A stretch of 34,728 nucleotides of DNA from Clostridia bacterium. Its GTDB lineage: Bacteria > Bacillota > Clostridia > Oscillospirales > Acutalibacteraceae. Where the stretch lies: assembly GCA_017938985.1 (NCBI GenBank), contig JAGBAK010000024.1, forward strand, positions 1 through 34,728. The letters run 5' to 3'. Shown here piece by piece: positions 1-34,728 of this stretch. A program made the position numbers and the translations under genes. The notes under the pieces were generated by a model. It was given only the letters and a program-made list of their open reading frames with translations, was not told where the DNA came from and did not search any database. The stretch's first letter is position 1. Each line of letters opens with the position of its first letter.

Positions 1-1179
1 ACCAAAACAAAAATGGGCAAATACCGCCCGTGGATTCTCATCGGCACGCTGCTCAACGCAGTTGTTCTTTGTATGCTTTTCAATGCACCCAATCTGCCTT
101 CGGATTCGGCAAAGCTTCTTGTTTATGCAGGTGTGCTCTACGTTTTCTGGGGTATGACAAACACCCTTGCCGACATTCCGTTCTGGTCAATGGTTCCTTC
201 CTTTGCAACAGAAGAAAAGGACAGAAACCTTGTTTCGACCATTGCAAGAGCTTTTTCAGGCATCGGTCAGGGCATTATTTCAATCTTCACCCCCATTGCC
301 GTTGCATATTTCGGCGGCGTTGCAGGCAGCAAGCTTGACGCAATGACGCCTGACGCACTGCGCACAGGCTTCGGTAAATGGTCGCTTGTGACCGCCGTCG
401 GTCTGCTTCTTTTTGCGCTTGTGTGCGTTGCTTCGACCAAAGAAAAAGCGGTTACCGCAAGCAGTGAAAAGTTTTCATTCAAAACAGCTTTAAGCATTAT
501 TAAGCAAAACGACCAGTTGCTTGTGTTTATGCTGTTTGCAATGATTTCAAACGCAGGCTTCTATATGACCTCAGGCATCAGCGGCTATTATTTCAAATCG
601 GTTCTCGGCGATATCACTCTGCAGTCAAAATTCAACCTTATGGGTACAGTCGGTTCGGTGCTTGCAATTCTTGTTGTTCCCGTTTGCTCAAAGTTTATGA
701 ACAACCGTTCAATCTATAAGCTTTCGCTTTCAATGGCGGCTGCAGGTTACATAGGTATGGCGATTATGGGTTATTGTGTCAAGGGTAACGTTACCGCTCT
801 CGGTCTGTTCTATATTCTCACGTCTCTCGGCACAGGCAGTATGTTTGTTAACCAGACAGTTATGCTTGCCGACGTTGTTGACTACGGCGAATATAAGCTC
901 GGTCAGCGCAATCAGGCGCTCACCTTCTCGATGAAAGGCTTCCTGCAGAAAATGGCTTACACCATGCAGGCAATCATCATGTATGCAACGTTCAGCGTAA
1001 CGGGTTATGACGGTCTGGCAAACGTTCATACGGAAACGGCAAAGAACGCTATTTCGTTCCTGATGTTCATCGTACCGCCCGTAATGATTATTGTTTCGCT
1101 TATCATCTTCTCAAAGAAATACAAGATTTACGGCGACTTCAAGCAGGAAGTTCTGAAAGCCGTAAGCGAAAAGAAATAA
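1..1179 (+). CDS. GPH-family sugar:cation symporter, 5'-truncated by the window edge
   Basis: Secondary transporter of the glycoside-pentoside-hexuronide (MelB-like) family, major facilitator fold, probably importing a sugar or glycoside with Na+ or H+. The frame is open from base 1 and reads T-K-T-K-M-G-K-Y-R-P-W, which matches the conserved cytoplasmic loop between helices 2 and 3 of this family. The ATG at 13 is therefore internal and the true start lies upstream of the window. About 392 residues are visible, against a family length near 450-480. Roughly ten hydrophobic segments can be seen, and the C-terminus is short and basic, as is usual. A bidirectional hairpin terminator follows directly. 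Family assignment is secure; the substrate cannot be read from sequence. Confidence 0.88.
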   Translation, partial: TKTKMGKYRPWILIGTLLNAVVLCMLFNAPNLPSDSAKLLVYAGVLYVFWGMTNTLADIPFWSMVPSFATEEKDRNLVSTIARAFSGIGQGIISIFTPIAVAYFGGVAGSKLDAMTPDALRTGFGKWSLVTAVGLLLFALVCVASTKEKAVTASSEKFSFKTALSIIKQNDQLLVFMLFAMISNAGFYMTSGISGYYFKSVLGDITLQSKFNLMGTVGSVLAILVVPVCSKFMNNRSIYKLSLSMAAAGYIGMAIMGYCVKGNVTALGLFYILTSLGTGSMFVNQTVMLADVVDYGEYKLGQRNQALTFSMKGFLQKMAYTMQAIIMYATFSVTGYDGLANVHTETAKNAISFLMFIVPPVMIIVSLIIFSKKYKIYGDFKQEVLKAVSEKK

Positions 1180-1185
1180 AAGCAA

Positions 1186-1225
1186 CAGGCTTGCAAGTGT
1201 AAAACCTGCAAGCCTGAATTTTTTT
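1186..1225. terminator. Bidirectional intrinsic terminator
   Basis: A perfect 10-bp stem CAGGCTTGCA (1186-1195) pairs with TGCAAGCCTG (1207-1216) across an 11-base loop. A run of seven T follows on the plus strand (1219-1225). The minus side has TTGCTTTTATTT after the stem, so the convergent symporter and permease genes can share it. Confidence 0.85.
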
Positions 1226-2330
1226 ATCTTATTATAAGCCACAAACCGATGTTTGCTGCTAAAAATATGAGGTTAACCGCCGTAAAAACAAGTATGTATC
1301 TGCCTGATTTAACGTTTTCTTTAACGGCAAGCTTGAACGAAATGAGGCTTGCCATTGACGCAATAAGCGTACCCAGACTGCCGAGGTTTACGCCGACAAG
1401 CAGAGCCTTTGCGTTATCCGTAAAGCCCGAAAGCAGGAGTGCCGCAGGTACGTTTGAGAAAACCTGACTTGCCGCAATGCCTGCAAGCACCTCGTTGCCC
1501 ACCACAATCTTTTTGAGAAAATTGCTGACGGGAGCAACGTTGCCGAGATTGCCGATAAAAACAAACAAAAATACAAACGTCAGCAACAGGCTGTAATCAA
1601 CATTCAGAAGGGTTTTTCTGTCAAAAGCAAGCACCGCCGCTATTGTGACGGCAAGCGTAACGGGATACGGAATAACCTTAAAAACCGTCAGAAGCGAAAC
1701 AGCAAACAAGATTGCGTAAACAGAAATCTTCACTGCCGGAATTTCGGTTTTCTGTGATTGTGCTGTGTTTTCTGTCTTTTCGTTTCCTGCAAACATTGCA
1801 AAAAGCACAACAAGCACAAGCGACAAAACCGTATAAGGCAAAACTGCCCTGACAAAATCGCTCATTCCCATTTCAAACGCAGAAAACAGATAGAGATTCT
1901 GCGGATTTCCGATTGGTGTGAGCATACTGCCGAGGTTTGCGGCAACCGTTTCGAGCACAACAATCGGAATCAGCTTTTCTTTTTTGCCCGAAAGGTGAAG
2001 CGCTTCCACCGTAAACGGAACAAAGGTTATCAGCGCCACGTCGTTTGTTATAAGCATTGCCGAAAAAAAGCAAAGCAAACTTAAAACAAGCGTCAGCGCT
2101 CTCACCGAGCCGACACCCTTGAGCAATTTTTCTGCAAAAATGCGAAAAACTCCAAGTCTGCCGAGTCCTGCCATAACTGCCATCAGGCAAAAAAGCAGCG
2201 CGAGGGTACGAAAGTCGATATATCCCAGATATTCTGTGCTTGGTTTAAACACAAAAGCAGAACCGACTGCAAGTAAAAACGATATTATCAGCACGGGTTC
2301 TTTTTTGATAAATATTTTAATGTTTTCCAT
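1224..2330 (-). CDS. SLC13/ArsB-like anion permease (CitMHS-type)
   Basis: Integral membrane transporter with about ten hydrophobic segments, resembling the ion-transporter superfamily that includes ArsB, NhaD and citrate/dicarboxylate permeases. Seen in the sequence: an N-terminal half with the TNDVALITFVPF motif, and NLGSMLTPIGNPQN shortly after, which is the substrate/cation-binding hairpin typical of this superfamily. A second half holds NVPAALLLSGF and NLGSLGTLIASMASLISF, the pseudo-repeat counterpart. I start at the ATG at 2330 (368 aa). A TTG at 2357 would add nine residues, but it lies inside the terminator hairpin of the upstream gene and has no ribosome binding site. Neither start has a strong Shine-Dalgarno. 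The substrate (citrate, arsenite, Na+/H+ or other) is not determinable. Confidence 0.82.
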   Translation of the reverse strand: MENIKIFIKKEPVLIISFLLAVGSAFVFKPSTEYLGYIDFRTLALLFCLMAVMAGLGRLGVFRIFAEKLLKGVGSVRALTLVLSLLCFFSAMLITNDVALITFVPFTVEALHLSGKKEKLIPIVVLETVAANLGSMLTPIGNPQNLYLFSAFEMGMSDFVRAVLPYTVLSLVLVVLFAMFAGNEKTENTAQSQKTEIPAVKISVYAILFAVSLLTVFKVIPYPVTLAVTIAAVLAFDRKTLLNVDYSLLLTFVFLFVFIGNLGNVAPVSNFLKKIVVGNEVLAGIAASQVFSNVPAALLLSGFTDNAKALLVGVNLGSLGTLIASMASLISFKLAVKENVKSGRYILVFTAVNLIFLAANIGLWLIIR

Positions 2331-2347
2331 AGCTTTATACACTGTCC

Positions 2348-2382
2348 CGAAAATCAAAGGGGCATACCGAGGTACGCCCCTT
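2348..2382 (-). terminator. Intrinsic terminator of the beta-propeller lipoprotein gene
   Basis: On the minus strand, just after the lipoprotein stop, an AAGGGGC/GCCCCTT stem (2357-2382) with a further 4-bp TACC/GGTA segment past one mismatch is followed by TTTGATTTT. It sits directly upstream of the permease start, so the permease may depend on read-through. Confidence 0.65.
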
Positions 2383-2403
2383 AATATTTATTCTGTTGTT
2401 TTA

Positions 2404-4386
2404 TCAGTTGGTCTGAAGATTATACTGATAAACCAGAGCTGCGCCCTTGCCGTCGGCACCCTTTACGCTTGCATCGGCAAAGCTGCCGTCGCCCGAATTC
2501 GTATATCCGCAGATATAAACTGTTTTGCCGTTTGAGCAAATGCCTCTTGCCGTGTCGGCTGCACTGCCGCCGAATGACGAAACCGTCTGAAGGTCACCGT
2601 AAGCGCTGATGACATATACGAACGAATCAGTCTCACCGCTATTCTTGAGAGCGAAATCTCTGTTGGTTGAATTTGTGTAACCCGAAAGAGCAAATCCGCC
2701 GGGAACAGCCGCGATATCCGTTACGTAGTCATTCTGGAAGCCTATAAGGGGTTTCATCCACTTCTTTTTGCCGTCTGCGCCAACCTTGATGATCATACCG
2801 TCAAACGTACCCTGGTTGCCGCCGTTGTAGATTTCGGCAAACGTACCTGCGTTTCTGCCGTCAGAACCCGAAGCATACTGACCTGCGATAACGCATCCGT
2901 CGCTTGTTGCAATAACAGCATAAAGCTGAGTTCTTCCTGCACCGTGGTAGCACTGCTTCCACTGAATATTGCCGTCTTTGTTGAGTTTCATAAGAACGGT
3001 GGTTTCAAGACCCTTCTTTGTGCCTGTGATTTCAGCAAATTCGCCGTCGTTTGCAACTGTTTCGATTGTTGCGTAAATATCGCCATTTGAAGCAACCGCA
3101 ATGTTTTTGGTTGCTGAATGAAGAGATGATGAAAGAGCGTTTGTCCACTTTATGTTACCGTTTGCATCAAGCTTCATAACAAAAGCCTTGTATTTCTGTG
3201 TGCCGAGGCCGGAGAAATCGCCGTCAGATGCGCCGCCCTTACCGCCGATAACAAAACCGCCGTCCGAAGTAGGAGCGATACCGTAAATCATATCAGAACC
3301 GCTGCCGCCAACCATCTTGGTGAATTTCTTTGTGCCGTCTGCAGAATACTTGATGATAAGACCTTCGATTGAGCCCTTGCTCTTATAAGTTGCATCTGTT
3401 ACGCCGTCAACCTCTGTGCCGCCTGTGTAGCCGACGGCAACAATGCTTCCGTCCTTGAGGACTGCAACGTTTTCAAGCTGGCAGAGTTTATCCGAATTGA
3501 TGGTATCCTTCCAGACAACGTTACCCTTGCTGTCATACTTGACAACGATTGCAGCGAAGCCGTTTGACTTGCCGTCACCACCAACAGAAAGCTTTGCACC
3601 AACCGCAACAACGCCGCCGTCTGAAGTGGTTGCGTTGTTTGTGAAAGTATGGTGAGCGCTGTCACCAAACGTTTCAAGCCAGCCTGCCTTTGCAAGCTGA
3701 GTTTTGGGAAGAGTTGTGCCCATGGAAGCAATGTCACCGACTGTGGGCGGATTATATGAAGGAATTTCAACTCTGATTGTTGTTTTGTAGCCGCTATCGT
3801 CGTGATTGGGAGCCTGTGTAACAGGCTGTGTTACAACCTTTGTTGCAGGAACTCTTGAAACAATTTCAACCGCACCGTTATCCTTGGTAACAAGCTGAAC
3901 GTTGTTTGATGCCGCTATCTGTGAAAGTCTTGTAATTTCTTCGGGAGTAAGGTTTGAGGGGTCTTTAATGCTTGCCTGGTTAAATATATCGCTCACAAGA
4001 GCCGAGGGAGCCTGCTCATCCTTTGACTCATAAATGTTGAGCTTACCGTTTTCTTCTTCAACTATGTAACCCTTATCTGTTGCAATATCCTTGAGGGTTT
4101 CTTTCTGGTTTTCGTCAAGCTGTTCAAGCTTTTCCTGAAGAGCCGCCGAGCTTTCGCCCTTGAGGTCTTCGCCAAGAACTTCTTCAAGAATCTCAGCAAG
4201 TTCAACGTCGGCAATCATTACCTTTGAGTATGACGGCTCAGGCGGAACCTCGTGAACAATTGAGCCGGCAGGCGTTGCTGTCTCCGTTTCTTTTTCGCCG
4301 TCCTTTGTATCGCAGGCAACAAATACCGATACAATAAGAACAACGCACATCAATATAGATAAAAATGCATTATGTTTGTTTTTCAT
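2404..4386 (-). CDS. Secreted beta-propeller lipoprotein
   Basis: A 660-residue exported lipoprotein of unknown role. Residues 1-24 form a signal peptide with lipobox-like V-F-V-A before Cys25, which should be lipidated and tether the protein outside the membrane. Residues about 26-220 are acidic and helical with a short Thr/Pro/Gln linker (VTQPVTQAP). From about 230 to the end I count seven repeats of the pattern W-x(n)-A-x-x-SDGG-x-x-VxG-Y followed by GNxxW, consistent with a seven-bladed propeller. The start is well fixed by GGGGAGGA upstream. It has its own promoter (4430-4457) and terminator. The C-terminal half resembles the delta-60/SBBP-like repeat propellers of Gram-positive cell-surface proteins; binding partner unknown. 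Confidence 0.75.
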   Translation of the reverse strand: MKNKHNAFLSILMCVVLIVSVFVACDTKDGEKETETATPAGSIVHEVPPEPSYSKVMIADVELAEILEEVLGEDLKGESSAALQEKLEQLDENQKETLKDIATDKGYIVEEENGKLNIYESKDEQAPSALVSDIFNQASIKDPSNLTPEEITRLSQIAASNNVQLVTKDNGAVEIVSRVPATKVVTQPVTQAPNHDDSGYKTTIRVEIPSYNPPTVGDIASMGTTLPKTQLAKAGWLETFGDSAHHTFTNNATTSDGGVVAVGAKLSVGGDGKSNGFAAIVVKYDSKGNVVWKDTINSDKLCQLENVAVLKDGSIVAVGYTGGTEVDGVTDATYKSKGSIEGLIIKYSADGTKKFTKMVGGSGSDMIYGIAPTSDGGFVIGGKGGASDGDFSGLGTQKYKAFVMKLDANGNIKWTNALSSSLHSATKNIAVASNGDIYATIETVANDGEFAEITGTKKGLETTVLMKLNKDGNIQWKQCYHGAGRTQLYAVIATSDGCVIAGQYASGSDGRNAGTFAEIYNGGNQGTFDGMIIKVGADGKKKWMKPLIGFQNDYVTDIAAVPGGFALSGYTNSTNRDFALKNSGETDSFVYVISAYGDLQTVSSFGGSAADTARGICSNGKTVYICGYTNSGDGSFADASVKGADGKGAALVYQYNLQTN

Positions 4387-4429
4387 TAGGAATCCTCCCC
4401 TGATAAAGTTGAGCGTACACTCGTTGATG

Positions 4430-4457
4430 ATAATATGCTAACATAAAAAAAGTTCAA
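4430..4457 (-). promoter_or_regulatory. Sigma-A promoter of the lipoprotein gene
   Basis: On the minus strand TTGAAC (4457-4452), a 16-base spacer and TATTAT (4435-4430) lie about 45 bases upstream of the ATG. Confidence 0.6.
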
Positions 4458-4570
4458 AATCAACCGTTTTTAAGTTTATATTTAAAAATTCATATTTGAT
4501 TAAAAGTTTGTATTTATTTTTACTCAATTTTGATATATAATCAAAGCAGAAACAAAACAGGGGTGTAAAT

Positions 4571-5209
4571 ATGACAAAAAAAGAAAAAGCCCTGCTTGCA
4601 GTGCAGGTGCTCAAAGAAAAATATCCTGACAGCCTTTGTTCTCTCAATGCCGAAAATCCGCTTCAGCTTATCATTGCAACCCGTCTTTCGGCTCAGTGCA
4701 CTGATGCAAGAGTAAACCTTGTAACGCCCGAACTTTTTGCAAAATACAAAACGGTTGAGGATTTTGCAAATGCGGACGTTGCCGACGTTGAAAAAATCGT
4801 TCACTCCTGCGGATTCTTCAGAGCCAAAGCAAGAGACATCGTGGGTATGTGCCAAAAAATGATAAGCGATTTCGGCGGCGAAGTGCCTTCAACCATTGAA
4901 GAGCTGACCTCGTTACCAGGCGTTGGCAGAAAAACAGCCAACCTCATAATGGGCGACGTTTACGGCAAACCTGCCGTTGTGGCAGATACGCACCTGATAA
5001 GAATTTCCAACCTTCTCGGTCTGGTTGCAACCAAAGACCCTTTCAAGGTCGAAATGCAGCTGCGTGAGATTCTTCCCCCCGAAGAAAGCAACGATTTTTG
5101 CCACCGCTGCGTTCTTCACGGCAGAGATACCTGTGTTTCGGGCAGACCAAAGTGCGCCGAATGCGGAATGAACTCATTCTGCTCTCACGCTCTGTCAGAT
5201 AAAGGTTGA
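4571..5209 (+). CDS. nth: Endonuclease III (DNA glycosylase/AP lyase)
   Basis: Bifunctional base-excision repair enzyme that removes oxidised pyrimidines and cuts the abasic site. At 212 residues it is the usual length. Visible motifs: the LSAQCTD helix (39-45), the helix-hairpin-helix LPGVGRKTAN (115-124) with catalytic Lys121, the VADTH segment with catalytic Asp139, and a C-terminal 4Fe-4S cluster with Cys188, Cys195, Cys198 and Cys204 in C-x6-C-x2-C-x5-C spacing. All key residues are present. The ATG is preceded by AGGGGTG. Its 3' end overlaps the oppositely oriented small gene by 15 bases. A second glycosylase (5854-6675) lies 640 bases downstream, so the two form a local DNA-repair group. 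Confidence 0.96.
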   Translation: MTKKEKALLAVQVLKEKYPDSLCSLNAENPLQLIIATRLSAQCTDARVNLVTPELFAKYKTVEDFANADVADVEKIVHSCGFFRAKARDIVGMCQKMISDFGGEVPSTIEELTSLPGVGRKTANLIMGDVYGKPAVVADTHLIRISNLLGLVATKDPFKVEMQLREILPPEESNDFCHRCVLHGRDTCVSGRPKCAECGMNSFCSHALSDKG

Positions 5210-5467
5210 CACAATAAAAATTCCGCCGCTTATTGCCGCACCGACAAAAGCCGCGGCTCCCATATTGAGCGCCAGGCGGAGCCTGCTTTTTCTGAGCCTT
5301 GTTGCAGGAGGCATACCTGCGCTCTGAGCAATCTCCGTTGCTCTTTCTTTCAAGTCGCCCTCGCTGACGGCAGAAAATTCGGGTTTTATAAAAAACAATA
5401 CCCTCTCAAAATATTCACATTGTGTTTCGGTTATTTCCACAACCTGTCTGTTTACCCCTTTAATCAA
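5195..5467 (-). CDS. Small conserved-looking protein with C-terminal membrane anchor
   Basis: Unrecognised 90-residue protein. The N-terminus (IKGVNRQVVEI) is beta-like and amphipathic, residues 35-60 are polar, and residues about 68-88 form one hydrophobic helix ending in FIVSTFI, so it is probably a tail-anchored membrane protein. The start is TTG at 5467, supported by AGGGGAG about 11 bases upstream and by the lack of a better in-frame start. It overlaps the 3' end of nth tail to tail by 15 bases. From memory, short proteins beginning MI(K/R)GVN are conserved in related Clostridia, but I cannot verify that here. No enzymatic motif. Confidence 0.55.
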   Translation of the reverse strand: MIKGVNRQVVEITETQCEYFERVLFFIKPEFSAVSEGDLKERATEIAQSAGMPPATRLRKSRLRLALNMGAAAFVGAAISGGIFIVSTFI

Positions 5468-5628
5468 AAAATATACTCTCCCCTCACGTTTCGGTAACCG
5501 CTTTTTGCTCTCGCTCTGTTATTTTGGGCTTTATTCAGGTCTTTTATACCATCAGAAGCAAACGGTTTTTTGCTGTTTTTCTTTGTTTTTTGCACAAAAT
5601 TGTGTAAACTGTTTTATACGTTTCGTAT

Positions 5629-5726
5629 AATCCACGTTTTCCACCAAAAATGTGGAAAACCGTGTGGAAAAGGTGGATAACCAACGGGTAAAACCCTGTT
5701 TTATCAACAAAAACAAAAGTGGAAAA
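5629..5726. other. Cluster of DnaA-box-like 9-mers (possible DnaA-binding region)
   Basis: The gap from 5468 to 5853 contains no convincing gene. Within 98 bases it holds two perfect TTTTCCACA boxes (minus strand, 5651-5659 and 5663-5671) and four near-boxes with one mismatch to TTWTNCACA: TTTTCCACC (+, 5637-5645), TTATCCACC (-, 5672-5680), TTATCAACA (+, 5701-5709) and TTTTCCACT (-, 5718-5726). Three are nearly contiguous on the same strand. AT-rich DNA flanks the cluster on both sides. This is the box density expected of an origin or a DnaA-titration site, but no dnaA, dnaN, rpmH or recF gene is nearby. Confidence 0.55.
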
Positions 5727-5853
5727 CTTTTATTTTTCTGTTTTAGCATATACATACGGTTGTACAATCTTTACAAAAAGGCGAAAAATGTCATAAAATT
5801 TTAGTCAATTCGGGAAAAAAGTTTGAATAATATTACAAATTGGAGAATTTTTG

Positions 5854-6675
5854 ATGAGCATTGATTACATAAAAAAATCTGACTGCGTAACAATTGAACG
5901 CAACTGCTTTGACGCTGCCCTGAGCGTTGATTGCGGACAGTCCTTCCGCTGGAAAAAGACGGGCGAAAACGAAATCAGCGGTATTGCATCCGGCAAAATG
6001 CTGACGTTTTTTCAGACGCCCGAAACCGTTACCTTCCGATGTGTTGATGACGGCGATTTTGAAAAAATCTGGGTTCCGTATTTTGACCTTGAGCGTGATT
6101 ACGGCGTGCTTTGCGAACGTTTCAGATGTGACCCTTATCTCAAGAAGGCTGTTGACGAGTGCAGCGGAATAAGAATTCTCAGACAAGACCCGTGGGAAGC
6201 TGTTTGCTCCTTTATTATTTCACAAAACAACAATATTCCGAGAATAAAAGGTATTGTTGAGCGTTTGTGCGCAACTCTCGGCGAGCCGCTCGGCGACGGC
6301 AACTTCGCTTTTCCCTCTGCAGAAAAAATTGCCGCAGCAGGCATCGATGCACTTGCCCCGCTCCGTGCAGGCTTCAGGGCAAAATACATCATTGATGCCG
6401 CCGAAAAGGTTGCCTCGGGTGAGATAGACTTTCAGAAGATTTACAATTCTCCGCTCGATGAAGGCAGGGACGAACTTATAAAAATCAAAGGTGTTGGTGA
6501 AAAGGTAGCGCAATGCTCTCTTCTCTACGGCTTCGGAAAGGTTGACGCTTTTCCTGTTGACGTTTGGGTCAAGCGCATTATGGCAGAGCTTTATCCCGAC
6601 GGTCTGCCCGAATGCACAAACGGCGTAAGAGGAATTGCCCAGCAGTATCTTTTTCATTGGTACAGAACAAAATAA
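5854..6675 (+). CDS. OGG1-like 8-oxoguanine DNA glycosylase/AP lyase
   Basis: HhH-GPD superfamily base-excision enzyme with an N-terminal OGG_N-type domain, removing 8-oxoguanine. I use the ATG at 5854 (273 aa); the TTG at 5851 is three bases before it, and GGAGAA at 5842-5847 fits the ATG. Evidence: SFRW in the N-terminal domain, the ISQNNNIPRI segment (122-131) corresponding to the SSNNNI lesion-recognition helix of OGG1, the hairpin IKGVGEKVAQC (211-221) with catalytic Lys217, and FPVDVWVKR with catalytic Asp236. There is no FeS motif, which separates it from endonuclease III. It lies just downstream of the DnaA-box cluster. A strong terminator follows. Confidence 0.9.
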   Translation: MSIDYIKKSDCVTIERNCFDAALSVDCGQSFRWKKTGENEISGIASGKMLTFFQTPETVTFRCVDDGDFEKIWVPYFDLERDYGVLCERFRCDPYLKKAVDECSGIRILRQDPWEAVCSFIISQNNNIPRIKGIVERLCATLGEPLGDGNFAFPSAEKIAAAGIDALAPLRAGFRAKYIIDAAEKVASGEIDFQKIYNSPLDEGRDELIKIKGVGEKVAQCSLLYGFGKVDAFPVDVWVKRIMAELYPDGLPECTNGVRGIAQQYLFHWYRTK

Positions 6676-6680
6676 AAAGC

Positions 6681-6724
6681 AAAGACTTGCATCGGTGCAA
6701 ATGCCGTTGCAAGTCTTTTTTCAT
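6681..6724 (+). terminator. Intrinsic terminator after the OGG1-like gene
   Basis: Stem AAAGACTTGCA (6681-6691) pairs with TGCAAGTCTTT (6708-6718), 11 bp, 16-base loop, followed by a T run. Confidence 0.85.
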
Positions 6725-6810
6725 ATATCCTGAATTGTTTTACCTTTCCGATATAAATATCTGCGGTTGAATTGATTTTGTTTGTATATTTGATAAAATG
6801 ATATCGGGAA

Positions 6811-7500
6811 TCAGATACTCATAACAAAACTTTCAATAAGCTTTGCGGCGCTTGCCGCAGCCATGGGCAAAAATTCGCCGTAATCCATATGTGAACTGCC
6901 GTCAGCACAGTCCGATACCGCTCTCACAACGCCGAAAGGCACACCGTTTGTGTAGCAGACCTGTGCAATGCTTGCGCCTTCCATTTCGCAAACAACAGCA
7001 TTGAAATTGCTCTTAATAAAATCCTTCTTTGCGGCATCTGCAATAAACTGGTCACCCGATGCAATAACGCCTTTAAGCGCCTTGATTCCGTCCAGCTTTC
7101 CAACACAGGCAACAAGAGTATCCACAACCTTCTCATCGCAAGGAATGTTTACGACGTTGATGCCCGAAATAAAACCTAACGGGTCGCCGAGAGGTGACGT
7201 ATCCATATCGTGCTGCACAAGGCTTTCGGCAACGGCAATATCGCCGATAGCGAGCTTTTCGCTCAGGCTGCCGCCAACACCCGTGTTGATAATTCTTTCA
7301 GGCGCAAACTTAAGAATCATAGCCTGTGCGCACATAGCCGCAGCAACTTTGCCTATGCCGCAAACGGCGGTAACAACCTCTTTGCCGTGAAGAGTGCCTG
7401 TGATATATTCAACACCGCCCACAACCTCACTGCGCTTGTTTTCCATAAGCGATCTTATGGTTTCAACCTCTATTCTCATTGCTCCGATAATACCTGTCAT
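6811..7500 (-). CDS. mtnN: 5'-methylthioadenosine/S-adenosylhomocysteine nucleosidase
   Basis: Hydrolyses MTA and SAH to adenine and the thioribose or ribosyl-homocysteine, in methionine salvage and AI-2 precursor formation; cytosolic. At 229 residues it is family length. The start is ATG at 7500, with GGAGGTG upstream; a longer in-frame reading to 7542 adds 14 unlikely residues. Family residues are in place: IIGAM with Glu11 (E. coli Glu12 equivalent), the INTGVGGSL phosphate/ribose loop at 71-80, CEMEGASIA with Glu174, and VSDCADG with catalytic Asp197. It is monocistronic, with its own promoter at 7533-7561. Confidence 0.96.
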   Translation of the reverse strand: MTGIIGAMRIEVETIRSLMENKRSEVVGGVEYITGTLHGKEVVTAVCGIGKVAAAMCAQAMILKFAPERIINTGVGGSLSEKLAIGDIAVAESLVQHDMDTSPLGDPLGFISGINVVNIPCDEKVVDTLVACVGKLDGIKALKGVIASGDQFIADAAKKDFIKSNFNAVVCEMEGASIAQVCYTNGVPFGVVRAVSDCADGSSHMDYGEFLPMAAASAAKLIESFVMSI

Positions 7501-7532
7501 AAAAATACACCTCCGTGAAGCTTTGCCCGAAT

Positions 7533-7561
7533 ATTTTAACATATTTGCATTGAAATGGCAA
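7533..7561 (-). promoter_or_regulatory. Sigma-A promoter of mtnN
   Basis: Minus strand TTGCCA (7561-7556), 17-base spacer, TAAAAT (7538-7533), about 33 bases upstream of the mtnN ATG. Confidence 0.6.
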
Positions 7562-7618
7562 TAAGCATCTTCTTTGATGCATCAAGCGGTATTTTATTAT
7601 AAAATTGTGTAATAATTA

Positions 7619-7647
7619 TTGCCAATTAATTAATACTGTGCTATTAT
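7619..7647 (+). promoter_or_regulatory. Sigma-A promoter of the rmuC-GH3-phosphoesterase run
   Basis: TTGCCA (7619-7624), 17-base spacer and TATTAT (7642-7647), 33 bases upstream of the rmuC GTG. No other clear promoter is seen before the two following genes. Confidence 0.55.
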
Positions 7648-7680
7648 TAAAATATATACATTATAATGGAGTAATTTGAC

Positions 7681-9009
7681 GTGGAAAGTTACATTATCAT
7701 TGCAATGCTTGCGGCAGTTATAATTCTGCTTGTCATTCTGCTCTCAAAACAGTCAAAAAGCAAAAACGAAACCGCAGAAAAAAGGATAGATGCCCTTGGC
7801 ACGGGGCTTAACGAGCTTTCCCGCTCCGTCGGTGCAGAGTTTGAGCGCAGCCGCCGTGAAATACAGGCAGGTCAGCGTGATTTGCGCCTTGAAACGGCGC
7901 AGAACCTCAATCAGATGAACGATAAGCTTGAAAATCTTCGCGTTGACAACACAAAGCAGAGTGCAGAGCTTTCAAAAACGCTCGGCGATTCGCTCAACAC
8001 AATCAGGCTCAACAATATGGAGCAGAACGAAAAGCAAAGCCGTGCACTCACCGAAGCAGTTGAAAAAATGCGCGAAAGTAACGAAAAAAAGCTTGAACAG
8101 ATGCGCCTGACCGTTGACGAAAAGCTGACCTCAACCCTTTCACAAAGGCTTGACAGCTCGTTCAAAACCGTTTCCGACAGACTTGAAAACGTTTATAAGT
8201 CCCTGGGCGAAATGAAAGAGCTCTCAAACGGCGTTACGGCAAACGTTGCCTCTCTCAACAGGGTACTCACAAACGTTAAAGCAAGAGGTACCTGGGCAGA
8301 AGTTCAGCTCGGCGCAATTCTTGACCAGACAATCCCCGGTATGTACGAAACCAACTTCGCCTGCAACCCTGCATCAAAGGACAGAGTTGAATTTGCCGTG
8401 CGTATCCCCTCGGGCGATGATAATGAAAGAATAACCTATCTGCCTATCGACTCAAAATTCCCGATGGAAGATTATGTCCGTCTTTGCGACGCTGCCGATT
8501 CAGCCGACGCAGAAGCACTTGCCGCAGCAAGAAAAGCTCTTGAAGCGCGCGTTGTCAATGAAGCAAAAACCGTTTCCAAATATATCAACGTACCAACCAC
8601 AACACCGTTTGCGATAATGTACCTTGCAACAGAAGGCCTTTATGCCGAAATTGCTTCGTCACGCAATGCGGTAAGCGAAAAGGTGCGCAGCGAATATAAC
8701 ATAATGATAGCAGGACCCTCAACCATCACCGCCCTGCTCAACTCACTTTCACTTGGCTTCAGGGCCGTTGCCATCAACGAAAAAGCAAACGAGGTTCGTC
8801 TGCTTCTCGCTGCGGCAAAGGTTCAGTATGATAAATTCGGCGTTGTTCTTCACAAAGCTAAGCAAAAAATCGACGAAGCAGGTAAGTCACTTGAAGAAGC
8901 CGACCACCGCAACGAAATTATCAGGAAGAAGCTCAAAAAGGTTGAAGAAATCGACGGCATGAACGCCGACGAGATATTAGGTTTGGAAGAAAATAATTCA
9001 GATATTTAA
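7681..9009 (+). CDS. rmuC: RmuC-family protein (coiled-coil plus nuclease-fold domain)
   Basis: Member of the RmuC family, linked in E. coli to limiting recombination at inverted repeats; the C-terminal domain has a PD-(D/E)XK-like fold. It is 442 residues. The N-terminal membrane helix spans about 4-22, a long coiled coil (Glu/Lys/Arg/Leu-rich) about 25-190, and the conserved RmuC domain about 190-415, with KARGTWAEVQLG and LPIDSKFPMEDY as its most recognisable stretches. It starts with GTG; GGAG lies about 9 bases upstream. It is the first gene of a three-gene run, and the GH3 gene begins 13 bases after its stop. No biochemical link between RmuC and the two downstream enzymes is known to me. 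Confidence 0.93.
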   Translation: MESYIIIAMLAAVIILLVILLSKQSKSKNETAEKRIDALGTGLNELSRSVGAEFERSRREIQAGQRDLRLETAQNLNQMNDKLENLRVDNTKQSAELSKTLGDSLNTIRLNNMEQNEKQSRALTEAVEKMRESNEKKLEQMRLTVDEKLTSTLSQRLDSSFKTVSDRLENVYKSLGEMKELSNGVTANVASLNRVLTNVKARGTWAEVQLGAILDQTIPGMYETNFACNPASKDRVEFAVRIPSGDDNERITYLPIDSKFPMEDYVRLCDAADSADAEALAAARKALEARVVNEAKTVSKYINVPTTTPFAIMYLATEGLYAEIASSRNAVSEKVRSEYNIMIAGPSTITALLNSLSLGFRAVAINEKANEVRLLLAAAKVQYDKFGVVLHKAKQKIDEAGKSLEEADHRNEIIRKKLKKVEEIDGMNADEILGLEENNSDI

Positions 9010-9022
9010 GGAGGAACTCTCA

Positions 9023-11440
9023 ATGAAAGACCCCAAAGAAATTCTCGCTTTGATGACACTTGAAGAAAAAGCCGCTATCTGCGACGGCGAAAACTTCTGG
9101 AATCTCAAGGCAATGGAAAAGTACGGTATACCCTCAATTATGGTTTGCGACGGACCTCACGGACTTCGCAAAAAAGACTACAGCAAAAAGGGCGACAGCC
9201 TGAGCAACAGTGTTCCCGCAATCAGCTATCCCACTGCAGCAACAACGGCTTGCTCATGGGATCCCGACCTTCTTTATGAAATGGGCGTTGCTCTCGGCAA
9301 AAAGTGCCTTAAAGAGCAGGTTGGCGTGCTTCTCGGCCCCGGTATCAATATGAAGCGTTCTCCCCTTTGCGGCAGAAACTTTGAGTATTTCTCCGAAGAT
9401 CCCGTTCTTGCAGGCGAGCTTGCCGCAAGCTTTATCAATGGCGTTCAGTCAATGGGAGTCGGCACTTCACTCAAGCATTTCTGCGCCAACAGCCAGGAAA
9501 CACGCAGAATGACCTGCGATTCAGTTGTTGACGAAAGAGCTCTTCGTGAAATTTATCTTACAGCTTTTGAAATTGCGGTTAAAAAAGCAAAACCCTGGAC
9601 CGTAATGAACTCCTATAACAAAATCAACGGCGCACACGGCTCCGAAAACAGACACACCCAGATTGAAATTCTTCGTGACGAATGGGGATTTGACGGCGTT
9701 GTAGTCAGCGACTGGGGCGCAGTCAACGACAGAGTTCTCGGCTTCAAAAACGGTAACGATCTCGAAATGCCCTCATCATCAGGCTCAGGCGCAAAGAAAA
9801 TTGTTGAAGCTGTCAAGAGCGGTAAGCTTGACAAGGCTGTTCTTGACGAAAGAGCTCTTAATATGCTCAACCTCATCAAGAAGGCAGTTGACGGCTCAAA
9901 AGAAAACTATGAATATAACGATATCGACGACCAGCCTCTTGCAAGAAAGATTGCCGCACAGTCAATGGTTCTTCTCAAGAATGACGGCATTCTTCCTCTT
10001 AAGAAGGGCACAAAGGTTGCCGTTATCGGTGAACTTGCAAGACAGCCCAGATATCAGGGCGCAGGCTCTTCACACATCAATCCCACAAAGCTTGACAACG
10101 CTCTTGACGAGATGCTTGCTTCGGGCTTCAAGATTCAGTTTGCACAGGGTTATGAGCTCAAGGCAAAGAAGGCAAAGAAAAACGCAGCTCACCTTGCAGA
10201 AGCCGTTGAGCTTGCAAAGAACAGCGAAAGAGTTGTTCTTTTCGTCGGTCTTACAGACGAATATGAAGCAGAAGGCTTTGACAGAAGCATTATGACTCTT
10301 CCCGAAGCTCACGATAAGCTTGTTGAAGAAATCACCAAGGTAAACAAGAACGTTATCGTTGTTCTTGCAGGCGGTTCACCCGTTGAAATGCCCTGGAACG
10401 ACAAGGTAAGTGCAGTTCTTCATTCATACCTCGGAGGTCAGGCAGGCGCAGGCGCAGTTGCAGATATCCTTTGCGGCGACGTTAACCCCAGCGGTAAGCT
10501 CCCCGAAACATATCCCATGTGCTATAACTGCACACCCGCAAAGAACAACTTCCCCGGCAACCCTGCTTCCGTTGAATACAGAGAAAGCGTTTATATCGGC
10601 TACAGATATTACGATAAGATCGAAAAGAAAGTCCGCTATCCCTTCGGCTTCGGTCTTTCATACACAACGTTTGAATACAGCGATATCAGACTTGACAAAA
10701 CAGCTATGGACGAAAACGACGTTCTTACCGTTTCGTTCAAGGTTCAGAACACCGGCAAGGTTGCAGGCTACGAAACAGCACAGCTCTACGTTGCCGACAA
10801 AGAAAGCACAATCTTCAGACCCGTTAAGGAACTCAAGGGCTTCAAGAAGGTTTGGCTTGAACCCGGCGAATGCAAAGAAATCAGCATTCAGCTTTCAAAG
10901 AGAGCTTTTGCTTTCTACAACGTGAACATCAATGACTGGTGCGTTGAAAGCGGCGATTTTGATATCCTTGTAGGTTCATCAAGCGCAGATATCAAACTCA
11001 GCGCAACTGTTACCGTTTACGCTCCCGAGGTTGATATTCCCGATTATTCACAGGTTGCTCCTCTCTACTACACAGGTGAGGTTCAGAACGTTCCTGCAGA
11101 GCAGTTTGTTGCCGTTCTCGGCAGAGAACTTCCTCCCTGCGACTATGACCCCAACAGAAAGCTTGGCATTGTTGACACGTTTGAAAGCTGCAGCCACACA
11201 AAGAACGGCAGAAGAATGTATAATCTGCTCAAGAAGCTTGTTCCTGCAGGCTTTGCACAGGCTATTGCCCTTCAGACACCCTTCCGTGACTTTATCAGCA
11301 TGAGCGGCGGCGTTTTCAGCGAGCAGATGGCGGAAGGTCTTGTAAGACTTCTCAGCGGCGAAAAGGGCGGCATCCGCATGATTCTCAAAGGTATTCCCAA
11401 GGCTATTGCTGGCGTAGGTCCTCTTCTTAAGAATATCTAA
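9023..11440 (+). CDS. Glycoside hydrolase family 3 beta-glucosidase-like enzyme
   Basis: Retaining exo-glycosidase of GH3, 805 residues, with no signal peptide, so intracellular and likely acting on imported oligosaccharides. Order: (beta/alpha)8 domain about 1-290 containing GRNFEYFSEDP (118-128), KHF (151-153) and VVSDWGA with the nucleophile Asp230; a second alpha/beta sandwich domain about 300-540 with DEYEAEGFDR, in which Glu417 is the expected acid/base; a fibronectin III-like domain about 568-665; and a further 140-residue helical tail. A perfect AAGGAGG precedes the ATG. Codon choice is strongly biased (AAG, GGC, CTT/CTC), suggesting high expression. Substrate (beta-glucoside, xyloside or other) cannot be fixed. 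It is co-transcribed with rmuC and the downstream phosphoesterase. Confidence 0.93.
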   Translation: MKDPKEILALMTLEEKAAICDGENFWNLKAMEKYGIPSIMVCDGPHGLRKKDYSKKGDSLSNSVPAISYPTAATTACSWDPDLLYEMGVALGKKCLKEQVGVLLGPGINMKRSPLCGRNFEYFSEDPVLAGELAASFINGVQSMGVGTSLKHFCANSQETRRMTCDSVVDERALREIYLTAFEIAVKKAKPWTVMNSYNKINGAHGSENRHTQIEILRDEWGFDGVVVSDWGAVNDRVLGFKNGNDLEMPSSSGSGAKKIVEAVKSGKLDKAVLDERALNMLNLIKKAVDGSKENYEYNDIDDQPLARKIAAQSMVLLKNDGILPLKKGTKVAVIGELARQPRYQGAGSSHINPTKLDNALDEMLASGFKIQFAQGYELKAKKAKKNAAHLAEAVELAKNSERVVLFVGLTDEYEAEGFDRSIMTLPEAHDKLVEEITKVNKNVIVVLAGGSPVEMPWNDKVSAVLHSYLGGQAGAGAVADILCGDVNPSGKLPETYPMCYNCTPAKNNFPGNPASVEYRESVYIGYRYYDKIEKKVRYPFGFGLSYTTFEYSDIRLDKTAMDENDVLTVSFKVQNTGKVAGYETAQLYVADKESTIFRPVKELKGFKKVWLEPGECKEISIQLSKRAFAFYNVNINDWCVESGDFDILVGSSSADIKLSATVTVYAPEVDIPDYSQVAPLYYTGEVQNVPAEQFVAVLGRELPPCDYDPNRKLGIVDTFESCSHTKNGRRMYNLLKKLVPAGFAQAIALQTPFRDFISMSGGVFSEQMAEGLVRLLSGEKGGIRMILKGIPKAIAGVGPLLKNI

Positions 11441-11457
11441 TAACAGGAGAAATCAAA

Positions 11458-14400
11458 ATGGCTAAAAAAAATGTACGCAAAATAATAAGCTTTATGCTTG
11501 TGCTTGCAATTATTATTGTCAGCGTTCCGTTCTGCGCAAGTGCCGAAGGCTCTGCAATAAGATTCGGTGTTATCTCCGATATTCACTATTTTGCAAACGA
11601 GCTTAAGCATGACGGCGAAGAATACGACAAATGGCTCTATGACAAGCATAAGGAATATGATGACGTTGATTCACTTCTTGACAATGCACTCGACGGCGTT
11701 CTGCGCAACGCCGTTGAGGACGGCTCAACATATGTTCTTATCCCCGGCGACCTTACAAAGGACGGCGAAAAGAAGAGTCACGAGGCTCTTGCCGCAATAT
11801 TTGCGGATTTTGAAGCAGAAACAGGCATTCAGGTTTTCGTTGTTCCCGGCAACCACGATATCAACAACTCAAAGGCAATAACCTTTGAAAACGGCTACGA
11901 AGAGCCCGCCGAAAAAACCTCTCCCGAGGATTTCCGTGAAATTTATGCAGACTTCGGCTATGCCGATGCTGACAGCGTTTTTGTTCCCGAAGAGGGTAAC
12001 AAGGGCGGTATGCTCTCCTACACCGAGGTTCTGGGCAACTATAAGCTCATCGCCATCGACAGCTGTATGTACAGCGAAGATAACGGCGCAGAGGACAACG
12101 AGCATATGACCGACGGCAGAATCGGCGACGACCTGCTTGAATGGATTATCGCAGAATGTGAAGATGCAGAAGAAAGAGGTCTGACCGTTATCGGTATGCA
12201 GCATCACAACCTCGTTCCTCATATGGAAATTGAAGAAGCCACTTTCTGGCCCTTCGTTGTTCAGGAATGGATTCAGATTGCCGAAGCCTATGCCGATGCA
12301 GGTATGCACTATGTGTTTACCGGTCACCTTCATGTTAACGACACCTCCTCACACATTTCCGATAACGGCGAGATTGTTTATGACATTCTCACCCCCACTC
12401 TCACAGGTTATCCCAACTGCTACAAAATAGTTGACTTTGTTTCCGACGGCAAAAACGTTCAGTTCAATATGAAAACCCTTGATATTGACGAATATCAGAA
12501 CGTTGTTTCAGATGACGGAACGGTTTATGAAAAACCCTTTAAGCTCACTTATTCGTTTGAGCGCACCTTCGGCAAGGGCAGCGTCAAAGACCTGCTTGAA
12601 GGCATAATCCATCCGTTTATAACCAATCTTTTCGGTGATATAGCTGCTGAGGGCGGTCTTATAAAATACCTTGCCGCAAGCGGTCTTGACCTTGAGCAGA
12701 TAATCATTGACGCCCTTGGCACAAACGGTCTTGCAATCGGCAACGTTGATATTCTCACCGTAAGCACAAACCTTATGGGTCTTATCAACGATATCGGCTC
12801 ACAGGTTGACAGCGTTTACATCAATCAGCCCGAACTGACTCTTGAAAAAATCGACGTCATCCTTGATAAGCTTCTGAGCTTTGAACTGACCGATATGCCC
12901 GCAACCTATCTCAACGAGATGCTCGGCTATGAAGTTGAGGGCGGCTGCACCGTAAGCCAGCTTGCAACAACCGTTATGCTTGCATATTACGGCGGCGACG
13001 AGGATATGGAAAACTTTGCTTACGTTGAAGATATCCTTGAAGGCTTTGACAGCGGCGTTCTTACGGAAAAATTCTTTAATCTTCTTCTTGAGGTTGTTGT
13101 TGACGACCTTGTAAAGAACGAAATTCTTGCAAACATCGAGCTCAACCCCGGTTCGCTCTTCCCGCCCAAAACTCTTTTTGCCGTTCTCGGCAGAGTTCTT
13201 CAGGGCGCAACCGAGCTTCTTCTCGGCGGCGATACCAGCCTGCTCAATCTTGTTGAATCCGTGCTCGGTCTGCCCGTTGTTCCCGAAGAATATTCTTCGC
13301 TTGACAGCATTATTGATAACCTTGCAGGTAAATTCCTTACCTTCAGCCAGTTTGAATCCTGGGGCTACACCATATCCTGGATGCTCGGTTCATTCTTCTA
13401 TGATGAAGATCCGCAGCCTCAGATGGACAGCAACGTTTCATTCCCCTATTCGGGTCCCGTTGAAATTGAGGTTACAAAGGAAAATTACCGTCTGCCCTCG
13501 CAGATTAACGTAACGCTCGGCAACGATTCAAAAACCGAGGCAAACATCACCTGGCTCACTAAATACAGCCTGACCGCAACGGATATTGAGCTTATTCCTT
13601 ATAGCGAAAATCCCGTTTTCACAGGCGAACCCACAGTTGATTCAAGAATCAACGCCACAAGCGAAACTGTTGTCAGAAGCTACCCCGGCGCAGATATCGG
13701 TCTGCTTATGCCGATTCTTCCTTATGAATCAGAATTCGTTTACCATACGGTGAAGCTCTCCGGTCTTGAACCCGGTACCAAATACAGTTTCCGCATCGGC
13801 GACGCAGAAAGAGGCTGGTGGAGCGACGCAGGTGTTATTCAGACTGCAGGCGGTCCTGACGAAGCTTTCAGTTTCATTTACGTAACCGACCCGCAGGCAC
13901 AGCGTCCCGACCACTATGACAGATATGCCGAAACCGTTGAAACTGCTCACGCTCTTTATCCCGATGCAAGATTTGTTGTTTCGGCAGGCGACCAGGTTGA
14001 TATGGGCGAAAACAACAAGCACTGGAACTATTTCCTCAACTCAACAGATGAGTTCCTCAAGCTTCCCTTTATGCCCACAACAGGTAACCACGAAAAAGAC
14101 GGAGCTGTTATCACAGGCATCTTCAAGCTTCCCAACGTTCCCGAACAGGACCTTGAAACAGGTGTTTTCTATTCATACGAATACAACGGCGTTCATTTCA
14201 CCGTTCTTAACACAAACGACGATGAGGACGACAAGCTCAGCGATGCTCAGGTTGAATGGCTTACAAACGATATAAAGAACAGCAATGCAAAGTTCAACGT
14301 TGTTGTTCTTCATAAGGCACCTTATTCCAACGGTTCACACTTTGAGGACGGCGAGGTTGAAGGCTTCAGAAATCAGCTCAGCGCTCTTCTGCCTTATCTC

Positions 14401-14916
14401 GGTGTAGACCTTGTTCTTCAGGGTCACGACCACGTTTACCTGCGCACCGACGTTCTCAATGCCAACGCAGTTGTTCCCACAAAGACCGAAACCGTCAAAT
14501 ATAACGGTCAGGATTATGAGATGAAGATTAATCCTAAGGGAACCATATATTCCATCTGCGGCACTTCGGGCGTTAAGGTTTATGACACCGTTGATGCAAC
14601 GGCAACAGACAGCGCATTCCCCAGAGCAGAAGCAATTGTTGAGAGCGAGTACTCAATGTTCACCGCAATCACGGTTGACGGCGACAGACTTTATTACAAC
14701 GCCTATCAGGTTGTTGACGGCGAAGCTGTCTGCGTTGACTCATTTGCAATTGAAAGCTCAGACCCTGCTTCTCCCTCTGACAGAATCGGCGCTGACGCTT
14801 TTGATAATCTTCTCACTTCGCTTTTCGCAAAGCTGAACATCAAGCTCATCTGGAAACCCCTTAACTTCTTCCTTGGACTTCTCGGCAAAATTATGTCGGT
14901 TTTCGGAATGATTTAA
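11458..14916 (+). CDS. Secreted tandem metallophosphoesterase with purple-acid-phosphatase-like second half
   Basis: An exported 1152-residue protein with two calcineurin-like phosphoesterase domains. Residues 1-29 are a signal peptide ending ASA. Domain 1 (about 33-345) has D41-I-H43, GDLT (97-100), GNHD (131-134), H249-H250-N and GHLH (289-292), a complete dinuclear metal site. Residues 345-660 are helical and unrecognised. A fibronectin-like purple acid phosphatase N-domain follows (about 675-800, SGLEPGTKYSFRIGD), then domain 2 with TDPQ near 811, GDQVD near 844, GNHE near 876 and GHDH near 989. The C-terminus is an amphipathic/hydrophobic tail with no LPxTG motif. It starts 17 bases after the GH3 stop with AGGAG upstream. 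The substrate could be any phosphomono- or diester. Confidence 0.88.
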   Translation: MAKKNVRKIISFMLVLAIIIVSVPFCASAEGSAIRFGVISDIHYFANELKHDGEEYDKWLYDKHKEYDDVDSLLDNALDGVLRNAVEDGSTYVLIPGDLTKDGEKKSHEALAAIFADFEAETGIQVFVVPGNHDINNSKAITFENGYEEPAEKTSPEDFREIYADFGYADADSVFVPEEGNKGGMLSYTEVLGNYKLIAIDSCMYSEDNGAEDNEHMTDGRIGDDLLEWIIAECEDAEERGLTVIGMQHHNLVPHMEIEEATFWPFVVQEWIQIAEAYADAGMHYVFTGHLHVNDTSSHISDNGEIVYDILTPTLTGYPNCYKIVDFVSDGKNVQFNMKTLDIDEYQNVVSDDGTVYEKPFKLTYSFERTFGKGSVKDLLEGIIHPFITNLFGDIAAEGGLIKYLAASGLDLEQIIIDALGTNGLAIGNVDILTVSTNLMGLINDIGSQVDSVYINQPELTLEKIDVILDKLLSFELTDMPATYLNEMLGYEVEGGCTVSQLATTVMLAYYGGDEDMENFAYVEDILEGFDSGVLTEKFFNLLLEVVVDDLVKNEILANIELNPGSLFPPKTLFAVLGRVLQGATELLLGGDTSLLNLVESVLGLPVVPEEYSSLDSIIDNLAGKFLTFSQFESWGYTISWMLGSFFYDEDPQPQMDSNVSFPYSGPVEIEVTKENYRLPSQINVTLGNDSKTEANITWLTKYSLTATDIELIPYSENPVFTGEPTVDSRINATSETVVRSYPGADIGLLMPILPYESEFVYHTVKLSGLEPGTKYSFRIGDAERGWWSDAGVIQTAGGPDEAFSFIYVTDPQAQRPDHYDRYAETVETAHALYPDARFVVSAGDQVDMGENNKHWNYFLNSTDEFLKLPFMPTTGNHEKDGAVITGIFKLPNVPEQDLETGVFYSYEYNGVHFTVLNTNDDEDDKLSDAQVEWLTNDIKNSNAKFNVVVLHKAPYSNGSHFEDGEVEGFRNQLSALLPYLGVDLVLQGHDHVYLRTDVLNANAVVPTKTETVKYNGQDYEMKINPKGTIYSICGTSGVKVYDTVDATATDSAFPRAEAIVESEYSMFTAITVDGDRLYYNAYQVVDGEAVCVDSFAIESSDPASPSDRIGADAFDNLLTSLFAKLNIKLIWKPLNFFLGLLGKIMSVFGMI

Positions 14917-14928
14917 GCTGAAATTTTT

Positions 14929-14957
14929 CCGCCCTGACCTGTTCGGGGCGGATTTTT
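14929..14957 (+). terminator. Intrinsic terminator of the rmuC-GH3-phosphoesterase run
   Basis: Stem CCGCCC (14929-14934) pairs with GGGCGG (14946-14951), followed by ATTTTTTG. Confidence 0.8.
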
Positions 14958-14988
14958 TGTTTGCGCATCAAAAACCGTGTGTTTTTTC

Positions 14989-15017
14989 TTGAATATGACG
15001 TTTATTAATGGTATAAT
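14989..15017 (+). promoter_or_regulatory. Sigma-A promoter of murD
   Basis: TTGAAT (14989-14994), exactly 17 bases, TATAAT (15012-15017), 36 bases before the chosen ATG. Confidence 0.8.
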
Positions 15018-15053
15018 ATAAAGAACATCTGCACTGATAAGGAGATGCTTGAA

Positions 15054-16355
15054 ATGTTTCAGCAGTTAATCGAATATTTTGACAGCCGCAAGGTGCTCGT
15101 TCTCGGCTTCGGCAGAGAAGGCAGGTCAACATATGATATAATCCGCCACAATCTGCCCGATAAGCACATCGGCATTGCCGATATGCGTGAGGTTACAGTT
15201 CACGACGATAACGTTACTCTTCACTGCGGCGCAAACTATCTCGACGCCATAAAAGAATACGATACCGTCATCAAAACCCCCGGTATGTCGTTCAAGGACG
15301 TTGTTGTGCCCGAGGGAGTTGAGGTCACTTGCCAGACTGACCTTTTTCTCCGATTTTCAGACTGCGTTTGCGTAGGCGTTACAGGCACAAAGGGTAAAAC
15401 CACCACGTCAACGCTTATTCACGGTATGGTCAAGCAGTCGGGCAAAAAAGCCTGTCTCATCGGCAACATCGGCGTTCCTGTGCTTGACAGCCTTGAAAAC
15501 GAAGAGGTTGACGTTGCGGTTATTGAAATGTCCTCACATCAGCTTGAATTCACAACCGCATCCCCCCACGTTGCGGTTATGACCAATATTTATCCCGAAC
15601 ACCTTGACCACTATAACGGCTTCGGCGGTTACGTTGCGGCAAAACTCAACATCATCCGTCACCAGACGGGCAGCGACTATTTTGTTTGCAACGCCGAGCA
15701 GGATTTTGACCGTTATTTTGATTTTTCAAACGCAAAGACATCTGTTATCAAGGTCGGTGTAAACGGCAGCAAGGGTGACGAAGCAATCATTGCCGCCGCA
15801 GCCGCAAACGAGCGTCTTAAGGGAGAGCACAACAGACAAAACGTATGTGTTGCCGCAACGGTTGCACGCTGCCTTGGCATAAGCGACGACGATATTCTCA
15901 AAGCGGTTGAGAATTTTGCAGGAATCGAAAACAGAATGGAGCCTGTCGGTGAATACGAGGGCATCAAATTCTATAACGATTCAATCGCAACCATTCCTCA
16001 CGCTGTTGAATGCGCAATTGAAGCCATCGGCGACGTTGATACGCTGATTTTCGGCGGAATGGACAGAGGCATTGACTATTCGGGATTCAAGCGTTATCTT
16101 CAGAAATGCAGAGTACGCAACCTTATCGGCACACCCGACACGGGAACAGATATCTGCAACGCCCTGATTGAAAGCGGCTGCCCGAAGAACATTGTTATTG
16201 CACAGGACCTTGAAGAAGCGGTTGAAGCCGCATTCGAGTTTACCGAAAAAGGCAAAAGCTGCCTGATGTCGCCTGCCGCATCAAGCTACAACGTCTATAA
16301 AGACTTTGAGGATAAGGGCAACCATTATAAACAGCTTGTTAAAAACCACAAATAA
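15054..16355 (+). CDS. murD: UDP-N-acetylmuramoyl-L-alanine--D-glutamate ligase
   Basis: Cytosolic Mur ligase adding D-glutamate to UDP-MurNAc-L-Ala in peptidoglycan precursor synthesis, using ATP. I choose the ATG at 15054 (433 aa): the ATG at 15045 overlaps the AAGGAG site (15039-15044), whose 9-base spacing fits 15054. N-terminal Rossmann domain with LVLGFGREGRS, where UDP-substrate binds; central ATPase domain with P-loop GVTGTKGKTTTS, EMSSHQLE, and NIYPEHLDHY; the AAKLNII lysine is the expected carbamylated residue; C-terminal domain with FGGMDRGIDYSGF. It stands alone, outside any dcw cluster, with its own promoter and terminator. MurD is favoured over MurC/E/F by the N-terminal domain and the spacing of motifs. 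Confidence 0.92.
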   Translation: MFQQLIEYFDSRKVLVLGFGREGRSTYDIIRHNLPDKHIGIADMREVTVHDDNVTLHCGANYLDAIKEYDTVIKTPGMSFKDVVVPEGVEVTCQTDLFLRFSDCVCVGVTGTKGKTTTSTLIHGMVKQSGKKACLIGNIGVPVLDSLENEEVDVAVIEMSSHQLEFTTASPHVAVMTNIYPEHLDHYNGFGGYVAAKLNIIRHQTGSDYFVCNAEQDFDRYFDFSNAKTSVIKVGVNGSKGDEAIIAAAAANERLKGEHNRQNVCVAATVARCLGISDDDILKAVENFAGIENRMEPVGEYEGIKFYNDSIATIPHAVECAIEAIGDVDTLIFGGMDRGIDYSGFKRYLQKCRVRNLIGTPDTGTDICNALIESGCPKNIVIAQDLEEAVEAAFEFTEKGKSCLMSPAASSYNVYKDFEDKGNHYKQLVKNHK

Positions 16356-16361
16356 ATCCGT

Positions 16362-16399
16362 AACCGTGTGCTGAACGAATCAACACGCGGTTATTTTTT
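16362..16399 (+). terminator. Intrinsic terminator of murD
   Basis: AACCGTGTG (16362-16370) pairs with CACGCGGTT (16384-16392) over 9 bp with one G-T, then TATTTTTT. Confidence 0.75.
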
Positions 16400-16409
16400 G
16401 GGGCCGTTC

Positions 16410-16438
16410 TTGACAACGCGTTTCAAAAGGAATATACT
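16410..16438 (+). promoter_or_regulatory. Sigma-A promoter of tRNA-Ala
   Basis: Consensus TTGACA (16410-16415), 17-base spacer, TATACT (16433-16438), ending 12 bases before the mature tRNA 5' end. Confidence 0.8.
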
Positions 16439-16450
16439 TTGTATTAATAA

Positions 16451-16526
16451 GGGCCCGTAGCTCAGTTGGGAGAGCATTCGGTTCGCATCCGAAAGGTCAT
16501 GGGTTCGAATCCCACCGGGTCCACCA
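16451..16526 (+). tRNA. tRNA-Ala (anticodon CGC)
   Basis: A 76-base cloverleaf. Acceptor GGGCCCG pairs with CGGGTCC and carries the G3-U70 wobble that defines tRNA-Ala. D stem GCTC/GAGC, anticodon stem TTCGG/CCGAA with loop TTCGCAT (anticodon CGC, codon GCG), T arm ATGGG/CCCAC with TTCGAAT loop, discriminator A and encoded CCA. It is followed at once by a terminator hairpin that forms part of a repeated block. Confidence 0.95.
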
Positions 16527-16584
16527 AAAAAGTCATTGCAGCTTTAGCTGTGATGGCTTTTTCTTTTACGGTGGGATTCGAAAG
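16511..16584 (+). repeat. 74-bp direct repeat, copy 1 (contains the tRNA-Ala 3' end)
   Basis: This block runs from the T-stem/acceptor 3' strand of tRNA-Ala through CCA, a terminator-like hairpin (16527-16562) and then CGGTGGGATTCGAA (16569-16582), which is the exact reverse complement of tRNA positions TTCGAATCCCACCG (16504-16517). An identical 74-base copy lies at 16699-16772. The duplicated tRNA part comprises the last 16 bases of the gene. Confidence 0.9.
16527..16562 (+). terminator. Terminator hairpin after tRNA-Ala (copy 1)
   Basis: AAAAAG (16527-16532) with CTTTTT (16557-16562), enclosing CAT/ATG and CAGCT/AGCTG stems. The same hairpin is repeated at 16715-16750. Confidence 0.75.
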
Positions 16585-16684
16585 CCCGTTAAGAAAACCT
16601 TTCGGTGAAAGGTTTTCAGGGCGTCGAGCCGCTAAGCGGTTTAAATTCTGCAGCGATTCCCGAAAGTCGAACACCACAGTAAAG
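16563..16684. mobile_element. Small hairpin-rich MITE-like unit between the tRNA-Ala repeats
   Basis: Non-coding unit with imperfect inverted ends: CTTTTACGGTGGGATTCGAA (from 16563) and, inverted, CGAAAGTCGAACACCACAGT (from 16661). Inside is a perfect 11-bp stem GAAAACCTTTC/GAAAGGTTTTC with a 3-base loop (16593-16617) and a second short stem CCGC/GCGG (16629-16639). Open frames cross it on both strands, but they begin in tRNA sequence and look spurious. Mobility is inferred from structure only; no transposase or target duplication is seen. Confidence 0.4.
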
Positions 16685-16698
16685 CAACCCAACATTTA

Positions 16699-16772
16699 CC
16701 CACCGGGTCCACCAAAAAAGTCATTGCAGCTTTAGCTGTGATGGCTTTTTCTTTTACGGTGGGATTCGAAAG
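16699..16772 (+). repeat. 74-bp direct repeat, copy 2
   Basis: Identical to 16511-16584, including a 16-base orphan tRNA-Ala 3' end with CCA and the terminator hairpin (16715-16750). No tRNA body precedes it. The sequence upstream (AACATTTA) is unrelated to the tRNA. Confidence 0.9.
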
Positions 16773-16829
16773 GGTGATTCAACAGCTTTGTTTTATTCCG
16801 TTTTCGTAGCAATATTTCACCGGTTATGG

Positions 16830-16835
16830 TATAAT
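16830..16835 (+). promoter_or_regulatory. Possible extended -10 promoter for the XRE regulator
   Basis: TGGTATAAT (TG-N-TATAAT) with no good -35 element. It would give a leader of about 150 bases. The rest of 16773-16993 shows nothing I can name. Confidence 0.4.
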
Positions 16836-16993
16836 CGGCACGGAAAACAAGAATTTTGCCAAAAAATATCCCCGAAAAAACAAGAACGCAACCTCAAGTT
16901 TACATTTAGAAACGTCGGATTGGTAGGATTTTTTTTCCGAGTGAGTTACAATAAGGGCAACGCAGCGTTAATAAATATTAAGGAGCAAAGACT

Positions 16994-17386
16994 ATGACTT
17001 TTGGCGAAAAACTATCAAAATTAAGAAAAGAAAACAATTATACGCAGGAGCAGCTTGCCGATATCCTCAGTGTGTCCCGTCAGTCTGTAAGCAAATGGGA
17101 GTCAGATATTGCTTATCCCGAAACCGACAAACTGATTGATCTTGGTAAGCTGTTCGACTGTTCAATGGATTATCTTCTTAAAGAGGAAATCACCGAAAAA
17201 ACCGACGTGCATACCTCCGGTGTTGTAAAAACAGTTGAAAAACTCAGCAAAAAACTAATGACAGACCAAAACAAGAGTAAAGCAAAAAAATTCACGAAAA
17301 TGATCGGCATAATTTTTTCCGTGTTTATGGCTGCAGACATTATATCTTTGATAGTGTATTTTCTTGTTTCGGGAATTCCCGCTTAA
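16994..17386 (+). CDS. XRE-family HTH regulator with C-terminal membrane helix
   Basis: 130-residue helix-turn-helix protein. The HTH_3 domain covers residues about 3-62, with TQEQLADILSVSRQSVSKWE as recognition core and the YPETDKLIDLGKLFDCSMDYLL tail shared by many Clostridial XRE regulators (quoted in part by motif only). Residues 63-100 are a charged linker and about 103-126 a single hydrophobic helix, so the repressor may be membrane tethered. SD GGAG lies 9 bases before the ATG. The gene is bracketed by 22-base direct repeats (16752-16773 and 17402-17423) related to the tRNA-Ala repeat, so it may be a cassette brought in at a tRNA-derived site. Target genes unknown. Confidence 0.85.
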   Translation: MTFGEKLSKLRKENNYTQEQLADILSVSRQSVSKWESDIAYPETDKLIDLGKLFDCSMDYLLKEEITEKTDVHTSGVVKTVEKLSKKLMTDQNKSKAKKFTKMIGIIFSVFMAADIISLIVYFLVSGIPA

Positions 17387-17401
17387 CTTATCGAAATTAT
17401 A

Positions 17402-17423
17402 TTTTACGGTGGGATTCGAAAGG
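17402..17423 (+). repeat. 22-base partial copy 3 of the tRNA-Ala-associated repeat
   Basis: Contains TTTTACGGTGGGATTCGAAA followed by GG, identical to 16752-16773 and, for 21 of 22 bases, to 16564-16585. It lacks the tRNA 3' end and the hairpin. Confidence 0.85.
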
Positions 17424-17480
17424 CGTTATGAATAAAACCTCTCTTGTCTGATCAAAACTCATCTATTTCTATATAAAAAG

Positions 17481-17524
17481 CAGGCTTGCTCGGGTCTTTT
17501 CCCTCGCAAGCCTGTCGGTTTTTT
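17481..17524. terminator. Bidirectional intrinsic terminator
   Basis: CAGGCTTGC (17481-17489) pairs with GCAAGCCTG (17506-17514). T runs occur on both sides, serving the convergent XRE gene and the membrane protein gene at 17527. Confidence 0.85.
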
Positions 17525-17526
17525 TA

Positions 17527-18018
17527 TTATTTAAAATAGCTGTTTCGTCTTTCAACTTCGTCTGCCCACGAAGCGGGATCTTTTTTAAGCTCCTTTATAC
17601 ATTCTTCGGCTTTTTCTTTGCTGTCAAACTTATTGAATACAGTGCTCTTTACCAATTCTTTACCGTCTTCTTCAATCTCAACCGCAAGAATAACAACGTA
17701 GGATTTCGCGGAATAAGGCATCTCCAATGTGGCACTTACAAGGTAGCTTGTTTCTTTGTCATATTCCGAATCGGCCACCTTGAATTTCTTTTCTTTTTTG
17801 AGTGATACTATCTCGCCGTTGGCCTGGTGCAGATAGTTTGCTTCTATTCCTTCTTTAACGTTTTTGGGCAGGCCGTCATCAAAAATCAAAAACAGCGTGA
17901 GCGCCAGAGCAGCAATTGCCGCACCGATTATAATAAATATTTTTGGATAAACCTTCTTTTTAGCTTTTACGGTTTCCTTTTTATTGTCTTTTTTATTTAC
18001 GTTCTTTTTGTCCGCCAT
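17527..18018 (-). CDS. Membrane-anchored protein of unknown function
   Basis: 163 residues from the ATG at 18018, chosen because AAAGGAG lies 6-8 bases upstream; the frame stays open to 18072 without a plausible start. The first 24 residues are very lysine-rich (KKNVNKKDNKKE), residues about 26-47 form one membrane helix, and the remaining 110 residues are a predicted extracellular alpha/beta domain rich in Glu and Lys with SYLVSATLEMPYSAKSYVV. No known motif recognised. Its terminator is shared with the XRE gene. Together with the next genes leftward on this strand it belongs to a group of small single-pass proteins. Confidence 0.75.
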   Translation of the reverse strand: MADKKNVNKKDNKKETVKAKKKVYPKIFIIIGAAIAALALTLFLIFDDGLPKNVKEGIEANYLHQANGEIVSLKKEKKFKVADSEYDKETSYLVSATLEMPYSAKSYVVILAVEIEEDGKELVKSTVFNKFDSKEKAEECIKELKKDPASWADEVERRNSYFK

Positions 18019-18183
18019 ACATACTCTCCTTTGAAAGCAAAGTTTCATAAGTTTATTATAATGGTTTTGCAAAAAAAATCAATAGATTTGTTTGTGATTG
18101 TTCAAAAGGGGGGTTCACGATAAGACCAAAGCCTTTCTGCAACCCTTTTCAGCAGTAACCGTATGAAGTTCGGTTTATTGCAA

Positions 18184-18363
18184 TCAATCTCTCAATCCCT
18201 CAATATAATCAATAACAGTTTCAAGAACGCTTACCGTGCCGTCAACGGTTGTGGCTTTTTGCGCTTCTTTTTCTTCTTTTGATTTCGATGCTCTGTTGCC
18301 GACAACGGCAAAGCAGACCATAGCAACAACAAGCAGGGTGATTAATCTTCTGATAAGCTTCAT
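18184..18363 (-). CDS. Small 59-residue single-pass or secreted protein
   Basis: A short gene easily missed by length filters. It begins with ATG at 18363 with AGGAGA 8 bases upstream and an extended -10 promoter (18396-18404), and ends at TGA 18184. Residues 1-22 (basic KLIRR then hydrophobic LLVVAMVCFAVVG) look like a signal anchor or signal peptide; residues 24-37 are charged (KSKEEKEAQK), and the rest is amphipathic (VSVLETVIDYIEGLRD). No family recognised. Ribosome site plus promoter make it more than a chance frame. Confidence 0.6.
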   Translation of the reverse strand: MKLIRRLITLLVVAMVCFAVVGNRASKSKEEKEAQKATTVDGTVSVLETVIDYIEGLRD

Positions 18364-18395
18364 AATATTTCTCCTCGGTGTTTTGTTATGTGCAT

Positions 18396-18404
18396 ATTAT
18401 AGCA
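18396..18404 (-). promoter_or_regulatory. Extended -10 promoter of the 59-residue gene
   Basis: Minus strand TGCTATAAT (TG-N-TATAAT), about 33 bases upstream of the ATG; no consensus -35. Confidence 0.5.
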
Positions 18405-18457
18405 TATACCTCTGCCGTTGCCGTAATATCGATTTAACCTGTGCATCGGAAACAAGC

Positions 18458-18487
18458 AAAAAACGGAGCCGGTTTTCACCGACTCCG
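18458..18487 (-). terminator. Intrinsic terminator of the zinc-ribbon membrane protein gene
   Basis: Minus strand CGGAGTCGGT/ACCGGCTCCG stem (18487-18464) with a 4-base loop and six T. Confidence 0.85.
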
Positions 18488-18533
18488 CTATTGGTTCAGT
18501 TGTTAAAAAACTGCAAGTTTTATCTGTTCAGAA

Positions 18534-19214
18534 TCAGATGTCAACTTCGTAGTTCCAAACCTTCCACTTGCCGTCTTCTTTGATGAGATATATGGTGCCG
18601 TCACCGTCATCGTCATCTTCCTTGCCCTTGATGGTGATGTCGAAATCAATTTCCTTGCCTTCTTCGATGTCAACGCCCTTGAGATCTTCGTCAAGTTCAT
18701 AGGATTCTTCGATGGATTTAAGGGTCTTGTTTTTCATATCGTCAACTTCGGTAATCTTGATTTTGATTTTTACGTTCTTGCCGTAATCATCTTCAAGGTC
18801 ATCAAGTTCATCTTTAAGAAGTTCTTCAACTTCGTCTTCAATGCTGCTATCTTCGTCAAGCTTGTAGATTGCCTGTCTCATTTCGGGCATAAGCTCAATG
18901 TAATCTTCTACGTTTGTCTTCTGGATTGCCTTGAAGTACTTCTTAGCTGCGCCTCTTGCACCTGTGTTGGGAACGATGATGCCGAAGATAAGGATAAGAA
19001 CTACAACAACTGCTGCAACTGCAGGAACTGCAATCTTTGCAATCTTCATTACCTGATCCTTCTGTTCGGGTTTCATGTTGTTAACGCCGGGGATTTTAGC
19101 GAGGATGTCGTTTGCCCCGCCCTTTGATGCTGCTGCGAAAGGAGCTCCGCAATTGCCGCAAACATTAGCGTTGTCATCTGATGCTGCGCCGCAATTTCCA
19201 CAAAATTTTGCCAT
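18534..19214 (-). CDS. Zinc-ribbon membrane protein with acidic extracytoplasmic domain
   Basis: 226 residues. An N-terminal zinc ribbon uses Cys5, Cys8, Cys19 and Cys22 (CxNCG...CGNCG), residues about 60-82 form one membrane helix, and 88-226 are a soluble domain with repeated acidic runs (EDEVEELLKDELDDLEDD, KEDDDDGDG) ending in DGKWKVWNYEVDI, the shape of DUF4878-like proteins that carry a lumenal alpha/beta domain. Function unknown. It lies 66 bases downstream of a second zinc-ribbon gene on the same strand, likely one transcript from the promoter at 19926-19955, with a strong terminator after it. Confidence 0.78.
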   Translation of the reverse strand: MAKFCGNCGAASDDNANVCGNCGAPFAAASKGGANDILAKIPGVNNMKPEQKDQVMKIAKIAVPAVAAVVVVLILIFGIIVPNTGARGAAKKYFKAIQKTNVEDYIELMPEMRQAIYKLDEDSSIEDEVEELLKDELDDLEDDYGKNVKIKIKITEVDDMKNKTLKSIEESYELDEDLKGVDIEEGKEIDFDITIKGKEDDDDGDGTIYLIKEDGKWKVWNYEVDI

Positions 19215-19280
19215 GGTAAAATACCGCCTTTCAATTAATTGTATTTTAAAAAAATTTGCGCCTGATTAAGTAACGGTTGC

Positions 19281-19841
19281 TTATTCCGCAACCTTTGTTC
19301 CGCACTCCGTGCAGAAATCACTACCTGCGAAAAGCTTGCCGCCGCAGTTGGAGCAGAAACCGATCTGCTCTGCCTCTTGCTGAGGAGCAACAACCGCCTG
19401 CGTTGCCATGGGTTTGCCGCAATAGGTGCAGAAACGCTGACCCTTTGCCACATAGTTGCCGCAGGATACACATTTTTCAAGCTCAACGCCGTTTTCGCTC
19501 TTAGGCATTTCATTGCCGCAAGAGGGGCAGAAAGCAGAGTTGCGAGGCACGTCGGCACCGCACTTGCTGCAGGGAGTGACGCCCTTTATCTGCTGAAGCT
19601 GCTGACGGTAATTCGAAAGCTTTGCTTCAACCTCGGCAATCTGTGCCATAACACTGCCGAACTCATACTCATAATCCGTGTGATGAAGAGCAACATAGAG
19701 CTTACCTGCCTGGTAATAAAGAGCATTGATTTTTTTCTCTTCTTCTGCAATGGCAGAATTGAGTTTGGCTGTATCCGCCATATCTTTGGTCTTTTTGCCG
19801 GCGTTGGACATCATTTTGTTGAGGTCATCCATAAATGCCAT
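19281..19841 (-). CDS. Coiled-coil protein with three zinc ribbons
   Basis: 186 residues from the ATG at 19841, which has GAGGAGGG just upstream; in-frame codons to 19898 lack a ribosome site. Residues 1-86 are helical with a probable coiled coil (about 65-86), and three CxxC-x10-CxxC zinc ribbons follow: Cys91/94/105/108, Cys124/127/138/141 and Cys163/166/177/180. Proteins of this type are common in Clostridia and are usually annotated as zinc-ribbon domain proteins without known function. No membrane helix. First gene of a two-gene unit with the zinc-ribbon membrane protein. Confidence 0.82.
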   Translation of the reverse strand: MAFMDDLNKMMSNAGKKTKDMADTAKLNSAIAEEEKKINALYYQAGKLYVALHHTDYEYEFGSVMAQIAEVEAKLSNYRQQLQQIKGVTPCSKCGADVPRNSAFCPSCGNEMPKSENGVELEKCVSCGNYVAKGQRFCTYCGKPMATQAVVAPQQEAEQIGFCSNCGGKLFAGSDFCTECGTKVAE

Positions 19842-19868
19842 TTTTCTTCCCTCCTCTTCTTGTTTTTG

Positions 19869-19886
19869 GAGTCCGTTAGCGGACTC
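19869..19886 (-). promoter_or_regulatory. Leader hairpin of the zinc-ribbon unit
   Basis: Perfect 7-bp stem GAGTCCG/CGGACTC with a 4-base loop between promoter and ribosome site. No T run, so a leader structure rather than a terminator. Confidence 0.45.
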
Positions 19887-19925
19887 TGTAAAAATCACCT
19901 GAAAAAGGTCGAAATTTATACTGAT

Positions 19926-19955
19926 ATTATATACAAATCCGACCCTTTATGTCAA
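19926..19955 (-). promoter_or_regulatory. Sigma-A promoter of the zinc-ribbon unit
   Basis: Minus strand consensus TTGACA (19955-19950), 18-base spacer, TATAAT (19931-19926). Confidence 0.8.
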
Positions 19956-20103
19956 TATGTGTATTCATAACAAATGCAAAATAATATCACTTTTTAACAA
20001 AACGCTTATCACTATTGACATTTTTGATTATAGCACTGTTATATTTTTCGCCGTAATACGAATTTTACCTGCCCGTGTATATACATATTATAAATATACA
20101 GCA

Positions 20104-21876
20104 TCAATCGGGAACAAATTTCACCGTAAAGCAATGGGAGCGAAGCATGTAATCACAAACGTCGCTTCTGAAACGGTTGCCCCGCATCTCTTTGTTGCCC
20201 ACTCTCACAACCGATGCATAACCGATTGAGGAGCTGTAAGCACCGTCGTGCGAAACAACGCTTATCCATTCGGAGGGGTTATCGCTCAGAACAATATTTT
20301 TATCATAATCAAGAATCAGCTCTTTCATTTCTTCCGAGCTGATTTTCAGTTCGGCAACGTCAACGGTTTCGGGACTGCTTGTTCCGCCGCAAAGATAGGG
20401 ATAAGAACCGCCCCAGACCGAGCTTGCTGATGCAGTTTTGCCTGCAGAGCTTGCAAAATAGCAGGTAAACGCAGGCTGACCGTTATAATCAACGTAAAAC
20501 GCTTTCGGCTCGTCGTCTGCACTCTTCATACCAAACAGCTCAAGGCACGCCTTGTGAGTTGCCGTACCCTCATATGCCCAGCTTGCAGAAAACGCATGGC
20601 GTGAGGAATCAACGTCAAAATTATATGTTTTTGCAAAGGTATAAACGGCAACTATCTGCGCTTTTATTGCTTCTTTTGGCGCACCGTTACCCATTTCACG
20701 ATAAGACGTTTTGCATAGATATTCAATAAGACCGTATTCAACGCCGCCGTATTTTACAGTCTGCGGCATTGCATTATCAGCTTTTACGGTTGTGCCGGGA
20801 AAATATGCGGCAATGATTTTTTTATAGTCACTGCCGTTTTTTGCCATTGAGATTGCACCCTCCTGGCTCATACCAACGCCGTGACCCCAGCCGTAGCTTG
20901 TAAAAACAAACGTACCGCTTTTGTCTGACGTTTCTGCCTGCTTGGTTGTCGGCTCAGGCACAGTCGTTTGCGGCTGCGTTGCCTTTGGAACGGTAGTTGA
21001 CGGCTTGGTCGGTGCTTTGGTTGTTGAAGCAGGCGCTTTGGTTGCACTCTGCGTCGGCTTTGTTTCGGTTTTAGTTGTGCTTTCAACAGGTTTTGCCGTC
21101 TGCGGCTGAGTTGTCTGATTAACGCTGACTGCAGGCGTCTGCACCGTCTGCGAAACGTCAGTTGCATTTTCAGCCGTGGAGGTAGCTGCAAAAAGAAGCT
21201 CCTCCTCATCGCCTATTCCGCTGCCGCCGCGGTAATCAAAAGGGTCTGTCAGCTCAACTGCAATTGTTGTATCAGGTTCAACCGCCTGCACAACGGCTCC
21301 GTTCGCTTTGGGCACGCTTTTTATGCTTGCGGCTGTTTTGTTTTCTGATTTTTCGCCAACAAAAAACGCAACCAGCAATGCAAGAACAACTGCTGCCGCA
21401 ATGCCGAGCATTACAACAATAAACGTAAGCCATGGTGTCTTTTTGGGCTTCGGTGCATCGGGACTTATAAGCGCTCCCGCCGCAACTGTTTCGCTGAGCA
21501 TCTCGCACAGCTTTGTTATTGCCGCACCTGCAAGAGCCTTTGTGCTTTCGCCGTCCTCGGCAAAAACCTTGGCTCCCCACGCTCTTTGGGAATCGGCAAG
21601 GCAGACAAGCACCAGTTTTTCTCCGTTTTCGGTTTCAACCTCAGACACCGCCGCACCAAAATCCGCCGTCGATTGCTCTTTGGCCGCTTTTGCCGCCTGT
21701 GCAAGAGAATCCGCTGATACTGCGCTGCCGTTAACGTGTGCAACCGAAAACGCATTTTCGCCGCCTTCAACACTTGCAACAACAGCCATCATCGGCTGAT
21801 AAAAGCCAACGTTTGCAACGGCTATTTTTTTGCCGCTTGCCACAACGGATTCAAGGTTTTCTCTGAAGCCTGCCAC
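20104..21876 (-). CDS. Transmembrane SpoIID-like protein with permuted domain and CinA-like N-terminus
   Basis: About 590 residues. I favour GTG at 21876, 10 bases from AAAGGA (21892-21887); GTG at 21885 leaves a 1-base gap. Residues below count from 21885. Cytoplasmic residues about 10-133 resemble the CinA C-terminal domain (GSAVSADSLAQAAK...STADFGAAVSEVE) but lack its ESCTAG and GIAGP motifs. A membrane helix covers 152-174. Residues 235-320 are a Thr/Pro/Gln/Lys linker. The SpoIID-type domain has GWGHGVGMSQEGA (332-344) and YFPGTTV first, then REM (Glu397 aligns with the catalytic Glu of SpoIID lytic transglycosylases), EAIKAQ (405-410), and an SSAGKTASASSVWGG region. That order is reversed from ordinary SpoIID. 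Last gene of the operon; probably acts on peptidoglycan or a surface ligand. Confidence 0.85.
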   Translation of the reverse strand: MAGFRENLESVVASGKKIAVANVGFYQPMMAVVASVEGGENAFSVAHVNGSAVSADSLAQAAKAAKEQSTADFGAAVSEVETENGEKLVLVCLADSQRAWGAKVFAEDGESTKALAGAAITKLCEMLSETVAAGALISPDAPKPKKTPWLTFIVVMLGIAAAVVLALLVAFFVGEKSENKTAASIKSVPKANGAVVQAVEPDTTIAVELTDPFDYRGGSGIGDEEELLFAATSTAENATDVSQTVQTPAVSVNQTTQPQTAKPVESTTKTETKPTQSATKAPASTTKAPTKPSTTVPKATQPQTTVPEPTTKQAETSDKSGTFVFTSYGWGHGVGMSQEGAISMAKNGSDYKKIIAAYFPGTTVKADNAMPQTVKYGGVEYGLIEYLCKTSYREMGNGAPKEAIKAQIVAVYTFAKTYNFDVDSSRHAFSASWAYEGTATHKACLELFGMKSADDEPKAFYVDYNGQPAFTCYFASSAGKTASASSVWGGSYPYLCGGTSSPETVDVAELKISSEEMKELILDYDKNIVLSDNPSEWISVVSHDGAYSSSIGYASVVRVGNKEMRGNRFRSDVCDYMLRSHCFTVKFVPD

Positions 21877-21902
21877 TGCCTGCACGTCCTTTCTTTTAAA
21901 AA

Positions 21903-24122
21903 TCAGTCAACATACCAATGCTTTTCATCGGCATAGTTGTTGGGCTTGTTAAGCTCGTCGCACCAAGCCTGCGGACCCTTGGGGTCTGAATTTACAACAG
22001 CCTTTGATGTGTCGATGTTAACGCTTTCGCCCTCTCTGAGAAGTCTTGCAACAACAACAAGTCTTGCATCGTTGAAATCATAGGCACAGGTTGAAAGGGT
22101 AAGAATCTTATCAGTTACCTCAAGACCTACGCCCGTGTTATAAAGCGATCTCTTTTCAAGTTCAACAATATATTCAGCAAAAAGCTGGTCGCTGCAATCA
22201 ATAAAGTTATAGGGGAATACGTAACCGTTATCGTGCTTGGGGTCGCTGTTTGAAATAAACACGCCGCAAACAACCCATTTATAATCGCCGTAAATTGTGT
22301 TGCACTCAATAATCGGCGCTTTCTTGAAGCCGTCAATATCTCTGTATTCCTCAAGCATACCGAAGATAAGGTCGTCGCTTCTCATGTTGTGGCCGTAAAT
22401 AACGGTGTTTCTGGGCAAAGTTTTAAACTGCTCCTCTTCAATTCTGTAATCGAAGAAGGGTACACCGTATGAAACCCACTTTTTATAGAAATTGCGCTTG
22501 AGATAATAATCGTTATTGCTTCCCTGAACAAGGGGAAGATTCATCTCAAAAGCAGGAATTGAAATCCATCCGCGAAGGTCAGTGTTTTCTCCGTAGAGCT
22601 GGGCATATTTTGCCATCATTCCGTCAGGGAAATCAACGTCATATTCGTTTCTTATTGCGTCATTAACCTGCGCATTGCCGTATTTATCTTCACCTGCATC
22701 CATCTGGCTGTTCTGCTGCGAGATATTGTCTTTTGCAATCCGTGGCTGAACAAGATATGTGTTGATAAGAATTGCGGCGCAGACAATCATAACCGTGAAA
22801 GAAATTGCAAGAACGATTCTTCTGGCAATTTCGCCTTTGCTTACGGGTTTCTTTTCGCCGTTTTTCTTTTCAAGTTTTTCCTGTTTCTTTCTTGCCTTTT
22901 TTTCTTCCTTGGACTCTTCAACGCTTGCCTCAAGAGCCGCTTTTCTTGCTGCCTCAAAGTCGCCGATAACAACTCTGTCCGACGGCTCTTCGGTAGCGGT
23001 GCTGTAGTTTCCTATCATATCAGGGTCAAAGAAAACCTCATTCCGATTTTCTTCGGATTTCTTAACCTCTGCCGCATCAGCTTCAGCGGCATAATCAGCA
23101 CCGTCTTCGGGAATGTTGACAACAAAAGCTCCGTTTGTTTCCTGTTCGTTGGGTCGCTCGGTAATCTGCTCTTCTTCGCCGAGAAGAGCGGCAAGCTCAC
23201 GCTCAAATTCTTCGGAATCGGTATTTACCGACGATTCTGCCTCCGCATTGCCGCCAACAAAAGCGTCAGGCTGAACGCTATCCGGTGTCTCTGTTACGGG
23301 AAGGCTTACGGAATCGGCAACATCATCAACCTGTTCCTGTCCGTGAGCAGAAATAGTTATATCGGAAAGACTTTTTGCCGCTTCGTTTGCCTCGTCAAGA
23401 ATGGGGTCCTGCTCGGCAGGTGTTTCAACGGGAAAGCTTTTAAGAAAATCTTCAATTGCATCGTAATTGTTTTTAACGGGAGCAATACCGGCGTTTGCTT
23501 CAATCTCTGCAAGAATATCGTCAAAGCCTGTTTCATCGCTTGCAGAACTTTTAATCTGATCAATCAGACCGAAAATATCGTCTTTTGCAACGTCGGCCTT
23601 TATTTCTTTCGCCTCGGGTTCAAGGTCAACGGCAGGCATAAATACGTTTTCGGTTTCGGGAAGAGCTTCCGCCGTAAAAGCGGGTGTTTCTTCGTCCGCC
23701 TGCGGTTCAGGTCTAAAAAACGCTTCTTCGGGAACAAACGGCTGCTCATCCGATACGTCTTCGGGTTCATCAAGCGAAACAACGGGAATATCAATATATT
23801 CCTCGGGGCTCATCCACATTTCGTCAAGACCGCTTTCAGCCGTAACGGTTTTTTCTTCGCTCTTCGGCTCCTCGGCAGTAATGACAGACATCGGCTTGGG
23901 AACTATTGTTGCGGGTCCGCTGTTCATTATATCGTCATAGAGGCTCTGCAGTTCGCTTTCAAGGCTTCTCTCTGTTTTCTCGATATCCTCGTGGAAACCT
24001 TCAAAAATCGGAGCCTCCTTTGCCGTTTCTTCAAGAAAGCTGCCCAGATCTATTTCTGTAAGCACGTCTTCATCTGTGACGAAGCTCAAATTCTCATTTC
24101 TTTTTTCGTTGTTTTTATCCAT
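21903..24122 (-). CDS. Class B sortase with a long acidic cytoplasmic extension
   Basis: 739 residues. Residues 1-405 are acidic, low complexity and probably disordered; 405-425 are strongly basic (KKARKKQEKLEKKNGEKK); 434-456 form one membrane helix; the extracellular sortase domain covers about 500-695. Catalytic residues are His578 (VIYGHN), Cys679 (LTLSTCAYDF) and Arg687 (ARLVVVARLL). Sortases cleave a sorting signal and join the protein to the wall or to pilus subunits. The class B call rests on the TLSTC context and the long loops before the Cys. GGAGG lies 8 bases before the ATG. The domain and the tail after Arg are clearly paralogous to the next gene upstream in the operon. The cytoplasmic tail is far longer than in standard sortases (usually a few tens of residues). 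Confidence 0.92.
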   Translation of the reverse strand: MDKNNEKRNENLSFVTDEDVLTEIDLGSFLEETAKEAPIFEGFHEDIEKTERSLESELQSLYDDIMNSGPATIVPKPMSVITAEEPKSEEKTVTAESGLDEMWMSPEEYIDIPVVSLDEPEDVSDEQPFVPEEAFFRPEPQADEETPAFTAEALPETENVFMPAVDLEPEAKEIKADVAKDDIFGLIDQIKSSASDETGFDDILAEIEANAGIAPVKNNYDAIEDFLKSFPVETPAEQDPILDEANEAAKSLSDITISAHGQEQVDDVADSVSLPVTETPDSVQPDAFVGGNAEAESSVNTDSEEFERELAALLGEEEQITERPNEQETNGAFVVNIPEDGADYAAEADAAEVKKSEENRNEVFFDPDMIGNYSTATEEPSDRVVIGDFEAARKAALEASVEESKEEKKARKKQEKLEKKNGEKKPVSKGEIARRIVLAISFTVMIVCAAILINTYLVQPRIAKDNISQQNSQMDAGEDKYGNAQVNDAIRNEYDVDFPDGMMAKYAQLYGENTDLRGWISIPAFEMNLPLVQGSNNDYYLKRNFYKKWVSYGVPFFDYRIEEEQFKTLPRNTVIYGHNMRSDDLIFGMLEEYRDIDGFKKAPIIECNTIYGDYKWVVCGVFISNSDPKHDNGYVFPYNFIDCSDQLFAEYIVELEKRSLYNTGVGLEVTDKILTLSTCAYDFNDARLVVVARLLREGESVNIDTSKAVVNSDPKGPQAWCDELNKPNNYADEKHWYVD

Positions 24123-24140
24123 CTGTCAAACCTCCGGAAA

Positions 24141-25151
24141 TCATTCATAGCTGGGCACCCAGGCGTCTGTGTTCTTATAGGGATTTGCAACGCCCTTGCT
24201 GTTATACCACACCTGCGGTCTGCGGTAATCGGGGTTGTCCTTTACAAGAGATGCGTCAATTTCTTCGCTTTCGCCCTCATGAAGAAGTCTGCCGACAACA
24301 ACCAGTCTGGTATCCACGTTCTTGCCGTAATCGTAAATACAGGTTGAAAGCGTAATCACCTTATCTGTAGGTTCAAGCGAAACGCCTGTTTCGTAAAGCA
24401 TTCTCTGCTGAACCTGCTCGATGTAGCCGACCATATTGTTATCGCTCATATCGGGATAAATATAGTTGAACATATAGCCGTTATCGTCAGCCCTCTGGGT
24501 TGTTGAAAGGAAAACAGCACAGATTTTGTAAGTATATTCGCCGTTGAGAGTCTGATATCTGATTATCGGGTTTTCAATGAAATGGTTCATATCCTTGTAT
24601 TCATACAAAGAACGGAACGCCTGCTTGGGAACGCCGCTTGCTCTGCCTGTTGTGTGGCCGTGGATAACCATATTCTTTGAAAGGTCATCGGTGTTTGAGC
24701 AACGGTAATCAAGATAAAGGTTACCGTAGTTTGTTCCCGTTGTTTCGGTTGTGTATCTCTCATAGAAATCATATTTGAGATAATGATCGTTATCCTTACC
24801 CTGAAGAATAGCCGTGTCGATTTCTGTTCCGGGAATAGTCAGCCAGCCAACAAGGTTATTGTTTATTGAATATGCCTGTTTCAAATCCTCGGAAACGGTT
24901 TTGCCGTCAAAAGTTTCTGCTTTCTGGCTGTTTGACTGAACTGCACTGAGCTGTTTTGCGGCGGCGTTATATTCGGTAATGCCGTTCGCTTTCAAAGCAG
25001 GCAGTGGCACAGGCTCTTCAGGCGAAGTTTCAGCCTGCGTTTGGGTTGCCGCCGTATCTTTTATCAGGTTTGTTACGGCAAGCGAGCCGAAAACAAGGGT
25101 CAGCACCGCAAGCACGGAACAAACGCTTATAAGAATCTTTTTCTTATCCAT
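24141..25151 (-). CDS. Class B sortase
   Basis: 336 residues from ATG at 25151 (GGAAGGAAAG upstream); a TTG at 25175 would overlap cinA. Signal anchor about 7-29, Thr/Pro/Glu stalk about 33-55, sortase domain about 90-290. Catalytic His166 (VIHGHTT), Cys271 (ITLSTCIYDY) and Arg282 (TRLVVVGRLL). The C-terminal tail GRLLxEGESxxID...PQxW...W is shared with the longer sortase downstream, so the two arose by duplication. The ATG lies one base after the cinA stop, implying coupled translation. No LPxTG-type substrate is encoded in the window. Confidence 0.92.
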   Translation of the reverse strand: MDKKKILISVCSVLAVLTLVFGSLAVTNLIKDTAATQTQAETSPEEPVPLPALKANGITEYNAAAKQLSAVQSNSQKAETFDGKTVSEDLKQAYSINNNLVGWLTIPGTEIDTAILQGKDNDHYLKYDFYERYTTETTGTNYGNLYLDYRCSNTDDLSKNMVIHGHTTGRASGVPKQAFRSLYEYKDMNHFIENPIIRYQTLNGEYTYKICAVFLSTTQRADDNGYMFNYIYPDMSDNNMVGYIEQVQQRMLYETGVSLEPTDKVITLSTCIYDYGKNVDTRLVVVGRLLHEGESEEIDASLVKDNPDYRRPQVWYNSKGVANPYKNTDAWVPSYE

Positions 25152-25152
25152 C

Positions 25153-26409
25153 TTACTTTCCTTCCTTTTTCTCAATATAGCGCCTTACAAGATTGAGCGC
25201 GCGTGAGGAATTAACGTATCGGTTATATTCTCTGTCATTTTTCCCCGTTTCGATTTTTTCGCAGATTTGCGTATCTGCCGCGTCAAGAGCAATGAAGCAT
25301 AAGCCGACGGGTTTGTTCGTACCGTCACTGCCTGGGCCTGCGATGCCCGTGACGGATATTCCGATATCCGCGCCCGAAACACGGCGGATACCTGCCGCCA
25401 TTTCTCTTGCCGTTTCTTCGCTCACCGCACCGTGAGCAAGAAGTGTTTCGTGCCTGACCCCAAGCACTTTTTCTTTAACGTCGTTTGAATAGGTTATTGC
25501 GCCGTATTCAAAAACCTCACTTGCGCCCGCAATATCGGTTATTCTTTTGGGAATATATCCTGCCGTACAGCTTTCTGCGGTTGCAAGTTTTAATTTATAC
25601 TTTTTGAGCAGCTCAACAACTCTCTGCTCAATGCTTTCGCTGTCAATTCCGTAAACAAACTCACCGAGCCTGTTGCGTATTTCTTCAATAACAGGTTCAA
25701 GAAGTTTTTGTGCCTCAGCTTCGGTTGCCGCCTTTGCGGTAATTCGCAGAAGTGCTTCGCCCTTTTTGGCATAGGGTGCAACCGTGGGGTTTTCGCCCTG
25801 AAGCAAGTCATCAACCAGCTCCGCCATTGCGCTTTCGCCGATTCCCATTGTTCTGACGGTATGCGAAACAATCACGCCGTCGGAATACTCTGCAAGATAA
25901 GGCACAACGCACTCGCGATACATCGGCGCCATCTCATAGGGCGGACCGGGCAGAATAACAACGCACTTGCCGTTTTTCTTTAAGCCAAGACCCGGAGCCG
26001 TACCGTTTTTGTTTTCAAAAACCTCTCCGCCGACAGGAACGTAAGCCTGTCTGAGGTTGTTTTCAGGCATCTGAACGCCTCTTGATTCAAAATAACTCCT
26101 GATGCCTGCCGCAATTTTTTGGTCAAGCGTAAGCTCAAAACCCATAACCTCGCAGCAAACGTCTCTTGTTATGTCATCCGCCGTCGGACCGAGACCGCCC
26201 GTTGCAATAACGATATCGCTTCTTTCAAGCGCGGTTTTCAAGGCGGCGGCAAGCCTTTCAGGGTTATCGCCGACGGTTGTGTGGCGCAAAACGGAGATAC
26301 CGATTTTGGCAAGCTCAACCGAAAGATATCTTGAATTTGTGTTAAGAATATCGCCAAGCAGGATTTCCGTGCCGACAGATAAAACTTCGCAAACTGCCAA
26401 TCGAGGCAC
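25153..26409 (-). CDS. cinA: CinA-family protein (competence/damage-inducible, NMN deamidase-type)
   Basis: Two-domain CinA, 418 residues as read. The N-terminal MoCF_biosynth-like domain (about 8-170) has SVGTEILLGD and TGGLGPTADDITRD; the C-terminal CinA domain (about 260-415) has ATAESCTAG and VTGIAGPGSDG, the signature of nicotinamide mononucleotide deamidase (PncC) activity in NAD recycling. The frame opens with GTG at 26409, but AAGGGAG abuts it; a TTG at 26400 has ideal 8-base spacing and leaves the usual short N-terminus before SVGTE, so the true start may be 26400. Third gene of the operon. All catalytic motifs are intact, in contrast to the degenerate copy fused to SpoIID. Confidence 0.93.
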   Translation of the reverse strand: MPRLAVCEVLSVGTEILLGDILNTNSRYLSVELAKIGISVLRHTTVGDNPERLAAALKTALERSDIVIATGGLGPTADDITRDVCCEVMGFELTLDQKIAAGIRSYFESRGVQMPENNLRQAYVPVGGEVFENKNGTAPGLGLKKNGKCVVILPGPPYEMAPMYRECVVPYLAEYSDGVIVSHTVRTMGIGESAMAELVDDLLQGENPTVAPYAKKGEALLRITAKAATEAEAQKLLEPVIEEIRNRLGEFVYGIDSESIEQRVVELLKKYKLKLATAESCTAGYIPKRITDIAGASEVFEYGAITYSNDVKEKVLGVRHETLLAHGAVSEETAREMAAGIRRVSGADIGISVTGIAGPGSDGTNKPVGLCFIALDAADTQICEKIETGKNDREYNRYVNSSRALNLVRRYIEKKEGK

Positions 26410-26425
26410 TCCCTTCTTTTAATGA

Positions 26426-27601
26426 TTAATAGCCGCTGATAAGAACGAATCTTGCATTTTCTGCAGCTTCGTCAACAAGCTTGTCCACCTCAAGAGCCTT
26501 TTCGCATTCTTCAACGTATTCAATGGTAGGTCTTGTTCTGGGGTGCTTGGGTGTGAATACCGTGCAGCAATCCTCATAGGGCAGAATTGAAATGTCAAAG
26601 GTTTCGATTTTTCTTGAAATCGCAACCACCTCATCTTTATCCATACCGATAAGCGGTCTGAAAACAGGGATTTCGCAAACGCTGTCCGTGCAAGCTATTG
26701 CCTGCATTGTCTGGCTTGCGACCTGACCGACGCTTTCGCCCGTGATAAGCGCACCTGCGTGCTCTTTTGCGGCAATTTTCTGCGCAACACGCATCATCAT
26801 ACGGCGCATAATAACCGTAAATATTTCTTCGGGGCAATTATCCTTGATAAGCTCCTGCGTTTTTGTGAAAGGAACAACAAAAAGAGCAATTCTGCCCGAA
26901 TATTTGCTTACCTGCTTCAGAAGCGAATGTACCTTCTGCTCGGCTCTTTCGCTTGTGTAAGGAGGCGATGCAAAGTGAACAGCCATAAGCTCAAGTCCTC
27001 TTTTTGCCATCATATAACCTGCAACGGGGCTGTCGATTCCGCCTGAAATAAGCAGAGCCGCTCTGCCTGCAGAGCCCGTGGGCATACCGCCCGCACCCTT
27101 TATCTGATTGCCGTGAATATAAGCACTTGTGTCTCTTATCTCAACGGTAACAACGATATCGGGGTTGTGAACGTCAACCTCAAGGTGAGGAAATTTGCGA
27201 AGAAGATATCCGCCTGTTTCCCTGCAGATTTCAGGAGAAGTGAGCGGAAACTTTTTATCGGAGCGCTTTGCTTCTACCTTGAAGCTTCTGACCGTCAGAA
27301 GCTGGGGAGCCAGGTATTCTTCAGCGCTTTTGAGGATTGTATCCATATCCTTTTCAACGGCGGCGGCTCTTGAAAAGCCTGCAATACCGAAGATTTTGCC
27401 GATTCTTTCAACTGCCTCGTCAAGGTCGACGGTTTCATTCTCAGGCTCGGCAACAATTGTTGACTGCGCAACGGTAAACTTGAATTTGCCCACGCTTTCA
27501 AGTCTGCGGCGCATATTTTTAACAAGCATATCTTCAAACGTTCTTCTGTTAAGACCCTTGAGAGCAAGCTCTCCGTTTTTAATAAGAATTATCTCTTTCA
27601 T
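26426..27601 (-). CDS. thiI: tRNA 4-thiouridine synthase
   Basis: ThiI transfers sulfur to U8 of tRNA. 391 residues, the short Gram-positive form without the C-terminal rhodanese domain. Ferredoxin-like N-domain and THUMP domain about 60-165, then a PP-loop ATPase with SGGIDSPVAG (about 184-193) for UMP adenylation, and GESVGQVASQT further on. GGAG lies 7 bases before the ATG, 22 bases after the cysteine desulfurase stop. Adjacent desulfurase-thiI pairs are the known arrangement in Bacillus and Clostridia, in which the desulfurase passes persulfide directly to ThiI. Confidence 0.95.
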   Translation of the reverse strand: MKEIILIKNGELALKGLNRRTFEDMLVKNMRRRLESVGKFKFTVAQSTIVAEPENETVDLDEAVERIGKIFGIAGFSRAAAVEKDMDTILKSAEEYLAPQLLTVRSFKVEAKRSDKKFPLTSPEICRETGGYLLRKFPHLEVDVHNPDIVVTVEIRDTSAYIHGNQIKGAGGMPTGSAGRAALLISGGIDSPVAGYMMAKRGLELMAVHFASPPYTSERAEQKVHSLLKQVSKYSGRIALFVVPFTKTQELIKDNCPEEIFTVIMRRMMMRVAQKIAAKEHAGALITGESVGQVASQTMQAIACTDSVCEIPVFRPLIGMDKDEVVAISRKIETFDISILPYEDCCTVFTPKHPRTRPTIEYVEECEKALEVDKLVDEAAENARFVLISGY

Positions 27602-27623
27602 TTTGAACTCCGAAATGTTAATT

Positions 27624-28757
27624 TTATTTTGCAGCTCTTATGACCTTTTTGGCTTCGGTGATACCGAGAATAAGAGCGTCTATTTCCTGAAAAGTTGTGA
27701 ATCTTGAAAAACTGATTCTGAGCGGACTGTCCATGCGCTTACGGTCAAGACCCATCTGCGAAAGAACATGGCTCTTTTTACCCTTTGAGCAAGCAGAGCC
27801 TGCCGAAACACTTATGCCCCTGTCCGAAAGGAAGTTGAGCATCGGCTCGGACTTGATTCCGAGCACAGAAACGTTTGTAACGTAGGGCAATGCATCGGGC
27901 GGAGAGTTGATAACAACGTCACCGATTTCGCCGAGCTTTGATACCATATAGTCACGCATGGCGGTGATATGCTCAAGCTGACGCCCGGGGTCGGGCAAAG
28001 CTCTTGCCGCAGCGGCAAAGCCTGCAATTGCCGGCATAGGCTCCGTACCAGGACGGACTTTGCTTTCCTGCGAGCCGCCAAAGGTTCTTGCGTTGATTTT
28101 TACGCCCTTGCGCATATAAAGAGCGCCGACTCCCTTGGGACCGTGGATTTTATGTGAGCTTATCGTCATAAGGTCAACACCCATTGCAGAGGGCTTTATC
28201 GGCATTTTTCCGAAAGCCTGAACGGCATCGCAATGAATCAGCGCAGGTGAGCGTGCCATCAGCGCAGCTCTTTTTGCCGCTTCAACAGGCATAATTGTTC
28301 CGACCTCGTTGTTGACAAGCATCATTGTAATAAGAATTGTGTTTGAGTTGACGGCAGCATAAAGGTCTTTTTCGTTTATCCTGCCGTAGCTGTCAACCTT
28401 AAGCTTTATAACCTCAAAGCCTTCGGCTTCAAGCTGATTGAGGGTTTCATCAACGCTCGGGTGCTCAACGCTTGTTGAAACAATGCGTTTGCCCATGCGT
28501 CGCATTTTGTGAGCCGCACCGATAACGGCAAGGTTGTTTGTTTCTGTGCCGCCCGACGTGAAATAAATCTCTTCGGGCAGACAGCCGAGTTTTTTTGCAA
28601 TATCCGCTCTTGCGGAATCAAGCAGCTCCTTTGCACGGTTGCCCGATGAATGGAGCGATGAGGGGTTGCCCCAGCAATGAATCAGCGCATCCGCCACGGC
28701 GTTTACCGCATCGCTGCACGGAGCGGTTGTGGCGCTGTTATCAAAATAGGCCTGCAT
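27624..28757 (-). CDS. Cysteine desulfurase (NifS/IscS-like), ThiI partner
   Basis: PLP enzyme converting cysteine to alanine and an enzyme-bound persulfide. 377 residues. Motifs: YFDNSATT at the N-terminus, TSGGTETNN (67-75), VEHPSV with the PLP-stacking His, SSHKIHGPKG with Schiff-base Lys203, and SAGSACSKGKKS with catalytic Cys323 on the mobile loop. It begins the six-gene operon, with GGGGGA before the ATG and a clear promoter at 28810-28838. Position next to thiI favours the dedicated NifZ-type role in tRNA thiolation over FeS assembly, though both are possible. Confidence 0.94.
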   Translation of the reverse strand: MQAYFDNSATTAPCSDAVNAVADALIHCWGNPSSLHSSGNRAKELLDSARADIAKKLGCLPEEIYFTSGGTETNNLAVIGAAHKMRRMGKRIVSTSVEHPSVDETLNQLEAEGFEVIKLKVDSYGRINEKDLYAAVNSNTILITMMLVNNEVGTIMPVEAAKRAALMARSPALIHCDAVQAFGKMPIKPSAMGVDLMTISSHKIHGPKGVGALYMRKGVKINARTFGGSQESKVRPGTEPMPAIAGFAAAARALPDPGRQLEHITAMRDYMVSKLGEIGDVVINSPPDALPYVTNVSVLGIKSEPMLNFLSDRGISVSAGSACSKGKKSHVLSQMGLDRKRMDSPLRISFSRFTTFQEIDALILGITEAKKVIRAAK

Positions 28758-28809
28758 AATTTTTGTATCCCCCTGTCGGCACTACACCCATTATAGTCAT
28801 ATTTAAGAT

Positions 28810-28838
28810 ATTATACATCATTTTTTCCTCGCTTGCAA
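28810..28838 (-). promoter_or_regulatory. Sigma-A promoter of the six-gene operon
   Basis: Minus strand TTGCAA (28838-28833), 17-base spacer, TATAAT (28815-28810), about 50 bases before the desulfurase ATG. I see no comparable promoter or terminator until the SpoIID gene ends at 20104. Confidence 0.7.
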
Positions 28839-28976
28839 TAATTTTTTAATAATATATTATTAATATAATATAAACAAAAAGCAAAATTTCTTTGCAGTAT
28901 CATTATATGCCCGTGGTTTGTGAGGGTTAATTGCACCGTATTGATACGCAGGTTCAAAAGTCTGTATATAAAAGTC

Positions 28977-29001
28977 AAGCCCCCGGCTGAGCCGAGGGCT
29001 T
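28977..29001 (-). terminator. Intrinsic terminator of the LytTR-DUF3021 pair
   Basis: Minus strand AAGCCCTCGGC/GCCGGGGGCTT stem (29001-28977), 3-base loop, then GACTTTTATA. Confidence 0.75.
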
Positions 29002-29005
29002 TGGC

Positions 29006-29422
29006 TTATTTTATTTTTGCGTTGAATTTTTTGCTTGTGGATTTTACGGAAATATAAACCGTTATCCACACCACAAAATAAACCGCAACAAATATCGCAA
29101 AGAACACCGCAATTACTTTCGGGTCAAAGGGAATCCACGTGTTGCCGATGTAACACAGCGAATATGCAACGAAAAGAGTCAGAAAATGCAGCAGCGTTGA
29201 TTTCGGCAAAGACCAGTGTTCAATCTGGTTGAACACCGACACACCTGCATGAACAAACGCAAGCAGATAAGTTGAAGCAATGCCCAGAAAAATATCGAAG
29301 CCGCCGATTTCAAAATCGGCAATCCTAACGGATAATATCCAATAGATAATGCCCAGAATAACGGGACCGAAGCCACCGAAAATGAGCCCCCTGTGCAAGA
29401 ATTCTTTTACGTATTTATTCAT
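29006..29422 (-). CDS. DUF3021 four-helix membrane protein
   Basis: 138 residues with four hydrophobic segments (about 13-32, 42-62, 77-95, 102-125) and a basic tail, the shape and length of DUF3021 proteins. These are regularly encoded next to LytTR regulators and are thought to modulate them at the membrane. Its ATG follows the LytTR stop with no gap (stop ends 29423, start 29422), so translation is coupled. No transporter genes, often the targets of such pairs, lie adjacent here. Confidence 0.85.
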   Translation of the reverse strand: MNKYVKEFLHRGLIFGGFGPVILGIIYWILSVRIADFEIGGFDIFLGIASTYLLAFVHAGVSVFNQIEHWSLPKSTLLHFLTLFVAYSLCYIGNTWIPFDPKVIAVFFAIFVAVYFVVWITVYISVKSTSKKFNAKIK

Positions 29423-29854
29423 TTATAAACCCAACCTTTCTTTAACTGTTTTAAGCTGACGGCGTGAAACGTAATCCGTGCTGCCGTTTTTGAATTTAAC
29501 AAGCAGCGAACCCGAAATCGAAGTGTCAAACCTGTCAATCATTCTGATGTTTGCTATGCACGACTGATTGATTTTGACAAAGCTTTCGGGCAGCTTTTCT
29601 TCAAGCTGCCAAAGGCGGTATTTCAGTTTGTACCGTTCTTTGAGCGTTGCCGCAAAAACCTTGTTATCCTCAACGGTAAAGCTGCATATTTCGGAAAGAT
29701 TCAGTCTGACTGCTTCTTTGTCAGCATAGCCGATAAGCTCAAAATTATCTTGCAAAACAAGCTGTTCAATCGTTTCAACAAGAGCCGTTTTTTCGTGTGC
29801 ATATATCAGAATTTCTTCGTCACGGTTTTTGTCAATTAGTAGTTTCAGTTTCAT
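29423..29854 (-). CDS. LytTR-family DNA-binding regulator
   Basis: 143-residue stand-alone LytTR regulator without a receiver domain. The beta-rich LytTR domain spans about 45-140, with FVKINQSCIANIRMID and DYVSRRQLKTVKERLGL as the conserved core and C-terminal recognition part. AGAGGTGA precedes the ATG. Between its promoter and ribosome site lies an 18-bp near-palindrome (29877-29894) that could be an autoregulatory operator. It is paired with DUF3021 and divergent from the PHP gene. Confidence 0.9.
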   Translation of the reverse strand: MKLKLLIDKNRDEEILIYAHEKTALVETIEQLVLQDNFELIGYADKEAVRLNLSEICSFTVEDNKVFAATLKERYKLKYRLWQLEEKLPESFVKINQSCIANIRMIDRFDTSISGSLLVKFKNGSTDYVSRRQLKTVKERLGL

Positions 29855-29876
29855 TAAATCACCTCTGTTTTGCTTG

Positions 29877-29894
29877 CGGTAATACGTATTTCCG
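29877..29894. promoter_or_regulatory. Candidate LytTR operator palindrome
   Basis: CGGTAATACGTATTTCCG is an 18-bp palindrome with a single mismatched pair, placed just downstream of the LytTR promoter -10 element. Autorepression is inferred from position. Confidence 0.5.
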
Positions 29895-29905
29895 TTTGCA
29901 TTATT

Positions 29906-29934
29906 ATAATATACTTTGCATTTTGTGTTTTCAA
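29906..29934 (-). promoter_or_regulatory. Sigma-A promoter of the LytTR-DUF3021 pair
   Basis: Minus strand TTGAAA (29934-29929), 17-base spacer, TATTAT (29911-29906). Confidence 0.65.
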
Positions 29935-29984
29935 GAGTCTGAAAGCGTTCGGCAAATTTTTAGCGTTAAACGGTGCTCTGTCGG

Positions 29985-30013
29985 TTGAAATCGCCTTGCT
30001 TATGTGTTATAAT
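29985..30013 (+). promoter_or_regulatory. Sigma-A promoter of the PHP gene
   Basis: TTGAAA (29985-29990), exactly 17 bases, TATAAT (30008-30013), 33 bases before the ATG. Confidence 0.8.
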
Positions 30014-30046
30014 GATAAAATCAAATTGATTCAGCGGAGGTTCATT

Positions 30047-31327
30047 ATGGCAAAGGCGAAGTTCAGAATAACCAACCCCTATGAAAGTGTTTCGGAGCTT
30101 ATCACAAACCCCGAAAACCACTATAAAACAAATCTCCACACACACTCAACCTACAGCGACGCCAACAACACCATGACCGAAATGGTTGAAGGCTTTTATG
30201 ATAACGATTTTGATATCCTTGCTTTTGCTGAGCACGGAATAGTGGGCAAGGAATGGGACAAAGAACCTACAAGAATTCCGCTTTTCCATTTTCAGCTTCT
30301 CTGGCACGGCAAGCGCCACCACCCCTCAACCGAAATGTATCACGCAGTGCTTGACGGTTCATACAAAACCGCAAAAGGTCTGCGCACCAAAAAAAGAGGT
30401 CTGCAGTGCGTACCCGATGCAATTGAGACAAATATGTTTACCCTTATGAAAAACCATGTGAACGGCTATTTCACCAACGTTTACGAGGGTAAATACGGCA
30501 AGGAAAACGACTTTGAAATTCCCATAAGGCTTATTGAAGAAAGCGGCGGAATTTCGCATATCAACCACCCCTCCGACTGGCTCGGCGCATATAAAGACCC
30601 CGACTGCGCAAGAGTGCCTGAAAACATTGCGTTTTTTGCGGATTTGTTCCGCCGTTATAAATCCTGCGTGGGTATGGAAGTGCTTAATATGTATGACAGA
30701 CCCAACCGCAGCGACAGAATTCTTTGGGACGGTCTGCTCAGAACGCTTATCCCCGAGGGCAGAAACGTCTGGGGCTTCGGCAACAGCGACGCTCACAGAG
30801 TTTGCGAAATTGACACCGCATTTATGGATTTTATTCTGCCCGGATGTTCTCTCAAAAATCTTCGCACAGCTATGGAAAGCGGACATTTCTTTGCTGTTGC
30901 ACGCTATGCAAAGAATGAACTCGGTGAGGATTTCAAGGGCGAAGGCGCAGTGCCTGTTGTAACAGAAATCAAGGTTGACGAAGAATCGCAGACAATCACA
31001 GTTGCAGGCAAAAACTGCAACGCAATTGAGTGGATTGCCGACGGCGAAATTATTGAAAGCGTAACCGCAGAAAAAGACGGCGAAATGGTTTCAACCGTCA
31101 ATCTTGCAGAAAAAAGCGACAAAATCAGTTGCTACGTACGCTGTCAGCTCAAGGGCAGAGGCGGCATCTGTATGACCCAGCCGTTCGTTTGCGACGCAGG
31201 TAATCTGGCAGAGCTTGTTGTTGAAGTGAAAAAGCCTGCTCCCCTTACCCGTAAAGAGCAGCGCAAAAAGGATTTCGGCAACACCAGACTCGGCGTAATT
31301 GTAAATAAAATTAAAGATAAGCGATAA
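30047..31327 (+). CDS. PHP-domain metal-dependent phosphoesterase
   Basis: 426 residues from ATG at 30047 (CGGAGG at 30035-30040). The frame is open back to 29870, but that part contains the promoter and is not coding. PHP metal ligands are visible: HTHSTYSD (31-38), AEHG (61-64), ISHINHPSDW (169-178), and GNSDAH (246-251) giving the terminal Asp/His pair. The catalytic domain covers about 25-290; residues 290-390 look like a small beta-sandwich. No signal peptide. PHP enzymes hydrolyse phosphoesters, including nucleotides and signalling molecules; substrate unknown. It shares a bidirectional terminator with the convergent PBP gene. Confidence 0.88.
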   Translation: MAKAKFRITNPYESVSELITNPENHYKTNLHTHSTYSDANNTMTEMVEGFYDNDFDILAFAEHGIVGKEWDKEPTRIPLFHFQLLWHGKRHHPSTEMYHAVLDGSYKTAKGLRTKKRGLQCVPDAIETNMFTLMKNHVNGYFTNVYEGKYGKENDFEIPIRLIEESGGISHINHPSDWLGAYKDPDCARVPENIAFFADLFRRYKSCVGMEVLNMYDRPNRSDRILWDGLLRTLIPEGRNVWGFGNSDAHRVCEIDTAFMDFILPGCSLKNLRTAMESGHFFAVARYAKNELGEDFKGEGAVPVVTEIKVDEESQTITVAGKNCNAIEWIADGEIIESVTAEKDGEMVSTVNLAEKSDKISCYVRCQLKGRGGICMTQPFVCDAGNLAELVVEVKKPAPLTRKEQRKKDFGNTRLGVIVNKIKDKR

Positions 31328-31330
31328 GAA

Positions 31331-31367
31331 AACAGGCTTGGATGCATATCCAAGCCTGTTGATTTTT
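31331..31367. terminator. Bidirectional intrinsic terminator
   Basis: AACAGGCTTGGAT (31331-31343) pairs perfectly with ATCCAAGCCTGTT (31348-31360), 13 bp, then GATTTTT on the plus strand; the minus side has a shorter T-rich tract. Confidence 0.85.
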
Positions 31368-32739
31368 AATAAGGATTTTCAAGAAAATACTGCATTACCT
31401 CGTTGGAAACGTTGACCGCCGTTCCCATACCTGAGCCTGCATTTTCCGCAATGCAAACAACAGCGAGCGGCAGGTCGTCTCTCTGTGAGTAACCCACAAA
31501 CCACGAGTGGCTGGTCGCTCCCGTAATCTGCGCTGTACCTGTTTTTCCGCACATTTCAAGGTCGGGGAAACGGTAGTCACCGTATTCGTTTTTGATGTTT
31601 GAACGCAGCAAATAATCAAGCTGTCTTGCCGTTTCGGGATTAACGGAAATCATAACCTCGGGGGTTCGGATATCCGATTCACCGCCGATTGACGAAATTC
31701 TGTCAGGTGCGTATCCTTCGCCGCCGTTTGCTATAGCTCCCATTATTGCAAGAAAATGCGTGGGATTAACAAGGGTTGTCGACTGACCTATTCCTGCCCA
31801 ACCAAGCTCAAGCTTGTCTGTTGCAGGAGGATTGAACGAGCTGTCTTTTATGGGTACTTCTCTTGCGGTAAGCTCGCCGTTGAAGCCCATTGATTCCGCC
31901 GTTGCAATAAGCTTATCCGCGCCGAGTTCAATAGCTATCTGTGCAAAAACAGCGTTGCAGGATTCGTTCATCGCTTCCTCAAACGTGAGTCCCGAACCGT
32001 GGTCATCGTTGCAGATAACGCCTCGCTGACCCTCGGTAACAACGTATTCGCCGTTGCAGTCAAAGGTGCGCTCATAGATATCGGGAATATTCTCGATTGC
32101 GCTTGCAGCGGTAACAATTTTCATAATCGAGCCGGGCGTATAAAGACCCGAAACAACCTTATCAAGATAAGCGCCGCTGTAAATCGGGTTGGAATCAATA
32201 TCCTCAGGTTTGTTTACAAGGTCATACGTCGGCTTTGAAACACTGCACAAAAGCTTGCCCGTTTCGTAGTTATAAACGGCAACCGCACCGTTATATTTTC
32301 CGAGCGCTTCATACGCAACCCTGCACGCTTCGGCATCAATGCTCATAACAAGCTCGGGACCGACGCCATGTTTTTTGAGGGTATAAATACCGTCAACAAA
32401 GTTGTAACCCGAGAGGGAATCGCTGTAGATATTCTGTGTGCCTGTTGAAATATATCCGTTTGTATCACCCATAACGTGAAGCACCGCCATACGAATAGCT
32501 TCATCTTCGTTGTAAACCCGCTTTTTCCCTTCGGTTTCGGCAAGAACAACACCCCTGCTGTCAAGCAAAGGTCCTGCGCTGATAACGTCTTTTGAGCGTG
32601 AATAAAGGTGGCGGTTGGCGCTGTTTGCAACCCAGGTTTTGCCGTTCATTGCAACGTTAACAACAAGAATAACCGTTCCTGCAAGAAAAGCAAGTATAAC
32701 CGCATAAAGAACAAAAGCTCTTCTGACCGTTATTTTCAT
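31366..32739 (-). CDS. Penicillin-binding protein, transpeptidase (PbpA-like)
   Basis: Class B-type PBP cross-linking peptidoglycan outside the membrane. 457 residues: signal anchor about 8-31, a short N-terminal domain to about 145, transpeptidase domain about 148-455 with SxxK S204-I-M-K207, SCN (260-262) and KTGT (399-402). It is shorter than most PBP2/PBP3 proteins (600-700 aa) and close to the actinobacterial PbpA type. Its ATG overlaps the stop of the SEDS gene by 4 bases (ATGA), so they are translated as a pair, as for glycosyltransferase-transpeptidase partners. Confidence 0.92.
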   Translation of the reverse strand: MKITVRRAFVLYAVILAFLAGTVILVVNVAMNGKTWVANSANRHLYSRSKDVISAGPLLDSRGVVLAETEGKKRVYNEDEAIRMAVLHVMGDTNGYISTGTQNIYSDSLSGYNFVDGIYTLKKHGVGPELVMSIDAEACRVAYEALGKYNGAVAVYNYETGKLLCSVSKPTYDLVNKPEDIDSNPIYSGAYLDKVVSGLYTPGSIMKIVTAASAIENIPDIYERTFDCNGEYVVTEGQRGVICNDDHGSGLTFEEAMNESCNAVFAQIAIELGADKLIATAESMGFNGELTAREVPIKDSSFNPPATDKLELGWAGIGQSTTLVNPTHFLAIMGAIANGGEGYAPDRISSIGGESDIRTPEVMISVNPETARQLDYLLRSNIKNEYGDYRFPDLEMCGKTGTAQITGATSHSWFVGYSQRDDLPLAVVCIAENAGSGMGTAVNVSNEVMQYFLENPY

Positions 32740-34133
32740 CTGACGCCACCTCCTTTGCTTTGTCTGTCAATCGGAGGCACATAGGGTCTTTTTGCAGGCG
32801 GATTGGGCCTGTCCACAGGACGCTTTGAGGGCGGCGGAGGCGGAGCAGGCATTCTCTGCTGACGCTGTGCTCTCGGACGTCTGCGCATGGGTATGGGTCT
32901 TGCATCTGCTTCAGGCGGAACGAACGGAGCGCTTGCCATTCTGATATAGGCAAGCAATCCCCACGAACAAATCATACTTGAGCCGCCTCGGCTGACAAAC
33001 GGAAGCGTAACGCCCGTGAGCGGAAGCAAATCCGTTATGCCGAAAACGTTCAAAGCAAGCTGAAACAGCATCATACCTGCAGCAGAAACGGCGGCGATTG
33101 TATAAAACGTTGAGCCTGCCGTTTTTGAAGCATGGATTGCAAAAAACGCAATACCCACAAAGCAGAGCATAATTGCAATGCCCATAATAAGTCCGAATTC
33201 TTCGCAGATAAGCGCAAACACCATATCCGTTGAAGCCGCATAGATGTCACGAACGTGACCTTCACCAAGACCAAGACCGAAAAGTCCGCCGCTGGCAATA
33301 TAAATCAAAGCTCGTGACTGCTGATAGCCTGTGGTATCCATATATTCCCAGACGTGTCTGTAAGCCTGGAATCTTGCGGCAACGTGTTCTTTGAAATAGA
33401 AAACAAGAACCGCACACATAAGCGCTCCCGTGCAGACAAAGAAAATTGTTCTTACGTCGCCCGAGCGCATAAACGCAATAAGAATAAAGGTAAAAAAGAA
33501 AATAAGAGCCGTGCCGAAATCCCTCATCAGGAACAGCGCACCGACGCAGCCGACACAGAAAATAAGATATTTTGTAAGGCTGGTTGAAGAAAGCAGCTTT
33601 TCAAGCGAAACCGCACCGACAAAAATGAAAGTAACCTTAACAAGCTCCGAGGGCTGAATTGAGAAAAAGCCAAGGTCAATCCAGTTGAGCGTGCCGTTGA
33701 TGCTTTGCGCAAGAGCAAGGTTTGCCGCAAGAATCAGCACACTGCCGATTGCCGCAGGCGTTCGCATTTTTGAAGCAAAGTTGACGTCCTTTGTCACCAG
33801 AATAACGCCAAGATAAGTTATCAGACCAAGAACAATGGCAAAAAGCTGTTTATAGGCATATGCATCGTTGAAGCTTGCACAGACCGTAAGACCTATACCC
33901 GAAAGAAAAAATCCGATTGCCTCAAGTTCAAAATAGTCGTGACCCGTTATTATCGTGCCGAGCGCCATATACATCCATTCAAGCGCAATGTAACCGAGAA
34001 ACGTATAGATTGTGATTGCGCTGACGTCTTTTTGCCTGAGCAGAATACAGGCACAGCAAATAACCTGGAATATTGTTATAAGAAAAAGAACGGTAATCTG
34101 TTTGAAACGTGGCTGCTGCTTTTCTTTGCTCAT
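32736..34133 (-). CDS. SEDS-family peptidoglycan polymerase (FtsW/RodA-like)
   Basis: 465 residues, about ten membrane helices to residue 405, then a Pro/Arg-rich cytoplasmic tail (PAPPPPPSKRP...). SEDS signatures include WIDLGFFSIQPSELVK, where WIDLGxxxxQPSEL is diagnostic, RDFGTALIF, and the C-terminal PLTGVTLPFVSRGGSSM. SEDS proteins polymerise glycan strands from lipid II with a partner PBP, here the overlapping downstream gene. AAAGGAGG precedes the ATG. Division (FtsW) and elongation (RodA) roles cannot be told apart. A possible promoter, TTGATT with a 19-base spacer to TATAAT, lies upstream near 34190-34230, but the spacing is poor. Confidence 0.93.
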   Translation of the reverse strand: MSKEKQQPRFKQITVLFLITIFQVICCACILLRQKDVSAITIYTFLGYIALEWMYMALGTIITGHDYFELEAIGFFLSGIGLTVCASFNDAYAYKQLFAIVLGLITYLGVILVTKDVNFASKMRTPAAIGSVLILAANLALAQSINGTLNWIDLGFFSIQPSELVKVTFIFVGAVSLEKLLSSTSLTKYLIFCVGCVGALFLMRDFGTALIFFFTFILIAFMRSGDVRTIFFVCTGALMCAVLVFYFKEHVAARFQAYRHVWEYMDTTGYQQSRALIYIASGGLFGLGLGEGHVRDIYAASTDMVFALICEEFGLIMGIAIMLCFVGIAFFAIHASKTAGSTFYTIAAVSAAGMMLFQLALNVFGITDLLPLTGVTLPFVSRGGSSMICSWGLLAYIRMASAPFVPPEADARPIPMRRRPRAQRQQRMPAPPPPPSKRPVDRPNPPAKRPYVPPIDRQSKGGGVR

Positions 34134-34302
34134 CTCAAGCCCTCCTTTCTTTTAAATTATACTTTTATTTAACAGAACGCCGTAATTATGATTATATATT
34201 TAAATTTTATCACAGAATCAAGCGAAATTCAATACAACATTTGTTTATAAGAATTGCCTGATTTGTTTCCAAAAGTATCATATATCCGTTTGGCAACAAA
34301 AA

Positions 34303-34326
34303 CAAGCCGTTCCGAAGAACGGCTTG
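34303..34326 (-). terminator. Intrinsic terminator of the former tRNA-Pro gene
   Basis: Minus strand CAAGCCGTTC/GAACGGCTTG, 10 bp, TTCG loop, then TTTTTG. It lies 9 bases after the CCA of the tRNA-Pro remnant. Confidence 0.8.
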
Positions 34327-34334
34327 CTTTTGTC

Positions 34335-34379
34335 TGGTCGGAGTGGAGGGACTTGAACCCCCCGCATCCTGCTCCCAAA
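34335..34379 (-). pseudogene. 3' half of tRNA-Pro (anticodon TGG), broken at the anticodon loop
   Basis: On the minus strand: anticodon loop TTTGGGA (TGG anticodon, G37), 3' anticodon strand GCAGG, variable loop ATGCG, T arm GGGGG/CCCTC with TTCAAGT loop, acceptor 3' strand CACTCCG, A73 and CCA, followed by a terminator. The expected 5' anticodon strand CCTGC and everything before it are absent; the sequence beyond 34379 is AT-rich and unrelated. It cannot make a tRNA. The break inside the anticodon arm is where many tyrosine integrases cross over, so this is probably an att half-site. Confidence 0.85.
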
Positions 34380-34728
34380 TGATAAAAAAGACATAGTTTA
34401 TAGACTTTTACGGTTGTTTTTAACCCTTTCGGCTCAAAAACGCATTCTGTTTGACACGTTTATTTCCGTTGTCTTCGTCTGTTCCGGTAGCAGAAGTGGG
34501 ATAAACTGTGGTCAAAAAACAACCTCGCAGTCGTTAATTTTTCTCAACACTGGTGGTTGTTTTTTCTTTCTATATCAAAAATTGATCCGCAGTAGACAAA
34601 GAAGAAATTTTTTCATCGCAACCTGTACGTAGACAGCAAGCAAAACACGGTAGCAATTTTGCAAAGTGTAGAAATACGCAAAATTCTCGAAAGTGCATAT
34701 TGACTTGTGATATTGGCTACATTGAAGA
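34380..34728. other. Non-coding AT-rich DNA beyond the tRNA-Pro break, two inverted repeats
   Basis: No convincing gene: a 72-codon plus-strand frame (34414-34632) has no ribosome site and low-complexity content. Two inverted repeats are seen: AAAAAACAACC (34514-34524) with GGTTGTTTTTT (34555-34565), 11 bp with a 30-base loop, able to act as a terminator either way; and AATTTTGC (34655-34662) with GCAAAATT (34678-34685). If the tRNA break is an att site, this is the end of the inserted element. Confidence 0.4.

Follow-up and report, generated by a model that had tools for sequence, protein, structure and literature searches.

The window, which is the whole stretch of 34,728 nucleotides analysed here, encodes a protein in which a degenerate CinA-C/PncC domain is joined through a single transmembrane (TM) helix and a linker to a SpoIID domain. 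CinA is an NAD-recycling and competence-linked enzyme; its degenerate relatives of the kind found in the window, which occur in a family of gut Clostridia, are termed pCinA, and their counterparts of the two CinA halves are designated PncC* and MoCF*. We lean towards the view that pCinA is an assembly or regulatory module, derived from a duplicated and dead cinA, which is tethered via the TM helix to an extracellular SpoIID lytic transglycosylase domain. A previous sequence-only reading of the window had proposed the homology to CinA, a pseudoenzyme, a TM helix between the two domains and an origin from cinA, all of which hold up, while its proposal of nicotinamide nucleotide sensing is not supported; absent from it were the MoCF* domain of nearly all relatives, the intervening sortases and the CinA-sortase fusions described below. 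The features discussed are collected in Table 1.

Table 1. Features of the pCinA locus in the window and related genes in other loci
Feature	Coordinates	Strand	Basis
Whole gene: pseudo-CinA (PncC half)-TM-linker-SpoIID, 590 aa, GTG start	20104..21876	-	ORF and homologues L035-L037
Degenerate CinA-C/PncC domain, residues 1-136, predicted cytoplasmic	21469..21876	-	hhalign, AF2 model, fold search
Single TM helix, residues about 149-174, KPKK before	21355..21432	-	read from sequence, by eye
Thr/Pro-rich linker, residues 175-318, fast evolving	20923..21354	-	34-39% identity over residues 181-318
SpoIID/LytB domain, circularly permuted	20107..20922	-	TIGR02669, PDB SpoIID matches
GHGVGMSQ module, N-terminal part of SpoIID domain	20788-20916	-	circular permutation
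Catalytic-type Glu394, in SpoIID core after GHGVGMSQ module	20695-20697	-	
Class-B-type sortase 2, long acidic N-terminus, TM helix at residue 436; His, Cys and Arg motifs present	21903..24122	-	
Class-B-type sortase 1; His, Cys and Arg motifs present	24141..25175	-	
Intact CinA (MoCF-KH-PncC), catalytic motifs present	25153..26409	-	
ThiI, upstream neighbour	26426..27601	-	
NifS/IscS-type class V aminotransferase, upstream neighbour	27624..28757	-	
Degenerate MoCF-TM-dead sortase-SpoIID genes	L075:4931-7870, L079:4984-7647, L080:2846-5413, L082:5768-8539		

Homology of the predicted cytoplasmic domain to CinA

The homology of the domain to CinA is clear only from family profiles and folds. 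The 32-residue match noted in the sequence-only reading, between residues 50-81 of the window protein and residues 326-357 of the CinA encoded in the same operon, is exact with its 9 identities, and an ungapped 32-mer with as many identities was matched by 47 of 60 shuffles. BLASTP of the window domain against this CinA yields an E-value of 0.14, and the Smith-Waterman score of 42 (shuffle mean 32.5, sd 5.9) was equalled or exceeded by 147 of 2000 shuffles. The pairwise alignment with the operon CinA is at chance level and was dropped as evidence of homology. A four-sequence genus profile compared with the operon CinA alone reaches an hhalign probability of 8.0 (E 0.0043), and a Pfam search of the window protein gives no CinA match, the cut-off of PF02464 not being reached. 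SurA_N and Peptidase_M50 were likewise set aside as the identity of the domain, as their Pfam scores lie below the cut-offs and PncC fits instead.

Within the family, 300 genomes were sampled and searched with the domain at E<=0.01; matches turned up in 40, some of them being CinA itself or artefacts. Three full-length homologues (L035-L037) come from ruminant-gut MAGs named Clostridia bacterium. Among the other matches, L032 was rejected as a CinA fused to a sortase, and L033, a cysteine-rich frame unlike the other matches, was judged an artefact. The cytoplasmic regions of nineteen pCinA proteins were aligned (alignment A1), and A1 matches the operon CinA with an hhalign E of 8.8e-13 over 243 columns, with both CinA domains in register. 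When the halves are compared separately, PncC* (47 sequences) matches the PncC domain of CinA (57 sequences) with a probability of 98.5 and an E of 1.9e-15 over 136 of 141 columns, and MoCF* (48 sequences) matches the MoCF domain of CinA (48 sequences) with a probability of 99.1 and an E of 1.9e-18 over 143 of 163 columns; 14 mismatched pairs, made with KH, the other CinA domain, two sortase sets, SpoIID, ThiI and NifS, all remain at or below 3.5. Against the CinA-PncC profile the window domain alone scores 54 and the four-sequence genus profile 90.7, with no other profile above 2.5. Pfam CinA is matched weakly by 5 of the 19 members of A1 (best E 0.0022), the next Pfam family being a HAD hydrolase (2 of 19).

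Structural comparisons point in the same direction. By sequence, the best match of A1 in the whole PDB is S. mutans CinA (6mr3, E 6.7e-8), with a designed protein next (9e-4). One of five AF2 models of the window domain is confident (83.0, the others ranging from 62.3 to 34.9), and this model and the fold search identify a PncC fold, so that the CinA-C/PncC fold and homology of the sequence-only reading are borne out by family profiles and fold search alike. The two-domain AF2 model of L035 has CinA structures 4ct8 and 3kbq among its six matches at E<=0.001, which are taken as support only because the confidence of the model is low (pLDDT 56.2).

The catalytic and ligand-binding residues were taken from the T. 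thermophilus CinA structure and are given in TtCinA numbering (PMC4246079). In MoCF*, the Mg ligand Asp76 and the ribose ligand Glu156 are both lost in 48 of 48 sequences, the latter being replaced by Arg in 35, which leaves neither of these Mg/ADPR residues in place. Tyr (28) or Phe (20) occupies the position of CinA's Asp75 in all 48, and a Pro and a DGLxSGF motif, 81-93% conserved, lie at the site of CinA's GTAPG. In PncC*, the site of the catalytic Lys301 is deleted, the GxAGP loop is lost in 47 of 47 sequences, the phosphate-binding Arg377 falls in a gap (its position was mapped by motif and is approximate) and Tyr296 is kept in 19 of 47, hence the catalytic and NMN-binding residues of PF02464 (Lys301, Tyr296, Arg377 and the GxAGP loop) are not retained as a set. 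The Thr340 position on the floor of the PncC pocket carries Ser in 34 and Thr in 13 of 47 sequences, and in the genus of the window the pocket Thr position reads V or E in the alignment. pCinA does not conserve the G46/S48 block, which the second subunit adds to the pocket wall: G occurs in 12 and S in 10 of 47. Conserved residues specific to pCinA are a Glu (95%), an Ala (97%) and a Gly (93%). The window domain itself has neither the ESCTAG nor the GIAGP motif and is shorter by about 20 residues, as the sequence-only reading had described; the YxNxxK block accounts for most of the shortening. The loss of these catalytic motifs agrees with that reading's view of the protein as a possible pseudoenzyme. 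The pocket residues do not favour its further proposal that the domain senses nicotinamide nucleotides: the NMN-holding Lys and the GxAGP loop are absent in 47 of 47 sequences, the Arg lies in a gap and the pocket Thr is V or E in the genus.

The PncC* domain is dead as CinA, yet it does not look like a sequence in free decay. Between the window protein and three relatives, identity amounts to 51-64% in PncC*, 72-77% in SpoIID and 34-39% in the linker. The NG86 dN/dS of PncC* is 0.26-0.33 over six pairs with a dS of 0.9-1.2, which is near saturation, while YN00 gives 0.42-0.65 for PncC* (five pairs) versus 0.07-0.17 for SpoIID (four pairs). Because dS is near saturation and the YN00 ratios are higher, the constraint on PncC* is moderate at best.

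Gene layout, operon and distribution

The start codon is a GTG at 21876, with AAAGGA read from the sequence ten bases upstream; a second in-frame GTG at 21885 nearly abuts AAAGGA. L035, L036 and L037 align over residues 2-588 or 2-590 of the window protein with 55-61% identity. No signal peptide was seen by eye in the window protein and a basic stretch precedes the TM helix, and on these grounds the PncC* domain should be cytoplasmic and the SpoIID domain extracellular, in keeping with the sequence-only reading, which had placed one on each side of a membrane. A hydrophobic run follows PncC* in 49 of 50 distinct relatives.

The SpoIID domain scores 107.7 bits with TIGR02669 SpoIID_LytB, above the cut-off of 83.3, and just under the cut-off of PF08486 (21.9 versus 23). 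The solved SpoIID structures 5i1t, 5txu and 4rwr align with it in two stretches whose order is swapped, as the GHGVGMSQ module is C-terminal in solved SpoIID and comes first in the window; the module order is therefore not the canonical one. Either module is found in 39 distinct genes: the permuted order in 22, the canonical order in 16, and a single module in one. The genome of the window also contains one canonical SpoIID (L003) and another permuted one (L002). Glu394 is the predicted catalytic Glu; its counterpart in the alignment is the Glu at position 101 of the chain in 5txu, which we take to be C. difficile SpoIID. The catalytic Glu of C. difficile SpoIID has been described as E101 (PMC6221140).

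MoCF* (MoCF/COG1058) precedes PncC* in 47 of 50 distinct relatives; profile homology to the N-terminal half of CinA is found in the relatives only. The three proteins that lack it are the window protein, L037 and L027, the last of which is truncated by a contig end. The window protein is a shortened form of the dead CinA, and the presence of MoCF* in 47 of 50 relatives makes a complete dead CinA with no KH domain the probable ancestor. SpoIID is present in the same ORF in 28 of 50 distinct relatives and missing from the ORF in 22, one of which (L018) lies at a contig end, hence the module can work without SpoIID. In L090, pCinA and SpoIID are two adjacent separate genes. Two genomes contain a tandem pCinA pair (G123:C4:108352-111032 and G215:C65:8513-11163), in which a shorter ORF of 550 or 556 aa is followed by a longer one of 726 or 733 aa.

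Synteny was tabulated for 47 loci, 18 of them with pCinA. All 18 have the same arrangement: cinA (or a pncC-only gene) is followed on the same strand by one or two sortase genes and then by pCinA. ThiI is upstream in 16, the exceptions being L042, at a contig end, and L090, where neither NifS nor ThiI occurs in the upstream DNA examined. Both sortases of the window score under the TIGR03064 cut-off of 153.75 (sortase 1, 106; sortase 2, 118.4). Sortase 2 has an acidic stretch of about 435 residues before its TM helix, the first 400 positions holding 106 Asp/Glu versus 25 Lys/Arg, and to our knowledge such an acidic N-terminus is unusual for a sortase. Genes for an FtsW/RodA-type protein and a penicillin-binding transpeptidase are found near the operon (31366-34133, minus strand), and by eye a similar pair adjoins the operon in L043. 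Downstream of the SpoIID gene lie two zinc-ribbon proteins (18534-19898, minus strand); an apparent two-component system takes this place in L037 and L043 and is followed by a similar zinc-ribbon protein (by eye).

Sortases are also found fused to CinA. Of 60 family genomes searched, 55 have a CinA match, and in 17 of these it lies within an open frame of more than 600 codons. CinA domains and a sortase domain occur together in 13 of the 14 long-frame loci examined out of these 17, two of which (L038 and L076) also have SpoIID; the remaining locus, in G047 (L122), contains a stand-alone PncC in a frame with an internal stop. The genes of L038 (3097-6573, 1159 aa) and L076 (4904-8584, 1227 aa) encode CinA (MoCF-KH-PncC), a TM helix, a sortase-like domain without the catalytic His and Cys, a linker and SpoIID. 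The CinA fused to the sortase has a MoCF half that is itself weak in L084 and L085, and CinA-sortase fusions are present in other families of the order as well (L114, L115, L117-L121). In four CinA-sortase loci (L075, L079, L080 and L082), the next gene encodes a degenerate MoCF, a TM helix, a dead sortase and a SpoIID of canonical order, and a six-sequence profile of the N-termini from these loci, L081 and L085 matches CinA-MoCF with an hhalign value of 98.4. Six of the seven distinct sortase-SpoIID genes lack the catalytic His and Cys, L116 keeping both. Nor is a dead sortase domain always accompanied by SpoIID: the CinA-sortase genes of G520, G001 and G010 have no SpoIID in the ORF and lack the catalytic residues too. 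The L116 gene (2563-5430), with a degenerate MoCF, a KH remnant, a TM helix, an intact-looking sortase and SpoIID, is a possible intermediate form.

Matches to A1 of at least 100 bits were found at 95 places in 93 of 398 family genomes and 26 of 135 genera, as counted by hand with at most five candidates scored per genome. A1 exceeds 100 bits at 11 places among 394 genomes of the order, each of them in the window's own family. In 391 genomes of the class, all matches listed except the window's own are below 53 bits, and most of them lie in ORFs as long as an ordinary CinA gene (about 420 codons); their reading as ordinary CinA comes from ORF length and score, together with the domains of L158-L166. 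A tree of 71 of 103 rows (26 of 45 pCinA, 26 of 39 family CinA, and all 10 order and 9 class rows) places pCinA within the CinAs of the order as one clade (SH-aLRT 100), whose branch is 3.6 changes per column long. Because of this long branch and the attendant warning of long-branch attraction, the placement is unsafe and is not relied on. The duplication of cinA that the sequence-only reading had suggested is consistent with the neighbouring cinA gene and with a single clade, on a very long branch, among the CinAs of the order.

Candidate functions of pCinA

In the explanation towards which we lean, a cinA gene would have been duplicated, and the copy would have dropped the KH domain and key residues of both active sites while retaining the folds. 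The dead copy would then have acquired a TM helix and, beyond it, a lytic transglycosylase domain of the SpoIID type on the outer side of the membrane, most relatives keeping a full dead CinA (MoCF* and PncC*) on the presumed inner side and the window protein PncC* alone. The dead CinA may now act as a dimerising assembly and regulatory module; depending on its assembly or on a bound ligand in the cytoplasm, it would place or gate the SpoIID domain on the outer side, close to the sortases that the operon encodes. The PncC pocket has been described as built from two subunits (PMC3855486), and the CinA dimer as moving its COG1058 domains against the KH domain (PMC4246079). Because CinA dimers build this pocket from both chains, the partner of pCinA is most likely pCinA itself, as a homodimer, or the upstream CinA. 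Overall, pCinA is probably a scaffold or sensor module that assembles with CinA and the sortases, and the arrangement suggests that metabolism, or the working neighbour CinA, is wired to wall remodelling. In favour of this explanation are the specific match of both halves to CinA, the catalytic losses, the signs of constraint on PncC*, the synteny in 18 of 18 loci, the CinA-sortase fusions and the separate pCinA and SpoIID genes of L090. Several points weigh against it: 22 of 50 relatives have no SpoIID in the ORF, the MoCF half is absent in the window and in L037, the constraint is moderate at best, a single AF2 model of five is confident, and NifS and ThiI are missing upstream in L090. The pairing of pCinA with CinA as a heterodimer is a guess, and the unconserved G46/S48 block speaks against it. 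A larger version, in which an asymmetric CinA/pCinA heterodimer under the membrane would couple the NAD-recycling state to the wall and build one anchoring and wall-opening complex with the sortases and SpoIID, is unlikely. The intact CinA would contribute an active sortase, to which it is itself fused in some genera. SpoIID would come from pCinA, as would, in certain genera, a dead sortase that pairs with the live one, and the complex would attach proteins right where it opens the wall.

A competing possibility, which we consider doubtful but the most serious of the alternatives, is that pCinA is a metabolite sensor, whose dead pocket binds a small ligand, be it a nicotinamide nucleotide, ADP-ribose or a novel one, with the homodimer relaying occupancy via the TM helix to SpoIID. 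The small polar residue kept on the pocket floor at Thr340 (Ser 34, Thr 13 of 47) and the 81-93% conserved Pro and DGLxSGF of MoCF* at the GTAPG site would suit a binding site, and CgSteA, which is stabilised by GDP or UDP (PMC12977500), offers a precedent. However, the NMN contacts are largely missing (there is no Lys301 or GxAGP loop, Arg377 is in a gap and Tyr296 is present in 19 of 47), the ADPR contacts Asp76 and Glu156 are gone, and the window genus has V or E at the pocket Thr position, with MoCF* wholly missing in the window. Since the nicotinamide and phosphate residues are gone, nicotinamide nucleotide sensing is placed below a dimerising scaffold. It is very improbable that pCinA is still an enzyme with altered chemistry: Ser or Thr stands at the Thr340 position in 47 of 47 and the Glu unique to pCinA is 95% conserved, but the deletion of CinA's catalytic Lys and the loss of the metal ligand Asp76 (48 of 48) speak against it, and a survey of residue conservation revealed no new conserved polar set forming an obvious active site. 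That the domain is a relic, a cinA fragment at the N-terminus of a SpoIID protein which serves as a membrane-insertion leader only, is improbable too. Only half of it remains in the window and L037, and its lower identity (51-64% vs 72-77% for SpoIID) and YN00 dN/dS of 0.42-0.65 fit such a fate; against it, homologues of at least 100 bits occur in 93 of 398 family genomes, NG86 dN/dS is 0.26-0.33, the domain is alignable over nearly all columns, and 22 of 50 relatives retain it in ORFs without a SpoIID to lead. Finally, an unrelated alpha/beta fold that resembles CinA by convergence could have accounted for the chance-level similarity of single sequences, the weak match of the genus profile to a single CinA and the lack of a Pfam CinA match, but it is refuted by the profile and fold results and can practically be dismissed.

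Known systems and meaning

With CinA and PncC (TtCinA 4ct8/4uux, S. mutans 6mr3, A. tumefaciens PncC 2a9s), pCinA shares the fold, the MoCF-PncC order in relatives and the gene neighbourhood, whereas it lacks the KH domain and the catalytic residues, is membrane-anchored and joined to SpoIID, and in the window protein escapes a PF02464 match. Like SpoIID/LytB lytic transglycosylases (5i1t, 5txu, 4rwr), the window protein has a SpoIID_LytB domain above the TIGR02669 cut-off with a catalytic-type Glu, and it differs from them in its permuted module order, its N-terminal pseudo-CinA and its neighbours, cinA and sortases. We know of no membrane anchoring of the E. coli proteins YfaY and YdeJ, and of no link between them and sortase or SpoIID. 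Both are described as CinA paralogues without NMN deamidase activity (PMC3855486), and the YfaY lineage, like pCinA, has lost the YxNxxK block and the AGP loop (PMC3855486). YfaY has its own NCBIfam model, and there is no evidence of a common origin with pCinA.

The corynebacterial protein Glp shares the fold superfamily of the MoCF half. In the Glp/GlpR system of Corynebacterium, Glp is described as a repurposed molybdotransferase in the divisome (PMC10522489), which resembles pCinA as a repurposed enzyme turned envelope scaffold, the role proposed here, and differs from it in interacting with FtsZ and in having a separate membrane receptor (PMC10522489). In the SteAB-RipA system of Mycobacteriales, an enzyme-like dimer inside the cell activates the wall hydrolase RipA outside (PMC12977500). 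A dimeric enzyme-like domain inside, one TM helix and a hydrolase outside are also what is proposed for pCinA; the likeness is one of architecture only, as SteAB-RipA has a thiamine pyrophosphokinase-like fold, consists of separate proteins and belongs to another phylum. Inactive CinA paralogues and repurposed enzyme folds tied to envelope enzymes are therefore known, and pCinA is not a new category. In the open literature, with subscription papers and most preprints outside the scope, there was no paper joining CinA, sortase and SpoIID, nothing on a pseudoenzyme CinA and no report on SpoIID circular permutation. Open-literature searches for NMN deamidase and the cell wall gave only tuberculosis-drug work, judging by titles and abstracts, and those for CinA, sortase and fusion gave matches that look unrelated by title.

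The predicted cytoplasmic part of the window protein is a pseudoenzyme module that Pfam does not recognise there, and the locus offers concrete testable pairs, CinA with pCinA and the live with the dead sortase. To conclude, a lineage with CinA-sortase and dead CinA-SpoIID proteins would bring together, at a single locus, the metabolism of pyridine nucleotides, the anchoring of proteins and the opening of peptidoglycan.
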